Positions 1 through 64,000 of a stretch of 64,000 nucleotides of DNA are shown here, piece by piece. Made by a program: the position numbers and the translations under genes. The DNA comes from Bdellovibrio svalbardensis (GTDB lineage Bacteria > Bdellovibrionota > Bdellovibrionia > Bdellovibrionales > Bdellovibrionaceae), in NCBI RefSeq assembly GCF_029531655.1, contig NZ_JANRMI010000001.1, forward strand, positions 62,001-126,000, read 5' to 3'. The first letter of the stretch is position 1. Each line of letters begins with the position of its first letter. The notes below the pieces were generated by a model. It saw only the letters and a program-made list of their open reading frames with translations. It made no database searches and had not been told where the DNA came from.

Positions 1-470
1 ACGGACCTGCGGGCGCGATGAATGTGGAGCCCTCTGTAAGCTGGGATGGATCGAAAGTGGCCTTCTCTTCTGACCGTGCTGGGAAGCCTATGATTTACAC
101 CATGAACGCTGACGGCAGTGGCGTAAAACGCCTGACATTTGCGGGCGTTTTCAACTCTTCTCCTTCTTGGTCTCCTGATGGCAAGAAGATCGCTTTCGCC
201 GGTCAAAGTGAAGATCACTTCGACATCTTTGTGATGAACTCTGATGGCACAGGCATGGTTCGTTTGACCTCTGCAAAAAAACCGAATGGCCGCTGGGCCA
301 GCAATGAAGATCCAAGCTTTTCTCCAGACGGTCGCTTCGTCATGTTCACCAGCAACCGAACTGGAAAAAATCAGATCTACATTGCAACAGTGGATGGCAG
401 CGAAGAACGTCGCGTGACTAACGACAATAACAATTACTTTAAACCAAAGTGGTCACGAAACGTTGAGTAA
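1..470 (+). CDS. TolB-like beta-propeller protein, C-terminal part (5' end outside window)
   Basis: The reading frame is open from base 3, so the gene begins before the window. The visible 156 residues hold at least three propeller blades with the TolB/PD40 signature: '[15 protein letters not shown]', '[13 protein letters not shown]' and '[17 protein letters not shown]', each followed by an '[10 protein letters not shown]'-type strand. TolB is the periplasmic propeller of the Tol-Pal system, which links outer membrane, peptidoglycan and inner membrane during constriction. The TolB identity is inferred from the blades alone, and another PD40 protein is possible. The last codons overlap the next gene's TTG start by 8 bp, so the two are probably translationally coupled. 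Confidence 0.75.
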
Positions 471-2778
471 TCTTTCTTTTGATGAACAGCTGCGCAGAGA
501 GCGGAACGAGATTTGGTCTCGCTGCGCTCTGGCAGCAAAAGAAAATTCAGAAGATCCTCAGCAAATCTGTCTTCACTGGAGTCACTCCGCAGACTCCCTT
601 CTTGCAAAAGCCTTTCAGGCTTGTTTTTCCTCAGAAAAAATTGCGCTCTTTGCCTTAGGAAAATTAGGTTCGTCAGAGCTGAACCTTAGCTCTGACGTCG
701 ACCTGGTTCTGGTGACCGAAGAAGAGTCTGCATCGGCTCTTTCCGCCCTTCGAAAATTTCAAAAAATTCTTGGTGACCGAACCAGCCATGGCTTTGTCTT
801 TCGCTTGGACTTTGATTTACGCCCCGGAGGCAAGCAAGGCCCCTTGATTCCCACTCTTGAACAATTTCGCGACTACTACGGGAATTACGGTGAAACATGG
901 GAGCGTCTGGCCTTCGTTCGGCTGCGCCCTCTGGCCGGAGACCCCACTATCATTGATGCCGTGATGACTTTTGCAAAAAAGTTTTCATTCCGCCGTCATT
1001 TGGATTTCACTTTACTTGAAGATTTAAAAACCCTTCGCACAAAAATTCAGGGCCATTACTGGGGTCGCACACAAAACAATACGGTTGATCTTAAATTAGG
1101 CGTGGGTGGAATTCGCGACGTGGAACTCTTCACTCATGCACTGCAAGTAGTTCACGGCGGCAAAGATCCGTCCTTGCAAATCAAAGGGACCCAGCAAGCC
1201 TTACAACTTCTTGCCGAGCGAAAGCTGCTGCCTGAAGAGGAAGCTTTTTTTCTGCAGAGGCACTACTGGAATTTGCGCAGACTTGAAAATTATGTTCAAG
1301 CCTTGGAAGATCAACAGACGCATTTGCTTAAGACAGACGAAAATCATCCCGACTTTGTAATCAAGGCTCTTGCAAGTCTCTCCTTTGAGATGAAACGTTG
1401 TGATCAGATCGTCAAATCTCTTTTGGGTGAGGCACCCAAAGAGATCTCTGTGGAGGAAGAACTTAGTAAAATCGGCCTGCCCCAGGAAGAACTACAGGAT
1501 CTCTGGAATGAAATCTTGGGCCAAGAAGTTCTCTCACGCCATCGTGGTCGGGATGAAATTGCCAGAAAGGCCTTCCTACAGGAATTCTTGCAAACTTTGA
1601 AAGAGCAAGGCGGAGACATCCATCGCGCCCTACTACTGCTAAAGGATTTCATCCAGGGCACTCGTGCAAAGGCGACTTTTTTTTCTCTGCTGTTGCGAGA
1701 GAAAGATTTAATGAAAAAGCTGGCCTGGCTTTTTGGGCACTCGCCGTATCTTTCCAGAATTCTTTGCAACCGGCCTGAACTCTTGGATAGTTTTGTTTAT
1801 CGGTCGCAGGATAAACCTTCTGAGGACATGGGCTTGCTGCTGGAAGAGCTTGCCGAGAAAAGACTTCTTTCTGAATTGATTAGCGGAAGTCAATTTTTGG
1901 AAGACAAGGACCTGACTCCCCTCCTGACAAACTTAACTTCCACCGCCGATTCGATTGCCGAAACTCTTTTGCCGGCAATCAAAAAGGAATATCCTTCCTC
2001 GCTGCGAATTCTTGCTCTGGGAAAATGGGGTGGAGCCGAGTTGGGCTTCCGCTCAGATTTGGATTTCATTTTTGTGATCCCTGATCAAGCGACTGACAAT
2101 GATTTCAAAGTCGCCAAGCGATTTATTAATCGGCTGACGGAGTCACATCGTGGGGGAAATATTTTTTCCATCGACATGCGCCTTCGCCCTTCGGGAAAAG
2201 CGGGGCCGATCGTCATGCCTCTTGCGGATCTTCAAGACTATCTTCACCAAGAAGCTCAAGCTTGGGAACGCCAGGTTTATTTGAAAGCCCGCTGGATTGG
2301 CGAATCCGACTCAAACTTTTTGCCGGCGGTCGCACTTGAATATCTTGATAAAGGCCTTAGCGCCGAGGAACTCATCGAGTTGAATCGCATTCGTTTGGAG
2401 CTGATCTCAAAGTCTTCTTTGATGAATTTGAAGTACAGCGAAGGCGGTCTGGTTGATATTGAGCTGGCAGCTCAAGCCTATGTTTTGGAGAAAAAATTAG
2501 ATTCTCAAAGCACCCAAACTTTTGATTTTATCTCTCTGATGGGGCCGCTTGCTGCTGATCTACAGAAGAACTATGGACGGATGCGTCAGATTGAGCAGAT
2601 GCTTCAACTGGTGGCGTCAGAATCCTCTTCCGAACTGAATCCAAATCATGAGTCCTTTCAAGCTCTTGCCTTGGCGCTTCATACTTCGCCTGCGAAGCTC
2701 TTAGAAGAGGTCCGAGAGCTGCTCACTGCAAATATTGCCATTTTGAAGGAACTTGACCCTCGTAGGAAGCCTCAATAA
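463..2778 (+). CDS. glnE: Glutamine synthetase adenylyltransferase/adenylyl-removing enzyme (GlnE), short form
   Basis: GlnE attaches and removes AMP on glutamine synthetase, tuning ammonia assimilation to nitrogen status. The 771 residues contain two nucleotidyltransferase domains. The first has '[18 protein letters not shown]' (about residues 64-81) and the second '[19 protein letters not shown]' (about 517-535); both carry the G-S/G-x11-D-x-D pattern, and each is followed by a 'RLRP' segment. GlnE of E. coli is about 946 residues, so this copy is shortened, mainly between and after the domains. The start is TTG at 463, overlapping the upstream propeller gene. No glnB or glnA lies in the window. 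The family call is firm; loss of one of the two activities cannot be excluded. Confidence 0.9.
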
Positions 2779-2810
2779 TAGTGAAGGTGTTCATACATTA
2801 GGAGTTCAAC

Positions 2811-3515
2811 GTGTCGAAAAGTATCGATATCAAAAAGGTATTTTGGATTTACCTTTTCGCTTTCTTATTGGCTGCCTTCAGCTTCCGTGCGGATGCTGCT
2901 GAAACCAAAAAGTCTGACGAAACCAAGCAATCTGAAACTAAAAAGTCTGCAAAAGCATCTAAAGCAGATGATAAAGCTAAAGCTACTGAAAAAAAGAAGG
3001 GTCCACCAATGTTCGCAATTTTCGAAACAACTAAAGGTAATTTCAAAGTTAAATTCTTCGCTGATAAAGCTCCAAAGACAGTTGAGACTTTCGCAGGCCT
3101 AGCAGAAGGCACTCGCGAATGGACTGATCCTAAAACTGGCGAGAAAGTAAAAAAGCCATTTTATGATGGTTTGACTTTCCACCGCGTGATCAAAGATTTT
3201 ATGATTCAAGGTGGTTGCCCACTTGGAACTGGCACTGGCGGTCCTGGCTTCCGTTTTGAAGATGAATTCCCAGCTGGCGCTCCTAAGCACACGAAGCCTG
3301 GTATCTTGTCTATGGCGAACGCGGGACCTAACACTAACGGTTCTCAGTTCTTCGTAACAACTGTTGCAACTCCTTGGTTGGATGGTCGTCACACAGTATT
3401 CGGTGAAGTTGTTGAAGGTATGGACGTAGTTCACGCTATCGAGAACTCTAAAACAGGCCCAATGGATCGCCCTGTTGAAACTGTAACTATCAAGCACATT
3501 CAAATCATCAGATAG
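2811..3515 (+). CDS. Exported cyclophilin-type peptidyl-prolyl cis-trans isomerase
   Basis: The protein catalyses cis-trans isomerisation of X-Pro bonds, here most likely in the periplasm. The GTG start at 2811 is preceded by 'aggag'. Residues 1-30 are a signal peptide, about 31-65 a Lys/Ser/Thr-rich low-complexity linker, and about 66-234 the cyclophilin fold. Key motifs are '[13 protein letters not shown]' (catalytic Arg), '[18 protein letters not shown]' and '[12 protein letters not shown]'. The 234-residue length exceeds the PpiA/PpiB norm because of the linker, which may act as a cell-wall or nucleic-acid-binding tail. It is followed at once by a strong bidirectional terminator. Confidence 0.9.
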
Positions 3516-3541
3516 TCTTCACTCCTCATGATTTAAAAAAT

Positions 3542-3573
3542 AAAAAACCCGCTTCGAAAGAGCGGGTTTTTTT
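3542..3573. terminator. Bidirectional rho-independent terminator
   Basis: An 'AAAACCCGCT' arm, a short loop and an 'AGCGGGTTTT' arm form a GC-rich stem with an A-run before and a T-run after it. It therefore serves both the cyclophilin gene on the plus strand and the convergent small gene ending at 3597. Confidence 0.9.
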
Positions 3574-3596
3574 ATGTCCAAATTATGGCCGTCCCC

Positions 3597-4049
3597 TTAC
3601 TTCTCGCAGAATTGGGCGGCTTTGATTTGATAGCCAGGGACACAGTAATCTGTCCATTCGTTTTGGATATTGGTGGAATATCCGTAGAACCAGGCAATGG
3701 TGTCTTCTTGATTTTTTGGTGTGACTTGATCAGGCATGACCTTAGGCATTCGGCCATTCACGGCATAGCACCAACCGTAGGCTCTCATGACTTCGTCGGA
3801 AACAACCTCCAAGGCGTCCAAACCGATAGCACTGTTGTTGATCGAATTAAAGCCTGCAGCCACTCCCACGTATGGAATTTTGTTTTTGTCGAAGATTTCG
3901 ATAGAGATCTCCCCAACTGATTTTTTAAGGTCCGCTTCATAGGTGCCTTGAAAAAGAGGCTTGTCAGAGCAAGGGCCCAAGACCTTCCATTTGATGGCAT
4001 TGGCAGAAAGTGGCAACAAAACAAATAAAAAGAGGATCACATTTTTCAT
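3597..4049 (-). CDS. Small secreted protein with a DUF4430-like pattern
   Basis: A 150-residue protein with a clear signal peptide (residues 1-18, ending 'LSANA'). The mature part contains 'GVAAGFNSINNSAIGLDA' and 'YGWCYAVNGRMPK'. The latter resembles the 'GW-Y-VNG--P' core of DUF4430/transcobalamin-like domains, which often sit in secreted binding proteins. Three cysteines in the C-terminal half and one near the N-terminus could form disulphides. It lies 59 bp downstream of the cytochrome cluster on the same strand but with a gap, so it may be transcribed separately. The domain resemblance is by eye and the function is unknown. Confidence 0.6.
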   Translation of the reverse strand: MKNVILFLFVLLPLSANAIKWKVLGPCSDKPLFQGTYEADLKKSVGEISIEIFDKNKIPYVGVAAGFNSINNSAIGLDALEVVSDEVMRAYGWCYAVNGRMPKVMPDQVTPKNQEDTIAWFYGYSTNIQNEWTDYCVPGYQIKAAQFCEK

Positions 4050-4107
4050 GTGACCCTCTTACTTCAGTGTTTAATTTAGCTCAATACATTTCGGATAATT
4101 GAACGAA

Positions 4108-6114
4108 CTACCAGGAGTATTCTGGCTCTGGTGGCAGAACTTTCAAGTACTCGATCAAGGCATGCTTATCCGCATCTGGCAGGTCTGTTCCGTAGTAGCG
4201 TCCTTCGTGGCCCGTGTTATGGTTGCCCGTCAAAGTCGTATCAAAACATCTTTGCTCGCCCTTGCCGCAACTTTTTGTGAAGCCCAGCATGTTCTTCTCA
4301 CGCTCATACTTCAACCCCATCTTAACTGGATTGAACTCTTTGTCTTTCACGTTGAAGATCTTTGGTCGTAAATGAGCCGGCTGCAACAAGTCCCACATAG
4401 ATGGAACTGAACCATTATGCAAGAAGGGAGCTGTTGCCCACACACCCGCAAGATGACGGGCTTTGTAGCCAGTTCCCGCATCGACATTGCCATAATCAAG
4501 ACCGTTCTTCTCTTGATTTGCATATCCGTTCAAAGTATCCCGGAAGAACTCTTTACCACGAAGACTGCGATACTCGATCTCAGCTTGCTGCTCGTCAGTC
4601 ATGTTGTTCTTTTGATAGTATCTTGCTTTAACTCCGCCGACTCCGTTGAAGATTGAATCTTCAAAATGAACAGTGCCCACAGATTTCACCGCGTTACGAG
4701 CAGCATTTGGATCCGTACCCAATTCAGCAAGTGGCATCATGTTGTACAAGCGCAGTTGACCCGAAGGACCCACAAATTTATTCGACTCATGACATTCGAT
4801 ACAGCGGCTTTCATAAACCTGACGACCACGTTCTGCCAATTGTTGATTCACCTGCAATTCAGTCACGCCGGCAAAAACTTTTTCCCAACGTGGAACTTGA
4901 ATCTTGTGAACCAAAGCTTCCAAGCGTCCCAAGTTGTGAACATTCACTGTCGATGTGCCGTCTTTGTCCAAGATCAATGCGCCAAGGCCCAATGATTGAC
5001 CGACGTTACGAAGAATCACAGAGTTCGAGTTGCCGTTATAGTGCAACATCGCCATATACTTGATTCCCCAAATCCATGGCAAAGAAACGGGAGCGGTGTA
5101 GGAGATCGCATCGTCTCCGCGCAAAACCAAGTTTCCAATGCGTCCGAAAGCATCTGTACGACCGTAGCCGGACTCAGTCTCATCCGTTTTTGGATCTGTG
5201 CCCACCATCAAAGTTCCCAGGAACTTCATGCGCGCCTTAAGCTCCCCGATATCATCGGTCTCAGAGAATCCATAGGTCATACGCAAAAGCTTTTCCAAAG
5301 AATCCGCAATGGCTTGTTTTCCACGATACAAACGATGTGTGTCTTTCAAATACTTCGCTTTAATCAAAGTCAGTTGAGCACTGATTGGCCCTACTTTAAC
5401 CAAGCCGTAAGTCGTCTCTCCCAAACGGCGCAGGAAGTACTCATGCAGCTCCTTCGCCTTTCTTTCAGGTTCTGAAACCTTCATGCGTTTCAAGAAATCC
5501 ACAGCCGCTTCTTCTTTAGCCAAGACCGCCAAAGTAGATGTCGCCATGTCTTTGAAGAAAGAGCGCACGTCCGTTGTGCTTTGGGTTCCTTGCACGCGAT
5601 AATTTGTGCCTCTGAAATCGAGAGAGCCCGAGTGACAGAATGAACAGTTTGTTCCAACCATTTTGATGGATTTCACTTCACCAATTTGACGAACAATCTC
5701 TTCCTCAGTTTCTTTGTAAGCTTCGCTTTGCTGTGGAGGATGATTGCTCCAAGCTGCAGTTAAACCTACGTAAGGAATCAAATAAGTATTTCCGTTTTCG
5801 TCCTTCAGGTTTGAGCTTGGTAAAATTCCAAAGCGATTATAAAAATCAGAATAGAATGGCTTCGTCGCCTTATCATTAGCATCTTTGAAGGCCACTGAAC
5901 GCAATGCCTTCATCCACTCATAGGGATAGATGTCTGCACCTTCGGAAAGATGCTCAAAATTTGCGAGGTCGGCACCTGAAAGACCCGGTGGTTTTTCATA
6001 AACAACAGCTGAACCCGACGGATTTCTGGAATTTTTTGAACTCAGATTCACGCAACCGATGACCAATGTCACCAACGCTGCCGAACCTACGAGAATACCT
6101 GATATCTTCTTCAT
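4108..6114 (-). CDS. RoxA-like dihaem cytochrome c lipoprotein
   Basis: The protein begins with a lipoprotein signal, 'VIGC' at residues 18-21. It has two c-type haem sites, CSFCH (157-161) and CIECH (438-442), plus 'GRTDAFGRIGN' (318-328), seen in the RoxA/MauG-like dihaem family. At 668 residues it matches RoxA/RoxB (about 680) rather than bacterial cytochrome c peroxidase (about 330). Family members act outside the cytoplasm; RoxA is a dioxygenase cleaving polyisoprene, while many homologues are uncharacterised. The gene starts 3 bp after DUF1304, which follows the P450 gene, so the three form one transcription unit. It could be an oxygenase, a peroxidase or an electron donor to the P450; the sequence does not decide. 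Confidence 0.75.
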   Translation of the reverse strand: MKKISGILVGSAALVTLVIGCVNLSSKNSRNPSGSAVVYEKPPGLSGADLANFEHLSEGADIYPYEWMKALRSVAFKDANDKATKPFYSDFYNRFGILPSSNLKDENGNTYLIPYVGLTAAWSNHPPQQSEAYKETEEEIVRQIGEVKSIKMVGTNCSFCHSGSLDFRGTNYRVQGTQSTTDVRSFFKDMATSTLAVLAKEEAAVDFLKRMKVSEPERKAKELHEYFLRRLGETTYGLVKVGPISAQLTLIKAKYLKDTHRLYRGKQAIADSLEKLLRMTYGFSETDDIGELKARMKFLGTLMVGTDPKTDETESGYGRTDAFGRIGNLVLRGDDAISYTAPVSLPWIWGIKYMAMLHYNGNSNSVILRNVGQSLGLGALILDKDGTSTVNVHNLGRLEALVHKIQVPRWEKVFAGVTELQVNQQLAERGRQVYESRCIECHESNKFVGPSGQLRLYNMMPLAELGTDPNAARNAVKSVGTVHFEDSIFNGVGGVKARYYQKNNMTDEQQAEIEYRSLRGKEFFRDTLNGYANQEKNGLDYGNVDAGTGYKARHLAGVWATAPFLHNGSVPSMWDLLQPAHLRPKIFNVKDKEFNPVKMGLKYEREKNMLGFTKSCGKGEQRCFDTTLTGNHNTGHEGRYYGTDLPDADKHALIEYLKVLPPEPEYSW

Positions 6115-6117
6115 GAA

Positions 6118-6483
6118 CTATCTCCCTAGAAAAAGAAATACTAAAGCTAATAATGCTGGTGTCGCTTGAAGAATGGCGATTTTTTTATTTACGGTCAGGC
6201 CACCGAAAATTCCCGCGACAACGATACAACCTAAAAAGAAAACTCGCAGAGCGAATGCCATTTCACTCTCTGCAAAAAAGGACCATACGAGTCCCGCCAC
6301 CAAGAATCCATTGTAGAGACCTTGGTTTTTGGCCAAAGCGGCCGTGGAGCTTGCAAACTCTGGAGTCATACCGAAGGCCTTACGGCCTTTCGGTGTTGTC
6401 CAAAGAAACATTTCCAGGATCATGAAGTAAATATGTTCGACCGCAACAAGGCCGACAAGGATCAAGCTGATGGTAGCCAACAT
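6118..6483 (-). CDS. DUF1304 family integral membrane protein
   Basis: A 121-residue protein with four hydrophobic segments (about residues 3-25, 53-70, 77-98 and 103-120). The N-terminal 'VEHIYFMILEMFLW' and 'FGMTPEFA----ALAKNQGLYNGFLV' are typical of the DUF1304 family, whose function is unknown. It sits between the P450 and the dihaem cytochrome with gaps of 12 and 3 bp, so it is almost certainly cotranscribed. In this context it might be a membrane partner of the exported redox proteins, but that is inference from position only. Confidence 0.85.
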   Translation of the reverse strand: MLATISLILVGLVAVEHIYFMILEMFLWTTPKGRKAFGMTPEFASSTAALAKNQGLYNGFLVAGLVWSFFAESEMAFALRVFFLGCIVVAGIFGGLTVNKKIAILQATPALLALVFLFLGR

Positions 6484-6495
6484 TGAATCCCCGTC

Positions 6496-8811
6496 TTATT
6501 TCACGTCTTGATAGTTTAACTTGCGACCCAAAACTTCTGTTTCATAGAAGTATTTTTCAGTGCGAGATAACGCGCCTTCTTTTTTGAAAGTGGCTTCATT
6601 ATAAACGCCGTCCTTACACTTCTCATAAGTGGATTCACGATCCTGACCCAAAAGACCACCAGTATAGCGATTTAAAAGAACTGGCTTTCCCATGCAAAGA
6701 CGGAAATCCAAGTTCAAGCGAGCATACATGATCATTTCAGGATCTTGGAATGCACTGAGGCCGGCTGGGTTCATGAAGCACTCACGATACGTGTAACGAT
6801 CGTAGAACTTCAAATAGTCTTCAAATGCATATTTAGGGCCTGAATTGCGTTGTGACTGACGGTCCGAGATCTTCGACTCATCCAAGCCTTGCCCCAACAT
6901 CACGGCGCGGTAGTACGCCGTTTCAGTATCAGTTAAGTTTGCCTTGCTCGAGCAAGTTTCAAAAGCTTTTTGATGAGCTTCATTTGCCTCTAGGACATGG
7001 AATTTAACCTTGTTTTGCTCTGAAGCAATGCAAGATCTGTATTCCTTGTTCAGACGGCAATACAAAAGCTCTTTGTTGTCTTGAGAAACGGCATTGAATT
7101 TGTGCTTTTCGGAATTTCTGAAGATTGCCGCAGTGACTGCGATCGGCTTCAAAAGACCTGACGCGGGATTGATTCCAGCCAGACAACGACGGTATTCGCC
7201 GCGGTCGAATTGCATTAAATAGTCTTCATAAGAGTATTTCTTAGAAGCAACTTCGACTGATTTGCGATCACTCGCATGAACATCGTACTCAATGCTATAA
7301 GATTCTGGGAATGAAACGCTGTTATCATCTGCCTTCAAAGCATTTGCTTTTGTGCGTTTTCTGAAGTCAACCAAACCGGCCTGACCCGATGCCGGGCGCA
7401 CATTTGGAAGCTTCAACAAGGCCATCACGATCTCTGGAACCTGAACCATCGAAACGTAATCACCCAGACAACGATGATGACCATAACCTAAATGGAAGAA
7501 TTTGTTTTGGTTACGGTTAATATTGAACTCATTTGGATTTTCAAAGCCTGGCTCTGAATCGTCAAACATTGCCGATTGAGTGGCGATCATCAAGTGTGAT
7601 CCTTTAGGAATTTTCACACCGCTTGATAGGGTCACATCTTGTTCAGCGTAACGAACCACAAATGGATTTACCGGATGGAAACGCAAAGCTTCCCAAACAT
7701 ATTTAGCAACAGTATCAACGTCATTGCGAAGAGCCGCATCACGAGCTCTTTCGAACTCTACCGGGCGCATGAACAATTGGGCCATTGACTGCACAATGGC
7801 AGCTTGCGTGGTTTCCACACCGCCCACCAATGTTCCAATGATATTCGCACGAACGCGGTCGTCTTCCGCATTTCTTGGTGCAACAAAATCAGTGGTTTTT
7901 GAACGGATTAGACGAGACAAAATGTCATCATCGTTAGCCCCCGCCGCAATTCTTTTGGATTTTTGCTCAATCAATGATTTCAAATAGGCATGCATTTCTT
8001 TGCCGGCTCTTGTTGCCGCTTCTGCCACTTCTGTTTCATTTTTTACGTTATGGAAGAAATCATTTTGAGTCGCACGGGACCACTCGAACATTTTTTCTTC
8101 GCTGGGCCCAGGGAACCCAAAGTATTCACCCGTTAACTGGATTGGAACTCGGCGCGCCACCTGATTCACAACTTCCAAACGACCGAATGTAGCACCACCC
8201 GGGTCTTGCCCGATGTATTGACCATTAGCGATGGCCTCATTAACCAAGCGACGCACGATCTCACGCACCTTTGGTAGGTCGCTCATCGGCATCATTTCTC
8301 TCATCCAAGGCTTTTCCTTGATGTTGTACTGAGTACCGTCGTAGGCCAACATATAGGGCCCGACAGAGCCTTCCATTCTTTTCGAATAGTTGCGCACCGT
8401 AAACTTTGTTGGCTGATTGAGTGCCTCAACAACGTCTTTATAGCGACTTAGAACATAGGTTTTTCCAAATTCATAAGGACTGTTCTTGATTGGCAATGAT
8501 TCCAATGACAATACCGGAGAGTTTTTGCGCACGTCTTGGAAAGTGGCAATTGGATTTGCACGAACCCATTTTGCAAAAGTTGAAAGTCTTGGCTTTAACA
8601 AAGCAGGTTTAATATTTTGTTCTTCAAATTCTTCCCAAAATGTTTTGCCCGTCTTAGGATTCGCGAAAGTGATCGGCTCTTGGGTCGATGCAAATTGACG
8701 AACATATTGATTCTGCCCGTATTGCGACTGACTCGAGTTCTGAGAACTAGTGCATGACAACATCAATGCACAAGACGCAAGCAATACAGATTTTGAACAA
8801 ACTCGGAACAC
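6496..8811 (-). CDS. Cytochrome P450 with lipoprotein signal and duplicated Cys-containing C-terminal module
   Basis: The 771-residue protein starts at GTG after a strong 'aggagg'. Residues 1-20 form a lipoprotein-type signal ending 'LMLSC', implying export. A complete P450 domain spans about 60-510: I-helix 'GGVETT' (330-335), ExxR 'EALR' (374-377) and haem loop 'FHLGYGHHRCLG' (439-450, ligand Cys448). The acid-Thr pair in the I-helix fits an O2-activating enzyme rather than a peroxygenase lacking it. After residue 520 come two copies of an unrecognised module, each with 'YEDYL--FDR--YR-C'-like and 'RLN--(Y/F)R-C' segments. Bacterial P450s are normally cytoplasmic, so an exported one needs an extracytoplasmic electron source. 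The next two genes encode a membrane protein and a dihaem cytochrome c lipoprotein. Confidence 0.85.
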   Translation of the reverse strand: MFRVCSKSVLLASCALMLSCTSSQNSSQSQYGQNQYVRQFASTQEPITFANPKTGKTFWEEFEEQNIKPALLKPRLSTFAKWVRANPIATFQDVRKNSPVLSLESLPIKNSPYEFGKTYVLSRYKDVVEALNQPTKFTVRNYSKRMEGSVGPYMLAYDGTQYNIKEKPWMREMMPMSDLPKVREIVRRLVNEAIANGQYIGQDPGGATFGRLEVVNQVARRVPIQLTGEYFGFPGPSEEKMFEWSRATQNDFFHNVKNETEVAEAATRAGKEMHAYLKSLIEQKSKRIAAGANDDDILSRLIRSKTTDFVAPRNAEDDRVRANIIGTLVGGVETTQAAIVQSMAQLFMRPVEFERARDAALRNDVDTVAKYVWEALRFHPVNPFVVRYAEQDVTLSSGVKIPKGSHLMIATQSAMFDDSEPGFENPNEFNINRNQNKFFHLGYGHHRCLGDYVSMVQVPEIVMALLKLPNVRPASGQAGLVDFRKRTKANALKADDNSVSFPESYSIEYDVHASDRKSVEVASKKYSYEDYLMQFDRGEYRRCLAGINPASGLLKPIAVTAAIFRNSEKHKFNAVSQDNKELLYCRLNKEYRSCIASEQNKVKFHVLEANEAHQKAFETCSSKANLTDTETAYYRAVMLGQGLDESKISDRQSQRNSGPKYAFEDYLKFYDRYTYRECFMNPAGLSAFQDPEMIMYARLNLDFRLCMGKPVLLNRYTGGLLGQDRESTYEKCKDGVYNEATFKKEGALSRTEKYFYETEVLGRKLNYQDVK

Positions 8812-8896
8812 GAGGCCTCCTATTTTTTTGCCATATGCTCTTGAGTCTATTCATTTTTTGTCAGGTGAAACTTGATAGTTATGTTTGTCATTTAAA

Positions 8897-8928
8897 ACTG
8901 GATCAAAGGTCTAGGTACTAGATCCAGT
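8897..8928. promoter_or_regulatory. Nested inverted repeat upstream of the P450 operon
   Basis: ACTGGATC (8897-8904) and GATCCAGT (8921-8928) form a perfect 8-bp inverted repeat. A second dyad, TCTAG-gta-CTAGA, is nested within it. It lies about 90 bp before the P450 start and 70 bp past the thioredoxin stop. It lacks a T-run on either strand, so an operator is as likely as a hairpin. Confidence 0.4.
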
Positions 8929-8962
8929 GCCAAAATGCCGATGAGATATATTTCTTAATAAA

Positions 8963-8987
8963 CTGTCCCGAATTTAAGTCGGGACAG
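8963..8987 (-). terminator. Terminator of the thioredoxin gene
   Basis: On the minus strand CTGTCCCGA and TCGGGACAG make a 9-bp perfect stem with a 7-nt loop, followed by a moderately T-rich stretch. It lies 11 bp beyond the thioredoxin stop codon. Confidence 0.7.
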
Positions 8988-8997
8988 GACCTAAAAA

Positions 8998-9345
8998 CTA
9001 CTTACTGTTCTTGCGAACTTCTTCCATGTCGAGACTCTTCGCGCGTTGAACTACTTCTTCCAGAATCTCCTCGGGAATAGCTCCCGGCTGAACGAAAACT
9101 ATTTCCTGTTCTTTGATCACCGCCACCGATGGAATCGATTGAATTTCAAACATGCTGGCGAGTTCCTGCTCTTCATCTGTATTCACTTTTACAAACTTGA
9201 TGTCCGGATGTTTGGCGGCAACAGACTCAAAGACAGGACCAAATCTTTTACAGGGCCCACACCACACAGCCCAAAAATCAAAAATCACGATCTTATTATT
9301 TTCAACGATCTCTTTTATAGACTGTCTTGTGACTTCCAGGACCAC
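8998..9345 (-). CDS. Thioredoxin-family protein
   Basis: A 115-residue single-domain thioredoxin fold with active site WCGPC (Cys29 and Cys32) and the cis-proline segment 'IQSIPSVAV'. The frame is open further upstream, but the thioredoxin similarity starts only here. A GTG at 9345 is preceded by 'aaggggag', so I chose that start. With no signal peptide it should be cytoplasmic, reducing protein disulphides with thioredoxin reductase. The C-terminal tail 'SLDMEEVRKNSK' is slightly longer than in E. coli TrxA. It is monocistronic and divergent from the DUF3015 gene. Confidence 0.9.
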   Translation of the reverse strand: MVLEVTRQSIKEIVENNKIVIFDFWAVWCGPCKRFGPVFESVAAKHPDIKFVKVNTDEEQELASMFEIQSIPSVAVIKEQEIVFVQPGAIPEEILEEVVQRAKSLDMEEVRKNSK

Positions 9346-9409
9346 CTTGAACTCCCCTTGATGTTCCCTCAATACTAAGTGAGCATTGTTGAAATACAAG
9401 GAGGTTCTC

Positions 9410-9886
9410 GTGAAAAAGGTACTTTGTGCTCTATTATTAATGTTCTCTGCGAACGCATTTGCTAACGACGCTGGTTGTGGTCTTGGTAGTTTGGCAATTA
9501 GCAGAAACTCTAAACTTATGCAGCTCTTCGCTGTAACAACGAATGCGACTCTCTTTACCCAAGTATTTGGTATTACATCTGGTACTTCTGGCTGTACAGC
9601 GAGCGGTATCGTTATGAATGACAAAGAAGTTCAATATTTCGTTGAAGTGAATCAGGAAGAACTTTCTCGTGAGATGGCTCAAGGTCATGGCGAAAAACTT
9701 TTCACGCTGGCTCAAATGAAGGGCTGCTGGAAAGAATCTTCGCAAAAAGCTTTTGGTTCTTTCGCTCAAGATTCTTATTCAAGAATTCTACCGACTGCCA
9801 ACACAACAGCTGTCGAGTTGGTTAAGAACTTGAATGCTGAAATGTCTTCTCAGAAAGAACTCGGCCAATTGTGCCATGGTTCTTAA
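9410..9886 (+). CDS. DUF3015 family secreted protein
   Basis: The GTG start at 9410 has an excellent 'aaggagg' and gives a 158-residue protein. A signal peptide (residues 1-19, ending 'ANAFA') is followed by 'NDAGCGLGS', the N-terminus typical of DUF3015 proteins. Conserved family-like pieces are 'QLFAVTTNATLFTQVFGITSGTSGC' with its paired cysteine and 'REMAQGHGEKLFTLAQMKGC'. Function is unknown; the four mature cysteines suggest periplasmic disulphides. Its last 11 bp overlap the next gene, a DUF4105 protein, so the two are coupled and probably act together at the envelope. Confidence 0.85.
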   Translation: MKKVLCALLLMFSANAFANDAGCGLGSLAISRNSKLMQLFAVTTNATLFTQVFGITSGTSGCTASGIVMNDKEVQYFVEVNQEELSREMAQGHGEKLFTLAQMKGCWKESSQKAFGSFAQDSYSRILPTANTTAVELVKNLNAEMSSQKELGQLCHGS

Positions 9887-11705
9887 TTTCCTTTTCTTAG
9901 TAATTATTTACTTAGCCCCACAGTTCTCGTGGGGCTTTTCCCCAGAAAGAACCGAAGCTTATAAAAAACAAGCTTTGCAGTCTCAACTTGCGCGCTCTTC
10001 CCAGTGGCTAAGTCTGGGGCATTATCGCCAGCGTCTTTTCGGCTCCTATTATTCCCCAATCCGTGGGAACTTTTTTATTTCTCCTCAAGGCGCCAAAGAT
10101 CCACAAGCAGAGTTGCTTGCGACGATTGATTTTCTATTTTCCGATAAGACAGACAAAAACCAAGGACAATGTCGATACCTCGCGCGCATGTCCTGGCTTA
10201 AGAAAGAGCTTACCCTCGCCCCTGAAGACATTCTTCCCTGTCCTGAACGAGACCGCTGGAAAGCCCAGCTAGGTGTTACGGAAGCCCACCTTATTTTTGC
10301 GGCGAGCGACCTCAGCAGTGCCGCCTCTAGTTTTGGTCATACTTTTCTAAAATTTCACAATCCCAAGAACATCGGTAAGCTTGAATTGTTGGATTACGGG
10401 GTCAATTATGCCGCCATCACAGGAACCGAAGACGGCGCCCTGTATGCTATTAAGGGACTTTTTGGTTCTTACCCTGGCGCCTATTCAATGCAGCCCTATC
10501 ATCAAAAAATTCGCGAATACACCAACCTCGAAGGCCGTGACCTTTGGGAGTATAAGCTGCATTTAAATCCCGACGAAGTTGCCTTTATTCTGGATCACTT
10601 GCTCGAGCTCGAGGGCAGCTATGCTCCTTATTACTTCGCCGATGACAATTGTTCCGCGCAGATCCTGGAGTTGATTGAAGTTGCCAAACCCGATCTGGGA
10701 TTGACAGCAGAATTTCATGATGTGGTAATTCCCATCGATACTGTCAAAGTCCTCAATGACAAGTGGATGCTCGATGGAGAAAAAGTACGAAGCTCTCTTC
10801 AAGCAGAATGGCACACTCGCTATGCCCACCTCAATTTTTTGCAAAGAGGCGCCGTCAAAGAGATAATCAAAGACAATTCACTCTCTGAGCCCGCATATCG
10901 ATCTCTCACAGCGAAGGAAAAGGCAGAAAGTCTTGAGGCTTCACTCAGCTATCTCGCACTCACAGAGTATCGTGATCAAAAAAACAAAAAAGACGAAAAG
11001 TATAGTTTGTCTTTGGAGCGCGCGAAGTTGGGCGCCATTACAAATCCTGTGCAGATACCAAGTCCCAAGTCTCCCTTAACCAGTCTTGATGCTTCCGCCT
11101 TCTATCTTGGAATTGGGCAGGATCAGTCTGTAGACTTTTATTCCCTAAAATGGCGTCGGGGGTTCCACGACTTGCTTTCTGATGACAGTGGCATCACCCC
11201 ATTTTCACAATTGGATTTCCTCAGTTTCGACCTGCGCTATCGACCCACCAGACAAAACTGGGACCTTCAACAAATCGTTCTTTTAAATATCATCACAACC
11301 TACCCGTGGACAGAATTTGAACACCCCATCAGTTGGAAAATTGATGTTGGTACTGAACCGAAGCTTGCACCCTATTTCAATGGTGGTATTGGTGCCGGGG
11401 TTGACGTAGCTTTACCTCAAGCCGCTCGCTGGAATATTTTCGCGATTACTGAAAATGATCACCTCGCCGACGATGTAAATCCTCACTTAGGAGTCGAAAG
11501 TCTTCTCGTGAATAAATGGACGGAACACATTAGATCCTTATTGGATGCAAAGTATCTCTACTCGTTCTCAGAGCAAAAATCCCTCGGGGAGTTCACCTTG
11601 GGGATGTCTTACTCCCTTCACAAAATTGAATACCGCCTCGAGGGGGAGCTCCGTGACAATCAGAACTCCTGGCAGAACTCCTGGAAGCTCTCTGTTATCT
11701 TTTAG
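9876..11705 (+). CDS. DUF4105 (Lnb-type N-terminal domain) exported protein
   Basis: The start at 9876 gives a clean signal peptide ('FLFLVIIYLAPQFSWG') and overlaps the DUF3015 stop; a longer frame exists but would bury the signal. The 609 residues contain the DUF4105/Lnb-like region with 'SSFGHTFLKFHNP', 'DYGVNYAA', 'YHQKIREYTNLEGRDLWEY' and 'YFADDNCSAQIL'. The His and Cys in these pieces recall a papain-like (NlpC/P60-related) site. The C-terminal third looks like beta-strands of an outer-membrane or surface domain. No clear substrate is visible. A role in envelope lipid or lipoprotein handling would be speculative. Confidence 0.8.
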   Translation: MVLNFLFLVIIYLAPQFSWGFSPERTEAYKKQALQSQLARSSQWLSLGHYRQRLFGSYYSPIRGNFFISPQGAKDPQAELLATIDFLFSDKTDKNQGQCRYLARMSWLKKELTLAPEDILPCPERDRWKAQLGVTEAHLIFAASDLSSAASSFGHTFLKFHNPKNIGKLELLDYGVNYAAITGTEDGALYAIKGLFGSYPGAYSMQPYHQKIREYTNLEGRDLWEYKLHLNPDEVAFILDHLLELEGSYAPYYFADDNCSAQILELIEVAKPDLGLTAEFHDVVIPIDTVKVLNDKWMLDGEKVRSSLQAEWHTRYAHLNFLQRGAVKEIIKDNSLSEPAYRSLTAKEKAESLEASLSYLALTEYRDQKNKKDEKYSLSLERAKLGAITNPVQIPSPKSPLTSLDASAFYLGIGQDQSVDFYSLKWRRGFHDLLSDDSGITPFSQLDFLSFDLRYRPTRQNWDLQQIVLLNIITTYPWTEFEHPISWKIDVGTEPKLAPYFNGGIGAGVDVALPQAARWNIFAITENDHLADDVNPHLGVESLLVNKWTEHIRSLLDAKYLYSFSEQKSLGEFTLGMSYSLHKIEYRLEGELRDNQNSWQNSWKLSVIF

Positions 11706-11731
11706 ACAGCCTAGTGCCCTAAACAGGCTCT

Positions 11732-11791
11732 GTCTCATTTTGAGGCATGCCATCTGAAAGCTAACGGAGTTCCGAGGCACCAAGCTTGCTT
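11732..11791 (+). promoter_or_regulatory. Sigma-54 promoter with upstream dyad
   Basis: 'AGGCACCAAGCTTGCTT' contains GG (11776-11777), exactly 10 bp, then GC (11788-11789), matching the RpoN consensus TGGCAC-N5-TTGC except for its first base. The dyad GTCTCA-TTT-TGAGGC (11732-11746) lies about 60 bp upstream of the expected start site (about 11801), a usual place for a bacterial enhancer-binding protein. The same dyad type precedes three other sigma-54-like promoters in this window. Confidence 0.7.
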
Positions 11792-11833
11792 CTCTTCATC
11801 ATGAGACAGTTTCTGTCGCAATGAGGAGAACTT

Positions 11834-14680
11834 ATGAAATGGTTCAGTAAAATCCTAGTATCAATCGCCCTATTCAATATCGCGATTGGACCAGCGTTTG
11901 CCGGAAACATGACTGATGCTGATAAGGCAAAAATGTCACAGTACCGTGATTACCTTGAACCAATGGGCTACCGCCTCGTTGTCGACGAAGACACCAAAAA
12001 AGCCATGGTCTATGATAAGACATCGAATAAATTGGCAATGGAGATTCCTTTTGGCGAAGAGGCCAATCTCCGCAAGTTCTCTCCAAAATCATTGAATAGA
12101 ATGCTTCTTGATGAAATGGTACGCATTAAAGGTGCCGGTAAAGCCGCGTTTTCTCACTCAATGAAAGCCCTGCCGACTGAAAGTTTGATCTTCTTCGTGG
12201 CCATGGGTGCTGTGGTTGCCGGCCAGCTGATTGCCAACTACTCGCAGAATCCTATCGCGATGAAACAGCATATTGAGCACCAACTTTCACCTATCGGAGT
12301 TTTCGGTTTCTTCGCATTTATGGCCTCACAAGGTCTAACTTCCAATGTTTTGGCCATGTATATGACCAATCCAAAATTCCACCATATGATTCCTTATCTT
12401 GGAATGACGGTAGGTGCTTTCGTACAAAGCTATCTTTCTCAAATTGCTTCTGATCCGAATGTCATGGCTTGCGGTAAAGTGATGATGGGCGGAACTGTCT
12501 CTCAAAAAGATCAAGAAGCCGGCATTGATGCGGACCCTTGCGCAAAAGCATATGAATATCTTGTTCTTAAAAAGAAGATCTGGGAATTCGCCCCAGGTAT
12601 CGTTTCTATGTTGGCCTCATCTGCTTTGGCCGGTTTTGGACAAGCCATGGTCACTCGTGCGGTCTTGAAATTAACTGGCGTAGATATCGCCTTGTGGTTG
12701 ATGCCAGGTTCAATGCAACTAAAAGGAGTTCGCCTTCTCGTTGTTAAAGGATTGCAGATCAGTGCATTTATCGCGATCGATGCTTGGCTCAATCGGAAGG
12801 TCGTCTATGCCTGGAAGAACTTCTTCGACGGAGCTGATTTTAATGACATGAATAAAAACCTGGTCACTCAGGTCAATGACCTGAAGAAAAGCCAATGGTC
12901 GACTTCAAATAAAGAACTGCAAGGTCAGATCAAAAATTTCCGCTCAAAGATGGCTGAGTGGCGCATGATGAATCTTTCTGAAGTCTATGAAGCACATCAG
13001 GCTTGGTCAGAAAACCTTCATCAGCTAACAAGCATGTACAACTCAAGCTACGCCTTCTACAATGCCTTCGTAAACGAAGTACGCAATGCGCGCTTTGATC
13101 AACAGCCTTTGAAGCCACTATTGGTTTCTTATCCACTGAACGGTGTTCCGGCAAAGGGGCTCGAAGCAGGTAAAGAAGATTTGTATTTCCAAAGTCCAAA
13201 AATGTTAGAGAACTGGCAGGCTGACACCGTCGCCGATGTTGTGGCCTTTATTGATCAGCTCACAAACGGCAAAGATGCGAAGTATCTCTATCCACCAGAA
13301 GCAAAAAAATTGAAGGCTATTCGTGATCTCCTTGCGAGTGATGATCGTATGAAAATGGGTGAAGGCCTTGCCTTGTTGAACAGTGAATTGCAGATTGCTG
13401 TTCAAAACTTGGCTGGCAGCCGTCACTTCCCGACTATGCTCTCTGAAATTAAAAAACAACTTGGCAGACCAGATCCAATGTTAGAACCAGGTCGCGGTTT
13501 CTTGGCGACTTATGAAATTGCTCCGAGCACCGCGGAAAACTTCAAAGGAACATCATACTACCGCCAGGTCGGAGTGTTCTACACTCCGCATATGACTGAC
13601 TATCTTATGATGCAAATGATCTGTGGACCGGATACTGAAAAAGGCGAGAAAGCAGTGAAGAACTCACGCGGCTTCCCTTCTGTGTTCTTGCCACCACAGC
13701 TCAAGTCTTCGAATGATGATTTTGGATCAGTTTGTGATTCCTGGTCTTCCCGTGTTCCGGCAGAGCAAATTTACAGATGGCCAATTAAGGCAGAAAATAA
13801 AAAGCAATATAAAGGATTCTTGTCTTACCTCGTGGATAACGCACGCCCGGGCGTTGTCGGAACTGCCGATACAGCCGCCTTCCCACAGTGGTGGGTAAAA
13901 ACCACCGAGTCACAAATGCAAGCCGCGTTCGAAGAGTATGCAAAAGGCTATGACGGCATCGTAGCCAACATGATGCGCACAATCTACCGCCAAGAGCGCA
14001 ATTCTTACTCGAATGTTTTTGCCAAGTATTGGGATAAAATTGGCAATAGCACCAAGAACATTTTCGACAAAGGATTCTGGGGCGAGGTTCGTGATGATAA
14101 AGCCACTTTCAATCGTGGCCCAATCTCTAACGGTGCCATGAATTCAGCTTTCCAAGAAGAGCGCGTTTACCTTTCGATCCTGAATGAACTTCTGGCTCCA
14201 ACGGCGAAGTACAGCTTGGATCTTGCGACAATTCTAACGAAGACCCCGACACAAGCTCAATTGAAAGAAGTGGAAAATCAATTTGCGGCTCTCAACGGCA
14301 TGATTCAACAGATTAAGGTCACACAAAAAGACGGACGTGACGTTATTCAGTCAAATCTTGAAAACTATCAACTTGAAGAGCAGCTACAAAAGATTCAAGC
14401 CGCTTTAACTCAAGTATCTTCTGCTCTAGGAGTGGGTGATGCTGCTGCGGGTGCGCTTGTCCAATTGAGCCCAGCTCAGCAGGAAGTTGCTGTTTCTTGC
14501 CTGGAAAATTTGCAAGCTCTTGCTTCAGAAGTGATGATGTACGGAAGTATGGCAAATGCGGTCAGCTGGGAAAAGATCCGCAATATCAAACAAGCCAACA
14601 TCCAACAGAAGAAGTTCAATAACGAAGTTCAAGAAAGACTGGCAGCTATGAGAGGCATGACAATGCCTGGAAAACCTTAG
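11834..14680 (+). CDS. Large exported/multi-spanning membrane protein of unknown function
   Basis: A 948-residue protein I do not recognise. Residues 1-23 are a signal peptide ('FAG' cleavage site). At least five hydrophobic segments follow (about 117-136, 152-175, 186-204, 251-280 and 299-320), then a roughly 600-residue soluble, mostly helical part with a probable coiled coil near 870-945. 'MACGKVMMGG' and 'DADPCAKAY' place two cysteines in one loop between membrane segments, and another pair flanks 'CGPDTEKGEK' and 'FGSVCDSW'. It is monocistronic, with a sigma-54-type promoter and a downstream hairpin. Its size and regulated promoter point to a dedicated envelope function, but nothing in the sequence names it. 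Confidence 0.8.
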   Translation: MKWFSKILVSIALFNIAIGPAFAGNMTDADKAKMSQYRDYLEPMGYRLVVDEDTKKAMVYDKTSNKLAMEIPFGEEANLRKFSPKSLNRMLLDEMVRIKGAGKAAFSHSMKALPTESLIFFVAMGAVVAGQLIANYSQNPIAMKQHIEHQLSPIGVFGFFAFMASQGLTSNVLAMYMTNPKFHHMIPYLGMTVGAFVQSYLSQIASDPNVMACGKVMMGGTVSQKDQEAGIDADPCAKAYEYLVLKKKIWEFAPGIVSMLASSALAGFGQAMVTRAVLKLTGVDIALWLMPGSMQLKGVRLLVVKGLQISAFIAIDAWLNRKVVYAWKNFFDGADFNDMNKNLVTQVNDLKKSQWSTSNKELQGQIKNFRSKMAEWRMMNLSEVYEAHQAWSENLHQLTSMYNSSYAFYNAFVNEVRNARFDQQPLKPLLVSYPLNGVPAKGLEAGKEDLYFQSPKMLENWQADTVADVVAFIDQLTNGKDAKYLYPPEAKKLKAIRDLLASDDRMKMGEGLALLNSELQIAVQNLAGSRHFPTMLSEIKKQLGRPDPMLEPGRGFLATYEIAPSTAENFKGTSYYRQVGVFYTPHMTDYLMMQMICGPDTEKGEKAVKNSRGFPSVFLPPQLKSSNDDFGSVCDSWSSRVPAEQIYRWPIKAENKKQYKGFLSYLVDNARPGVVGTADTAAFPQWWVKTTESQMQAAFEEYAKGYDGIVANMMRTIYRQERNSYSNVFAKYWDKIGNSTKNIFDKGFWGEVRDDKATFNRGPISNGAMNSAFQEERVYLSILNELLAPTAKYSLDLATILTKTPTQAQLKEVENQFAALNGMIQQIKVTQKDGRDVIQSNLENYQLEEQLQKIQAALTQVSSALGVGDAAAGALVQLSPAQQEVAVSCLENLQALASEVMMYGSMANAVSWEKIRNIKQANIQQKKFNNEVQERLAAMRGMTMPGKP

Positions 14681-14699
14681 TCAGATCCGGTTTATTTGC

Positions 14700-14720
14700 G
14701 GGACCTTAACGAAAGGTCCC
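14700..14720 (+). terminator. Hairpin after the 948-residue protein gene
   Basis: GGGACCTT and AAGGTCCC form an 8-bp stem with a 5-nt loop, followed by 'gtgttgagtttt', a weak T-run. It lies 20 bp after the stop codon and is a plausible, imperfect intrinsic terminator. Confidence 0.55.
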
Positions 14721-14794
14721 GTGTTGAGTTTTGAAAGAGTGATTGTTAGCATCATCTCTCTCTTCGATCTTCTCTTTAATCTTATTTCTTTTCA

Positions 14795-14812
14795 TTCTGT
14801 TTCAGAACAGAA
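14795..14812. promoter_or_regulatory. Perfect inverted repeat upstream of the DUF1254 gene
   Basis: TTCTGTT-tcag-AACAGAA is a perfect 7-bp dyad with a 4-bp spacer, 46 bp before the ATG of the DUF1254 lipoprotein gene. There is no T-run, so a transcription-factor operator is more likely than a terminator. Confidence 0.5.
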
Positions 14813-14858
14813 GGCAAATTCCCAAAGGCATGTTGAATCTCTAGGATGGAGGTTGATT

Positions 14859-16328
14859 ATGATGACGCGAATTCTATTAGCCGGGCTGATCAGTTTGATA
14901 CTCATCGGTTTAAGCTCATGCAAAAGTCCCTCTGACAAAAATATTGATGTCAGCCAAAACCAAGTTCTTACGGGAACGAATGAAGCCCGACTGCTCGCAG
15001 AACAGATCTATGCCTATGGATATCCTCTTGTAATCATGGATGTTACCAAAGATATGATGACCCATTCGGCCTATCCCACCGACAATGCGGCACCTACAAA
15101 TCAATTTGTTCATAAAAAGACTTTTCCCGATTATTCCTTCACTGATGTCGTTACACCCAATGCAGACACTCTCTATAGCTCTGCCTGGCTTGACCTCACA
15201 AAAGAGCCTATTGTCCTTAGTCTTCCCGATACTGGAAATCGTTACTATCTCATGCAAATGATGAGTGCGTGGACTGAAGTCTTTGCTAATCCTGGATCGC
15301 GCACGACAGGAAATCGCAAAATTGATTTTGTCATCACGGGTCCTCGCTGGACTGGAACCGTCCCTGCTGGAGCAAGACAGATCAAATCACCCACAAACGA
15401 TGTCTGGATCATTGGTCGTACCCAAACCAACGGAACCAATGATTATGCAGTCGTTCAGGAACTACAGAAGAAATATAAACTCACTCCACTAAGTGCGTGG
15501 GGAACAAACTATAAACCGCCAAGCACTTCTGCAGTCAAAGCCGGCGTTAACTTAAGCCAGATTCCCGTCGATCAGGTGGAGTCTCTTTCCGGAGTGGATT
15601 TCTTTGTGAAAATGTCTGAATCCATGAAACGCAATCCACCTCTTGTCCAAGATGGCTTTATGATCGAAAAAATGAAACGCATCGGCCTCATCCCTGGTCA
15701 AAGTTTTGATCCCGCCAATTTGTCGCCTGACCAAAGAGCCTCTCTCAATGAGGGTGCACGTATTGCCCTTTCAAAAATTATAAATGCAGCAAAGAATCCT
15801 AAGGTCGAGAAAGTTGATGGCTGGGTCTACAACTTCAACACCGGTCGATATGGCACGAACTATCGCAATCGGGCCGCAATCGCCATGACTGCTCTGGGTG
15901 CAAATCTGCCGCAAGATGCGGTCTACCCAAGAACTCAAGTCGATACGCTGGGAAGAAAACTGAATGGCAAAAATAGATACATCATTCACTTTGCCAAACA
16001 TCAACTTCCTCCTGTAAATGCCTTCTGGTCGATCACCATGTACAACAATAAAAATTTCTTTGAAAAGAATCCGATCGACAGATACGCACTCGGTGACCGC
16101 AGTAAATTGATCTATAATAGCGATGGCTCGTTGGATATCTACGTACAATATCAAGCACCAGACAAACGAAGACTTTCGAATTGGCTGCCATCCCCTCGAG
16201 GTGACTTCAATATGGTAGCGCGACTCTATTGGCCAAAGAGAGAAGTGCTCACCCGAAAATGGCATATGCCTGGAGTCCAACGTCTGGAGGAAATCAAACA
16301 ACTTTCTCAAAACGGAAATCTTGATTGA
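14859..16328 (+). CDS. DUF1254/DUF1214 domain lipoprotein
   Basis: The ATG at 14859 (with a second ATG next to it) follows 'ggatggagg' and opens a lipoprotein signal whose Cys lies in 'LIGLSSCKSP'. The longer upstream frame lacks a Shine-Dalgarno and was rejected. The 489-residue protein has the DUF1254 N-terminal pattern ('AYGYPLVIMDVTKDMM', 'VVTPNADTLYSSAWLDL') and a DUF1214 C-terminal pattern ('PVNAFWSITMYNNKNFF' and 'RLYWPKREV'). Such proteins are common secreted or periplasmic proteins of unsettled function. It is followed 33 bp later by a phospholipase D-like lipoprotein gene, probably in the same transcript. Confidence 0.85.
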   Translation: MMTRILLAGLISLILIGLSSCKSPSDKNIDVSQNQVLTGTNEARLLAEQIYAYGYPLVIMDVTKDMMTHSAYPTDNAAPTNQFVHKKTFPDYSFTDVVTPNADTLYSSAWLDLTKEPIVLSLPDTGNRYYLMQMMSAWTEVFANPGSRTTGNRKIDFVITGPRWTGTVPAGARQIKSPTNDVWIIGRTQTNGTNDYAVVQELQKKYKLTPLSAWGTNYKPPSTSAVKAGVNLSQIPVDQVESLSGVDFFVKMSESMKRNPPLVQDGFMIEKMKRIGLIPGQSFDPANLSPDQRASLNEGARIALSKIINAAKNPKVEKVDGWVYNFNTGRYGTNYRNRAAIAMTALGANLPQDAVYPRTQVDTLGRKLNGKNRYIIHFAKHQLPPVNAFWSITMYNNKNFFEKNPIDRYALGDRSKLIYNSDGSLDIYVQYQAPDKRRLSNWLPSPRGDFNMVARLYWPKREVLTRKWHMPGVQRLEEIKQLSQNGNLD

Positions 16329-16361
16329 TGAAGATTTGAACCTGATTAAAGCGAGCACGTC

Positions 16362-17888
16362 ATGAGCCGCTATCTAGTCCTTTCAATTTTGGCCACCTTG
16401 GTTGCATGTAAGAGTCTTCCCAAGAATATTACGCGCGAACCTTCGGTGGCCTTTGCTCCCGATCCCAATACGCAGTTTGGAAAGCTGCTTAACCCAAAAC
16501 TTAAAGAACATCCGGGGCAGTCTGCGCTATACCCGCTTTCTTCCGGTCAAGATGCCTTGATAGCGCGAATTGGATCGGCCCAAGGAGCCGAGCATTCGCT
16601 GGACTTGCAATATTATATTTGGATGAACGATCTCACCGGAAATTTTCTTTTAAGCTATGTTCTTGCCGCCGCCGACCGTGGAGTCCGCGTGCGAATTTTG
16701 CTGGATGATTTGAATCAGGGAAAATACGAAAAAGGGTTAGCGGTTATCGCCTTGCATCCCAATGTTGAAATTCGCATGGTCAATCCTTTCGCACACCGAA
16801 GCTGGCGTTTTCTTGAGGCCTCAAGATTTTCCGAAGTGAACAAGCGCATGCATAACAAGGTTTTTATTGCTGATAACCAAGTAGCCATAGTGGGCGGAAG
16901 AAATATTGGGAATGAGTATTTCTGGGCGAGCGATGAAACGAACTTTGGTGACTTCGATCTATGGGTTGCCGGGCCCGTAGTTGCGGATCTCTCCTCTGAA
17001 TTTGACAGTTATTGGAATAGCACCATCGCCTATCCGATCTCAGCTCTCGTGCCAGGCTTTCAACCACAACCGGAAGATCTATCTTTGCTCCGCGAAAAGG
17101 CCTCAGCGGCCATTCTTGAATTGCAGGGAACTGAATACGCCAAAGCCCTTCGTAATACGGAATTTTTGAAGAAATTTAACATGGGTAAAATCTCACTCTA
17201 TTGGGGAATCGCCCATGCTGTCTTCGATCCGCCCGCGAAACTTGAGGGTCATGACAAACAGAATCTGCAGCATCAACTTCTACCGTTTCTTCAAGAAGCA
17301 ACCACAGAGGTCATATTGGTTTCCCCCTATTTTATACCTGGTAAAAATGGGATTGAATTCTTTAAGCAACAACAAAATCGCGGTGTCAGATCCATTGTCT
17401 TAACAAACTCTCTCGCGTCGAGTGATGTCTCAAGCGTTTTCGGCGGATACAAGGGCTACAGAAAAGATCTTTTAAAAAGTGGGGTGGAACTTTATGAGCT
17501 GAAAGCTCGTCCCTCTAGTTCCATGAAAACAGCAAAGTCTCTGGGTTCAGGTTCTTCCCGTGCGGGACTTCATGGAAAAACTTTTGTCTTCGACAGGAAA
17601 ACTCTTTTCGTAGGTTCCATGAATCTTGATCCTCGTTCTATTCACCTTAACAGTGAAATGGGGGTCATCGTCGACAGCCCGGAACTGCTTCGGGATTTCG
17701 TTGCTCAATTCCAGGAGATCTTGCGAGAGGACGCTTATAAGCTCAAGCTCTCCCCCCAAGAAGATCTTGTTTGGGAAAGCCTGGAAGATGGCAAAATCAT
17801 TGAGTATTTCCAGGAGCCAGAAACCGGCTGGTGGAAGCGGTTTAAAACCGGCTTCATCTCCATCTTCGTCCCGGAATCTCAACTCTAA
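16362..17888 (+). CDS. Phospholipase D-family lipoprotein, ClsC-like
   Basis: A 508-residue protein with two HKD motifs: 'MHNKVFIADNQVAIVGG' (His164, Lys166, Asp171) and 'LHGKTFVFD' near residue 403, followed by 'FVGSMNLDPRS'. The N-terminal 'SLDLQYYIWMNDLTGN' matches the ClsC/YmdC group, whose E. coli member makes cardiolipin from phosphatidylglycerol and phosphatidylethanolamine. A lipoprotein signal ending 'TLVAC' suggests membrane anchoring. A secreted phospholipase D acting on prey lipids is an alternative in a predator. It follows the DUF1254 lipoprotein gene with a 33-bp gap, and the two may be an operon. Confidence 0.85.
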   Translation: MSRYLVLSILATLVACKSLPKNITREPSVAFAPDPNTQFGKLLNPKLKEHPGQSALYPLSSGQDALIARIGSAQGAEHSLDLQYYIWMNDLTGNFLLSYVLAAADRGVRVRILLDDLNQGKYEKGLAVIALHPNVEIRMVNPFAHRSWRFLEASRFSEVNKRMHNKVFIADNQVAIVGGRNIGNEYFWASDETNFGDFDLWVAGPVVADLSSEFDSYWNSTIAYPISALVPGFQPQPEDLSLLREKASAAILELQGTEYAKALRNTEFLKKFNMGKISLYWGIAHAVFDPPAKLEGHDKQNLQHQLLPFLQEATTEVILVSPYFIPGKNGIEFFKQQQNRGVRSIVLTNSLASSDVSSVFGGYKGYRKDLLKSGVELYELKARPSSSMKTAKSLGSGSSRAGLHGKTFVFDRKTLFVGSMNLDPRSIHLNSEMGVIVDSPELLRDFVAQFQEILREDAYKLKLSPQEDLVWESLEDGKIIEYFQEPETGWWKRFKTGFISIFVPESQL

Positions 17889-17890
17889 CT

Positions 17891-18021
17891 GTCTCATCTT
17901 GAGACATAGTTACAGGATACCTTTTAACCCAGTGCCCAGAAGTGTCGCTACTAAATGGTCTTAGACATCTGTGAAGTCTTAAAATCAAATAAATGAACTT
18001 TCAGGTAGCACCGCTTTTGCT
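17891..18021 (+). promoter_or_regulatory. Dyad plus sigma-54-like promoter upstream of the 18072 gene
   Basis: The dyad GTCTCA-TCT-TGAGAC (17891-17905) is perfect. Downstream, 'TAGCACCGCTTTTGCT' has the spacing of a -24/-12 element, AG (18007-18008), 10 bp, then GC (18019-18020), with one mismatch in the -24 GG. The expected start site is near 18032, so the dyad lies about 134 bp upstream. The -24 mismatch makes this the weakest of the four promoters of this type. Confidence 0.5.
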
Positions 18022-18071
18022 CTCTAATCCTGTGAAACAATATTTACTTTTTTGACTAAGGAGAGAGAGTC

Positions 18072-18776
18072 ATGAAAAAAGCATTTGTAATCGGTATGGT
18101 CGCTTTGGCAACAACGGTGTCTTTTTCAACGGCCCACGCTGCTGGCGTAACGGGCGCCAAATCAGTTAAAGAGTCATTGGTTGATTATACAAAACAAATC
18201 AAAGAGGCCGCTTTCGGTAAAGGCGGAACAGCAAAAGGCTTGAGTGCACAACAAGCACAAATCGCCCGCGATAAGATGATTAATGAACTCAATCTTCCTG
18301 CAGGTAAGAACAATGCTTTGGCAATGTCTTTGACATCTGACTCTGCAAAATCATCACAACGCCTTGAAAACTTGGCGACAGTGATTGCAGCTAAAAAGAT
18401 GGCTGTTGAAATTTCAAAACAAGATGCCGTTGAAGGAAAATCTATCGATGAAGCAGCCACAGCTTCTGCAAAATTGCTGGCTAACGCTTCATTGACTGGC
18501 GCTCGTAAAAGCGCAAAGGAATTGGATGCTGCAGAGTTGGCAGATACTTCAGCTGCTTTGACCAAACTTGAAGGACTTCCTGAGGGAATCCTCACTCGTT
18601 TCTCAAAGGCAGAGCGCGATTCTTATACTAAGATCATCGAAAAACATGATCAGCTTGTAGAGACTGGCGCCAAATCAACTTCAGAAGAGGCCTTTGTTCA
18701 GGCGATCATGGATGTGAAAAAAGTGGACAAGGCAAAAGCTCTTGAGATCGTGCGCAAACTTAAAGAATGCGTTTAG
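18072..18776 (+). CDS. Secreted helical protein of unknown function
   Basis: A 234-residue protein with a strong 'aaggagagag' site and a signal peptide (residues 1-23, ending 'AHA'). The mature protein is rich in Ala, Lys, Glu and Ser, almost entirely predicted helix, and has a single Cys as the penultimate residue ('KLKECV'). I see no known domain. Its transcript ends at the GC-rich terminator just downstream. The upstream dyad and sigma-54-like element are shared with the 948-residue membrane protein and the two small secreted proteins near 52 kb, suggesting common control. Confidence 0.75.
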   Translation: MKKAFVIGMVALATTVSFSTAHAAGVTGAKSVKESLVDYTKQIKEAAFGKGGTAKGLSAQQAQIARDKMINELNLPAGKNNALAMSLTSDSAKSSQRLENLATVIAAKKMAVEISKQDAVEGKSIDEAATASAKLLANASLTGARKSAKELDAAELADTSAALTKLEGLPEGILTRFSKAERDSYTKIIEKHDQLVETGAKSTSEEAFVQAIMDVKKVDKAKALEIVRKLKECV

Positions 18777-18801
18777 TAACTTGCTAGATATTTTTTCTTA
18801 A

Positions 18802-18828
18802 GAAACGCCGGGCATCCCCCGGCGTTTT
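18802..18828. terminator. Bidirectional terminator between the 18072 gene and motB
   Basis: 'AAACGCCGGG' and 'CCCGGCGTTTT' form a strong GC stem with a 5-nt loop, flanked by A/T runs on both sides. Its plus-strand end overlaps the motB stop codon. Confidence 0.9.
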
Positions 18829-19579
18829 ACATTTCGGCTTTCTTCTCGTCTGTGACAATCAGAATTTCAATTCGACGATTCATGGCTTTGTGTTCCTCAC
18901 TGTCATTAGGAACTACAGGTTTTTGATCCCCATAGGAAATCGAGACAAAGCGCTTCGGATCCAGGTTGTGATATTTCACGAAATAGCGAACGACTGAAGA
19001 GGCCCTGCCGCCAGCCAACTCCCAGTTGCTTGGAAATTGTGAATCTTCAATAGGGCTGTCATCGGTATGCCCTTCAATGATGACTCTTTTATTATTTGAT
19101 TTCAAAACCTCAGCCACTTTATCCAAAGATGGCAAAGCTGACAGCTTCAATTTCGCCGATCCTGCCTGAAAGAACGTTGAAGCGGTCAAGGCAACGCGAA
19201 CTCCGACGGCATCATGATAGATGTCTTGAATGGCGCTTTTCTTTTGCTCCCCGGTCATGGACTTATCCAGAGATCTTTCCACATAGTCCTGCACTTCGCG
19301 ATTCCCACCTTTTTGTGGAAAACCTCCGATAGGCATAACTAGTTCGGCGATAATGTTGTCAATAGCACTTCCATCCTGATCACTGCCGCCCTTTCCCACT
19401 AAGTGGAAATTCAGCTTGATCGAGTTTTCGAAGTCCTTCTGCTTTTCCTCGTTCGCACTTGAGGTCGCGTACATCACCACAAAAAAAGCAAAAAGCAGCG
19501 TGATGAAATCCGCATAGGATACCAACCATCTCTCATGGTTTTCATGCTCTTCATGTCGGTGCTGCTTACGACCTGCCAT
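18827..19579 (-). CDS. motB: Flagellar stator protein MotB
   Basis: MotB anchors the stator to peptidoglycan and carries the proton-binding Asp. The 250-residue protein has an N-terminal segment 'WLVSYADFITLLFAFFVVMY' with the conserved Asp24 in the single membrane helix. A C-terminal OmpA-like domain follows, with 'IIEGHTDDSPI' and 'RFVSISYGDQKPV----NRRIEILI'. The His-rich N-terminus (HRHEEHENHE) is unusual. It ends inside a bidirectional terminator and follows motA by 7 bp. Bdellovibrio species carry several motAB pairs, so this is probably one of a set; the sequence does not show which ion it uses, though Asp at this site fits protons or sodium. Confidence 0.95.
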   Translation of the reverse strand: MAGRKQHRHEEHENHERWLVSYADFITLLFAFFVVMYATSSANEEKQKDFENSIKLNFHLVGKGGSDQDGSAIDNIIAELVMPIGGFPQKGGNREVQDYVERSLDKSMTGEQKKSAIQDIYHDAVGVRVALTASTFFQAGSAKLKLSALPSLDKVAEVLKSNNKRVIIEGHTDDSPIEDSQFPSNWELAGGRASSVVRYFVKYHNLDPKRFVSISYGDQKPVVPNDSEEHKAMNRRIEILIVTDEKKAEM

Positions 19580-19586
19580 CTATTGA

Positions 19587-20339
19587 CTACTTTTGATCAC
19601 TGTGAAGGAAGGCGAAAAGCTTCTGTTCAACGACGAGAGGATTTGTTCCCTTGCCGATCAAAAGCCCGCCTTCTAATACCATTTGCTTCTCACGAGACAA
19701 CGCATGAACTTTTCGTTTTAGTTTATTACCCAATGGAAGAAATAAAAGATTTGCAGAACCCACACCATAGACGGTTGCAACAAAGGCCACCGCAATACCG
19801 CCACCTAATTTACTTGTATCAGTCAGATTGCCCATCACGTGAATCAACCCCAAGACCGCCCCGATAATTCCTATCGTTGGAGCAAATCCGCCGGCATCGG
19901 CCCAAATCTTTGCACCCGCAAGCAATTCATCCTCTTCAGTTTGAATTTGCGTCTCAAAAATATCGCGAACCGTCTCTGCCTCAACGCCATCTATGACACA
20001 GCGAAGGACATTCTTCAGAAGCGGATCTTGAACCCGGTTTAAATGAGGCTCTAAAGCCAACAACGATTCTTTTTTTGCAAGGCGTGAACACTCAACAATT
20101 TCCTGCACGCGGCCCTTTGCTTGGCTCACTTCAGTATTGAATGCAGATTTTGCTAGATTCAGTCCGGTCTTCAAATCTTTTTCAGAACTTGAAACCATCA
20201 CAGCGCCGATTGTTCCGGCAAGAACGATTATAAATGCAGTGAGCTGCATAAGTGAGCCCATGTGGCCACCTTCAAGAAGGTTTCCCGCAATAATCCCACC
20301 AAAACCCACTATGAGGCCTGTCCATGTTGCTTTGTCCAT
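19587..20339 (-). CDS. motA: Flagellar stator protein MotA
   Basis: A 250-residue MotA with four membrane helices. It opens with 'MDKATWTGLIVGFGGIIAGN' and has the conserved 'GGFAPTIGIIGAVLGLIHVM' of the third helix and 'GGGIAVAFVATVYGVGSANL' of the fourth. The frame extends upstream to 20375, but family members start at 'MDKAT', so ATG 20339 is preferred although its Shine-Dalgarno is weak. MotA forms the pentameric ring around MotB and pushes on the rotor. I found no FliA-type promoter in the 80 bp upstream. Confidence 0.93.
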   Translation of the reverse strand: MDKATWTGLIVGFGGIIAGNLLEGGHMGSLMQLTAFIIVLAGTIGAVMVSSSEKDLKTGLNLAKSAFNTEVSQAKGRVQEIVECSRLAKKESLLALEPHLNRVQDPLLKNVLRCVIDGVEAETVRDIFETQIQTEEDELLAGAKIWADAGGFAPTIGIIGAVLGLIHVMGNLTDTSKLGGGIAVAFVATVYGVGSANLLFLPLGNKLKRKVHALSREKQMVLEGGLLIGKGTNPLVVEQKLFAFLHSDQK

Positions 20340-20422
20340 GTACAAAATGATGCCACAGGAGGTGAGTGATGACACTTGGCCTCTCTGAAGACCTAGACTT
20401 TCTGCGGGCGAAAAACTGAGGT

Positions 20423-21016
20423 ATGATTTCGCACATGCTCGAATTTATAGTGAACCTCGATAAACGTCTTTTTGTACTGATCAATTCTCAGTGGACCTCT
20501 TCTTGGGCAGACCACTTTTTTCCAAACATCACAGACCTTCACAAAACACTTCCCTTCAAGTTGACGGTCGTTCCCCTGTTAATTGGTCTCTTCATTTGGA
20601 CTCGCGGACTGAAAAAAGGTCTGACTATTTTGCTATTTTGCGTGATGGCCGTTTTAATTTCTGACGGTATTGGCAACTATGCCTTTAAGAAAACAGTGCA
20701 ACGACCAAGACCTGCAGAAACCCAAGATCTTACAGTTCAAGTCCGTGCACCTTTCGGCGGATACAGTTTTGTTTCAAATCATGCGACAAATATGTTCAGT
20801 GTCGCGACATTCCTCTCTATTATCTATCCGTTGGCGGCAATTCCACTTTATTTCATTGCTTCCTTGGTTGGTTATAGCCGTATTTACAATGGTGTTCATT
20901 TCCCGCTAGATGTCATCTGTGGTGGTCTATTGGGTGCGATGGTTGGATTTATGTTTGCGAAGCTCTGTCAAAGAGCTATGGGACGTATTGATACAAATGG
21001 AGCAACGACAACATGA
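20423..21016 (+). CDS. PAP2-family membrane phosphatase
   Basis: A 197-residue protein with five or six membrane segments and the three PAP2 motifs: 'KKTVQRPRP' (KX6RP type), 'SNHATN' (PSGH position) and 'SRIYNGVHFPLDV' (SRX5HX3D). Such enzymes dephosphorylate lipid phosphates, for example undecaprenyl pyrophosphate in envelope recycling or phosphatidic acid. ATG at 20423 sits directly after 'gaggt', so the in-frame ATG at 20435 is a possible alternative start. It overlaps the epimerase gene by 4 bp and leads a three-gene operon ending in a peptidoglycan glycosyltransferase, which favours an undecaprenyl-linked role. Confidence 0.88.
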   Translation: MISHMLEFIVNLDKRLFVLINSQWTSSWADHFFPNITDLHKTLPFKLTVVPLLIGLFIWTRGLKKGLTILLFCVMAVLISDGIGNYAFKKTVQRPRPAETQDLTVQVRAPFGGYSFVSNHATNMFSVATFLSIIYPLAAIPLYFIASLVGYSRIYNGVHFPLDVICGGLLGAMVGFMFAKLCQRAMGRIDTNGATTT

Positions 21017-21999
21017 AGGTTCTGGTAACAGGTGCAAACGGATTTCTGGGTAGCTGGGTGACTCGTGCTCTGGTCGATGAAGGCCATGAAGTGTTTGCTT
21101 TGGTCAGACCGAATGCCGATGTTTCCGAACTCCATGGCGTCAATTGTAAGTTCGTTCATGGTGACGTGACCGACATCCTGTCCCTTCTCGAAGCTTTCAA
21201 AGGAATCGATACTGTTTTTCATTTGGCGGGCGTTATTGCCTACAAGAAATCAGAACGTGCAAAAATGGAAAAAGTGAACGTGCACGGGACCGCGAATGTC
21301 ATCGAAGTTTGCCGTGAATGTAAAGTTCGCCGAATGGTCTATCTGTCTTCAGTCGTCGCGATTGGCAGCAGTCGCAGCGACGATCAGGTTCTGAACGAAG
21401 GCTCAGACTTCAATGTCCATGATTTGGATCTGGGCTACTTTGAGACAAAACACAAAGCTGAAGAACTTGTCAAAAAAGCCTGTGATCGCGGCGAGCTGGA
21501 TGCGGTGATTTTAAATCCCTCAACAGTCTATGGCCCCGGCGATGCCAAAAAAGGCAGCCGCAAAATGCAGGTCAAAGTGGCGCAAGGTCGATTTAAATTT
21601 TACACCTCTGGCGGCGTGAATGTTGTCGCTGTTGAGGATGTCGTACAAGGAATCCTGAGCGCATGGAAGAAAGGCAAGAAGGGGGAACGCTATATTCTTG
21701 CCGGGGAAAACATTCGCATCAAAGATCTCTTCACGATGATTGCCAACGAAGCTGGCGTAACACCTCCTCCTCACCACTTGCCCGATCAAGTGATCCATGT
21801 TGTCGGTGCCGTCGGTGACTGTTTGGAAAGAATCGGCATGAAAGGTCCTTTGAGCCGGGAAAACGCCTGGACCGCAACGATGTATCATTGGTTCGATTCC
21901 AGCAAAGCCCAACAAGAACTCGATTTCAAACCTCGTCCCGCGCGTGAAGCGATTCACAACAGCGTTCAGTGGATGAAAGAACACGGGCTTCTTTCTTAA
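21013..21999 (+). CDS. NAD(P)-dependent epimerase/dihydroflavonol-reductase-like SDR
   Basis: A 328-residue extended short-chain dehydrogenase. The cofactor loop 'VTGANGFLGSWV' is at the N-terminus, 'YLSSVVAIG' supplies the catalytic Ser/Thr region, 'YFETKHKAEE' is the YxxxK pair, and 'LNPSTVYGPGD' is the typical substrate-side segment. The dihydroflavonol-4-reductase/HpnA-like branch often acts on sterol, hopanoid or sugar-nucleotide substrates; nothing here selects one. It overlaps the PAP2 gene (ATGA) and is followed by mtgA one base after its stop, so the three are tightly coupled. Confidence 0.88.
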   Translation: MKVLVTGANGFLGSWVTRALVDEGHEVFALVRPNADVSELHGVNCKFVHGDVTDILSLLEAFKGIDTVFHLAGVIAYKKSERAKMEKVNVHGTANVIEVCRECKVRRMVYLSSVVAIGSSRSDDQVLNEGSDFNVHDLDLGYFETKHKAEELVKKACDRGELDAVILNPSTVYGPGDAKKGSRKMQVKVAQGRFKFYTSGGVNVVAVEDVVQGILSAWKKGKKGERYILAGENIRIKDLFTMIANEAGVTPPPHHLPDQVIHVVGAVGDCLERIGMKGPLSRENAWTATMYHWFDSSKAQQELDFKPRPAREAIHNSVQWMKEHGLLS

Positions 22000-22000
22000 T

Positions 22001-22819
22001 ATGAAGTGGTTTGGCGTTTTTTTCTTTGCGATTGCTGCGATGATGTTGGCTGCTGCCTTGTTCTTATGGAACTGGCTCCCCACTCAAACGGAAATCAAAG
22101 GCTGCATGATCACAACAATGTATCACGTCACGCTTTGCCCTGGATCTAAAGACTATGTTCCATTGAAACAAATCTCGCCGTATCTGCAAAAAACTATCCT
22201 CCTGACTGAAGATTCGAATTTCTATAACCATCATGGCTTTGAATGGGATGCGATTGAGAAAAACTTCCGCGAGGGCTGGGAAAAAGGCGTTTACAAACGC
22301 GGCGGTTCGACGATCACTCAACAGCTCGCCAAAAATTTATTCCTAAATAAAGATAAAACTTTCTTACGAAAAGGTCTTGAAGCGATCATCACCGACCGTA
22401 TTGAAAAAACTCTGACGAAAAAGGAAATCCTGGAACGATATCTGAATGTTGTCGAGTTTGGTAAGGACATTTACGGAGTTAAAAAAGCGGCGGCATATTA
22501 CTTCAAGAAAACTCCCGCAGAACTTGATGTCGTGGAAAGTGCATTTCTCGCCATGGTTCTTCCTAATCCCGAAAAGTATTCCCGCTCTTATTTTAAGAAA
22601 GAGCTCACTCCTTTCGCTCGCAAAAGACTCAATCGCATCGTCAGCGATATGTTCCAATACAGTCGCATTAGCCAGACCGAGTACGACATCGCGACCGTAA
22701 AAATTCAAAATTTCTTAAGTCCGGCACCTCCCCCTGAAGAGCCTGGAGCCGTCGAGGATTCCATGACTTTACAAGACTTGGAAAAAATTGATCAAGAGGA
22801 CCAGGAAAACGAAGAGTAG
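22001..22819 (+). CDS. mtgA: Monofunctional peptidoglycan glycosyltransferase (GT51)
   Basis: The protein polymerises lipid II into glycan strands without a transpeptidase domain. The 272 residues hold one N-terminal membrane helix (5-24) and a GT51 domain with 'TEDSNFYNHHGFEWDAI' (catalytic Glu70), 'GGSTITQQLAKNLFL' and 'ERYLNVVEFGKDIYGVKKAA'. The family usually runs 230-270 residues. The acidic C-terminal tail (EDQENEE) is an extension. Being the last gene of a PAP2/epimerase operon links it to lipid-carrier recycling. Confidence 0.93.
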   Translation: MKWFGVFFFAIAAMMLAAALFLWNWLPTQTEIKGCMITTMYHVTLCPGSKDYVPLKQISPYLQKTILLTEDSNFYNHHGFEWDAIEKNFREGWEKGVYKRGGSTITQQLAKNLFLNKDKTFLRKGLEAIITDRIEKTLTKKEILERYLNVVEFGKDIYGVKKAAAYYFKKTPAELDVVESAFLAMVLPNPEKYSRSYFKKELTPFARKRLNRIVSDMFQYSRISQTEYDIATVKIQNFLSPAPPPEEPGAVEDSMTLQDLEKIDQEDQENEE

Positions 22820-22882
22820 TTGTAACTTAGCTAGACCAAGGGCCATTCAGACAGTCGTTAGAAATTCCGATCTTCATTTAAC

Positions 22883-23536
22883 ATGATTTTAAGAATTCTA
22901 CTTCTAGCTCTGATCGTACTTGCGGCGTCCATGCCGATTCCGGATGCATTTGACGAGTCCCATAATGTCGACGTCACTGTTATTACCCAACAACGTGCCG
23001 ATGAGCTGTTCGCAGAATTCAAATCGCACACAGAAATTCCCTTCGGCTTCCCCATTGACGGCTGTTATGCCCGGGCCACAGCCATGGCTCGCATCGCCGA
23101 GGCCGAGAAGATCGAAATGGGTAAAGTCTGGGCAACAGGAATTTTAAGAGTCAAAAGTAAAGATCCCACTTTTCCGGAAATTGAATGGGGCTATCATGTC
23201 GCCCCTGTTCTTTATGTCAAAGCACCCACTGGGGAAGCCAAGTTGATGGTCTTCGATCCTTCACTTTTCGATAAGCCTGTGACCGTCGATGAATGGACCG
23301 ACAAAATGAAAGCGGAGGGCATTCCCAAAGCCCAAGTCAAAAAGGTCTACTATGGTGCGCGCTTCCAATATGGTCCCTTAAAAAGTGAAGACAAGAAATA
23401 CAATTGGCATACCGAGGACCTCAAAGATGCCAAAGAAGTCATGGAACAATACAGTGGTTATTTAAAAATTATAAATATGCGCCGACTGGGATCTGGAAAA
23501 GCGACTAACTCGCAAACTCAAAAAGGAGTGAACTAA
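22883..23536 (+). CDS. Predicted secreted protein-glutaminase (protein deamidase)
   Basis: A 217-residue protein with an N-terminal signal (about residues 1-18). It carries 'GCYARATAMARI' (Cys61), 'EWGYHVAPVLYV' (His105) and 'MVFDPSLFDKPVTVDEW' (Asp125). These match, in order and spacing, the Cys-His-Asp triad of the Chryseobacterium protein-glutaminase family, which has 'CYARAHKM', 'WSYHVA' and 'IDPSLF' as I recall it. That family converts protein-bound Gln to Glu and releases ammonia. There is no obvious long propeptide, unlike the Chryseobacterium enzyme. Its stop shares one base with the next start (TAATG), so an exported 110-residue partner is cotranslated. An amidase of peptidoglycan or a toxin-like deamidase are alternatives. 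Confidence 0.75.
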   Translation: MILRILLLALIVLAASMPIPDAFDESHNVDVTVITQQRADELFAEFKSHTEIPFGFPIDGCYARATAMARIAEAEKIEMGKVWATGILRVKSKDPTFPEIEWGYHVAPVLYVKAPTGEAKLMVFDPSLFDKPVTVDEWTDKMKAEGIPKAQVKKVYYGARFQYGPLKSEDKKYNWHTEDLKDAKEVMEQYSGYLKIINMRRLGSGKATNSQTQKGVN

Positions 23537-23868
23537 TGAAACATCTGATTGTATTGCTCTTTATCCTCTTGGGAGTGCAGACTATAGCCATGAGTGCTGA
23601 AGCAAAAACTTTTACTGGTTTTAAAAGAATTCCTACGTCCATCGTCAACGAACTCAACGGGCCGGTCAGAGAGTTTATTGAAACCGACAGCCAATTCAAA
23701 ATTCTTATAGGCAAGCACGCGGCTTTCTATAATTTCCCCAAAGATCAAAATGCTGTCGAGCTAAAGCAACTTCTCGAAGAAAGCACCAAGTCTAAGAAGA
23801 CCTTGAAATTCAAAGTCGACGCCGTAACTCGCCAGATTATCAGCATTGAAACTGGCGATTCTCTGTAA
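23536..23868 (+). CDS. Small secreted protein paired with the protein-glutaminase
   Basis: A 110-residue protein with a signal peptide (about residues 1-23, ending 'SAEA') and no domain I recognise. The mature part is charged, with 'VREFIETDSQFKILIG' and a C-terminal 'KVDAVTRQIISIETGD' that resembles the beta-strand pattern of small inhibitor or PepSY-like folds. 'aaaggag' precedes the ATG and the start overlaps the upstream stop by one base. An inhibitor or immunity-type partner of the deamidase is an attractive guess, based only on size, export and coupling. Its stop abuts the convergent ABC permease stop with no gap. Confidence 0.7.
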   Translation: MKHLIVLLFILLGVQTIAMSAEAKTFTGFKRIPTSIVNELNGPVREFIETDSQFKILIGKHAAFYNFPKDQNAVELKQLLEESTKSKKTLKFKVDAVTRQIISIETGDSL

Positions 23869-24666
23869 TTATTTAAGAAGTTTTTTACGAATGCGTACGA
23901 AAGCCACATTCATGCAGATCCAGGTGGCTAGTAGCAATATCAAGACGTGAACGGAAATCCATAGCGGATTCCCATTATGCAGAATCCCCCGCACCGCCGC
24001 CACCCCGTGCGTCAGCGGAAACAAGTAGGCAACATAGCGCAGGCCCAGTGGTAATTGATCAAGCGGGAAATAAGTTCCGCTGAGCAAACTCATAGGGACA
24101 ATCAATCCCGATGTTGAATAGATAAATGAATCATAGTTTCTGGCAATCGAAGTGAAGATCATTCCGATGCATGAGAACAAACTTGAAAGTAAAAATAGAA
24201 CAGGCAATGCCAACAAGATCTTATAAGAATCAATAAGACCAAAGAAAATCGCAACAATCGTCACGCCCATCACCCCGAAGAATCCCTTTGAGGCGGCCCA
24301 CAACAATTCTCCACCCACAATTTCCTCAGGTCCCACACGAGTCAGCATAATCGTCGCGTAAGTTCTTTGATGAGTCAGCTTCGTGTAGTTCCCATAAGTT
24401 CCTTCAAAGAAAGCGACAAGCATCGCCGTCGTACAAAGCAACGCCGGAAAGAAAAATTCGATATAAGACATGCCGCCCATGTTATTAACGAAGGCCCCAA
24501 GGCCGAAGCCAATTGCACCTAAATAAATAACCGGCTCAAGAACAATCCAGAATAAAGAAACCAACCATGTTTTTTTGAAGTACAAAAAATTGCGCTGCCA
24601 AACCTTAAGGGCACCATCATTGACTTGAGGAATAGAGAAAAGCTCTTTGATTTTCATGCTATTCAT
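23869..24666 (-). CDS. ABC-2 type transporter permease
   Basis: A 265-residue protein with six predicted membrane helices, in the NodJ/YadH-like ABC-2 permease group. Pieces typical of that group are 'GYGLGAF'-like 'GFGLGAFVNNMGGMSYIEFF', 'LLCTTAMLVAFFEGTYG' and the C-terminal 'PLSLLSGTYFPLDQLP' reentrant motif. It follows the ATP-binding gene with an 8-bp overlap, so the two form one exporter. The substrate is unknown; relatives move polysaccharides, lipids or drugs. Confidence 0.9.
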   Translation of the reverse strand: MNSMKIKELFSIPQVNDGALKVWQRNFLYFKKTWLVSLFWIVLEPVIYLGAIGFGLGAFVNNMGGMSYIEFFFPALLCTTAMLVAFFEGTYGNYTKLTHQRTYATIMLTRVGPEEIVGGELLWAASKGFFGVMGVTIVAIFFGLIDSYKILLALPVLFLLSSLFSCIGMIFTSIARNYDSFIYSTSGLIVPMSLLSGTYFPLDQLPLGLRYVAYLFPLTHGVAAVRGILHNGNPLWISVHVLILLLATWICMNVAFVRIRKKLLK

Positions 24667-25585
24667 CCCTCAATTGGTGGCCTGCCAATTTTAGAAACAC
24701 ATCATTCAAAGTGGGTTTACGGATAAAGATCTTATCACTTGCAATCAGGTCCACAACTTTGCGACCTTCTTGATGTTCTTTTACCAAAACCGAAACTGTA
24801 TCTTTGATAACCTGATAGGCATAGCCTTCAGATCGCAAACGCCCAAGGTAGTAGTTCAAATCCACAGGATTTGTATCGAATTCAACCACTTCCTTGCCGA
24901 TCAATTCGCGGATCAAATCTTTCGGCTTACCGATCGTCAAGATCTTGCCGTTATCCATGATCGCAACACGATCACACATTTGCTCCGCTTCTTCCATGTA
25001 GTGAGTCGTCAGAACCAAAGTGCTTTTTTCAGATTTAAGATGCTTGAAGAAATCCCAGATCCAGATTCGCGCTTGCGGATCTAAACCCGTCGTCGGCTCA
25101 TCCAGGAAAATAACTTCCGGAGAATTAATCAATCCCCGGGCTATCGCCAAACGGCGTTTCATACCGCCACTCAATGTCTCCACTGAACGATCTTGGTATT
25201 CTTCCAGCTTCATCAGACGCAACAATGCCTGAGCTCTGAGATCAGCCTCAGCAGCAGGAATATTATGATAACTTGCATAAACGAGAAGATTTTCGAGGAC
25301 TGTAAAGTCGGGATCGAGGCCGTCCTCTTGAGGGACGACGCCGATTCTAGATTTGATTTCGCGGAAATTCTTTTTAACATTCAAGCCGAGAACATAAAGT
25401 TCCCCGCTTGATACGAGGGCCGAGCAATACATCATCTTCATCGTTGTTGTTTTGCCAGCCCCGTTAGGACCAAGAAGTCCGAAACATTCGCCTTTGTAGA
25501 TTTCCAGATTTATTCCGTCGACAGCAATTTTGTCTTCGTACTTCTTTGTTAAATCTTTAATCTCAATGGCGACGTTTGTACTCAT
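24659..25585 (-). CDS. ABC transporter ATP-binding protein (CcmA/NodI-like)
   Basis: A 308-residue ATPase with Walker A 'GLLGPNGAGKTTTMKMM', signature 'LSGGMKRRLAIARGL', Walker B 'VIFLDEPTTGLDP' and an H-loop ('TTHYMEEAEQM'). ATG 25585 is preferred over a longer frame because it has 'gaagga' upstream, matches the usual N-terminus and overlaps the typA stop by one base (TAATG). The C-terminal 100 residues are the variable domain of this subfamily. It energises the permease encoded next. Confidence 0.95.
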   Translation of the reverse strand: MSTNVAIEIKDLTKKYEDKIAVDGINLEIYKGECFGLLGPNGAGKTTTMKMMYCSALVSSGELYVLGLNVKKNFREIKSRIGVVPQEDGLDPDFTVLENLLVYASYHNIPAAEADLRAQALLRLMKLEEYQDRSVETLSGGMKRRLAIARGLINSPEVIFLDEPTTGLDPQARIWIWDFFKHLKSEKSTLVLTTHYMEEAEQMCDRVAIMDNGKILTIGKPKDLIRELIGKEVVEFDTNPVDLNYYLGRLRSEGYAYQVIKDTVSVLVKEHQEGRKVVDLIASDKIFIRKPTLNDVFLKLAGHQLRDE

Positions 25586-27399
25586 TATTCCTTCGCTGCT
25601 CTTGCACGTGCATTCGGGCTGAGCTCGCGGCAACGAAGACGGATGTTCTTCGGAGTCACTTCGATCAGCTCTGATTCTTTGATCCATTCCATCGCTTTTT
25701 CCAATGTCATAGGACGAACTGGAACTAGACGGATAGCTTCATCAGAACCTGAGGCACGTACGTTAGTCAATTTCTTCTCGCGGCAGATGTTTACTTCAAG
25801 ATCATTGTCCTTAGCATGCTCACCAACGATCATGCCTTCGTAAACGTCTTGTCCATGCACAACGTACATGATGCCACGCTCTTGAAGATTCCAAATAGCA
25901 AATGCAGTTGCTTGGCCTTTGCGGTCAGAAATCATGGCACCATTCATACGGTGTTCGATTTCGCCTTTGTACGGTTCCCAGCCATTGAATTGTGTATTCA
26001 AAAGACCTGTACCACGAGTGTCAGTCAAGAACTCTGAACGGTAACCGATCAAACCACGTGAAGGGATCAAGAACTCAAGACGAGTACGTCCAGAACCTTT
26101 TTGTACCATGTTTTGCATGACACCTTTACGTTTACCAAGTTTCTCAGTAACCGCACCAACGAAAGAATCTTCGATGTCGATAACTGCGATTTCCATTGGT
26201 TCCATTTTCTTGCCGCCTTCTTCTTTGAAGATAACTGACGGTTTAGAAACTAGAAGTTCGAAGTTTTCACGACGCATTTGTTCGATCAATACGCCCAATT
26301 GCAACTCACCACGGCCAACAACTTTGAACGCATCTGTGTTCTCAGTTTTTTCTACGCGGATCGCAACGTTATAAAGCAATTCTCTTTCAAGACGCTCTAG
26401 GATTTTACGAGAAGTAACGTTCTTACCTTCCATACCTGCGAATGGACCGTTATTCACTGAGAATACCATTCCCACTGTCGGTTCATCGACACGGATACGA
26501 GGAAGAGGGCGTGGATCAGTTGCAGATGTGATAGTGTCACCGATAGTGAAATCTTCCATACCCGCGATAACCACGATATCACCGGCGCCAACTTCTTGAG
26601 CTGGAACTTGTGAGTTCACTTTATACTGGTACAAAGCTGATACTTTTACTTTTTTCTGAGTGTGCTCTTGCACGCAAAGAACTTCGTCACCCACTTTGAT
26701 TTTACCAGCTCTCATACGACCGATAGCCAAACGGCCTACGTAGTCATTGTATGAGATGTTAGAAACCATAACTTGAAGTGGAGCTTCTTCATCAATTTTT
26801 GGTGGTGGAACCAAGTTTACGATAGCATCGTAAAGAACTTCCAACGTACCTGTGTTAACTGCAGGATCCAAAGTTGCCATACCTTCACGCGCGATAGCGT
26901 AAACAGTGTGGAAATCACATTGTTCTTCAGTCGCCTCAAGGTCGATGAACAAATCGAAAAGTTCATTGTGAACTTCTTGAATACGAGCATCTGAACGGTC
27001 GATTTTGTTGATACAAACGATAACTTTTAAATTTTGCTCAAGAGCTTTTTTCAATACGAAACGTGTTTGCGGAAGTGGACCTTCAGAAGCATCGCAAAGA
27101 AGGATACAACCATCAACCATGTTCAAGATACGTTCAACTTCACCACCGAAGTCACTATGTCCCGGTGTATCTACGATGTTAACTTTGATATCTTTGTAAA
27201 TGAACGAAGCATTCTTCGCTGCGATAGTGATACCACGTTCTCTTTCAAGATCCATAGAGTCCATCAAACGATCATCAACGTGCTCATTGTCACGGAATGT
27301 ACCAGCTTGCTTAATCAAATGGTCCACCAAGGTAGTCTTACCATGGTCGACGTGGGCGATAATCGCGATATTTCTAATCTTCTTTGGATCTTGAATCAT
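25585..27399 (-). CDS. typA: Translational GTPase TypA/BipA
   Basis: A 604-residue ribosome-binding GTPase of the EF-G class. G1 is '[14 protein letters not shown]', G2/G3 '[10 protein letters not shown]' and '[12 protein letters not shown]', and G4 'NKIDR'. The C-terminal domain carries '[18 protein letters not shown]' and '[15 protein letters not shown]', diagnostic of TypA rather than EF-G or LepA. TypA helps late 50S assembly and growth under stress or cold. The length is normal. The gene is the first of a three-gene minus-strand unit with the ABC exporter, coupled to it by TAATG. Confidence 0.97.
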
Positions 27400-27510
27400 A
27401 TTTAACCCTTCTTAAATTCAATTCGCTTAAACTAACATTTTCTAAAATCAAAATTACTTGGCGTCGCTAGCGCTATTTTTTGCGCCAGTGGAGCCCTTCA
27501 GACCCGGTTG

Positions 27511-28524
27511 CTAGCCGTGTCCGCCCATCAAAAACTCTTCAGAGCTAGTATCTGCCTGCTCTACAGAACCGATGCCGGAGAAAAACTCATCCGCCAGGGT
27601 CATGATCTCTTCGTTGCTTTTGGATTGGAAAAGATTCTTTCTGAATTGTGCCGCACCAGAATACCCTGTTGAGAACCAAGCTGCAAACTTTCTGAGCTGG
27701 ATACCAGTGATGTGTTCATCACAATGCGCAACGATCTCATGTTTCAGACTATTGAACAGACTTACGTAGTCTCTGCTCACATCTTTAACCGGCTCCCCTC
27801 GCCATAAGGAGAGGGCATCCATAAAGATAAATGGATTTTTTAGACATCCGCGACCAATCATCACCCCGTCACAGCCCGACTGTTCAAGTCTTAAAATGGC
27901 TTGTTTTGGTGTGAGAATGTCTCCGTTTCCAATAATGGGAAGCTTCGCCTTGGATTTAACCTCTGCGATAAAATCCCAATCCGCAAATCCTGAATAAGCT
28001 TGATTGCGGGTGCGACCATGAATGGCCACCCATGAAATGCCTTCGTTATAAGCGATATTGCAGATTTCCGAGGCATTTCTAGAGTTTGAATCCCAGCCCG
28101 TGCGAATTTTAATTGTCACTGGAATGTTCACGGCGCCTTTAACCGCGGCGAGAACTTTCTGCAACTGAACCGGGTCTTTCAACATCGCTGAACCCGCGCC
28201 CTTTTTAACGACCTTGGGTACCGGGCAACCGAAATTCAAATCGACAAAATCACAGCCGTCAGCTTCAGCAACTTTTGCCGCTCTTGCCAAAATCTCGGGC
28301 TCTTCACCAAAAAGTTGGATGCCGATGGGTCTTTGCGACTCATCGAAACTCATAAGCTTCAACGTTCTTTCAGATTTGTATTCAATACCGCTCGCGCTCA
28401 CGAGTTCTGTGACAACGACACTGGCATCAAGTTTTTTCATGAAAGTGCGGAAGGCGTGATCCGTAATCCCTGCCATAGGGGCAAGAACAAAGGGATTAGT
28501 CTTTAGTGCTTCAACTGGATTCAT
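27511..28524 (-). CDS. dusB: tRNA-dihydrouridine synthase (DusB-like)
   Basis: A 337-residue FMN enzyme that reduces uridines in the tRNA D-loop. The N-terminus 'LAPMAGITDHAFRTF' and the catalytic 'LNFGCPVPKVVKKGAGSAM' (Cys100) identify the Dus family. 'IPVTIKIRTGW', 'VAIHGRTRNQAYSG' and 'DGVMIGRGCLKNPF' match the bacterial DusB subgroup. The C-terminal helical domain is present. The gene stands alone; I see no clear intrinsic terminator in the 110 bp before typA. Confidence 0.93.
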   Translation of the reverse strand: MNPVEALKTNPFVLAPMAGITDHAFRTFMKKLDASVVVTELVSASGIEYKSERTLKLMSFDESQRPIGIQLFGEEPEILARAAKVAEADGCDFVDLNFGCPVPKVVKKGAGSAMLKDPVQLQKVLAAVKGAVNIPVTIKIRTGWDSNSRNASEICNIAYNEGISWVAIHGRTRNQAYSGFADWDFIAEVKSKAKLPIIGNGDILTPKQAILRLEQSGCDGVMIGRGCLKNPFIFMDALSLWRGEPVKDVSRDYVSLFNSLKHEIVAHCDEHITGIQLRKFAAWFSTGYSGAAQFRKNLFQSKSNEEIMTLADEFFSGIGSVEQADTSSEEFLMGGHG

Positions 28525-28678
28525 AAGGGATGCGGTATATCAAACTACATTACCAGAAGGTAGGGAAAAGGTGCTTTTGTTCGCTCATTTCGAAATAAAA
28601 CCAGCTACTTACTGAACCTTGACGCTTCCGAGTACCTTTTACACATCAAAACGCCCTCAAAAGAGCTCTCGAACCCAA

Positions 28679-29278
28679 CTATTCCAGCCAGGTTACACGG
28701 CTTTCTGTTTGGCGAGGAGCCTTCGGTGGGTTGTGGTCAGGGTAGCCAATGACCATTCCACACAGAAGTTCGAGTTGGCCACTTTGATATTCTGGCAATT
28801 TATCAACACCCAAGAAGCGATCCACCTCTTCCTTGATTTCCAGCGGAGCCCCCATCGTGCAGCTGCCGAGACCCTCAACAAGACAGGCCAAATTCATGTT
28901 TTCGACGGCCATATAAACTGAACCGATGCTGGTGTAGTGGCGTTCGTTCACATCGTTGAGCGAATAGGCAAAGATCAACACGGGCGCTTCGCCCAGCGTG
29001 AAGAAAAATCTCTCCGTAAAATCGTACAGGGAGGGCTTCAATTTTTTTGCCAGAATATCCTTAAGGCTGAGCCAGGACTTTTGCGAGTGCTGCAAATACT
29101 CATCACGCTTTTTACCGGTGACGACGAAGAATCGCCAATTTTGCAGATTCTTCCCAGAAGGTGCGTGCATTCCGGCATTCAGAATTCTTTCAATCACCTC
29201 ACGTGGAACCGGATCCGTTTTGAATTTACGAATGGATTTTCGTGACTCCAGCAATTGATAGAATTCTTCTTTTTGCAT
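28679..29278 (-). CDS. Nitroreductase family flavoprotein
   Basis: A 199-residue protein starting at ATG 29278 after 'agaggt'. The N-terminal 'LLESRKSIRKFKTDPVPRE' with 'AGMHAPSGKNLQNWRFFVV' is the FMN-binding signature of the nitroreductase family. 'GLGSCTMGAPLEIKEEVDRFL' and 'LLCGMVIGYPDHNPP' complete the fold. These enzymes reduce nitro compounds, quinones or flavins with NAD(P)H; the substrate here is unknown. Its start lies 10 bp after the aspartate kinase stop, so it is probably cotranscribed with lysC without an obvious metabolic link. Confidence 0.9.
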   Translation of the reverse strand: MQKEEFYQLLESRKSIRKFKTDPVPREVIERILNAGMHAPSGKNLQNWRFFVVTGKKRDEYLQHSQKSWLSLKDILAKKLKPSLYDFTERFFFTLGEAPVLIFAYSLNDVNERHYTSIGSVYMAVENMNLACLVEGLGSCTMGAPLEIKEEVDRFLGVDKLPEYQSGQLELLCGMVIGYPDHNPPKAPRQTESRVTWLE

Positions 29279-29288
29279 CTTTAAACCT

Positions 29289-30653
29289 CTAAGCTTCCAC
29301 AAACTTTTTATGCAGGCGCTGAATCGTCTCTGTGCTTTGATCTTCACTGACCAGGAAGCAGAAGTTGTGCTTACTGGCCCCTAAACAAATCATACGCACA
29401 TTGATATCTGCAATGGTCTCGAAGATTTGCTTTCCAAGGCCCGGCGTGTGGTTGATGTTGTTGCCAATCAAAGAGATCAAAGTCAGATTTTCTTCGACCT
29501 GCACATCTGCAATTTCAGACAGATCGGCAATCAATCTCTTGTTCAACAAAGTAGAATCATCCAAGGTCACACTGACTGAAATTTCTGAAGTCGTGATCGC
29601 ATCGATACTGACTTTATGATCATTGAAGATTTTAAAAATCTGAAACAAGAAGCCGTGCGCATGAAGCATTTCCGGGGTCGAAAGCGTGACCAGAATCTGC
29701 TTCTTACGCATCGCCATCGCGCGAATCAACGGATAATCCGTCACTTCCTTGCGGACCCAAGTTCCTCGCGCTTCAGCATCAAAACTTGAACCCACAAATA
29801 CGGGGATGTTCTTGCGAATAGCAGGAAGCAAGGTTGCTGGATGCAAAACTTTTGCTCCGAAGGTTGCAAGCTCTGACGCTTCTTTAAAGGAGATTTCATC
29901 GATAGGCTTAGCTTTCGGACAAATGCGCGGATCCGTTGTCGCGATCCCCGCAACGTCAGTCCAGATTTCCAAAACGTCAGCGGAAACACCCTCTGCCAAT
30001 ATTGCCGCAGAATAGTCACTTCCACCGCGCCCCAAGGTCGTGGTCATCCCTTCTTCGGTGCGACCAATATAGCCTTGAGTAACGACTACAGTTTTGAAAT
30101 CACGCAAATACCCCAGATGTTTATTGCTGAGAGCCTCAATATCTTTAGTAATCGGTTTCGCTTTCCCGAAGGCATCATCCGTACGAAGAACATCGCGGGC
30201 ATCGACCAGCTTCGCCGACTTCGCATCTTTGTGTTTACGAAGAACTTGAGCCATAGCCTCTGTGCAAAGAACCGAAGACATCCGTTCACCCAAACTCATC
30301 AAGGCATCCATAGCCTTGACTGAACAATCTTTCAAAAGATGAATCCCCTTTGCCAAGGAAGCCATTTCTTCAAATAAAGTTTCCAGTGCCTGAAGCAAAT
30401 CCGTCGGAAGGTTTAAATCGGAAGCAATCTTGACGTGGCGAGCGTGAATCTTTGAGATGATTTTCTCAGCCTCTGACCAGGACTGAGATTCAGCTGTTTT
30501 TCCCAAAGCGATCAAATCATTGGTTGTTCCAGAGGTGGCTGAGACCACGACCATGCTGGATCCCTGGCGATAAGCGACTTCCGCACTACGAAGCATGCAC
30601 TCAGCATCCCCCATGGACGTTCCACCAAATTTAGACACAATCAGCTTTGCCAT
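29289..30653 (-). CDS. lysC: Monofunctional aspartate kinase (LysC type)
   Basis: The enzyme phosphorylates aspartate, the first step towards lysine, methionine, threonine and diaminopimelate. The 454-residue protein starts at ATG 30653 with 'aaggag'; a longer upstream frame lacks support. It begins 'KLIVSKFGGTSMGD', contains 'TTTLGRGGSDYSAA', and ends with two ACT domains ('LVTLSTPEMLHAHGFL', 'LISLIGNNINHTPG') that usually bind the feedback inhibitor. Length and ACT layout match the lysine-sensitive E. coli LysC class. Only about 100 bp precede it, and no lysine riboswitch is apparent. Confidence 0.95.
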   Translation of the reverse strand: MAKLIVSKFGGTSMGDAECMLRSAEVAYRQGSSMVVVSATSGTTNDLIALGKTAESQSWSEAEKIISKIHARHVKIASDLNLPTDLLQALETLFEEMASLAKGIHLLKDCSVKAMDALMSLGERMSSVLCTEAMAQVLRKHKDAKSAKLVDARDVLRTDDAFGKAKPITKDIEALSNKHLGYLRDFKTVVVTQGYIGRTEEGMTTTLGRGGSDYSAAILAEGVSADVLEIWTDVAGIATTDPRICPKAKPIDEISFKEASELATFGAKVLHPATLLPAIRKNIPVFVGSSFDAEARGTWVRKEVTDYPLIRAMAMRKKQILVTLSTPEMLHAHGFLFQIFKIFNDHKVSIDAITTSEISVSVTLDDSTLLNKRLIADLSEIADVQVEENLTLISLIGNNINHTPGLGKQIFETIADINVRMICLGASKHNFCFLVSEDQSTETIQRLHKKFVEA

Positions 30654-30751
30654 TTGGACTCCTTCATCTTTCTCCAGCAAAGCCGGAGTGCACACAGATC
30701 TTATCTGTTCTTTTGTTTCTACTTCAATGACTTTTGTGGCAGAATTTCAGT

Positions 30752-31240
30752 ATGACTTCGAAGACCGAAAATGCCTTTAATAAAAAAGAACTCATCCTCA
30801 TGATCGCACTTGCTGTCCTGGCAATGGCTTTAACAACTGTTGCCGTGATCCCGTCATTGCGTACGAAAGTAAAAGAGGCTTTTTCAGTTGAGGATCGAGA
30901 GATATTAGCAAAAGTTTCTGGTAAAATTGGCGCCCAGGGGCCTAGAGTTACTGTTCTAAAAATCAAAGGGCATAATTCCCTGAGTCTTGAGGTTTACGAT
31001 CTGGATGCCCAAGAAGGAACAGCCCTGTTGGCAAAGATTCCATTGGCTGAATCTCGCGATGGATATTTTTCTCTGCAAGGGAATGCTACGAATTTGGCTT
31101 TGACGGATGTGGATTCTGACGGACAGATGGAAATTGTAGCTCCGACCTATGACGATCAGATGGTCCCACGGTTGAATATATTCAAGTACAATGCTGCGAC
31201 AAAAAGTTTCGACCGAGTCAGCGCCCCCGAAGGGCACTGA
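30752..31240 (+). CDS. Membrane-anchored protein with an FG-GAP-like calcium-binding repeat
   Basis: A 162-residue protein from ATG 30752; a TTG 18 bp earlier is possible. Residues about 15-37 form one membrane helix, leaving a periplasmic domain. 'LALTDVDSDGQMEIVAPTYD' has the DxDxDGxxE spacing of FG-GAP/EF-hand-like calcium loops seen in integrin-type propellers. Only one such repeat is present. It is divergent from lysC and convergent with mltG. Function unknown. Confidence 0.75.
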   Translation: MTSKTENAFNKKELILMIALAVLAMALTTVAVIPSLRTKVKEAFSVEDREILAKVSGKIGAQGPRVTVLKIKGHNSLSLEVYDLDAQEGTALLAKIPLAESRDGYFSLQGNATNLALTDVDSDGQMEIVAPTYDDQMVPRLNIFKYNAATKSFDRVSAPEGH

Positions 31241-31258
31241 TCCCTGATTCAGATGCTC

Positions 31259-32347
31259 CTACTTTTTAGGAGCGACAGGCTGAGTTTCTTTCTTCTTAAG
31301 CTCTTTCCAAGAATGACCTTCACGAGCCTTTGCATTGAGCTGAAAGCTCTGTACGGCCTTTTGATGAGCTTTGTAATCTTCTGAGAAAATATGTGTTCCG
31401 TCGTTTTTACTGACGAAGAACAAGTAGTTTGTGGACGCTGGCTTAATCGCAGCCAGTAAAGCCTCACGACCAGGGTTGGCGATCGGTGTTGGCGGCAAAC
31501 CGTCGATTACATAGGTATTGTAGCGGGTCGGCGTTAATAGGTCCGCGCGAGTGATATTAATCACGATCTTTCCAAGTTTTTCGGCCTTCCCATAAATGAT
31601 GGTCGGATCCGTTTGCAGCTTCATTTTTTTGTTCAGACGATTATGAAAGATTGAAGAAATCAATGGACGCTCCTCGGGAGCTCCCGTTTCCTTTTCAATG
31701 ATACTCGCCAAAGTCACAATCTCGCGGCGACTCATCCCCTTAATTTCAGATTGAGGAATGATTTCGTTGTACACGTATAAAAATCTTTTCACCATGTTGG
31801 TAATCAATGTTTTTGTGTCCGTGTACTTCGTAAGCATGTAGGTCTCTGGGAACAGGTAGCCTTCTAAACTTTCCTCCGGCTCACCCAAAAGACTTTGGAT
31901 CAGTTTCGGATCGCGGACCAATGCCAGGAAATCTGCGGCCGTTCCGAACTTCTCTTTTTCATAAAGATCAGCAATTTCATAAATGCTCAATCCTTCCGAG
32001 ACAGTGAAACTTCTGGCAATGCTCTTACCTGACATTAAGGTCTGCAAGATATCTTCTGGCAGCATATTGGTGCGCAAAAGATATTCCCCGACCTTCACCT
32101 TCGAGCGCTCACCCTTGAATCGAGCCCACAAAGAGAACAGCGTCGCATTTCTAACGAGACCCTTGTTTTCAAGATCTTTGGCGATGGTATTAAAAGCCTT
32201 TCCAGGCTCTACTTCATAAACAACATCCTGCGCGACTTCGCTTGGGCGGGTGTGTGTGAAATCATAGACAAAATAGCCTACCCCCGCACCCACTGCTGTC
32301 AATAAAGCCACTACTGCGATAATTAAAACAAGGATCGTCTTCTTCAT
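31259..32347 (-). CDS. mltG: Endolytic murein transglycosylase MltG (YceG)
   Basis: MltG cleaves nascent glycan strands in the membrane and sets chain length. The 362-residue protein has one N-terminal helix (4-27), a LysM-like region ('VYEVEPGKAFNTIAKDL') and the YceG domain with 'LASIIEKETGAPEERPLIS' (catalytic Glu218). Other conserved parts are 'MKLQTDPTIIYG', 'YNTYVIDGLPPTPIANPG' and 'YLFFVSKNDGTHIFS'. Its ATG shares one base with the astD stop (TAATG), so this cell-wall enzyme is translated from the amino-acid catabolism operon. Confidence 0.95.
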   Translation of the reverse strand: MKKTILVLIIAVVALLTAVGAGVGYFVYDFTHTRPSEVAQDVVYEVEPGKAFNTIAKDLENKGLVRNATLFSLWARFKGERSKVKVGEYLLRTNMLPEDILQTLMSGKSIARSFTVSEGLSIYEIADLYEKEKFGTAADFLALVRDPKLIQSLLGEPEESLEGYLFPETYMLTKYTDTKTLITNMVKRFLYVYNEIIPQSEIKGMSRREIVTLASIIEKETGAPEERPLISSIFHNRLNKKMKLQTDPTIIYGKAEKLGKIVINITRADLLTPTRYNTYVIDGLPPTPIANPGREALLAAIKPASTNYLFFVSKNDGTHIFSEDYKAHQKAVQSFQLNAKAREGHSWKELKKKETQPVAPKK

Positions 32348-33864
32348 TATTTCATGTCCAGGTTCATGCCAGGCAAAGCTTTAGTTGGATCGAAAGCCGT
32401 TGGGTCTTCCAGGCTTGCCACCGGCACCGTACAGTATTGAACTGCAAAATGCGCGGACGGTCTGTCATTTCCAGATTTCCCCATGCCTCCGAATGGCAAA
32501 CGAGAACTTGCGCCATTCGTTGTGCGATTCCAATTCAAGATCCCCACGCGGGCTTTGAACTGAGCCTGCTCATAAAGCTCTTTGTTTTTTGTAAAGAGAG
32601 CCATCGCCAATCCATAACCCGTCGAGTTCACGATATTCATCGTTTCGTCGAAATCATCGCTGCGATAGATAGCTACATTAGGTCCGAAGATTTCGCTTTT
32701 TTGATATACACTGTTTGGGTCGAATTTTTTCACCAAATGGATTGAAGGCGTGACGTAATAGCCCTTGTGCTTCAGATCCAAAGATTTACCGCGCATCACG
32801 CTTTCACAATTTTCACGATTCGCGATCTCTTGATAGCGAATGTATTTTTCCACCGCCGCTGCATTGATCAAAGTACCCATGAAGGTATTTTCAGACCAGT
32901 GACCAATCGAAAGTTTTTTAGCCGCTTGATAGAATCTCTCTGTGAATTCATCCGCCAATTTTGGATGAACGATAATACGGCTAGTTCCAGAGCATCGCTG
33001 ACCTGACGTCATATAGGCTCCGACCAGACTCTCATAAACCGCCTTATCCATATCAGCATCATCCCAAACGATGGTTGCATTCTTACCGCCCATTTCGAGA
33101 GCAAGAATCTTCCAATAATGAGTGAGCGTCTCTTGTTTGATTTTCAAACCCACTTCGTAAGAACCTGTGAATAGAATTCCATCCACATATTCATGCGCGA
33201 CCAAAAGCCCGCCAGCAGCGCCATCCCCTTGCACTAAGTTGAAGACACCCGGTGGGAATTTTGCTTTTTCAAAGAGTTCAGCCATGAACTGACCCACCGC
33301 TGGAGTTTGCTCAGATGGCTTAAAGACCACGGTGTTACCGGCGATCAAAGCAGGAATAATATGACCGTTTGGCAAATGTGCCGGGAAGTTGAATGGACCC
33401 ACAACCGCCATCACACCACGGGAACGGTGACGAATCACCCCATCCACTTGAGGAAGAGCGTTCACAACGCGTTCTTCAGCGATGAGCTTAATGGAGTGAT
33501 TCAACGTAATGTCGATTTTTGCACCCAACGCTTTTGCTTCCGTCATCCCATCCCACAGAGGCTTCCCTGTATCACGGCAGATGAGCTGAGCCATTTGGTC
33601 TACATGGGAATCGTACATTTCTTTTAGGCGCATCAAATAGGATTTGCGCTCGTCCATGGAAAGCATCGCCCATGATGGATAAGCTTTTTTAGCAGCAGCA
33701 CAAGCTTGATTGATATGATCATGTTTGAAAGGAACAGCCATTACGACATCATTAAGATCCGCGGGGCTGATGTCTTTGAACTCGCCGTCACCTTTGACGA
33801 CAGGAACAAATTGACCGTTGATAAAATCACCTTTGTAACTCACTGGAAAAATGGTGGTGTTCAT
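32347..33864 (-). CDS. astD: Succinylglutamate-semialdehyde dehydrogenase (AstD-like)
   Basis: A 505-residue NAD(P)-dependent aldehyde dehydrogenase with 'VVGPFNFPAHLPNGHIIPAL', 'FTGSYEVG', 'LEMGGKNATIVWDDAD' (Glu257) and 'TSGQRCSGTSRIIV' (Cys291). The NFPAHLPNGHIIPAL segment is characteristic of AstD, which oxidises N-succinylglutamate semialdehyde to N-succinylglutamate. It lies 5 bp after AstA, which supports the assignment. Coupled to mltG downstream. Confidence 0.9.
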   Translation of the reverse strand: MNTTIFPVSYKGDFINGQFVPVVKGDGEFKDISPADLNDVVMAVPFKHDHINQACAAAKKAYPSWAMLSMDERKSYLMRLKEMYDSHVDQMAQLICRDTGKPLWDGMTEAKALGAKIDITLNHSIKLIAEERVVNALPQVDGVIRHRSRGVMAVVGPFNFPAHLPNGHIIPALIAGNTVVFKPSEQTPAVGQFMAELFEKAKFPPGVFNLVQGDGAAGGLLVAHEYVDGILFTGSYEVGLKIKQETLTHYWKILALEMGGKNATIVWDDADMDKAVYESLVGAYMTSGQRCSGTSRIIVHPKLADEFTERFYQAAKKLSIGHWSENTFMGTLINAAAVEKYIRYQEIANRENCESVMRGKSLDLKHKGYYVTPSIHLVKKFDPNSVYQKSEIFGPNVAIYRSDDFDETMNIVNSTGYGLAMALFTKNKELYEQAQFKARVGILNWNRTTNGASSRLPFGGMGKSGNDRPSAHFAVQYCTVPVASLEDPTAFDPTKALPGMNLDMK

Positions 33865-33869
33865 AACTC

Positions 33870-34910
33870 TTACTTTCCTCTGTTGTAGTGAAAGGGTGCT
33901 AAATAAACTTCATCGCCAACTTCGAGACCCAAGATCGTGCGGGCCTTCGGTGCAACGGCAACCTGATTGCCTTCCGCACTGGTGCGCAAATCAACGGAAC
34001 ACAGGGAGGCCATGAACTCTTCGCCCGTGGTTGCCACCAGCATCTGATCTTTATAAGAAGCATCCGGAAATTCAGTGACTTTGGCACGTTTGCCGTACTT
34101 TACCGGCAGGATTTCATGCAAGCGGGCTCCATAGTGAGGCCCACCATCAAAAGGATCCACTTCATCTAAATAGTGGAAGCCGATGCTTTCCAACAAATGC
34201 TGAGCAGGCTTAGTTGCCTCCCCGACACGGCCCAAAACCAAACGCGCTTTGGAATCAAGAAGAGCCAAATAGATGTCTTCTTGAGGGAACAGGCTTTCAA
34301 TAAATTCTTTGTGCGATTGACTGAGTAAATCTGCTTCCTGATAAGGAAGACCTGTGAACCTTCTTCCCAATGCTTCCCAGAATTCGCTGCGACCTTCCTC
34401 AGTCAATGGCGGAGTCAGCTCACACAAAACGCGTTCTTCAAAACGGTCCGGATGAAGAGCCATGTAAAGAAAACGACTGAGGCTAATCTGTTTGCCTAAT
34501 TTTTCGGGACGTCTGCGGTAAGATTTATCGACAAGAAGTCCTCCGATTTCTGTTGGGCCGTCAAAGTCCAGCTGAAAGCGCAATACTTGATGAATAAAAC
34601 CAATTCCTAAATCCGAAGAAAAATGATCGCGCTTCAAGACTTTGAAGGCACTATGAGGAACGTCATCATTACCATGTTTGGCGATGACTAAAGAACTTCC
34701 GACAATCAGCTTTTCTTCCAAATCTTCAACAACAAACAGATATTCTGCTTTATCTTTTTCCAACTTACCTGCGAACGATTGTTCGCTGCGGTCGATTTTT
34801 TCACTCAGAACTTTTCTATCACCCGGTAGATTTAGCAAATTAAACTGTTTTGCCAAGTCTACAAGCTGATTCAAATCGTCGTGACGGACCGATCGAATTA
34901 TAAAACTCAT
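33870..34910 (-). CDS. astA: Arginine/ornithine N-succinyltransferase (AstA-like)
   Basis: A 346-residue acyltransferase with 'EIGGLLVDKSYRRRPEKLGKQIS', 'SEFWEALGRRFTGLPYQEAD' and 'VDPFDGGPHYGA', all typical of the AstA family. The enzyme transfers succinyl from succinyl-CoA to arginine (AstA) or ornithine (AruF/AruG-type). The ATG at 34910 overlaps the M20 stop (ATGA). No AstB (arginine dihydrolase) gene is nearby, so ornithine is as plausible a substrate as arginine. Confidence 0.9.
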   Translation of the reverse strand: MSFIIRSVRHDDLNQLVDLAKQFNLLNLPGDRKVLSEKIDRSEQSFAGKLEKDKAEYLFVVEDLEEKLIVGSSLVIAKHGNDDVPHSAFKVLKRDHFSSDLGIGFIHQVLRFQLDFDGPTEIGGLLVDKSYRRRPEKLGKQISLSRFLYMALHPDRFEERVLCELTPPLTEEGRSEFWEALGRRFTGLPYQEADLLSQSHKEFIESLFPQEDIYLALLDSKARLVLGRVGEATKPAQHLLESIGFHYLDEVDPFDGGPHYGARLHEILPVKYGKRAKVTEFPDASYKDQMLVATTGEEFMASLCSVDLRTSAEGNQVAVAPKARTILGLEVGDEVYLAPFHYNRGK

Positions 34911-36253
34911 AAACAAAACCTTTCGATAATCTTCTTATAAAACTCAATGGCCTTTTCTAAATCAGCAATGGCCACATGCTCTTTCGGTGTATGCACATTA
35001 TCTTCCCTTTTTCCGGGACCAAAGCACACACACTCAATTCCCACCCGCGAAAAAATACTCGCTTCATTGGTGGAGGGCTGAGTGATCGGTCTGTCACTCA
35101 TGCCAAGGGCGCGAAGTTCGTCCAAACAGCCTTTCACCAGCATCGAATTCATCTCTGTGCGGTACGGCTTTTTGTAATCATTCACACGGAAGATAGCGCC
35201 ATTTCTTTCGCAAACCACACGAAGATCATCCATCCACTTTTCATAAACTTCGTGGGTGATGATCGGCGGTATGCGGCAGCTGCCCGAAATTTGAATGTCA
35301 TCTTCGTTTGTACGAATGAGGCCGATATTCAGAGTGGGAGTGCTGGGGTGGAAATCATTATCTTTGTAGTTAAGGAAATCCAATTCCATAGCTTTAATAG
35401 CACGGAAGATATTCGCAATTTTTTTTGCGATCGGCTCCTTCACAGCTGAATCAATATCGATTTCCAAAAAGGCGTTGCTCGGAACGGTATTGAAATTCAC
35501 ACCGCCATCGATCTCCATGACGTTCACCGAATCCGGAAGCATCATCAGATATTCAAGCATTTTGGAAATCGCACTCTCGCCCAAATGCGGGGTCGACGAA
35601 TGCGAAGCTTTTCCGCGGAACAACTTCGACTGGGTTGAAGTACTTTCGCGAAGATTATGTTCTTGGCGATACTGTACCTCTTCATCCGAGAAAGGAATGC
35701 GAATTTCAACACTCGCAAAACCCTTTGCCGCATTGATCAACTGCAAATCACTCGGTTCACCGATCAAAGCCATCTTGGCGGCGATCTTATTTTTTCGAAT
35801 CAGTTTTAAGGCACCCTGCATTCCGGTTTCTTCACCGAAAGTGCCCACCAGAACAGGATGCAGTTTCCAGACACGATCTTTGCCAAAAGAAGCCAAAGCC
35901 CACAGCTTACAAAGGAAATCCAACTTCACATCGGCGGCGCCCAGACCATAGATCCTTCCATCAATGATATGTGCATCAAAGGGATTGCTCCCCGTCTGAG
36001 TCCACAAAGAAAAAGGACCCGGTTCAACTGTGTCGAGGTGATTCTGCAACAAGAATTCTGCAATAGGCCGCTCGTTCGTAGGACGGGCGATCACATTAAC
36101 CTGCTCTAGGTCGCCAACAATTTCCTCTTGCTCTTCGACGTACAAACCCTGTTGACGACAGAAGGCCGCCGCCCACTTTGCAAGCTCGCGATTGCCATGA
36201 GTGGGCGTGCTATCGATAGAAATTAGCTGACGACAAGCTTCGACGAAATTCAA
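34907..36253 (-). CDS. M20-family metal-dependent deacylase (ArgE/DapE-like)
   Basis: A 448-residue hydrolase with M20 metal ligands in 'LLQNHLDTVEPG' (His, Asp), 'GLGAADVKLD' (bridging Asp), 'TFGEETGMQGA' (catalytic Glu pair), 'GEPSDLQLINAAKG' and a C-terminal 'NVHTPKEHVAI' His. A dimerisation domain with 'KLFRGKASHSSTPHLGESA' lies between. M20 enzymes remove acyl groups from amino acids (ArgE, DapE). Flanked by a class III aminotransferase and AstA/AstD, it most likely desuccinylates succinylglutamate, replacing the unrelated AstE. Acetylornithine deacetylase is the alternative. Confidence 0.85.
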   Translation of the reverse strand: MNFVEACRQLISIDSTPTHGNRELAKWAAAFCRQQGLYVEEQEEIVGDLEQVNVIARPTNERPIAEFLLQNHLDTVEPGPFSLWTQTGSNPFDAHIIDGRIYGLGAADVKLDFLCKLWALASFGKDRVWKLHPVLVGTFGEETGMQGALKLIRKNKIAAKMALIGEPSDLQLINAAKGFASVEIRIPFSDEEVQYRQEHNLRESTSTQSKLFRGKASHSSTPHLGESAISKMLEYLMMLPDSVNVMEIDGGVNFNTVPSNAFLEIDIDSAVKEPIAKKIANIFRAIKAMELDFLNYKDNDFHPSTPTLNIGLIRTNEDDIQISGSCRIPPIITHEVYEKWMDDLRVVCERNGAIFRVNDYKKPYRTEMNSMLVKGCLDELRALGMSDRPITQPSTNEASIFSRVGIECVCFGPGKREDNVHTPKEHVAIADLEKAIEFYKKIIERFCL

Positions 36254-37630
36254 TTAAGCCCCTTCAAGAAGAGTTTTTTCGATCGCTTTCAAAGCCACGT
36301 CGATATCTTCGTCTTGGATAATAGCTGGAATCAAGAAACGCGCACGAACAGGATCCTTACCACATGGGAATGCGATCACGCCGTTTGCAAAAAGCTTATT
36401 CAAGAATGAGTTCGCGCTTTCCTTTTTGCCATCGTGTGGGGTGAAAGCCACCATCAAGCCCATACCACCCGCATCGGAAGCGATCCCTTTGCAAGTCGTT
36501 TCATTCAATTTATTCAAGCCGCTGATAAAGCGTTTATGAATCTGTTGAATACGGCCATTTGGTCCCAGGAAGCCTTCTGAAAGCATGTCGAGCATTTCCA
36601 TACCCGCAGATAATGAAGGCGTAGATCCCGAGAAAGTTCCCGCAATCAAACCTGGCTTTGGATTGTATTCCTCAGTGTAAAGCGTTGCCCCGATTTGCGC
36701 GGTTTTTGCGATGGTGCAAATGTCGATGTATTTGCCCAAATCCAATGTTTCAAACGCAAAGTATTCGCCGGTACGAGTGAAGGTCTGCACCTCGTCGGCC
36801 CAAACTGCGATATTTTTAGATTTACAATACTCAAGAAGGGGCACAAAGAACTCACGTGGAGCCGCCTGATAACCACCTTCACCCAGCATCGGTTCAAATC
36901 CAAACACGGCGATATTGCCTTCGTGCTTCGCAACGTGCTCTTTTAACGCTGCCAATGCTTTTTCGCCAGATTGAGGATCACGCTTATCATAGAAAGGAAT
37001 GCGCAGCACTTCATGATATTCCGGCAGTCCTTGTTTGTAAGCTGGGTTATCAGTCACTTCCGCCATCATTGTCGAACGACCGGCAAAAGCATCTTTGAAA
37101 CTTAGAACGTATCTGGCTGGTGAATTTTTTTGACGAGCCAATTTCAGCGCATTTTCATTGGCCATCGTTCCGCAAGTCGCAATCCACGCGTACTTCAAAC
37201 GGCTGTTGCGAGAAGCAATCTTCACCATTTTTTCTGTGAACAGACGATATTCATTATTTGGCTGAAGATTTCCTTGCGTCAAAATATCAGACAATGAACC
37301 ACGCACCGCCGCTGCGATCACGCGAGGATTTGCGTGACCCATCAAGTGAATGCCAATGCCATTGATAAGATCCAACTTAACGCTGCCATCTTCTAGCTCC
37401 ACGTAGGGTCCACGACCAGCACCCGTTCCCATGTATGGGTAATGAAGAGGACGACCACGATTTAAACCAATTGCTTCGATTTTTTGTTTTGCTGCCTCTT
37501 TGCAATCATCTTGAGGTGCGCGAATGCCAGGAAGCTGAGAATTTAGCTTTGTCACTTCACCCACAAGCTCTTGAATCAAAGAATTAATTTTTTCAGATTG
37601 TTTAATTTGGTGGCCAACAAGAGAGCTCAT
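36254..37630 (-). CDS. Class III PLP-dependent aminotransferase
   Basis: A 458-residue fold-type I aminotransferase. It has 'LINGIGIHLMGHANPRVIAA', the aspartate segment 'VWADEVQTFTRTGEYF' and the Schiff-base lysine in 'CTIAKTAQIGATLYT', then 'AGTFSGSTPSLSAGM'. The class III group includes AstC/ArgD, lysine 6-aminotransferase and GABA transaminase. As first gene of the operon with M20, AstA and AstD it probably fills the AstC role (succinylornithine to succinylglutamate semialdehyde). Its lysine loop departs from the usual AstC 'KxLGGG' form, so substrate specificity is uncertain. It abuts the next gene with no gap. Confidence 0.85.
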   Translation of the reverse strand: MSSLVGHQIKQSEKINSLIQELVGEVTKLNSQLPGIRAPQDDCKEAAKQKIEAIGLNRGRPLHYPYMGTGAGRGPYVELEDGSVKLDLINGIGIHLMGHANPRVIAAAVRGSLSDILTQGNLQPNNEYRLFTEKMVKIASRNSRLKYAWIATCGTMANENALKLARQKNSPARYVLSFKDAFAGRSTMMAEVTDNPAYKQGLPEYHEVLRIPFYDKRDPQSGEKALAALKEHVAKHEGNIAVFGFEPMLGEGGYQAAPREFFVPLLEYCKSKNIAVWADEVQTFTRTGEYFAFETLDLGKYIDICTIAKTAQIGATLYTEEYNPKPGLIAGTFSGSTPSLSAGMEMLDMLSEGFLGPNGRIQQIHKRFISGLNKLNETTCKGIASDAGGMGLMVAFTPHDGKKESANSFLNKLFANGVIAFPCGKDPVRARFLIPAIIQDEDIDVALKAIEKTLLEGA

Positions 37631-37643
37631 AATACCTTTCGTG

Positions 37644-37667
37644 AGGTCTGTGAATTGATCCAGACCT
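37644..37667. promoter_or_regulatory. Inverted repeat in front of the aminotransferase/ast operon
   Basis: AGGTCTG (37644-37650) and CAGACCT (37661-37667) form a perfect 7-bp dyad with a 10-bp AT-rich spacer 'tgaattgatc'. It lies 14 bp upstream of the operon's first ATG, covering the likely leader or start site. An operator for substrate-dependent control is the simplest reading; a hairpin affecting translation is possible. Confidence 0.5.
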
Positions 37668-37806
37668 TACCTGCGTTCCAGCTTCGCCGGAGCGGTTGTT
37701 ATTTGAAATGCCCGTCCAGTTTACTCTCGGGCCAGGACTAAGACAAGACATCTGAAAGACAAGTGTGTAGACATCCAGAGACTTTTATTTATAAACTTAA
37801 AATCCT

Positions 37807-38592
37807 ATGACGAAGCGACTCATCGTGTTCTTTTTTACTCTGATTTTGCCCTCTTTACTGTGGGCCCAAAATGCAACTTTCGCCGAATACTTTAAGCAAG
37901 GGACTCAATTTTATAGCGCGAAGGAATACGAAAAGGCGCGTGACGCATTTGCCAAAGCCGTGGAGACAGATCCACACAACGCAACAGCTCTTACAAACTT
38001 GGCTTTAGCCCAGTTTCAGCTCGGAAAAAAGCCTCTTGCTATTGGCCTTCTGCGCAAAGCTTTGGCTTCCGATCCAGAACTTACCACGGCGCGAGCTGGA
38101 CTAAAGTATGCCCAATCACAAATGGAAATCAAAGACGTTCCCCATCAAATAGAGACTTACGAAAGTGTAAGATCTAAGCTGTTGGCACCTGTTCCTTTGC
38201 TGGCTTATCTCATTCTTACCGCACTTTTACTTTTTGCTGCGGGATGGGTTCTTCTTTCTTATTTGGGTCGTCGTCGCACCGCTTTGCATGAAGAAAAATC
38301 GCCCCCACCAACACCGGTGATCGGTCTTCTTTTTTCTTTAGGATTCATAGTTTCCTTAACTTTGCTCTGTCTGAAAATCTACGACAGCAGCATTCTGCGT
38401 GCGACCGTTATCGAAGAAAAAGTTTCACTGCAAACTGCGCCAGGAGAAAACCAAGCTGCAATCTTGGATCTATATGGTGGAATGGAAGTTGTCGTCAAAA
38501 CCCTTGATAAAGACTGGGCACAAGTCACTTACCCCGGCTCATTAACTGGTTGGATTAAGTCTTCGTCGGTCATCATCACATCTGGGCAGTAG
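37807..38592 (+). CDS. BatE-like protein: TPR, membrane helices and C-terminal SH3 domain
   Basis: A 261-residue protein with a signal peptide (1-20, 'LWAQ'). Two to three TPRs follow ('FKQGTQFYSAKEYEKARDAF', 'ATALTNLALAQFQLGKKPLA'), then two membrane helices (about 134-156 and 177-196). A bacterial SH3 domain ends the protein ('SLQTAPGENQAAILDLYGGM' to 'GWIKSSSVII'). This order is that of BatE in Bacteroides-aerotolerance clusters, but no batA-D genes are here. A TAGACA-N16-TATAAA promoter lies before the start. Its last 64 bp overlap the convergent HTTM-like gene. Confidence 0.8.
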   Translation: MTKRLIVFFFTLILPSLLWAQNATFAEYFKQGTQFYSAKEYEKARDAFAKAVETDPHNATALTNLALAQFQLGKKPLAIGLLRKALASDPELTTARAGLKYAQSQMEIKDVPHQIETYESVRSKLLAPVPLLAYLILTALLLFAAGWVLLSYLGRRRTALHEEKSPPPTPVIGLLFSLGFIVSLTLLCLKIYDSSILRATVIEEKVSLQTAPGENQAAILDLYGGMEVVVKTLDKDWAQVTYPGSLTGWIKSSSVIITSGQ

Positions 38593-39314
38593 TACAAAGA
38601 CGCCAGGGCAAACATCGAAAATGTGAACGAGGAAAGGTCCTTCATCATGACCACAAATCCTCCGTGCAAAACCAAAACAAAAAACCACGCCCACTCTTTT
38701 TTTCTGATAAATAAGAGTGGAATCAGAAGCTCCAACGCGATCACCGCGTAAGAAACCATTGTTGAAAATCCTGAATTCAAAAGAGGACTCCACAGGAATT
38801 TTTGCAAACCTGTGGTTGTCTCCATTTGGCGAAGGGCAATGATGTGGAGGGTCTCACCAGTCACAAATTGATCAAATATTTTTGAGAGTGCTCCGAAAGT
38901 ATAAACCAATACGATTTGCCACTTTAAAAATTTTCGCGCCGGAATATTTTTTCCCAGATCAGTCAAAGCCACAATCCACAGAACTATCCACAGTAGAATT
39001 TTCTGATTTTGCATCATTTGAGAAAGACTTAAGCTCATTGCTATTGCGGCAAAGAATGCGCCTTTTCTTTTTTCATTGGTGAACAGCAACACTCCCCCCG
39101 TCAATGCCAGCGCCCACTCCAAGAGCAAACCTGTCGTACCATACAGCGGAAAATATCCCGGATGGCGGTACGGAAAAATTGCACCGGCATGAATGCCCCA
39201 ACGCCCCAGCAGAACATCATCTAGAAGTCGCAGCAAAACTGCCGCCCCTAAGAACATATAGAATAATCGCAAACTATTTTTTTCGAGGTATGCAGTCACT
39301 TGCTTGAAGCTCAT
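38529..39314 (-). CDS. HTTM-like multi-spanning membrane protein
   Basis: A 261-residue protein with about seven hydrophobic segments. 'FGALSKIFDQFVTGETLHII' resembles the 'K---W--G-A' core of HTTM domains, found in vitamin-K-dependent carboxylases and their bacterial relatives. The frame extends upstream to 39497, but ATG 39314 gives a protein beginning just before the first helix. It starts inside the end of the preceding small membrane protein gene (41-bp overlap), so the two are translated together. No carboxylase domain follows. Function unknown. Confidence 0.7.
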   Translation of the reverse strand: MSFKQVTAYLEKNSLRLFYMFLGAAVLLRLLDDVLLGRWGIHAGAIFPYRHPGYFPLYGTTGLLLEWALALTGGVLLFTNEKRKGAFFAAIAMSLSLSQMMQNQKILLWIVLWIVALTDLGKNIPARKFLKWQIVLVYTFGALSKIFDQFVTGETLHIIALRQMETTTGLQKFLWSPLLNSGFSTMVSYAVIALELLIPLLFIRKKEWAWFFVLVLHGGFVVMMKDLSSFTFSMFALASLYYCPDVMMTDEDLIQPVNEPG

Positions 39315-39612
39315 AACTTTCCCTTTCGACTTGCAAAATCCAATGTGGAATCTCTTGATGCTTTTTGCATATAAAAGTCGCCACCGATTGGGCGGTGGAA
39401 GCGCTAAAATCATAGTAAGTTTCCGGCAAGTAGCCCCGAAGTGGAACCTCATGGCCGCGGTCATCCTTGAGGCTGACTGACTCGACCCAGTCCACATGGG
39501 AAAACATTTTCCAGCCCGGAAGAGGCGGAATCATGAGGGCCAAAGCTAAATAAAGAATTTCCACAGCCAGTAAAATGGTAAAAAAAGGCTGTTTTAGCGA
39601 AATTCGCAGCAT
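39274..39612 (-). CDS. Small single-span membrane protein, partner of the HTTM-like protein
   Basis: A 112-residue protein with one N-terminal helix (about residues 9-32) and a periplasmic domain containing 'PGWKMFSHVDWVESVSLKDD' and 'VATFICKKHQE'. The start at 39612 follows 'aaggagga'. The 41-bp overlap with the HTTM-like gene suggests a two-subunit membrane complex. I recognise no family. Confidence 0.65.
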   Translation of the reverse strand: MLRISLKQPFFTILLAVEILYLALALMIPPLPGWKMFSHVDWVESVSLKDDRGHEVPLRGYLPETYYDFSASTAQSVATFICKKHQEIPHWILQVERESYELQASDCIPRKK

Positions 39613-39648
39613 TTTTCCTCCTTCTTTGGCAGCATTGATGTCCCTTTA

Positions 39649-39678
39649 TTGACAGTAGGTCCTAGACCAAAATATGAT
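39649..39678 (+). promoter_or_regulatory. Near-consensus sigma-70 promoter of bamD; transcript probably leaderless
   Basis: TTGACA (39649-39654), an 18-bp spacer and TATGAT (39673-39678) lie directly upstream of bamD. The expected start site is about 39684-39686, only 2-4 nt before the ATG at 39688, and there is no Shine-Dalgarno. If this promoter is used, the mRNA is essentially leaderless. Confidence 0.7.
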
Positions 39679-39687
39679 TCAAGTCCT

Positions 39688-40428
39688 ATGCTAAAAACGC
39701 TCCGAGTCATGACACTTATTTGCGCAAGCAGCTTGTTCATCACAGGCTGCTCTTCTGTGGAGAGAAACTCCAATACGCCGGAAGGTGCTTTTGCTATTGC
39801 CGAGGAATTCGACAAGGGCGAGCGCTTCGAAGAGGCGATTCGTCGTTATACAGAAGTAAAAAATAAATTCCCTTATAGCAACTTTGCGACCAAAGCAGAA
39901 CTTGCGATTGCGGATGTTTACTACAAGCAAGAGTCCTACGCGGAATCGCAAGTAGCCTATCAGATGTTTAAGGATCTTCATCCGACAGCACCGCAAGCGG
40001 ATTATGTTCAATTCCGTTTGGGTATGAGCTACTACAATCAGTTGCCGGCAACAATCGATCGTGACTTATCTCTGGCGAATGACACAATCCTCAATCTTAC
40101 TGATTTGATTAAAAAATATCCAAACTCACAGTACGTGGCAGAGGCTAAAGAAAAACGCACTGCGACTGTAAAAATGCTGGGTGAAAAAGAAGAATACATC
40201 GCAGATTTCTACTTTAAACGTGAGATCTATGACAGTGCTTTGGGTCGCTATGAAGGTCTTTACAAAAACTTCGGCGGATTGGGCTTTGAAAAGAAAGCTT
40301 TATCTCGCATCGTGATCAGCGCGAAGAAGATCGACGACACTCCGAAAGCAGAAAAATATATGAAAATTCTTGCCGCGGATTTCCCAGGCAGCTCTGAATT
40401 CAAAGCCGCTGAAAAGGTGATGAAATAA
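39688..40428 (+). CDS. bamD: Outer membrane assembly lipoprotein BamD
   Basis: BamD is the essential lipoprotein of the BAM complex that inserts beta-barrel proteins. The 246-residue protein opens with a lipoprotein signal ('LFITGC'), then TPR units with the family pattern 'FDKGERFEEAIRRYTEVKNK', 'KAELAIADVYYKQESYAES' and 'ADYVQFRLGMSYYNQLP'. Start M1 at 39688 keeps the basic n-region; the in-frame Met eight codons on would lose it. The stop overlaps the next gene's ATG. The promoter immediately upstream implies a leaderless message. Confidence 0.93.
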   Translation: MLKTLRVMTLICASSLFITGCSSVERNSNTPEGAFAIAEEFDKGERFEEAIRRYTEVKNKFPYSNFATKAELAIADVYYKQESYAESQVAYQMFKDLHPTAPQADYVQFRLGMSYYNQLPATIDRDLSLANDTILNLTDLIKKYPNSQYVAEAKEKRTATVKMLGEKEEYIADFYFKREIYDSALGRYEGLYKNFGGLGFEKKALSRIVISAKKIDDTPKAEKYMKILAADFPGSSEFKAAEKVMK

Positions 40429-41153
40429 TGATGAATTCAATCACTGACGACATGCTTTCCGAGGCCCGTGGAAATTTCATCAATGGCAATTACAAGATGG
40501 CAGAGCCCATTTTGAATCAGATGCTATTGCAGAACACACGCAATCCTGAAGTTTATCAGATGCTGGCCACAATCTTTTACGATAAAGGCCAATTCAGCAA
40601 AGCGATCAAAACTTTCCGCAGAGCTCTTGAGATTGATCCCACTTACACGGACGCCAGCGTAGGGCTTTCTATTATCCTCAATGATTTGGGTAAGTATGAT
40701 GAAGGCAAACAGGTCTTCCTGGATGCTCAAGCTCAATTGGATAAAAAATCAGGCAAACAAGACCCCTTCGTGGACGAGAAGCTTGCTTCTAAACACGAAG
40801 AACTGGCTGACCTTTACTACCAGTACAAGCGCTACAATGAAGCTTTGGAACAATTGTTAAAAGCACAGAAGCTTTCGGGCAGAAAAGCCGAGATCACTTT
40901 GCGTGTTTCCGAAGTAAATGTGCAATTAGGCCATACTGAACGTGCTATCAAAGATCTTAAGGCTTTGATTCGCGAGTACCCACACTTAATTCCAGCTCGC
41001 CTAAAGCTTGGGGCTATCTACTACAACTCAAACAACATTGCTGAAGCCACAGAACAATGGGAGAATATTCTCATTCGGGATCCACAACATCCCGAGGCGC
41101 TTCGTTATCTTAAGATGGCACAAGCAGCAGGCATTACATCGATTGATTTGTAG
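40428..41153 (+). CDS. TPR-repeat protein cotranscribed with bamD
   Basis: A 241-residue protein with no signal peptide and about five tetratricopeptide repeats, such as 'YQMLATIFYDKGQFSKAIKT', 'LADLYYQYKRYNEALEQLLK' and 'RLKLGAIYYNSNNIAEATEQ'. The ATG shares a base with the bamD stop (TAATGATG). Cytoplasmic TPR proteins serve as scaffolds; no partner is evident beyond cotranscription with bamD and then hpt. Confidence 0.85.
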   Translation: MMNSITDDMLSEARGNFINGNYKMAEPILNQMLLQNTRNPEVYQMLATIFYDKGQFSKAIKTFRRALEIDPTYTDASVGLSIILNDLGKYDEGKQVFLDAQAQLDKKSGKQDPFVDEKLASKHEELADLYYQYKRYNEALEQLLKAQKLSGRKAEITLRVSEVNVQLGHTERAIKDLKALIREYPHLIPARLKLGAIYYNSNNIAEATEQWENILIRDPQHPEALRYLKMAQAAGITSIDL

Positions 41154-41185
41154 AGACAGACTTGTAGAACAGAAGAGGCACAACA

Positions 41186-41704
41186 ATGGCACAGCTTAAA
41201 GATCAAATGGTTCCTTTCCTTACGCGCGAAGAAATTGACGGGCTTATCTCTGAGCTTGCAGAACAAATCGAAGCTGATTACGACGGCAAGGAAGTGATCT
41301 TCATCTGTCCACTCCGTGGTTCTATGCATGTCACGGCTGATTTGATGAGAAAAGTGGATCTTCCACAGCAAGTCGACTTCGTTCACGTTCAAGCGGTTGA
41401 AAAAGGCGGAGCGATCAAAATCGTTAAAGATATCTCTGTAAACATCGCTGGAAAGCACGTTTTGATCGTTGAGGAAATCATCGATACTGGCCGCACTTTG
41501 AGCTTCCTAAGAAGCCGTTTGTTCGCTTCAGCTCCAGCTTCTCTTAAAATTGTCACTTTGCTTGATAAACCCGCTCGCCGTGAATTGCCGATCAAAGCTG
41601 ATTATATTGGTCAGACTATTGATGATCGCTATGTTGTGGGTTACGGAATGGATTCTGAGGAAATCGGAAGAAACTATCCAGATATCTATACTTTGAAGAA
41701 CTAG
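41186..41704 (+). CDS. hpt: Hypoxanthine phosphoribosyltransferase
   Basis: A 172-residue purine-salvage enzyme that makes IMP/GMP from hypoxanthine/guanine and PRPP. The PRPP loop is 'VLIVEEIIDTGRTL' (usual form VEDIIDTG, here with a Glu at the second acidic position). 'ICPLRGSMHVTADLMRKV' is the N-terminal flexible region and 'LLDKPARR' and 'VGYGMD' are conserved downstream. It is the last gene of the bamD-TPR run (32-bp gap). It ends 10 bp before a hairpin shared with the minus-strand peptide gene. Confidence 0.95.
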   Translation: MAQLKDQMVPFLTREEIDGLISELAEQIEADYDGKEVIFICPLRGSMHVTADLMRKVDLPQQVDFVHVQAVEKGGAIKIVKDISVNIAGKHVLIVEEIIDTGRTLSFLRSRLFASAPASLKIVTLLDKPARRELPIKADYIGQTIDDRYVVGYGMDSEEIGRNYPDIYTLKN

Positions 41705-41714
41705 TCTGACTTAC

Positions 41715-41733
41715 ACTCCGACTCCGTCGGAGT
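41715..41733. repeat. Short hairpin, copy 1 of a repeated element; likely bidirectional terminator
   Basis: ACTCCGAC-tcc-GTCGGAGT is a perfect 8-bp stem with a 3-nt loop. The same stem occurs at 57860-57878 between groES and groEL with loop ttc. Here it lies between hpt and the convergent peptide gene. T-runs are weak on both sides, so it may be an mRNA 3'-end stabiliser rather than a terminator. Confidence 0.7.
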
Positions 41734-41738
41734 AGGCG

Positions 41739-41813
41739 TTACGAAACGACGACGTTCACGACAAAAAGTACGAGAACACAAAAAACATAAAGAAAAACTA
41801 CTTGCTTCGGCAT
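41739..41813 (-). CDS. Tiny hydrophobic peptide (24 residues)
   Basis: ATG 41813 opens a 24-residue peptide, MPKQVVFLYVFCVLVLFVVN followed by VVVS. It is one basic residue plus a single membrane helix. A 'ctaggag' Shine-Dalgarno lies 8 nt upstream, and a TTGACG-N17-TAATTT promoter places the start site just before it. A hairpin stands 6 bp after the stop. These four elements in order support a real gene despite its size. It resembles small membrane peptides such as type I toxins or membrane-protein regulators; no antitoxin RNA is identifiable by eye. Confidence 0.6.
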   Translation of the reverse strand: MPKQVVFLYVFCVLVLFVVNVVVS

Positions 41814-41834
41814 GATGAGGGCTCCTAGTTCTGT

Positions 41835-41863
41835 AAATTAGGCGCTCTTAGGACTTTCGTCAA
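41835..41863 (-). promoter_or_regulatory. Promoter of the 24-residue peptide gene
   Basis: On the minus strand TTGACG (41863-41858), a 17-bp spacer and TAATTT (41840-41835) form a good sigma-70-type promoter. The predicted start is near 41828, about 15 nt before the ATG, leaving room for 'ctaggag'. Confidence 0.6.
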
Positions 41864-42089
41864 CACTTGTAAGAATTTACGTTCACTTCTTCACATTCCA
41901 CACTGGACCTCCCCACCTTAGGTCCAAACTCGAAAAACTCAAAATACACCAGACCACAAGAGTTGCGCTGGCAAATAATTAGACAAGACCTTTGACGAGA
42001 AATCTGAGTGTAAATAAGTTGGCCGCTTCAGATCCCTTTTCTTTCTCAAAATAAGACACCGTTCCAGTCACATTCTCCCTCGTATGCCC
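41864..42089. other. Non-coding stretch between the peptide gene and the Tad cluster
   Basis: No gene is visible. It holds an inverted repeat TGGACCT-N9-AGGTCCA (41904-41926) without a T-run, possibly an operator. A possible plus-strand promoter, TTGACG (41992-41997) N17 TAAGTT (42015-42020), lies 120 bp before flp. Confidence 0.5.
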
Positions 42090-42117
42090 TCAAGAGAATC
42101 CCCGTTTGAGCCGATAA
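42090..42117 (+). promoter_or_regulatory. FliA (sigma-28)-type promoter upstream of flp
   Basis: GCCGATAA (42110-42117) is an exact match to the flagellar sigma-28 -10 consensus. A weaker -35-like TCAAG begins at 42090 with 16 bp between (ideal TAAA-N15). The expected start is about 42124, immediately before the 'aaaggggg' Shine-Dalgarno of the pilin gene. Confidence 0.55.
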
Positions 42118-42138
42118 ATTCTGAAAGGGGGAACATCC

Positions 42139-42327
42139 ATGAAGAAGTTCAAGAACTTTTCTAAGAAGCTTTTTAAAAATCAATCAGGTCAAGGTGCTAC
42201 TGAGTACATTCTTTTGCTCGTAGTTGTCGTAAGCCTAGTGATGATTTTCAAGAAGGATATTCAATCTGCTGTATCTGACAAAATTGGTCAGCTTAAAGAC
42301 GGCATGGGCCAAGTCAACGTTCAGTAA
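42139..42327 (+). CDS. flp: Flp-type pilin
   Basis: A 62-residue class III (Flp) prepilin. A short basic leader is followed by 'GQGATEYILLLVVVVSLVM', with the G|ATEY processing site and the Glu5-Tyr6 pair required for Flp assembly. It is the major subunit of the Tad pilus, used for adhesion. In Bdellovibrio such pili are suspected in prey contact. It leads a run of pseudopilin and Tad assembly genes, with a FliA-like promoter upstream and a strong 'aaaggggg'. Confidence 0.9.
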   Translation: MKKFKNFSKKLFKNQSGQGATEYILLLVVVVSLVMIFKKDIQSAVSDKIGQLKDGMGQVNVQ

Positions 42328-42355
42328 TTTCATTAGCTTAAGAAGCTGAGGATAA

Positions 42356-42538
42356 ATGACCATAGAGTATGTCCTGTTGCTTTTTGCAGTGTTCTTCATC
42401 GGGCTGAAGGTTTTTATCTCAGCCCCGGGGAAAGCATTCAAAGAGTCAGGACCACGAATGGCCGCTCGAGTGGAAGCCCATCTGGAAACAGGTGGTGGCT
42501 TTACTCCCAAAGGCCAACGTAACAAGTGGGAAGAGTGA
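42356..42538 (+). CDS. Small single-span protein in the pilus cluster
   Basis: A 60-residue protein starting 'MTIEYVLLLFAVFFIGLKVF'. The IEY/L pattern resembles a mature pilin N-terminus without a leader peptide, so it may be a minor pilin that skips processing or a membrane helper. The C-terminal half is hydrophilic ('HLETGGGFTPKGQRNKWEE'). It is 28 bp after flp and 2 bp before the next gene. Unrecognised family. Confidence 0.7.
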   Translation: MTIEYVLLLFAVFFIGLKVFISAPGKAFKESGPRMAARVEAHLETGGGFTPKGQRNKWEE

Positions 42539-42540
42539 GT

Positions 42541-42792
42541 ATGAAAAGCACTCTGCAAAACCAACGTGGTCAATTTGTTATCGAAGCTGTTTTGCTAATG
42601 GTGGTGATGCTTGGAGTTTTTATCGCGAGCATGAATACACTGCGTGAAGGAAAATATCTGGCAAACCTGATCGAACGCCCCTGGGCCGAAGTTCAAGGAA
42701 TGCTGGAATGTGGCGTTTGGGGCCCTCCTTCCAAAGCATGTAAAACATTGCCCGGTCAGCTAGGAAGACAAGTATCGCTGAAACCTAACTAA
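42541..42792 (+). CDS. TadE-like pseudopilin, small
   Basis: An 83-residue protein with a type IV-like leader 'KSTLQNQRGQFVIEAVLLMV', where Gly-Gln and Glu (fifth mature residue) fit a prepilin site, followed by one helix. Two cysteines ('LECGVWGPPSKACKTL') may form a disulphide loop. ATG 42541 follows the upstream stop by 2 bp. Probably a minor pseudopilin of the Tad system. Confidence 0.75.
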   Translation: MKSTLQNQRGQFVIEAVLLMVVMLGVFIASMNTLREGKYLANLIERPWAEVQGMLECGVWGPPSKACKTLPGQLGRQVSLKPN

Positions 42793-42800
42793 GGTGGATA

Positions 42801-43469
42801 ATGAAGGAACAAGGACAAGGTAGAAAGATCATAGGAAATTCGCGCGGAATCATTTCCGTCGATTTCATTTTTGCACTCACTCTGTGTGCAGGTCTTTGTA
42901 TTGTCCTCTTCTCACTGACTTTTACTTTGGCTATGGCTGAAGTTGGTCAATATATAACTTTCTCAACAGCAAGAGCTGCATCCGCAGCGCATGAAAATCC
43001 TGAAAAGCAAGCCTTAGTGGGAAAGGATAAGTTCAATGAACTTATCAATCGTCCGGTTCTAAAAGATCTATTCGCAAAACCGGATGGAAGCTGGTTCTTG
43101 CTTGGAACCACGCAACCAGGAAGTGCGCCCAAAGCGGATATCCGCGGCGGCTTCGAGGGTTCTGATTTTTCAAACGAATACAGCAGCGTCAATTCAGAGG
43201 AAATTCCTCTGACTGGGGCCCGCATCGTTTTCGTACCTCGCCTACTCAATATTAAAATCGCCTTCTTGGGAAGCACCTCATCAGATTCTGATACCGGTTT
43301 TTCTGCAAACTTGACGGCATTCATGATTCGCGAGCCCACTCAAGCTGAGTGCTGGGCGCAAATCAAACAGCGTAACGACGCTATACTTAGTCTTTCAAAT
43401 ACAACTTATAAAGCGATGGGCGGAGCTACTTCGTCCAAATACATTCCTATGGAGGACAACGGATGTTAA
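42801..43469 (+). CDS. TadE/F-like pseudopilin
   Basis: A 222-residue protein with a basic N-terminus, 'NSRGIISVDFIFALTLCAGL' (pseudopilin-type helix) and a long exported domain. The Gly-Ile-Ile-Ser-Val-Asp motif has Asp where TadE proteins carry Glu. C-terminal 'TQAECWAQIKQ' and 'MEDNGC' provide a likely disulphide. It overlaps the next pseudopilin gene by 7 bp. Confidence 0.75.
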   Translation: MKEQGQGRKIIGNSRGIISVDFIFALTLCAGLCIVLFSLTFTLAMAEVGQYITFSTARAASAAHENPEKQALVGKDKFNELINRPVLKDLFAKPDGSWFLLGTTQPGSAPKADIRGGFEGSDFSNEYSSVNSEEIPLTGARIVFVPRLLNIKIAFLGSTSSDSDTGFSANLTAFMIREPTQAECWAQIKQRNDAILSLSNTTYKAMGGATSSKYIPMEDNGC

Positions 43470-43984
43470 AATCTAAAAAGTCCTCCCAGAGAAATTCACC
43501 ACTAAATAATGAAAAAGGAATGGCGATCTTTGAGATGATTCCAATCATCGTGATTATCGTATTACTTATTAATTTCTCGCTGGGATTCTTTGGAGCGGTT
43601 CACACCGGCATCATGAATTCAATGGCTGCGCGCAACTATGCATTTAGCACTTTCAATCATCGCGCAAATTTGACTTACTTCCGCAGCACCAGAAATGCAG
43701 ATATTCACTACAAAGCCTATGGCATGCGTATTCATGGAACTCGCGATGAAAGCATGAACAGTGGTGACAACTGGGCTGCGACTAAAAGAAAAATCGACTT
43801 CTTTGACTTCAAAGATCGTCCAGCAGTCGAAGGTGGCAGTGCGGCCCATAATAATCAAGTGCCGACTGTCTGTGATTTCAGTGCTCAAGGTTGTACAAAC
43901 CCCAGGAATGATAGGGTCAGTGTAAGTCCTATCTGGATTAAATCATCATATGGCATCTGCTTGAATGCAGCTTGTGGAACTTAG
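43463..43984 (+). CDS. TadE-like pseudopilin
   Basis: A 173-residue protein with 'NEKGMAIFEMIPIIVIIVLL', a classical prepilin-peptidase site (G|MAIFE) with Glu5, then an exported domain rich in aromatic and basic residues. The C-terminus has four Cys ('VCDFSAQGCTNP', 'GICLNAACGT'), suggesting two disulphides. TadE-type proteins are minor pilins needed for Flp pilus assembly. It overlaps the preceding gene and is 8 bp from cpaB. Confidence 0.8.
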   Translation: MLKSKKSSQRNSPLNNEKGMAIFEMIPIIVIIVLLINFSLGFFGAVHTGIMNSMAARNYAFSTFNHRANLTYFRSTRNADIHYKAYGMRIHGTRDESMNSGDNWAATKRKIDFFDFKDRPAVEGGSAAHNNQVPTVCDFSAQGCTNPRNDRVSVSPIWIKSSYGICLNAACGT

Positions 43985-43992
43985 GGAGAGCT

Positions 43993-44913
43993 ATGGGACC
44001 GAATGACACACGAAATTTATGGCTTTCGATCGGAGCAGGAGTCTTCGCGACCTTCCTGTTATATAGCTATTCTCAAGAGAAAAAAGCTGAGTACGATAAA
44101 CGCTTCGGCTCTACAAAGCGTGTCGTGGTCGCCAAAGACGATATTGCCGAAATGCAAACGATCTATGATACAATGGTAGAGACCAAAGAACTTCCTGCTG
44201 ACTTTATTCAGCCTGAAGCGATCACCGTCCCTGATGAAATCATCGGTAACGTGGCAGCTGTTCCTATTCGTAAAGGACAGATGGTTTTGAAAAATAACTT
44301 GCTGACTCCAGGACCTGACACGGGGATTGCGTTGCAAGTGGCGCCAAGTAAACGCGCCATCGCCATTCCGGTGGATGAGGTGCGTGCGGTGGCAAAAATG
44401 ATTCGCCCTGGTGACCGCGTTGATATCTTCGCCGCTGTGGACAGTGGCAAAGGTGTAAATCAAAAGCGTGAAGTCTTCACGATGATGAGTGACGTTGTGG
44501 TTCTTGCTACCGGCGTGAGTGTTGTGAACAACATTCCACGTATGTTCGAACTCGATGCCTCTGGAAAAAATCTCAGTCAGATTGCGCTGACTGGTGATAC
44601 CAAATATACGACGATTACTGTGGAAGCGACTCCCAAAGAGGCTCAGGATTTGTTCTATATCCTGTCAACAGCTCCGGGAAATCTCTTCTTCGCTTTAAGA
44701 AATCCTAGTGACAGAACTGTCCCGCCTCGCATGCCGAGTTCGACGTCAGATTCTGTAGCTGGAAGACCGGTTGTTTCTTTGGAGGGAGCTCCGCCAGCGG
44801 CTGTGGCTCCACCAATGATGCAGCAACCGGCTAGACCCGCAATGGCTCCAACGATGCAACAACGTACGGCACCTCCACCAACACAACGACCGGGTGGATT
44901 TCACACTTTGTAG
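43993..44913 (+). CDS. cpaB: Flp pilus assembly protein CpaB (RcpC)
   Basis: A 306-residue inner-membrane/periplasmic protein. ATG 43993 follows 'gggagag'. One helix (about 9-24) is followed by a SAF domain ('KRVVVAKDDIAEMQTIYDTM', 'VAAVPIRKGQMVLKNNL') and the CpaB C-terminal region ('ALQVAPSKRAIAIPVDEVRA', 'MIRPGDRVDIFA'). CpaB is thought to link the secretin to the inner-membrane complex. The Pro/Met/Gln-rich tail (from about residue 260) is disordered. Confidence 0.92.
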   Translation: MGPNDTRNLWLSIGAGVFATFLLYSYSQEKKAEYDKRFGSTKRVVVAKDDIAEMQTIYDTMVETKELPADFIQPEAITVPDEIIGNVAAVPIRKGQMVLKNNLLTPGPDTGIALQVAPSKRAIAIPVDEVRAVAKMIRPGDRVDIFAAVDSGKGVNQKREVFTMMSDVVVLATGVSVVNNIPRMFELDASGKNLSQIALTGDTKYTTITVEATPKEAQDLFYILSTAPGNLFFALRNPSDRTVPPRMPSSTSDSVAGRPVVSLEGAPPAAVAPPMMQQPARPAMAPTMQQRTAPPPTQRPGGFHTL

Positions 44914-44953
44914 TTCTGGTTTGTTTTAGGGGAATGTTAGTTAAGGGGGACTT

Positions 44954-46480
44954 ATGAAATACGAACTACTCATACTAAGTTTGCTTCTTAGTCTGAGCGG
45001 AAATACGGCCCGCGCTGAGGATGATCTCACTGCGGATCCAACTGTTTCTGTCTCTGAAGAATCCGGCGGATCCTATCGCTCTCGCAAATTCTTAAGTCTT
45101 ACTCTTGGCATTGAACATGACGAGAAGCTTCCCCCTATTCCAAACGAAGTGGAGTTCCGTGGTGACTTCCGTCGTATCGTGACAGCGGCTTATGCCAAGG
45201 ATCTCAATGTCATTCGCTTCACTCCCAAAGCGGATGGCTTTGCGACTCTGACTATTCATGACAAAAAGAATGGCAAAATCGTTGCCGAGTACCGCATCGA
45301 CATCAAGAAAAGCAAACTCGATAAAGTGGTCCGCGAAATGCGCGCCCTTCTGGGTGATATCGAAGGTATTAATATCAAAATCGTAAATAACAAAGTTGTC
45401 GTTGACGGCCAAATCCTTCTCCCTAAGGATTTAGCGCGCATTTACAATGTGGTTCAACAGTTCGGTGATCAAGCTTCGTCTTTGGTGACTTTAAGCCCTC
45501 TGGCACAAAAGAAAATTGCAGAATTCATCACTCGCGACATCAACAATCCTGAAATCGAAGTTCGTGCCGTGAATGACAAAATCATTCTTCAAGGCTGGGC
45601 AAATAGCGATGACGAAAAAGTTCGCGCAGAGATTATTGCAAAGACTTACCTTCCCGACATCGTCATTGAAGCGGCTGAAGAAAAAGGTGTGATCAAGAAA
45701 CGTAAACCGGCAAATGATGGCGTGATCAATCTTATTCAAGTCAAAGAAGCGGCTCCAAAGCCACCTTCTAAAATGATTCAAATGGTTGTTCACTATGTAG
45801 AACTGAATAAGGACTATTCGAAAGCGTTTAAGTTCCAGTTCACTCCTGAACTTGCTGACAACTCTCAGCTTACTGTCTCCAGTGGCGGCAGCGCTGCCGG
45901 CGGTGTGGTAAGTTCACTCACTGGTGTCGTTTCCAATCTCTTGCCTAAATTAAATTGGGCAAAACAACATGGTCACGCTCGTATTTTACAAAGTACTAGT
46001 TTGATTGTTGAAGATGGCAAAAAAGGTGAAATCAAACAGGTGACGAACCAACCGTACGCGGTGATCGGTCAGAATGGAACTCAGGGAACTGCCTTCGCCG
46101 AAGTGGGTATCGTGACAACCATCACGCCAATGCTTTTGGGTGAAAAGTCAGGTTCCGTGCATATTGATATGGCCTTTAAGGTCAGCAGTATGATCGGTAG
46201 CACGCCAGCGGGTGCTCCAATTACCAGTAATAATGAGATGACAAGCTCCGTGATCGTGCGTGACCGTCAAAGTGCGGCCGTGGGCGGTCTGATCCGTAAC
46301 TCTTCAACCACTGGGTACAATCGTCCAGCTGGTCAGAAGAATCCGATCATCAGCTTGTATGCCTCTAAAGAGTTCGCGAAAGATCAAAGCCAGTTCGTGG
46401 TGTTTGTGACTCCAGTCGTAAAGACTTCAGCCAGCGCCGGAGCTGAACAGATCAAGAAGAAGTTCCGTTTACGTGATTAG
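44954..46480 (+). CDS. cpaC: Flp pilus secretin CpaC (RcpA)
   Basis: A 508-residue outer-membrane secretin. A signal peptide (1-21) is followed by a pilus-N domain ('LSLTLGIEHDEKLPPIPN'), two BON-like repeats ('VVDGQILLPKDLARIYNVVQ', 'IILQGWANSDDEKVRAEII') and the secretin core ('MIQMVVHYVELNKDYSKAF', 'FAEVGIVTTITPML', 'AAVGGLIRNSS'). The ring forms the exit pore for the Flp pilus. No separate CpaD/RcpB is visible. Confidence 0.93.
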   Translation: MKYELLILSLLLSLSGNTARAEDDLTADPTVSVSEESGGSYRSRKFLSLTLGIEHDEKLPPIPNEVEFRGDFRRIVTAAYAKDLNVIRFTPKADGFATLTIHDKKNGKIVAEYRIDIKKSKLDKVVREMRALLGDIEGINIKIVNNKVVVDGQILLPKDLARIYNVVQQFGDQASSLVTLSPLAQKKIAEFITRDINNPEIEVRAVNDKIILQGWANSDDEKVRAEIIAKTYLPDIVIEAAEEKGVIKKRKPANDGVINLIQVKEAAPKPPSKMIQMVVHYVELNKDYSKAFKFQFTPELADNSQLTVSSGGSAAGGVVSSLTGVVSNLLPKLNWAKQHGHARILQSTSLIVEDGKKGEIKQVTNQPYAVIGQNGTQGTAFAEVGIVTTITPMLLGEKSGSVHIDMAFKVSSMIGSTPAGAPITSNNEMTSSVIVRDRQSAAVGGLIRNSSTTGYNRPAGQKNPIISLYASKEFAKDQSQFVVFVTPVVKTSASAGAEQIKKKFRLRD

Positions 46481-46495
46481 GGCCTAAGTCTCGTA

Positions 46496-46521
46496 TAAAG
46501 ACAGTGCACGCCGGCCGATAA
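46496..46521 (+). promoter_or_regulatory. FliA (sigma-28)-type promoter upstream of the cpaE-cpaF fusion
   Basis: GCCGATAA (46514-46521) again matches the sigma-28 -10 exactly; TAAAG (46496-46500) is a good -35 core with 14 bp between TAAA and GCCGATAA (ideal 15). The start would be near 46528, just before 'ggagg' and the TTG start. Confidence 0.55.
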
Positions 46522-46539
46522 GGAAGACGGAGGTCCGCA

Positions 46540-48759
46540 TTGGCTATCAATCCTAATTGTAATCTCATCGCTGTTGTTGGTGGTAAGGGAGGCGTCGGTA
46601 AGAGCGTCTTCGCTGCTAACTTTGCCTGTGCACTTATGACTGAGCTCCGCACTCAGGTTTTGCTTGTCGACGCTGATTCAAAAAGTGTCGGCGACCAAAA
46701 CGTGATCATGGGTTTGAAACCCGTCAAAACTCTTAAAGAACTTTCAAGCTTCCAAGGCTCTTTGAATTCACAGCCGATGAACACTCTGGTGACTATGCAT
46801 CCTTCGGGACTTGCCTACGTCGGAGCAGTTCGTGGACCTGAAGAAAGCATGAACATCGCGCCGGACATGCTTGGCAAACTCCTTGATTTTTTCAGTCGTG
46901 CATTCAAATTCGTCGTTGTGGATTGTGGTAACGATCTAGGCCCTGCGCAAATGGCGGTCCTTCAAGAAGCGACAGCCATCATGATCGTGACTACACCAGA
47001 GGTGCTCGTCGTGACTCAAACTCAGCGTTTGATTAACGAGCTTCTTTCTGCAACTTTCCCTAAAGACATGTTCCAGCTTGTGATAAATAAAGCCTCTCCA
47101 ACGGGTCTTTCTCCTCAAGCAATTTCCAATCAATTGCAATTGCCGTTCTTAGGAATCATTCCTCAAGACGAAGCGACCTCAACAATGGCGATGCAAAAAT
47201 ATCAACCTTTCGTTTTGGCAGCTCCCAAAGCTCCCGTAACGGCTGCATACTTTGATCTATCAAGAAAGCTTACGGGCGGAGTCATTCAACGACTCAAAAC
47301 TCTCTCTCGTCCAAAGCCGGCTCCCACTGTCAGCGCGGAAGGCGGCAACGCCGCGGCTCTTCCGGGGACTGCGGGAATGGATCCACGCACGATCCTCAAA
47401 ATTCGTATTCATAATGAACTCATCCGAACAGTCGACCTTAAGAAGCTTCTTATGGACACCAAGGATGAGAACAAAGAAAAAGAGATTCGCGAAAAAACCA
47501 AACGTGAAATCACTTTGATCGTGGATAAAGAGGCTCCAGATACTGCGCGTGAAGAGCGCTCAAAAATTATTAAAGAAGTGCTGGAAGAAGCGCTGGGCTT
47601 GGGTCCTTTGGAAGATCTGCTTGCCGATCCAGCTGTCTCTGAGATCATGGTGAATGGTTATAAGAAAATCTTCGTTGAGAAAAGTGGTAAGGTGCAACTC
47701 AGCCCGGTCTACTTCACTTCGAATGATCATCTTCGTCGTATTATTGAGCGTATCGTGACCCCACTCGGCCGTCAGATCAACGACTCGACTCCCTATGTGG
47801 ATGCGCGCTTGAAAGATGGTTCCCGTGTGAATGCCGTGATCGAGCCTTTGGCCATCGATGGCCCCGCTCTAACAATTCGTAAATTTAAAAAAGGCGGAAT
47901 CACGCCTGAAAAATACATCGAATACGGAAGTATCACTAAGAACATGATCGACTTCCTTCGCATCTGTGCTGAAAACGGTTTGAACATCGTTATCTCTGGC
48001 GGTACCGGTTCAGGTAAAACATCTTTGCTGAATATGATGTCTTCATTCATTCCTTCGAATGAACGTGTTATCACTGTCGAGGATGCGGCCGAGCTGCAGC
48101 TTCAACAGGAGCACGTGGTCCGACTAGAGACTCGCCCAGCTTCGATGGAAGGCACGAACTCAGTCACGATCCGTGACTTGATTAAAAATGCCCTGCGTAT
48201 GCGTCCTGATCGTATCATCGTGGGTGAGTGCCGTGACGGTGCCGCTCTAGATATGCTTCAAGCCATGAACACGGGTCATGATGGTTCAATGACCACTACA
48301 CATGCCAACAGTCCCCGTGAATGTATTGCGCGTCTGGAAACTCTGTGCTTGATGTCAGGTATGGATCTTCCAATCCGCGCGATTCGCGAACAGATCTCTG
48401 GCGCGGTCAACTTGATTGTTCAGATCTCGCGTCTTTCTGATGGTAGCCGTAAGATCCTGAGCATCACTGAAGTTGCCGGAATGCAGGGCGAGATCGTGAC
48501 TTTGGCGGAAATCTTCCGTTTCAAAGAAACTGGTTATGATAAAAATCGTAAAATCCAAGGTGTGTTCCAAGCAACTGGTACAATCCCTAGCTTCATTCAA
48601 AAATTAAGCGACAAGGGTGTTGTCATTCCGCGTGAGATCTTCGCCAATGACCCAGCCGCTGCGAACCCAGCCCCTGCAGCAAAGGCAGCAGCTCCAAATA
48701 TCGCTGCACCGAAGATGCCGGGAATGCCAGGAGTCACACCTCCTAAGAAGGTGGGATAG
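46540..48759 (+). CDS. CpaE-CpaF fusion: MinD-like ATPase joined to the Tad secretion ATPase
   Basis: A single 739-residue frame starting with TTG after 'ggagg'. Residues 1-245 form a ParA/MinD-like ATPase with '[19 protein letters not shown]', but the receiver domain usual in CpaE is absent. A Pro/Ala linker (about 250-275) joins it to CpaF/TadA (about 276-700): '[16 protein letters not shown]' (Walker A, about residue 490), '[15 protein letters not shown]' (Walker B) and '[19 protein letters not shown]'. CpaF powers pilus assembly and CpaE localises it, so fusion would fix them one to one. The C-terminal tail is Ala/Pro-rich. The fusion is unbroken by any in-frame stop. Confidence 0.9.
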
Positions 48760-48762
48760 ACT

Positions 48763-49638
48763 ATGCGTTTTCTTTTTAACGAATGGATTATGATTCCTCT
48801 TTTCGGTATCTGCGTTTTCGTGATCATTTTGATGTGGTCCGAGAAAGCAATCACATGGCTGCATAAGCGCAGCCTTGGTCAAAGAGAAGAAGTCGTCAAA
48901 ACACTTCGTTTGATGGGCAATGATGTTGACGAAAAGAAAATCACCATCATGATTTTACTTATGAGCTTTGGTGTGGGCGCCTTGGCTTTCCTGCTCTTCT
49001 GGCCAAATGTTCTTTTAGGAGTTGTGTTTGGCGCAGCTCTGACTATCGGAGGCTGGCAGCTTCCCTTATTGCTTGTTCGCTTCATGTATGAAAAACGCTG
49101 CTCCGTCTTCACAGATCAAATGGTGGATGGACTTACTATTATGGCAAACGGTATTAAAGCCGGTTCCAATCCACAAGAATCCATGAAGCGCGTGGTGGAA
49201 ATCATGGGAAATCCCATCAGCCAGGAGTTCTCACAAGTTCTTTATCAAATGCAAGTCGGTGATAGTTTTGAAAGTGCATTGAGTGATTTGGGAAATCGCA
49301 TCCCTCGCCCTGATGTGCAGATGTTTGTAACCTCTATCAATATCCTGAAAGAGACCGGCGGTAACTTGGCCGAAACTTTCCAGACCATAGTCACGGTCAT
49401 TCGTGAAAGACAAAAGGTAGAGAAAAAAATTCAGGCTTTGACAGCACAAGGGCTCATGCAGGGAATCATCGTGACCATGATCCCGTTTATCTTGATGGGC
49501 GTATTTTTAATGGTGGATCCTAATTTCATCAAACCCATGTTTACCACAACCCTTGGTCTAGTGTTGTTGTTCGTGATGCTGGCTCTACAAATTATCGGTG
49601 GCGTGGTTATCAAAAAGCTTGTTACCATCAAAGTGTAG
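48763..49638 (+). CDS. tadB: Tad pilus inner-membrane protein (TadB, T2SSF domain)
   Basis: A 291-residue protein with two N-terminal helices, a cytoplasmic T2SSF domain ('MVDGLTIMANGIKAGSNPQE', 'LKETGGNLAETFQTIVTVIR') and two C-terminal helices. It forms the inner-membrane platform on which the CpaF ATPase acts. Most Tad loci carry both tadB and tadC; only this one is here. The next gene starts 62 bp downstream after a CAAAGTG...CACTTTG inverted repeat. Confidence 0.9.
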   Translation: MRFLFNEWIMIPLFGICVFVIILMWSEKAITWLHKRSLGQREEVVKTLRLMGNDVDEKKITIMILLMSFGVGALAFLLFWPNVLLGVVFGAALTIGGWQLPLLLVRFMYEKRCSVFTDQMVDGLTIMANGIKAGSNPQESMKRVVEIMGNPISQEFSQVLYQMQVGDSFESALSDLGNRIPRPDVQMFVTSINILKETGGNLAETFQTIVTVIRERQKVEKKIQALTAQGLMQGIIVTMIPFILMGVFLMVDPNFIKPMFTTTLGLVLLFVMLALQIIGGVVIKKLVTIKV

Positions 49639-49700
49639 TTTATCAGTTTCAAGCATGCACTTTGGTTTTAACTGAAGTAGTTACTGAAGAGGTAGAAATA

Positions 49701-51353
49701 ATGAAGAAGACTCTCTTGGCGATCGCAGTTCTTTTTTCTGCGCAAGCGCACGCGCTTGTCGACATGAAAAATGCCAACTATTCGAATACCTGGATTGATA
49801 TGGATGTTCCAGGCAGCGGATACGATTTGAAAATCGTTAGGACTTACAACAGCCGCTCACTCTTCAATGGTATGTTCGGCTTCGGCTGGTGTTCAGATTT
49901 TGAAACCAGCATGGAAGTAAATGCCGAAGGCAACTTGAAGGTGAAAGAATGCGGAGGCGGTCTTGAAGTAACTTTCTCTCCTCGTGAAGTCAGTCGTAAA
50001 GATGTCGACAACACGATCAACGCCATCGTTGCTAAAATGAAGGCCGAGAAAAAAGTCGGCGTGACGGAAGCTTACATCAACGGCTTGAAAACTCAGCTCG
50101 TTGAAGACGATAACGCCCGTTCAGAGTTGGCAGCCAAGTACGGATTAACGGCGCCAGTTAAAGAAGGGACGAAATTCTATGCAAACGGTCGCGAGGTCGA
50201 GCACTTTGTCTTCAATAAGACTTACTACACCCGCAATCTTCCAGATGGCAGCGCTCAACGCTTCAGTCTTCAAGGAAAATTGACTCATATCTACGATAAA
50301 AACGGGAACTTCCTGAAATTTACGTATGACAAGGATTCGATTGCTCAACTGGAAGACAACAATGGACGTCGTTTGGCTTTCAAATATTTCCAGAATAAAA
50401 AAGTTAAAACTATCACGGGTCCAAACGGCCTCATGGCTGAATATAAATTCGCCAACCTGGATGACTTGGCTTCTGTAAAGAATGCCTGGTTGAAGACATA
50501 TACTTACGAGTACGATGATCTTCACAATCTAACCAAAGCTTCTTGGCCAGATAAAACTTTTGTCGCTTTGAAATACGACAAAAAGAATGACTGGGTTATC
50601 GGTTTCGCAGATCGCGATAAGTGTATCGAGTCTTATAAGTACGAGTTCGCGACAAATGATCCTAAAAATCACTATTGGTCGACTGTTAAGAAAGTCTGCG
50701 GCAAAGAAACTATCGCAGATAATAAGTACGAATTCTGGCATCAACAACGTGCTGATGGTCAGTTCTTCCTACAGCGTGTTATGACGTCAGTAAACGGCAA
50801 CACTACGGATATCACTTATCACGAAGTGTTCGGCAAACCGACTTCTATCCGTCGCAACACAGATCGCATCACTTACGAGTACTTCCCAGACGGACTTGTG
50901 AAGGTAAAAGCGACAGCAGCAATGCGTATGACTTACGAATACGATCCAAAAGTTAAGAAGGTCAGCGAAGTGACTTCGGTCTTCTTCAACGCGAAGGGTG
51001 CAAAAGTAGCCACCAAGCAAACGAAGTTCCAATACGATCCTAAAGGAAATTTGGCGTTTGCTCAGAACACTGACGGTCAAAAGATTTCAATGACTTATGA
51101 CAATCGTGGCCGCATCGCAACGATCACTGATCAAGCGAAGAAGGTTGTGAAGATCGAATACGAAGAACGCTACGGCAAACCAGCAGTAGTGACTCGCCCT
51201 GGCTTGGGCACCATTCAGGTTTCTTACAAACAGAATGGTGAGATCAATAAGGTCGACAGCAAAGAAGGTCCTTCAGTGGCAATGCAAGTAGCCAGCACAT
51301 TTAATAACTTGCTAGATATTATCGCTCCAGCTACGGCTGAGCTTTATCTGTAA
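49701..51353 (+). CDS. Secreted RHS/YD-repeat protein, candidate hit-locus Bd0109 counterpart
   Basis: A 550-residue protein with a signal peptide (1-19, 'AHA'), a DUF6531-like N-terminal region ('IDMDVPGSGYDLKIVRTYNS', 'GMFGFGWCSDFE') and many YD-type repeats ('LTHIYDKNGNFLKFTYDKDS', 'YDNRGRIATITD'). There is no C-terminal toxin domain of the kind found in long RHS toxins. It directly follows the Tad cluster and precedes a 91-residue secreted protein by 13 bp. That is the order of bd0109-bd0108 in the hit locus, where mutations permit prey-independent growth. The match rests on order and size. Confidence 0.75.
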   Translation: MKKTLLAIAVLFSAQAHALVDMKNANYSNTWIDMDVPGSGYDLKIVRTYNSRSLFNGMFGFGWCSDFETSMEVNAEGNLKVKECGGGLEVTFSPREVSRKDVDNTINAIVAKMKAEKKVGVTEAYINGLKTQLVEDDNARSELAAKYGLTAPVKEGTKFYANGREVEHFVFNKTYYTRNLPDGSAQRFSLQGKLTHIYDKNGNFLKFTYDKDSIAQLEDNNGRRLAFKYFQNKKVKTITGPNGLMAEYKFANLDDLASVKNAWLKTYTYEYDDLHNLTKASWPDKTFVALKYDKKNDWVIGFADRDKCIESYKYEFATNDPKNHYWSTVKKVCGKETIADNKYEFWHQQRADGQFFLQRVMTSVNGNTTDITYHEVFGKPTSIRRNTDRITYEYFPDGLVKVKATAAMRMTYEYDPKVKKVSEVTSVFFNAKGAKVATKQTKFQYDPKGNLAFAQNTDGQKISMTYDNRGRIATITDQAKKVVKIEYEERYGKPAVVTRPGLGTIQVSYKQNGEINKVDSKEGPSVAMQVASTFNNLLDIIAPATAELYL

Positions 51354-51366
51354 GGAAGGTGACTGT

Positions 51367-51642
51367 ATGAAAAAGATTTTAGTTGCTGCAACAATCTTAG
51401 TTTCTTTAGGTTCGGCCTTCTCTGCATTTGCACAGGAATCAAAACGCTCAGTAAACCCTGGCGAAGACCCGAATGAAGCAATGACCTCACAAGGTGCCGC
51501 TGTTGCCACTGTTGGCGAGTGCAAGGAGTGCTTGGCTCGTCTTAAACATATGCGCCTCAGTGATCCTACAGCTGCCCAACCTGCAACTGGCTCAGGCCAA
51601 AACCAAGGCACTGGAAGCAAAGCCAACGAAGGTACAAACTAA
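51367..51642 (+). CDS. Small secreted protein, candidate hit-locus Bd0108 counterpart
   Basis: A 91-residue protein with a signal peptide (1-22, 'AFA'), a central 'GECKECLARLKHM' with two Cys, and a Gly/Gln/Thr-rich tail. It lies 13 bp after the RHS gene. In Bdellovibrio the equivalent small gene (bd0108) is the main mutation site of host-independent mutants, classically by an in-frame deletion between short direct repeats. I do not see an exact 10-bp direct repeat here, so that hotspot may not be conserved. Confidence 0.65.
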   Translation: MKKILVAATILVSLGSAFSAFAQESKRSVNPGEDPNEAMTSQGAAVATVGECKECLARLKHMRLSDPTAAQPATGSGQNQGTGSKANEGTN

Positions 51643-51653
51643 TCAGACGACCC

Positions 51654-51678
51654 GCAAAAGGTGCCAGGCACCTTTTGC
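51654..51678. repeat. Perfect 25-bp hairpin downstream of the hit-like genes
   Basis: GCAAAAGGTGCC-a-GGCACCTTTTGC is a perfect 12-bp dyad with a 1-bp centre, too tight for a normal RNA loop of 3 nt unless two pairs open. It lacks a following T-run; a protein-binding site or mRNA 3'-end protector are both possible. Confidence 0.6.
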
Positions 51679-51726
51679 TTCACTCGGCGAGTCAGATTGT
51701 CTAGTTATTATTCACAAGATGAACAC

Positions 51727-51761
51727 AAAAGGGCTCAGGACAACCTGGGCCCTTTTCTTTT
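51727..51761 (+). terminator. Terminator of the Tad/hit transcript
   Basis: AAAAGGGCTCAGG-acaa-CCTGGGCCCTTTT forms a 13-bp stem (one G-T pair) with a 4-nt loop, followed by CTTTT. It stands 85 bp after the 91-residue gene. Confidence 0.85.
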
Positions 51762-51802
51762 GCGCGAATCACACCTTAAATACCCGAAATCTGACTGATT
51801 AC

Positions 51803-51842
51803 GTCTCAGACTGAGACACAATTCATGGCATGAGCGATGCAA
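51803..51842 (+). promoter_or_regulatory. Dyad plus sigma-54 promoter of the first small secreted gene
   Basis: The dyad GTCTCA-GAC-TGAGAC (51803-51817, perfect) is followed by TGGCATGAGCGATGCAA with GG (51827-51828), 10 bp, GC (51839-51840). That fits the RpoN -24/-12 element with mismatches outside the invariant GG/GC. The expected start is near 51852, 31 nt before the ATG. Confidence 0.75.
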
Positions 51843-51882
51843 TACCTCCTATTGAAGATTAATTACACTCAAAGGAGTCCCT

Positions 51883-52074
51883 ATGAAACTTGCTAAAATT
51901 CTAATGGCTGCTGTTGTGCTTGCGTCTGCATCTATGTCATTCGCAGATCCAAAGTGCGCTCACAAGGAAAATGGGTCTTTGTTCGCATCAACGAACCCGG
52001 TTATGAAGGCTCGTTCATCGACAACTTCTCCGACTGTTCCTGTAAGAGCCCACTCTAACGGCGCAGTTAAATAA
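51883..52074 (+). CDS. Small secreted protein, paralogue A
   Basis: A 63-residue protein, ATG after 'aaaggag', with a signal peptide (1-21, 'SFA') and a 42-residue mature part: 'DPKCAHKENGSLFASTNP', then a Ser/Thr/Pro-rich tail ending 'GAVK'. One cysteine. It is similar in layout and key residues (KC-H, G-SLFA, AVK end) to the gene at 52323, indicating tandem duplication. Sigma-54-type promoter upstream, own terminator downstream. Function unknown. Confidence 0.75.
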   Translation: MKLAKILMAAVVLASASMSFADPKCAHKENGSLFASTNPVMKARSSTTSPTVPVRAHSNGAVK

Positions 52075-52089
52075 TTTGAAAATGCCCCC

Positions 52090-52136
52090 AAAAGGAGAGT
52101 GGCTTCCCCCCCAATGGTCGCTCTCCTTTCCCTTTT
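52090..52136 (+). terminator. Terminator of paralogue A
   Basis: AAAAGGAGAG (52090-52099) pairs with CTCTCCTTT (52121-52129); the intervening C-rich stretch forms the loop. The 3' side continues 'cccttttgtct', T-rich. Position directly after the gene supports termination. Confidence 0.7.
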
Positions 52137-52187
52137 GTCTACTCCCTTATCAGGAGCGGAACGAAAAGCGCGCGTGACGGCATTGGC

Positions 52188-52279
52188 CTTCTCAGTCTGA
52201 GAAGACATCTCTCTAAGTTGTTGATTTGACGACTTGGCAATCTCATTGTGATTCACAAAATCTGGCACGGGCGATGCAA
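52188..52279 (+). promoter_or_regulatory. Dyad plus sigma-54 promoter of the second small secreted gene
   Basis: The dyad CTTCTCAGTCTGAGAAG (52188-52204) is perfect. TGGCACGGGCGATGCAA has GG at 52264-52265, 10 bp, GC at 52276-52277, differing from the RpoN consensus TGGCACG-N4-TTGCA by one base. It shares GCGATGCAATACC with the promoter of paralogue A. The expected start is near 52289, 34 nt before the ATG. Confidence 0.8.
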
Positions 52280-52322
52280 TACCCTCTTGTGTACGACGAA
52301 CAAATACACACTAGGAGCTCCC

Positions 52323-52511
52323 ATGAAAATCACTCAAGCAATCATCACAGTAACAATCCTAACAATCGCTTCAACTTCTTTTGCTGGTTCTAAATGCTCA
52401 CACATGATGAGTTCACAAGGTAACAGCCTTTTTGCGCATACTGCAGCAGCCCCTGTTTCAGCACAAGGTTCCACAACTGCAACTACAGCAGCTCAACAAG
52501 CTGTTAAGTAA
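52323..52511 (+). CDS. Small secreted protein, paralogue B
   Basis: A 62-residue protein, ATG 52323 after 'ctaggag'; the longer frame upstream is unlikely because it would put a long non-signal N-terminus in front. Signal peptide 1-21, then 'GSKCSHMMSSQGNSLFAHTA' and an Ala/Thr/Gln-rich tail ending 'QQAVK'. One cysteine, as in paralogue A. The clear sigma-54 promoter implies condition-specific, probably abundant expression. Confidence 0.75.
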   Translation: MKITQAIITVTILTIASTSFAGSKCSHMMSSQGNSLFAHTAAAPVSAQGSTTATTAAQQAVK

Positions 52512-52532
52512 TCACTACCTTAGGCAAAGTAG

Positions 52533-52793
52533 TTAGCGAATAGCCTTTTCGTGCGCACCTTCTTGAAATCCATCAACGGTGCTAACCACGCCATCTTTCA
52601 CATGACCACTCAAATTTTTCAAAGCCATTGCGCCACCAGCCGCTGCACTCTGAATCCATTGAGACACTGTCGAATGTTGCAGCCATCTGAATGAATGGCT
52701 TTCAATTGAAGCTCCGCCCACTTTGACCTGCATCAGCACAATCAACAAACAAGTAAAGGCGAAGGTTTTAAGAACGAATTTAAGTTCTTCCAT
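52533..52793 (-). CDS. Small membrane/exported protein after the CheY-like gene
   Basis: An 86-residue protein from ATG 52793 with one hydrophobic stretch (about residues 7-24) that could be a signal or anchor, then 'LQHSTVSQWIQSAAAGGAMA' and a charged C-terminus. The start lies 14 bp inside the end of the response-regulator gene and has 'aagggg' about 8 nt upstream. It is convergent with paralogue B. Family unknown. Confidence 0.6.
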   Translation of the reverse strand: MEELKFVLKTFAFTCLLIVLMQVKVGGASIESHSFRWLQHSTVSQWIQSAAAGGAMALKNLSGHVKDGVVSTVDGFQEGAHEKAIR

Positions 52794-53172
52794 GAGTTGT
52801 TTCCCCTTGGTGCGGTAACACTTTATCAATAGCTTTTAAAATTTGATCTTTAGTAAATGGTTTCGTGAGATAGGCATCGAATCCCGCCTCTTTAGCCTTC
52901 TCGATAAGATCCTCATTGTCGATGGTAGAACATCCGATGATTTTGGTTTCAGGGGCGAATTCCTTGATGGCTTTTGCAGCCTCAATGCCATTCTTCTCTG
53001 GCATGACCATATCCATAAATACAAGATCGGGAAGGGTGGATTGAATGAGCTTAACAGCCTCTTCGCCGTTCTCAGCTTCTCCCACGCACATGCCACCGGC
53101 AGAGGTCACAATATTTTTTATGAGCTCACGAAGGAAAGCGGCATCGTCGACAACAGCAAAACGTATCTTCAT
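52780..53172 (-). CDS. Single-domain response regulator (CheY-like)
   Basis: A 130-residue stand-alone receiver. Asp9-Asp10 form the acidic pocket, Asp54 the phosphorylation site ('VFMDMVMPEKNG'), Ser82-Thr83 the switch ('GCSTIDNE') and Lys104 the conserved lysine ('YLTKPF'). There is no output domain. No partner kinase is nearby, so it is an orphan that could act in chemotaxis, motility switching or phosphorelay. It cannot itself activate sigma-54 promoters because the AAA+ domain is absent. Confidence 0.92.
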   Translation of the reverse strand: MKIRFAVVDDAAFLRELIKNIVTSAGGMCVGEAENGEEAVKLIQSTLPDLVFMDMVMPEKNGIEAAKAIKEFAPETKIIGCSTIDNEDLIEKAKEAGFDAYLTKPFTKDQILKAIDKVLPHQGETTHGRT

Positions 53173-53215
53173 CCGCTTCAGTATAGGTATTTAAACTAAC
53201 TTTGGTGAGTGGATT

Positions 53216-54415
53216 TTAATGACCCCAACGATAGCCTAGGTTCATCAAATACATGGTATTCGTCACACTCACACCAGAAGGTATTAATCCCGTACTTGAG
53301 TCTGGCAAAGTCGCAGAACCGGTAAAAAGATTTTTCTCTGAAGTAACACCCAGGCTCCAAATCATCTGACTGTGGCGAGAGAACTTCCATTCTCCACCCA
53401 CATCAAATCCAATGCGCGTGTTTTCGTCTGTAGAACCAGAACTGACATTCACTGCGGTCGCTGACTCTGAATGTTGTAAACGCGGGAAAAAGGTGCCCCC
53501 CACGGTCCAAGCATAGCTCATTGAAGTAGGGAAACGACCTTTTAGGCCCACACCAACACCAGAGGATTTAATGCGAGGATGCATGGTGCTGTCTTTTGAA
53601 ACTTTGAAATTGTTATCGCTGTATAATACCGAAAATTCCAATGAATTGGATTTGCGGGATACTCCAAAGAACTTCCTAAAGTTAAAGCCCAGATCTAAAT
53701 TTTCATATTTGGCAGAAACTTTTGAGTGATTCGCATCATCAATATCCCCGCCGAAAGAGAATAAAATCTGTCCACTCACACCAATCAAAGGAGTAAGCCA
53801 GACATTGGCTTTTAGTTTCAAAGCCTCAAAGAAATTTTGGTATTTTCTGAATGAATAGTTCGACGAGGAATCGTTATAACCTAATAACGGAGAAAACTCG
53901 ACTTCAACTTTGTTGTTGCGAATATCATCAGGATGAATTTCCTGGCGATAGTAATCATAGACCTTTTCGGACTGACTTGAAAAAAGCGACTCCGCCTGCT
54001 CGGAAATACTCGGCTCTTCCACATCTGCGGCAGCCACCGTGACTTCGGATGCCTTTTGATCTTCAATTATTTTCTTATCCGCGACAGCTTTATCCTCAAC
54101 AACTTTTTTTTCCGCCGTCTTCTGCTCTGCCAGTTTCTTTGCCTGAATTTCTGCAGCCACTTTTGCCTCGGCCGCTTTTTCTGCCGCCAACTCTGAAGGA
54201 GTTAGCAATCGAACCTTCATTCCGTCCGCATCCGTCACTGGCTTGGATTCTTCACCTTCAACAGAGGAGGGCTTACGAGAGGACTTTGCAGATTTTGAGG
54301 ACTTATGAATCTCATAGCGACCCGTAGAGAAGCCTTCTAGACTAGACTGCGCAAGAGCGTAAGTGCCACTAAGGAGAGTCACAACTGAAAATAGAATCGA
54401 AACAGAAGATTTCAT
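53216..54415 (-). CDS. Outer-membrane beta-barrel protein with coiled-coil N-terminal region
   Basis: A 399-residue protein with a signal peptide (1-22), a Ser/Lys stretch, a heptad-like Ala/Glu/Lys region (about 75-130; 'EKAAEAKVAAEIQAKKLAEQ') and a C-terminal beta-rich domain (about 165-399) with alternating aromatic strands and a terminal 'NLGYRWGH'. Part of the barrel ('GVGVGLKGRFPTSMSYAWTV') aligns with 'GLLLGIEGQFPLSDELPIDL' in the divergent neighbour, so the two barrels are related. The coiled coil might span the periplasm. Role unknown. Confidence 0.75.
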   Translation of the reverse strand: MKSSVSILFSVVTLLSGTYALAQSSLEGFSTGRYEIHKSSKSAKSSRKPSSVEGEESKPVTDADGMKVRLLTPSELAAEKAAEAKVAAEIQAKKLAEQKTAEKKVVEDKAVADKKIIEDQKASEVTVAAADVEEPSISEQAESLFSSQSEKVYDYYRQEIHPDDIRNNKVEVEFSPLLGYNDSSSNYSFRKYQNFFEALKLKANVWLTPLIGVSGQILFSFGGDIDDANHSKVSAKYENLDLGFNFRKFFGVSRKSNSLEFSVLYSDNNFKVSKDSTMHPRIKSSGVGVGLKGRFPTSMSYAWTVGGTFFPRLQHSESATAVNVSSGSTDENTRIGFDVGGEWKFSRHSQMIWSLGVTSEKNLFTGSATLPDSSTGLIPSGVSVTNTMYLMNLGYRWGH

Positions 54416-54492
54416 GATTTTTATTTCGGCTCTCGGTCTGAATTACTTGATGTCAAATTGACGAGTTTTCATGTGCAAGGCACAATTAAAAC

Positions 54493-56115
54493 ATGAAATC
54501 ATTCCTTCTTAGTTTTAGCCTCGTGTTGTCTAGCATTTTCATGCCTCTTCATCTGGTCCAGGCCCAAGCAAAGAACCCTACGGGCGGCCAGACCAATGCC
54601 CAGAATACATACATCAGCGCTGTCGATCAGGATTTAGCAATTAAATCTCTCGTGCTCGTACCCACTACGGACAACGTGGGAGGCATTTATGCAAAGCCCA
54701 TCGACGAAGAATTGCGAAAGCTTTTGAATGACGACAAGCAGTGGTCTCTTTCAGAGTTTCCCAAAGATTTGAAAATCAAATCAGAACTTTTGGATGAACA
54801 CCCGGAGGACGTTAAAAAAATTCTTCAAGCAGGTGCTTCTGAAGCTGCGCTTACCTCCAAACTTATCAAAGGTCCTCGCGGTATCTCTATCACGTTGACT
54901 CTTTTTGTTGGTCGAGAAGGTCTACCTCTGCTGCAGGAAAATATTGCTGACTATAAAGGTTTTGAAATCGGTGATATCAAATCGCAAGTTGCAAATCTGT
55001 TTATGAATTTGAAAAATCGCATGCCTTTCCGCGCGACCATCCTGAGCCGTCGCGGCCAGCAAGTGACTTTGAATTTAGGTAGCAATTATGGTCTTAAATC
55101 CGGCAACCGGGTCTCCGTCGTGCAAATCATCAAGATCAATCGTCATCCAAAATTAAATTTCATGGTCAGCACTGACAAAGAAGTTCTTGGTAGAGTAAAG
55201 CTGTTCAAAGTTGAACCTTATCTCAGCTTTGGTTATGTCGAACTCGAAAAGGAAAGCGGCGTCATTGCAGTTGGCTCAAAGGTAATGCCGGACGAATTCG
55301 TAAAATACTCTCTTCCAGTTACCACCCCGTCCGGCAAAGTCATGCAAGACATCACTCAACGTCCTGACAAGGACGTGGCCTTCGGAGATGAACCGAAAGA
55401 GTGGGTTCCGGAGTCGGCTCCACAATTTGGTAAAGTGGAATTAATGGCGGGATTTTCAAACTACACCCAGAACGCCAAACTCCAAACGGCGGGATCCATC
55501 AGCGGCAGCAACAACCTGTCTCCTAATATCCTGGTCCGAGCAGAACTCTGGATCAATCCAGAATGGTTCGTTGGTGTAAACCTTAGACAATCTGTTTTCT
55601 CGATCGACAATGGCTACTCGGGATCCTCTCCCGGAAAACTCAATATGTCGGTGAGTCAATACGGGGTCAATGGTGGCTATAACTTCCTGCTCAGCAATGA
55701 TTTTTTTGGTCCGAAGATCCGATTGAATGCTGGTTTCTCTTCAACAGATTTTAAGGTGGATGACAGCACACCAACGGCCTTCACATCTATGAAGTACAGT
55801 GGCTTGCTTTTGGGAATCGAGGGTCAGTTCCCTCTTTCTGATGAGCTCCCTATTGATTTGGGCGGTAAGTTTGATCTTTACGTAAACCCCAGCTTAAGCG
55901 AAAGCAAATCCAGTGGAGCTTCTTCCAGCAACACTATCAACGCCTTTAGCTTCTTCATGGACTATCGCTTAAAAACAAGATTCAAAATCAGAGGCGAGTT
56001 GCTATTTGAAAATTACAGCTCAAGCTTCAGCGGAGCTGGCCAGCGCAGCGATCCTGCTTCGAGCATCAGCCACAAGATGACCACCCTCATGGGCGGTATT
56101 CAATATTTGTTCTAG
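54493..56115 (+). CDS. Outer-membrane beta-barrel protein with periplasmic FlgT-like domains
   Basis: A 540-residue protein with a signal peptide (1-25). The N-terminal domain (about 30-170) resembles CsgG/FlgT-type periplasmic modules. The middle segment 'FRATILSRRGQQVTLNLGSN' to 'YGLKSGNRVSVVQI' recalls the FlgT C-terminal beta domain. From about residue 310 it is a barrel, ending 'MGGIQYLF' with the Phe terminus recognised by BamA. It is divergent from and distantly similar to the 53216-54415 protein. A GTCAA-A-TTGAC dyad lies between the two starts. Function unknown. Confidence 0.75.
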   Translation: MKSFLLSFSLVLSSIFMPLHLVQAQAKNPTGGQTNAQNTYISAVDQDLAIKSLVLVPTTDNVGGIYAKPIDEELRKLLNDDKQWSLSEFPKDLKIKSELLDEHPEDVKKILQAGASEAALTSKLIKGPRGISITLTLFVGREGLPLLQENIADYKGFEIGDIKSQVANLFMNLKNRMPFRATILSRRGQQVTLNLGSNYGLKSGNRVSVVQIIKINRHPKLNFMVSTDKEVLGRVKLFKVEPYLSFGYVELEKESGVIAVGSKVMPDEFVKYSLPVTTPSGKVMQDITQRPDKDVAFGDEPKEWVPESAPQFGKVELMAGFSNYTQNAKLQTAGSISGSNNLSPNILVRAELWINPEWFVGVNLRQSVFSIDNGYSGSSPGKLNMSVSQYGVNGGYNFLLSNDFFGPKIRLNAGFSSTDFKVDDSTPTAFTSMKYSGLLLGIEGQFPLSDELPIDLGGKFDLYVNPSLSESKSSGASSSNTINAFSFFMDYRLKTRFKIRGELLFENYSSSFSGAGQRSDPASSISHKMTTLMGGIQYLF

Positions 56116-56130
56116 ACAGCTTTAGAAAAT

Positions 56131-56165
56131 AAAAAAGCCTGGGGTTTAAATCCCAGGCTTTTTTT
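56131..56165. terminator. Bidirectional terminator between the barrel gene and groEL
   Basis: AAAAAAGCCTGGG and CCCAGGCTTTTTTT form a strong stem with an 8-nt loop, with A- and T-runs suited to both convergent genes. Confidence 0.92.
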
Positions 56166-56190
56166 CTTAGCAGTTAGGCGGGCGCCTGAA

Positions 56191-57840
<1,650 letters not shown>

Positions 57841-57859
57841 TTACTCCGTTATCTGATTC

Positions 57860-57878
57860 ACTCCGACTTCGTCGGAGT
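57860..57878. repeat. Short hairpin between groES and groEL, copy 2 of a repeated element
   Basis: ACTCCGAC-ttc-GTCGGAGT is the same 8-bp stem as at 41715-41733. On the groESL transcript it sits about 22 nt before the groEL ATG. Its ACTCCG arm could alternatively pair with the CGGAGT of the groEL Shine-Dalgarno region. Confidence 0.65.
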
Positions 57879-57933
57879 AGATAAGTTTAATTATTTTTTC
57901 TAGTTAAACTGTGTTCGACTTACGTCGAAGCAG

Positions 57934-58236
57934 CTAGTTGAAAACGCCTAGAATATCTTCTTCGCGCATCATCAAGTATTCAGCACCTTCAAGTTTCAAT
58001 TCTGTACCTGCGTATTTGCTGAATAGAACTTTGTCGCCAACTTTAACTTCCAACGGAAGAACTTTTCCGTCTTCAGTGATACGACCTTTACCAGTCGCGA
58101 TGATTTCGCCTTTTTGTGGTTTTTCTTTTGCTGTATCAGGAATGAAAAGACCGCCAGCGGTTTTTTCTTCTTCTGCCATTCTGCGAACTAGAATTCTGTC
58201 GTGAAGGGGACGAACGCCGATTTCACTCTTAGCCAT
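57934..58236 (-). CDS. groES: Co-chaperonin GroES
   Basis: A 100-residue lid of the chaperonin, with '[20 protein letters not shown]' and '[19 protein letters not shown]' (mobile loop), '[15 protein letters not shown]' and '[12 protein letters not shown]'. Normal length. First gene of the groESL pair on the minus strand. An inverted repeat overlaps the Shine-Dalgarno just upstream. Confidence 0.98.
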
Positions 58237-58243
58237 GGTATGC

Positions 58244-58294
58244 CTCCGTTAGTTATTAACGGAGTTAATATGGATCGGCTGCGATAGGAGTCAA
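58244..58294 (-). promoter_or_regulatory. groES promoter and CTCCGTTA-N5-TAACGGAG dyad
   Basis: On the minus strand, TTGACT (58294-58289), 18 bp, TATTAA (58270-58265) form a plausible sigma-70 promoter. The perfect 8-bp dyad at 58264-58244 follows directly, and its 3' arm contains part of the 'ggagg' Shine-Dalgarno. If this promoter is used, the start falls inside the dyad, so it acts as a DNA operator; if transcription starts upstream, the same sequence would be an RNA hairpin masking the ribosome site. It is not CIRCE. Confidence 0.5.
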
Positions 58295-58365
58295 GGTCAG
58301 GTGCCTTAAATTTTTTTGGGTCTGAGGTCCTAATGCCAAGCGTAAATTTAATGTTATTTTGGGGA

Positions 58366-58935
58366 CTACTTAACTGGATCTTTTGCCACGTTCGCCGCAC
58401 TAGCAGGCAAATCCGCAGCGTGGGCTCCAAATACTGAATTCGCATAAGCTGTCATCAACTCTGCGACTTCATCCGGAGACAACTTTCCAGCCACTTCCTG
58501 AAAGGCTGCTTTCTTGTTTTGCACCTTAGTAAGATAACCCACGAAATAGTCGGTCACCGTCAAATCGTTAGCAACATCAAGATCATACTGTTCCGCGCGC
58601 AAATCCTTCTCAAGCTTCTCTAAAGCCAAATCACGAGATGCCACCGCCTCAAGGCCATGAGTTTTTCCAAGATTTGGATCGGTGCCTTGAGCGACCCCGC
58701 GACTTTGTTTGCGTGATTCGATTTGCGTTTTAAGCATCATCACTTTGCCCTGGGCATCCACGACCAGTTCGTGTTTCCATTCACGGTAGCTTTTTACATG
58801 AGATGCGGGATTGGCAGCAACTGCTGTAGGTTTAGCCTGAAGAGTAAGGGCCGTCGGGGACTGCGCTTGTGCTTTTACGGTGATCGCGGTTAACGCAAGG
58901 AATGCGATCAAAGGCAGTTGCTTTACTAGGTTCAT
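58366..58935 (-). CDS. Secreted protein of unknown function
   Basis: A 189-residue protein from ATG 58935 (with 'ggagga') and a signal peptide (1-22, 'VKAQA'). The mature part is mainly helical: 'VKSYREWKHELVVDAQGKVM', 'DLALEKLEKDLRAEQYDLDV' and 'KLSPDEVAELMTAYANSVFG'. No cysteine and no known domain. It lies 130 bp upstream of groES on the same strand, with no obvious terminator between, so read-through is possible. Confidence 0.75.
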   Translation of the reverse strand: MNLVKQLPLIAFLALTAITVKAQAQSPTALTLQAKPTAVAANPASHVKSYREWKHELVVDAQGKVMMLKTQIESRKQSRGVAQGTDPNLGKTHGLEAVASRDLALEKLEKDLRAEQYDLDVANDLTVTDYFVGYLTKVQNKKAAFQEVAGKLSPDEVAELMTAYANSVFGAHAADLPASAANVAKDPVK

Positions 58936-59052
58936 TAGGTCCTCCAACAGACGTCAGCTATCCGGAGCAGTGTGTTACAAACCCCGTGCCTGTCAAAAGA
59001 TGACTCAAATGCAATATATAAGCTTTAAAGAGTGATTAGGAGCCCTTTTGTG

Positions 59053-59640
59053 TCAGTATGAGCCGTTCATGGGCGCCGAAGACGACTCGCAAAAAGGAAC
59101 ATCAAAATTACCGCCGACTTCAGTGCGACCCGTGTTTTCGGCTTTGAAATCGCCTTGAACGGACCCCTTCACGCGGCCATTTTTAATACTGGTCACACGG
59201 ATCTCACCCTTACTGGCAACCATGTTATTGCGATAGTTCGAACTCTCTGTCAGATCAGAGAAAATAATGGCAGGAATTAAGCTGAATGGATCACCCGGAT
59301 CAATCTTTCCTGTGCTGACTTTGTTTTCAGAGTATAAACGAATCTGAAAAGTGGATCCAAAATGCTGTTCACAAGGAGCAGCATAAGACTGATTCCAAAG
59401 TTTAATCTCTAAATAGCGCTTTCCATTTCGTTTAAAAACAGAAGCGCGGCCGTCTACAAGTTTCCAGGCACGCCCATTCACAGATCCCTCTGCAATATTA
59501 TCAAAAACTGGCTTCTCAGCGGGCGGAGGTGGGACAGGTGGTTGCGCTGCAGGATTTGAATAATCCGATGCCTGACAGGCCAACAAAGAATAAAAAGCAA
59601 ACAATATAAGACATTTAGCAACGCACTTAGAGTATTTCAT
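59053..59640 (-). CDS. Lipoprotein of unknown function
   Basis: A 195-residue lipoprotein (signal ending 'SLLAC', Cys22) with a Pro-rich spacer 'PAAQPPVPPPPAEKPV' and a beta-rich domain: 'GSVNGRAWKLVDGRASVFKR', 'PCEQHFGSTFQIRL' and 'VGGNFDVPFCESS'. The two mature cysteines probably bond. The domain resembles secreted beta-sandwich lipoproteins of Bdellovibrionota, but I cannot name a family. It is monocistronic. Confidence 0.75.
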   Translation of the reverse strand: MKYSKCVAKCLILFAFYSLLACQASDYSNPAAQPPVPPPPAEKPVFDNIAEGSVNGRAWKLVDGRASVFKRNGKRYLEIKLWNQSYAAPCEQHFGSTFQIRLYSENKVSTGKIDPGDPFSLIPAIIFSDLTESSNYRNNMVASKGEIRVTSIKNGRVKGSVQGDFKAENTGRTEVGGNFDVPFCESSSAPMNGSY

Positions 59641-59824
59641 CTAACCAAAATCCTATCTAAATGCAGGGACGCGGACAAGTTGTATTAATAAAGTAACTTA
59701 TCTTTCGTTTAGAAACTCAGTCCATTTTGTTCCTAATGCATTCGAAACACAGAAACCCAATGTCAAAAGAGGTACCCAAAGCCCGTTAGAATATTAAAAT
59801 TTTGATTTTACAGAGCCAGAAAAT

Positions 59825-59848
59825 AAAAAAACCAAGCTTGTGGCTTGG
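59825..59848 (-). terminator. Terminator after tRNA-Asn
   Basis: On the minus strand CCAAGC-cacaa-GCTTGG is followed by TTTTTTT. It lies about 30 nt after the tRNA 3' end. Confidence 0.8.
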
Positions 59849-59879
59849 CTTCTTCTTCATCCTCATTTTTTTAAAAAAA

Positions 59880-59955
59880 TGGCTCAGGAGGAGGGACTCG
59901 AACCCCCGACCCAGCGGTTAACAGCCGCTTGCTCTACCGACTGAGCTACTCCTGA
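59880..59955 (-). tRNA. tRNA-Asn (GUU)
   Basis: A 76-nt cloverleaf with encoded CCA. The acceptor TCAGGAG pairs with CTCCTGA, the discriminator is G, the anticodon stem AGCGG/CCGCT holds loop CTGTTAA (anticodon GTT), and the T-loop is GTTCGAG. Confidence 0.95.
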
Positions 59956-60030
59956 ACATCGGTGAGAAACTAAATTAGTGGTTCGGGTCTTTCTTGTCAA
60001 ACGAAAATCTGCCCCAAATCCAGGCCATTT

Positions 60031-60492
60031 TTATGGAGCCGTCGAACTGTTTAAACGCTGTAATGATTTTTCTAACATCGGGGAGGTAAAAGGCATCTCT
60101 TGAACGCGAAACAAACCGCCCTCTTTGGCTTGCTCGAGGACTCTCTCGTCTTTTTCTCCCTTTCGCACTACCAGACGACGAATAAATACGGCCTGAGACA
60201 ACTTATCAGCTGTGACTCCACCAATCATCGTTTCGCAGAGTGAACTGATTTCAGCGGGATCCTGAATAGTTTTAAGAATAGATCCGTCATCTTTCAGAAT
60301 TTCCATCTGAGTGGTCTTTTCAAAGCACCAATTTAAAGGACGGAGATCACTTCCCAACAACAAAGAGATCGCGTTATCTGGATCATTAGATTTTTGAGAA
60401 AATTCTGGGGATTTTAAAGTTTTAATCCCGTAGATGACGGCGCCTAAGGCCACCACGAGCATCACGACTTTCAATAATAACTTAGTATTCAC
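60031..60492 (-). CDS. Membrane-anchored protein of unknown function
   Basis: A 153-residue protein with one N-terminal helix (about 5-24) and a periplasmic domain containing 'LRPLNWCFEKTTQMEILKDD' and 'ISSLCETMIGGVTADKL', giving two cysteines. It lies between two minus-strand tRNA genes. No family recognised. Confidence 0.7.
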   Translation of the reverse strand: MNTKLLLKVVMLVVALGAVIYGIKTLKSPEFSQKSNDPDNAISLLLGSDLRPLNWCFEKTTQMEILKDDGSILKTIQDPAEISSLCETMIGGVTADKLSQAVFIRRLVVRKGEKDERVLEQAKEGGLFRVQEMPFTSPMLEKSLQRLNSSTAP

Positions 60493-60601
60493 GCATCCCT
60501 CGCAGCTTAAAAAGAGATTGTGATCCCGCGAACGAAATATCGCAAGTATTTGATTTTGTATGCTTTTTAAAATTACCTGGGGGATTTTTTAGGGGAAAAA
60601 A

Positions 60602-60678
60602 TGGTGCACTCGAGAGGATTCGAACCTCTGACCACTTGATTCGTAGTCAAGTACTCTATCCAGCTGAGCTACGAGTGC
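60602..60678 (-). tRNA. tRNA-Arg (ACG)
   Basis: A 77-nt cloverleaf with encoded CCA. Acceptor GCACTCG pairs with CGAGTGC, the discriminator is A, and the anticodon stem CTTGA/TCAAG holds loop CTACGAA (anticodon ACG, read as ICG after deamination). Confidence 0.95.
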
Positions 60679-60822
60679 ACTGTGAAAGAGAAGTATTTCT
60701 AAGCTGCGGTCAGAGAAAAATCAAGCATTCTTACCAAAAATTGCAAAAAGCACCTGGCCAAACCCTTGATTTGGGTTCCCCGATATGGCACCTTGAACCC
60801 CTAGTCGATTTATATCGACCGC

Positions 60823-60913
60823 GGAGAAGTGGGAGAGTGGCTGAATCCAAGCGTTTGCTAAATGCTCGTACACCAAAAGTGTACCGAGGGTTCGAATCCC
60901 TCCTTCTCCGCCA
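60823..60913 (+). tRNA. tRNA-Ser (GCU)
   Basis: A 91-nt tRNA with the long variable arm typical of serine. Acceptor GGAGAAG pairs with CTTCTCC, the discriminator is G, CCA is encoded, and the anticodon stem AGCGT/ATGCT holds loop TTGCTAA (anticodon GCT). A GTCGAT-ttat-ATCGAC dyad lies just upstream (60804-60819). Confidence 0.95.
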
Positions 60914-60993
60914 TTTTTTCTTCAAAAAAATGCAAAGTCGGCACAAAATATCGAAAAAATCTTATTTTTGAGCTCTATTTCGACTCGCTCGCT

Positions 60994-63336
60994 TTAACCA
61001 GTCGTCAGCATTCCACTAGCCACACCTGTGACAGTTTCCCGAAGCAATCTAATATCCTTCGTTTCAAGCGCAATCAGCTGAAGGACGTTCAAAGGATGTA
61101 TCAGCGGGGAGCGAAGCGCGATGCTGGTTTCAAGCCATGGGCGATACCACAAAAGACTTTTCTCGCCAGTTATCTCGCGCACACACCGAATACTTTGAAA
61201 GTACTCCTCGTGAAATTTTCTTTCAAATTTATCTATAACAACATCCGAAAGTTTTGATGAATGAAGATACATCGAGAAAATATCGAGCTCAATTTTCTCT
61301 AGGGTAAAACCCAAGACTTTGACATAAGAACGAAACAGAGCCGATTCATGAAATGCCTTTTTGAATTTTACCTTTTGTGCCGGCTTCAAGGTCCTCCAAT
61401 AAGAACCCACACCCCACCAACTTGGGAACAACGCCCTTGTTTGTGTCCAGCAAAGAACCCAGGGAATCGCACGCAAATTTTTTATCTGCACAGCCCCTTG
61501 TCGCTTCGCTGGTCGTGAACCAAAGCGCAAATCTTTTAAGAACGCGTAAGGGGTTCCGTGTTCAATCAAATCCAAGAAGTCAGGATCTGCTAACATTCCC
61601 TGATAGGATCCTTGAATAGCAGCAGCCAAATCTGACAGCACCGATTGAGTCTGACGGCTTTGCGCCTTACCTTTTTTTCGAGCCCGCTGGTCGCGGGTTT
61701 GCGTGATAAGATCAATCTGCCTTTGCAACAGAGATGTCGACGTATAATTGCGGTAGATCACCTCACCTTGAATCGTCATCTTCACTGTAGACAAAGCAGA
61801 GGCTGGCCACCACTCCGTTTGCTCCTGAATAGAGCCGCCCCCACGCTCTACACTTCCACCAGAACCGTGGAAAAAAATGGGTGTTAATTTATATTTCTGA
61901 ATCACGTTTTCCAGCTTACGAATCGCCGACTGAATCAGAAAACGAGAGGGAAAGGATCCATTTTCCTTTGCGGAATCAGAGTATCCCAACATCACTTCGA
62001 ATTGCGCATTCCACTGTGCTTTAATCAAAGCGGAATTTTTTTTAACCTTTAAAAGCTCTTCGACAATGTCCGACGCATTTTCCAAAGAATGAGCACTTTC
62101 GAAAAGAGGCACCACCGGCAGTTGCGCTTGGCCTAAATATTTCTCAACAAGCCGAATGCCCGCGACAATATCCTGGGCTGATTCGGTTTGGCTAAGTACA
62201 AAGCCTCGCACATAATTTCGGGGATCATGCTGAGGGGAAATTTTCGCCAGCTTATCTAACATCCGCGATATATTCATTTTCTTGCGAGCATCTTTAAGAG
62301 CTTCATGGACCAAAGAGGAATCTTCGCGAATCTCTAACGGAACGACCAAGGCTGGAAAAACCTTATAGATCTCCAAGGCGCGCGAAAGATACCTGCTCGT
62401 CCCCGTCGTGTTTTCTAGAAAGGCTTTTTCGAGTTCCAATAGATTTTGTCGCAGCTGATGAACTTTCTGCGAATCCTTTTCCAGAATCACTTTTAACTTC
62501 GGCAAGTTCCGTTTCAAATCTTTGGTTGCCGCTACCAATTCGCGGAATTGCTTGCGATCCACCGTTGCTGACTTTGCCACAGGAGTGAGTTCGCCCAAGA
62601 ACAAATCCAAGGAATGCATCAGCCAAGTTAAGATCATCGCCCGAGAACGCTGCAAACTTCCCAGCATTGTTTTTTCATCAACACCGGGATGGCCATCTTT
62701 ATCTCCCCCAACCCAAGTACGAATATAGAATGGCAACTTTGCTCTTCTTTGCTGAAGATACAAATTAATAGACTCATTCTGCAGGGCGAGAGAATAGACA
62801 TAATCGGCCTCGTCCATAACCGTGGGTTTGCGTTGTTTGGAAATTGGAATCTTCCACGCCAGACAAAGATTTTTATGCAGCTCCGAGGCATCCTGTGGCG
62901 TTGGATTTTTAAGATGCTCGACCAGCAGATTTTGAATTTTTTTAAAAAAGAAAATGATATCAGGATTGCGTGATTCTGTAGGGTGCGCCGTCAACACGTG
63001 AATGATTCGGCCAAAATTGTGTTGTTCTTTATCCGGTGTGAACTCTTCCTGCAGCCTGTGGATGCGATAAGCCGCCTCACAGGTATTGATCACTTCCAAC
63101 ATCAAGGCAAAGGCATGAGCGATATAGAATTGCTCAGTGGAATCAAGTTTTGCAAGATCCGCCTTCAGCTTAAGAAGGCCCCGCAAGCTATTGCCTTCAG
63201 ATGATTTTATATAACGACGGATTTTTTCAATTCGATAAAAAGACTTTTTTCCAAGTTCAGATTGTATCACCCGCCCCAGCTCGGTAACGGACCAATCCAC
63301 AAGATGGGTAAACTCGGGGGATAACTTCTTTTGCAT
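60994..63336 (-). CDS. ppc: Phosphoenolpyruvate carboxylase, atypical short form
   Basis: The enzyme carboxylates PEP to oxaloacetate to refill the TCA cycle. Recognisable catalytic parts are 'VLTAHPTES' (His118), 'WVGGDKDGHPGV', 'MLGYSDSAKENG', 'FFHGSGGSVERGGG' and the C-terminal 'TVTGVASGMLTTG'. At 780 residues it is about 100 shorter than E. coli Ppc. In the glycine-rich loop, usually HGRGG-(x)2-GRGG, the first Arg is Ser and the Gly before the second Arg is Glu. The family is clear; the loop marks a divergent subfamily, and activity or regulation may differ. Convergent with tRNA-Ser. Confidence 0.9.
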   Translation of the reverse strand: MQKKLSPEFTHLVDWSVTELGRVIQSELGKKSFYRIEKIRRYIKSSEGNSLRGLLKLKADLAKLDSTEQFYIAHAFALMLEVINTCEAAYRIHRLQEEFTPDKEQHNFGRIIHVLTAHPTESRNPDIIFFFKKIQNLLVEHLKNPTPQDASELHKNLCLAWKIPISKQRKPTVMDEADYVYSLALQNESINLYLQQRRAKLPFYIRTWVGGDKDGHPGVDEKTMLGSLQRSRAMILTWLMHSLDLFLGELTPVAKSATVDRKQFRELVAATKDLKRNLPKLKVILEKDSQKVHQLRQNLLELEKAFLENTTGTSRYLSRALEIYKVFPALVVPLEIREDSSLVHEALKDARKKMNISRMLDKLAKISPQHDPRNYVRGFVLSQTESAQDIVAGIRLVEKYLGQAQLPVVPLFESAHSLENASDIVEELLKVKKNSALIKAQWNAQFEVMLGYSDSAKENGSFPSRFLIQSAIRKLENVIQKYKLTPIFFHGSGGSVERGGGSIQEQTEWWPASALSTVKMTIQGEVIYRNYTSTSLLQRQIDLITQTRDQRARKKGKAQSRQTQSVLSDLAAAIQGSYQGMLADPDFLDLIEHGTPYAFLKDLRFGSRPAKRQGAVQIKNLRAIPWVLCWTQTRALFPSWWGVGSYWRTLKPAQKVKFKKAFHESALFRSYVKVLGFTLEKIELDIFSMYLHSSKLSDVVIDKFERKFHEEYFQSIRCVREITGEKSLLWYRPWLETSIALRSPLIHPLNVLQLIALETKDIRLLRETVTGVASGMLTTG

Positions 63337-63383
63337 ACACGACCCTCACAAACAAATTTTGTCGAGGGTCTCCATGCGGACCC

Positions 63384-63908
63384 CTAGTAGAGCTTACTAA
63401 GTTCCATTGAATATTTGCCAGGCGCAAACTCACTCAAACGTTTTTGCCAAAGATCTTGATAGAATTTCTCTTTATTGCCGTAACTCGCATAAGGGAAGAT
63501 GGCAATACCACCGCGCGGGGTGAACTCTCCGACCACTTCCAAATACTTAGGCTTCAAGAGCTTTACGAGATCATCACAGATTGTTTGCACGCAATCTTCG
63601 TGGAAATCACCGTGATTACGGAAGCTGAAAAGATATAGCTTTGCTGATTTAGATTCGACCATCTTCTTATCAGCAATATAGTTGATAAAGATTTTTGCGA
63701 AATCAGGCTGTCCTGTCTTAGGACACAAAGAAGTGAACTCTGTGCAAACAAAAGTCGTCCAGGCGATTTTACCAGGATTCTTATTATCGAAGGCCTCTAG
63801 AACTTCTGGTGCATAAGTCTGTGGATAATCGGTTTTGGTCTCCCCCAAAGCGAAGTCTTTAAGTTCTTTAGTGTCTCTGCCCGTTTGCTTTTTCAAATTC
63901 TTTTTCAT
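63384..63908 (-). CDS. queF: 7-cyano-7-deazaguanine reductase QueF, type I
   Basis: QueF reduces preQ0 to preQ1 with NADPH in queuosine biosynthesis. The 174-residue protein has the unimodular size and the active-site 'FTSLCPKTGQPDFAKIFI' (catalytic Cys and Asp), 'VESKSAKLYLFSFRNHGDFH' and the C-terminal 'GEFTPRGGIAIFPYASYG'. Other queuosine genes are not in the window. Confidence 0.95.
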   Translation of the reverse strand: MKKNLKKQTGRDTKELKDFALGETKTDYPQTYAPEVLEAFDNKNPGKIAWTTFVCTEFTSLCPKTGQPDFAKIFINYIADKKMVESKSAKLYLFSFRNHGDFHEDCVQTICDDLVKLLKPKYLEVVGEFTPRGGIAIFPYASYGNKEKFYQDLWQKRLSEFAPGKYSMELSKLY

Positions 63909-63948
63909 AGCGGTTTTCTATCTGATTGAAATGTGAATATCAATGACC

Positions 63949-64000
63949 TTATTTAAGATTGGGAACTTGGGAGTAACGAGCCAGCCAATAGGCATAGAGG
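63949..64000 (-). CDS. C-terminal end of a gene running out of the window
   Basis: The minus strand has an open frame from the window edge ending 'YAYWLARYSQVPNLK' and a TAA at 63951-63949, 40 bp upstream of queF. It could be the end of a membrane or queuosine-related protein, but 17 residues are too few to assign. Confidence 0.35.
   Translation of the reverse strand, partial: LYAYWLARYSQVPNLK

Follow-up and report, generated by a model that had tools for sequence, protein, structure and literature searches.

Small exported-protein genes with predicted sigma-54 promoters adjoin the hit locus of Bdellovibrio and coincide with its reported small RNA

How Bdellovibrio exits obligate predation is a question that has stood since the discovery of the hit locus. 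In strain HD100, where this locus covers bd0108-bd0119, Bd0108 is a binding partner of Bd0109, and a bd0109 deletion was not obtained (PMC3818213). Binding of Bd0109 was located by NMR at Bd0108 residues 24-66. Mutations leading to host-independence (HI) affect positions 70, 72 and 73-86 of Bd0108 (PMC4267844). The locus was also reported to express a "261-bp small non-coding RNA" (96455-96716), which was located by RNA-seq and RT-PCR and is up in bd0108 mutants (PMC3818213); in the 2013 model, the switch involves this kind of RNA, though what it acts on was not evident. The TAD operon has been demonstrated to be under FliA control in both HD100 and JSS (PMC5430801), and the attack-phase promoter consensus is TTAAG-N16-CCGATA (PMC3627812). 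In Bacteriovorax marinus SJ, two small proteins with signal peptides, BMS_0183 and BMS_0184, adjoin a Bd0109 homologue; similarity to Bd0108 was not found by the authors of that study (PMC4267844), and these proteins are likened here, by description only, to the B proteins presented below.

The window analysed here, i.e., the whole stretch of 64,000 nt, is Bdellovibrio DNA and carries a complete Tad/Flp cluster in HD100 order. The genes that a preliminary description had listed, from flp to a gene for a 91-residue protein, were all recovered with the same order, coordinates and single (+) strand. The Tad operon has a FliA (sigma-28) promoter (42090..42116, +; TCAAG-N16-CCGATA, exact match), which precedes flp1 (42139..42327), the Bd0119 counterpart, which encodes a type IVb pilin (Pfam Flp1_like, 36.9 bits for a cut-off of 33.5). 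Next comes flp2 (42356..42538), the Bd0118 counterpart, a truncated Flp pilin gene without a Pfam match, whose product starts with MTIEYVLLL where HD100 has MTVEYVLLL; this start motif of truncated flp2 is described in PMC5430801. The three ORFs between flp2 and cpaB (42541..42792, 42801..43469 and 43463..43984) had been called small pseudopilins. The ORFs are indeed present, the second having an HD100 ORF (105015-105656) at the equivalent place, but Pfam gave no firm match to any of them, with one weak Flp1_like match (E 0.007) for the third, TadE/G-like one, so that the pseudopilin label rests on hydrophobic N-termini and position. The cluster continues with cpaB/rcpC (43993..44913, 43993 being the more likely start; RcpC, 68.3 bits, and SAF), the cpaC/rcpA secretin gene (44954..46480; Secretin, 66.4 bits, and BON), a cpaE(tadZ)-cpaF(tadA) fusion of 739 aa (46540..48759; MinD/ParA-type N-terminal half and T2SSE C-terminal half) and tadB (48763..49638; T2SSF, 70.4 bits). 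Flp pilin, CpaB, secretin, TadZ/TadA ATPases and TadB, all seen by Pfam, together identify a Tad/Flp (type IVb) pilus; no ORF for a TadV prepilin peptidase was found within 42139-51642 in the ORF list or by Pfam. Gene order is identical in HD100, where the fusion likewise has 739 aa, and the downstream neighbours, genes for a CheY-like protein and an 86-aa membrane protein, are shared as well, whereas the upstream flank holds an hpt-like gene in the window and a chemotaxis gene was reported beside the HD100 locus. An Rfam scan of the window returned tRNAs only, and no riboswitch at the hit locus.

The operon then reaches the bd0109 counterpart (49701..51353, +), which encodes an exported RHS/YD-repeat protein (Pfam RHS_repeat and DUF6531) and whose start, previously placed at a TTG (49662), is most likely the ATG at 49701. 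Its identification relies on 85% identity to HD100 Bd0109 over the full length of 550 aa, on the RHS repeats and on its place at the end of the Tad operon. A Bd0109 match exists in 64/66 genomes of the family and in 176/192 genomes sampled across the phylum, and Bd0109 by itself therefore cannot identify the organism; of the earlier claim that the gene pair does so, the part concerning Bd0108 stands, and HD100 is assigned to the same genus as the genome of the window. Structure prediction suggests that Bd0109 forms a curled beta-sheet resembling solved Rhs shells, a fold that it would share with T6SS Rhs effectors and teneurins (8h8b, 8qja, 6fb3). Bd0109 differs from these in having about half their length or less and in its export by a signal peptide. 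This resemblance of the RHS repeats to solved T6SS effectors, and the small size of the downstream genes, would fit an Rhs toxin accompanied by immunity genes, a highly improbable reading that is already contradicted: Bd0109 lacks the DPxGL cleavage motif and a toxin domain, and is most conserved at its C-terminus (521-550; majority fraction 0.86), exactly where a toxin tip would vary. In addition, the downstream proteins have signal peptides, and both the binding of Bd0108 to Bd0109 and the failure to obtain a bd0109 deletion in HD100 (PMC3818213) speak against this reading.

The bd0108 counterpart (51367..51642, +) starts 13 nt past the bd0109 stop, directly 3' of it, and encodes an exported 91-aa protein with a signal peptide and a CxxC motif (CKEC). 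This protein matches the NCBIfam model NF053838 (hit_Bd0108) with 114.5 bits (E 2.5e-33), for a curated cut-off of 40 bits, and is 37% identical to HD100 Bd0108 over 75 aa (BLASTP, E 5e-12). Similarity to the HD100 proteins thus goes beyond composition, and the proposal that the two genes are the Bd0109 and Bd0108 counterparts is borne out; their role as predation regulators is likely by orthology to published genetics (PMC3818213). NF053838 is matched by 16/25 proteins at the Bd0108 position, and no sigma-54 motif was found upstream of the ORFs at this position. While the Tad cluster and the bd0109/bd0108 part are known biology, the novel part lies downstream: the locus, first taken to end at 51642, continues with two further small exported-protein genes up to 52511.

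The first of these, B1 (51883..52074, +), encodes a 63-aa exported protein, has an RBS and a signal peptide, is under purifying selection in the family and is the ortholog of the HD100 ORF that lies within the reported sRNA. A palindrome, TCTCAGACTGAGA (51804..51816), is found 22 nt upstream of its predicted sigma-54 promoter, TGGCATGAGCGATGCA (51826..51841, +; motif match), and a terminator-like hairpin with a 14-bp stem in the RNA fold (52091..52129, +) would close the B1 transcript. B2 (52323..52511, +), encoding a 62-aa exported protein, is preceded in turn by the palindrome TCTCAGTCTGAGA (52190..52202), 73 nt upstream of a second predicted sigma-54 promoter, TGGCACGGGCGATGCA (52263..52278, +; motif match); it matches the B family model with E 6.3e-15, its own sequence being a row of this model. 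The window thus has a tandem pair, in contrast to HD100, with one B gene at the locus and one at 407440-407619. The spacing between the first palindrome and its sigma-54 site recurs in relatives; a dedicated sigma-54 activator site of the form TCTCA-N3-TGAGA was rejected as a general claim because, when 40 additional copies were looked at in HD100, the majority were not followed by a sigma-54 site.

A B gene occupies the same position in 48 Bdellovibrionaceae loci (55 copies, the proteins being mostly of 57-76 aa), and a recognisable one is missing in some relatives, namely genus g19 and several deep branches. The sigma-54 pattern used, GG-N10-GC in a TGGCA/[TC]GC[AT] context with fixed spacing, is present at <=100 nt from 55/55 B ORFs, versus 0.6% in shuffles and 10/978 in Bd0109 coding windows used as a control. 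Sigma-54 sites numbered 92, versus 23 for a reversed-pattern control. With this motif context and spacing, and with rpoN in 60/66 genomes of the family, the B genes are probably transcribed from sigma-54 promoters.

The HD100 B ORF (66 aa, 96483-96683, - strand) falls inside the interval of the reported sRNA, 96455-96716, and both published RT-PCR primers (+542-561 and +620-639) map within it (+511-711). What was published as non-coding is read here as a selected coding gene: dN/dS among B genes is 0.00-0.25 (0.02-0.25 for pairs with replacement changes), with 12 synonymous changes for 1 non-synonymous between HD100 and genome G006, and 14 for 0 between loci L011 and L013. Codon evolution thus gives good support to B genes being protein-coding and translated, and such ratios do not agree with an sRNA defined by having no selected reading frame. 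We propose that the transcript reported in HD100 as an "sRNA" is a messenger, controlled by sigma-54, that encodes a mini-protein resembling Bd0108, and we infer its strand; the published RNA may instead be antisense to the B ORF, since no statement on its strand was found in the literature. RefSeq gene BD_RS00505, a hypothetical gene adjoining bd0108 (PMC5941755), may be this same ORF. The original authors saw a genuine regulatory sRNA (PMC3818213), in which case the ORF would be incidental or the RNA dual-function, and the fold of the window transcript does slightly beat shuffles (z -2.1), the terminator contributing part of this. The large excess of synonymous changes over replacements and the retention of reading frame, RBS and signal peptide across deep divergence nonetheless make this improbable. 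Eight other published Bdellovibrio sRNAs were checked as hidden small-protein genes, and 0/8 resemble B genes.

The relation of B to Bd0108 appears in a profile segment of 16 columns (hhalign 92%, P 7e-7), whose score was reached by 0/60 column shuffles. The common motif reads HMRLSDPTA in the bd0108 counterpart (51547-51573), NGSLFASTN in B1 (51970-51996) and GNSLFAHTA in B2 (52419-52445). B proteins retain only the single-Cys and [LMF]xxxT[NA] part of Bd0108, without the N-terminal part that binds Bd0109. The motif sits in the region removed by the frequent 42-bp host-independence deletion, and the HI mutations at 70, 72 and 73-86 fall within the B-matching part. Alternatively, this could be the ordinary hit locus of another Bdellovibrio, functional no further than bd0109/bd0108 and followed by unrelated ORFs for small exported proteins that are like Bd0108 in composition only. 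The match is short, both families are small, exported and S/T/A/G-rich, and a co-evolution test of the motif was negative, within-genome pairs being no better matched than between-genome ones (p 0.24). We consider this rather unlikely, as B genes across the family hold their position, keep their sigma-54 promoter and evolve under purifying selection, and the motif match lies above all 60 shuffles. When 35 B proteins were compared with NCBIfam, 0/35 matched any model, NF053838 included. In the HD100 clade, an RH..T change is seen in Bd0108 as well as in B and its distant copy; it proves little, being a single event among near-identical strains.

Taken together, the hit locus probably has a third, previously unrecognised component, the sigma-54 B genes, whose mRNA would be the "sRNA" and whose products would antagonise or replace Bd0108. 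The FliA-driven Tad/Flp operon ends in bd0109, for the exported RHS protein, and bd0108, whose exported, disordered product binds Bd0109 and restrains prey-independent growth, while one or two B genes would be transcribed separately, each from a sigma-54 promoter. In attack phase, the pilus operon would supply Bd0109 and Bd0108; loss of Bd0108, or a changed pilus state, would generate an envelope signal turning on the sigma-54 B gene. The B product, acting like a free-standing Bd0108 switch half, could then compete with Bd0108 at a shared partner. That this partner is Bd0109 itself was demoted: binding maps to Bd0108 residues 24-66, most of which B proteins do not have, making such a contest unlikely. 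Still more tentatively, and at rather long odds, the switch from prey-dependent to prey-independent growth could be an exchange of envelope proteins, a mini-Bd0108 for the Bd0108 switch half, involving further genomic copies and operating family-wide in Bdellovibrionaceae.

Should this RNA prove to encode an exported protein of Bd0108-like type, signalling would be confined to the envelope and the search for its target would change. No tie between sigma-54 and the prey-independence switch was found in the literature searched; reading the RNA as a B gene would bring in sigma-54 as a regulator of this switch. A B gene at the site of the "non-coding RNA" would thereby offer a simple new explanation for how Bdellovibrio switches to growth alone.

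The gene order proposed in the preliminary description for window positions 42139-51642 was borne out by ORFs and Pfam matches, all on the forward strand: flp1, flp2, three small pseudopilin-like ORFs, cpaB, cpaC, cpaE-cpaF, tadB, an RHS exported protein and a 91-aa exported protein. CpaE and CpaF form a single fused 739-aa protein (46540-48759), as they do in B. bacteriovorus HD100. Immediately 5' of flp1 lies an exact match to a FliA-type promoter (TCAAG-N16-CCGATA, 42090-42116), in line with published work that places the Tad operon under FliA (PMC5430801, PMC3627812). The genome containing the window measures 3.9 Mb, and a reference of the same genus, G003, was taken as HD100 or a near-identical strain, because its bd0108 encodes 101 aa, the published length, two primers from PMC3818213 have perfect matches there, and the coordinates agree with those of that paper. 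Against this reference, the RHS protein and Bd0109 share 85% identity over 550 residues, and the 91-aa protein is 37% identical to Bd0108 over 75 residues (E 5e-12) and scores 114.5 bits with the NCBIfam model hit_Bd0108 (cut-off 40). These results support the earlier proposal that the two genes are the counterparts of bd0109 and bd0108 of the hit locus; correct as it is, this finding taken alone is ordinary, i.e., a known locus in another species.

Of 192 genomes taken from across the phylum, 176 have Bd0109, which is therefore much older than the genus. Its AlphaFold model (mean pLDDT 83.6, pTM 0.58) is a long chain rich in strands, with Rhs shells of type VI secretion systems and teneurins as top Foldseek matches. 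Bd0109 does not resemble a polymorphic toxin, since it lacks a DPxGL motif and is best conserved at its C-terminus. One genome (G043, loci L045 and L072) carries a second full-length Bd0109 paralogue (38% identity).

A small exported ORF lies 6-122 nt after bd0109 in nearly all loci with enough sequence, and only 16 of 25 proteins tested from this position match hit_Bd0108 at E 0.001; in several genus members the position and the Cys motif are retained, whereas the NPGEDPNEA part is missing. The reported absence of bd0108 from some species (PMC5941755) may therefore reflect fast divergence. Bd0108 binds Bd0109 with a Kd of 45 uM (PMC4267844), and PMC3818213 reports that piliation is lower upon bd0108 loss and higher with its 42-bp deletion. 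In one genome (G004), bd0108 ends early compared with its relatives, while bd0109 and a promoter-bearing gene of the type described below are intact; bd0108 of strain W lacks its C-terminal region (PMC4267844).

Downstream of the bd0108 counterpart, the window holds two small exported-protein genes missed by the preliminary description, B1 (51883-52074) and B2 (52323-52511). Searching downstream of bd0109 across the family, with a signal peptide and a ribosome-binding site as the sole selection criteria, gave at least one such B ORF in 48 of the loci examined, and 55 altogether. All 55 have a sigma-54-type promoter ([TC]GGC[ACT]N7[TCA]GC[AT]) within 100 nt upstream, against 0.6% of base-shuffled upstream regions and 10 of 978 100-nt windows of bd0109 coding DNA. 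None was found upstream of the Bd0108-position ORFs, in keeping with their location at the end of a FliA operon. Of 66 family genomes, 60 have the sigma-54 gene, which is bd0843 in HD100 (PMC3464611). An additional B gene away from the hit locus is present in at least 15 of the 24 genus genomes, including HD100 (407440-407619); 14 of these 15 have a strict sigma-54 site and the remaining one a one-base variant. B proteins gave no match to a known family, either in Pfam (window and HD100 copies) or in NCBIfam (35 proteins).

A second element, the palindrome TCTCA-N3-TGAGA, occurs in the window at 17892, 51804 and 52190, the last two paired with sigma-54 boxes upstream of B1 (51804-51841) and B2 (52190-52278), and is usually present at the distant B genes. 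It also recurs genome-wide in HD100 and relatives, with 42-54 copies per genome versus 1-6 for a reversed-pattern control; most HD100 copies directly precede genes predicted to encode exported proteins or lipoproteins. It is a candidate global operator. Before B genes, it favours two distances to the sigma-54 box, 22 nt (seen 10 times) and 73 nt (five hit-locus cases and most second-locus copies), spacings that differ by about five helical turns.

In HD100, the B1 counterpart is a 66-aa ORF with a strong RBS (96483-96683, minus strand), inside the interval of a 261-bp small non-coding RNA (96455-96716) that PMC3818213 reports as raised in all bd0108 mutants. Counted from the bd0109 stop, the published RT-PCR primers lie at +542-561 and +620-639, both entirely inside the B ORF (+511-711), and the RNA start predicted from the sigma-54 site, at about 96733 by our arithmetic, lies within the RNA-seq interval 96436-96822. 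Codon evolution shows translation of this frame: close pairs having replacement changes give dN/dS values of 0.02-0.25, and synonymous and replacement changes number 12:1 between HD100 and a relative (G006) and 14:0 in another pair. The B ORF is thus almost certainly protein-coding, and the published 'sRNA' is very probably the mRNA of the B protein, the accessible text of PMC3818213 not stating its strand. The hypothetical gene BD_RS00505, which adjoins bd0108 (PMC5941755), may be the same ORF; in the literature searched, no paper ties it to the sRNA.

Profile comparison of the B and Bd0108-position families gave a single 16-column match (P 7e-7), whose score was reached by none of 60 column shuffles. 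The matched segment reads C...[LMF]xxxT[NA], the HD100 Bd0108 equivalent being ...GSRRHDDT.... The common 42-bp host-independence deletion takes out Bd0108 residues 73-86 (PMC4267844), by our count RRHDDTVSREIKGS, and host-independence point mutants are known at residues 70 and 72 (PMC4267844). B proteins lack the NPGEDPNEA part that precedes this motif in Bd0108, and NMR places Bd0109 binding within Bd0108 residues 24-66; they therefore look like the Bd0108 switch half minus its Bd0109 anchor. The analysis itself shows the genes and their orthology, the promoter sequences, selection on the coding frame, overlap with the 'sRNA' interval and the shared motif; beyond these observations, the 'sRNA' transcript would run in the direction of the B ORF, sigma-54 would drive it, and the B protein would replace or antagonise the Bd0108 switch half at a putative partner. 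Such an exchange is a tentative proposal, and rather unlikely as it stands.

With the B genes, the hit locus has a third, previously unrecognised component. Reading them in this way would turn a published regulatory RNA into a small exported protein, and a single stop codon could put an old question to the test.
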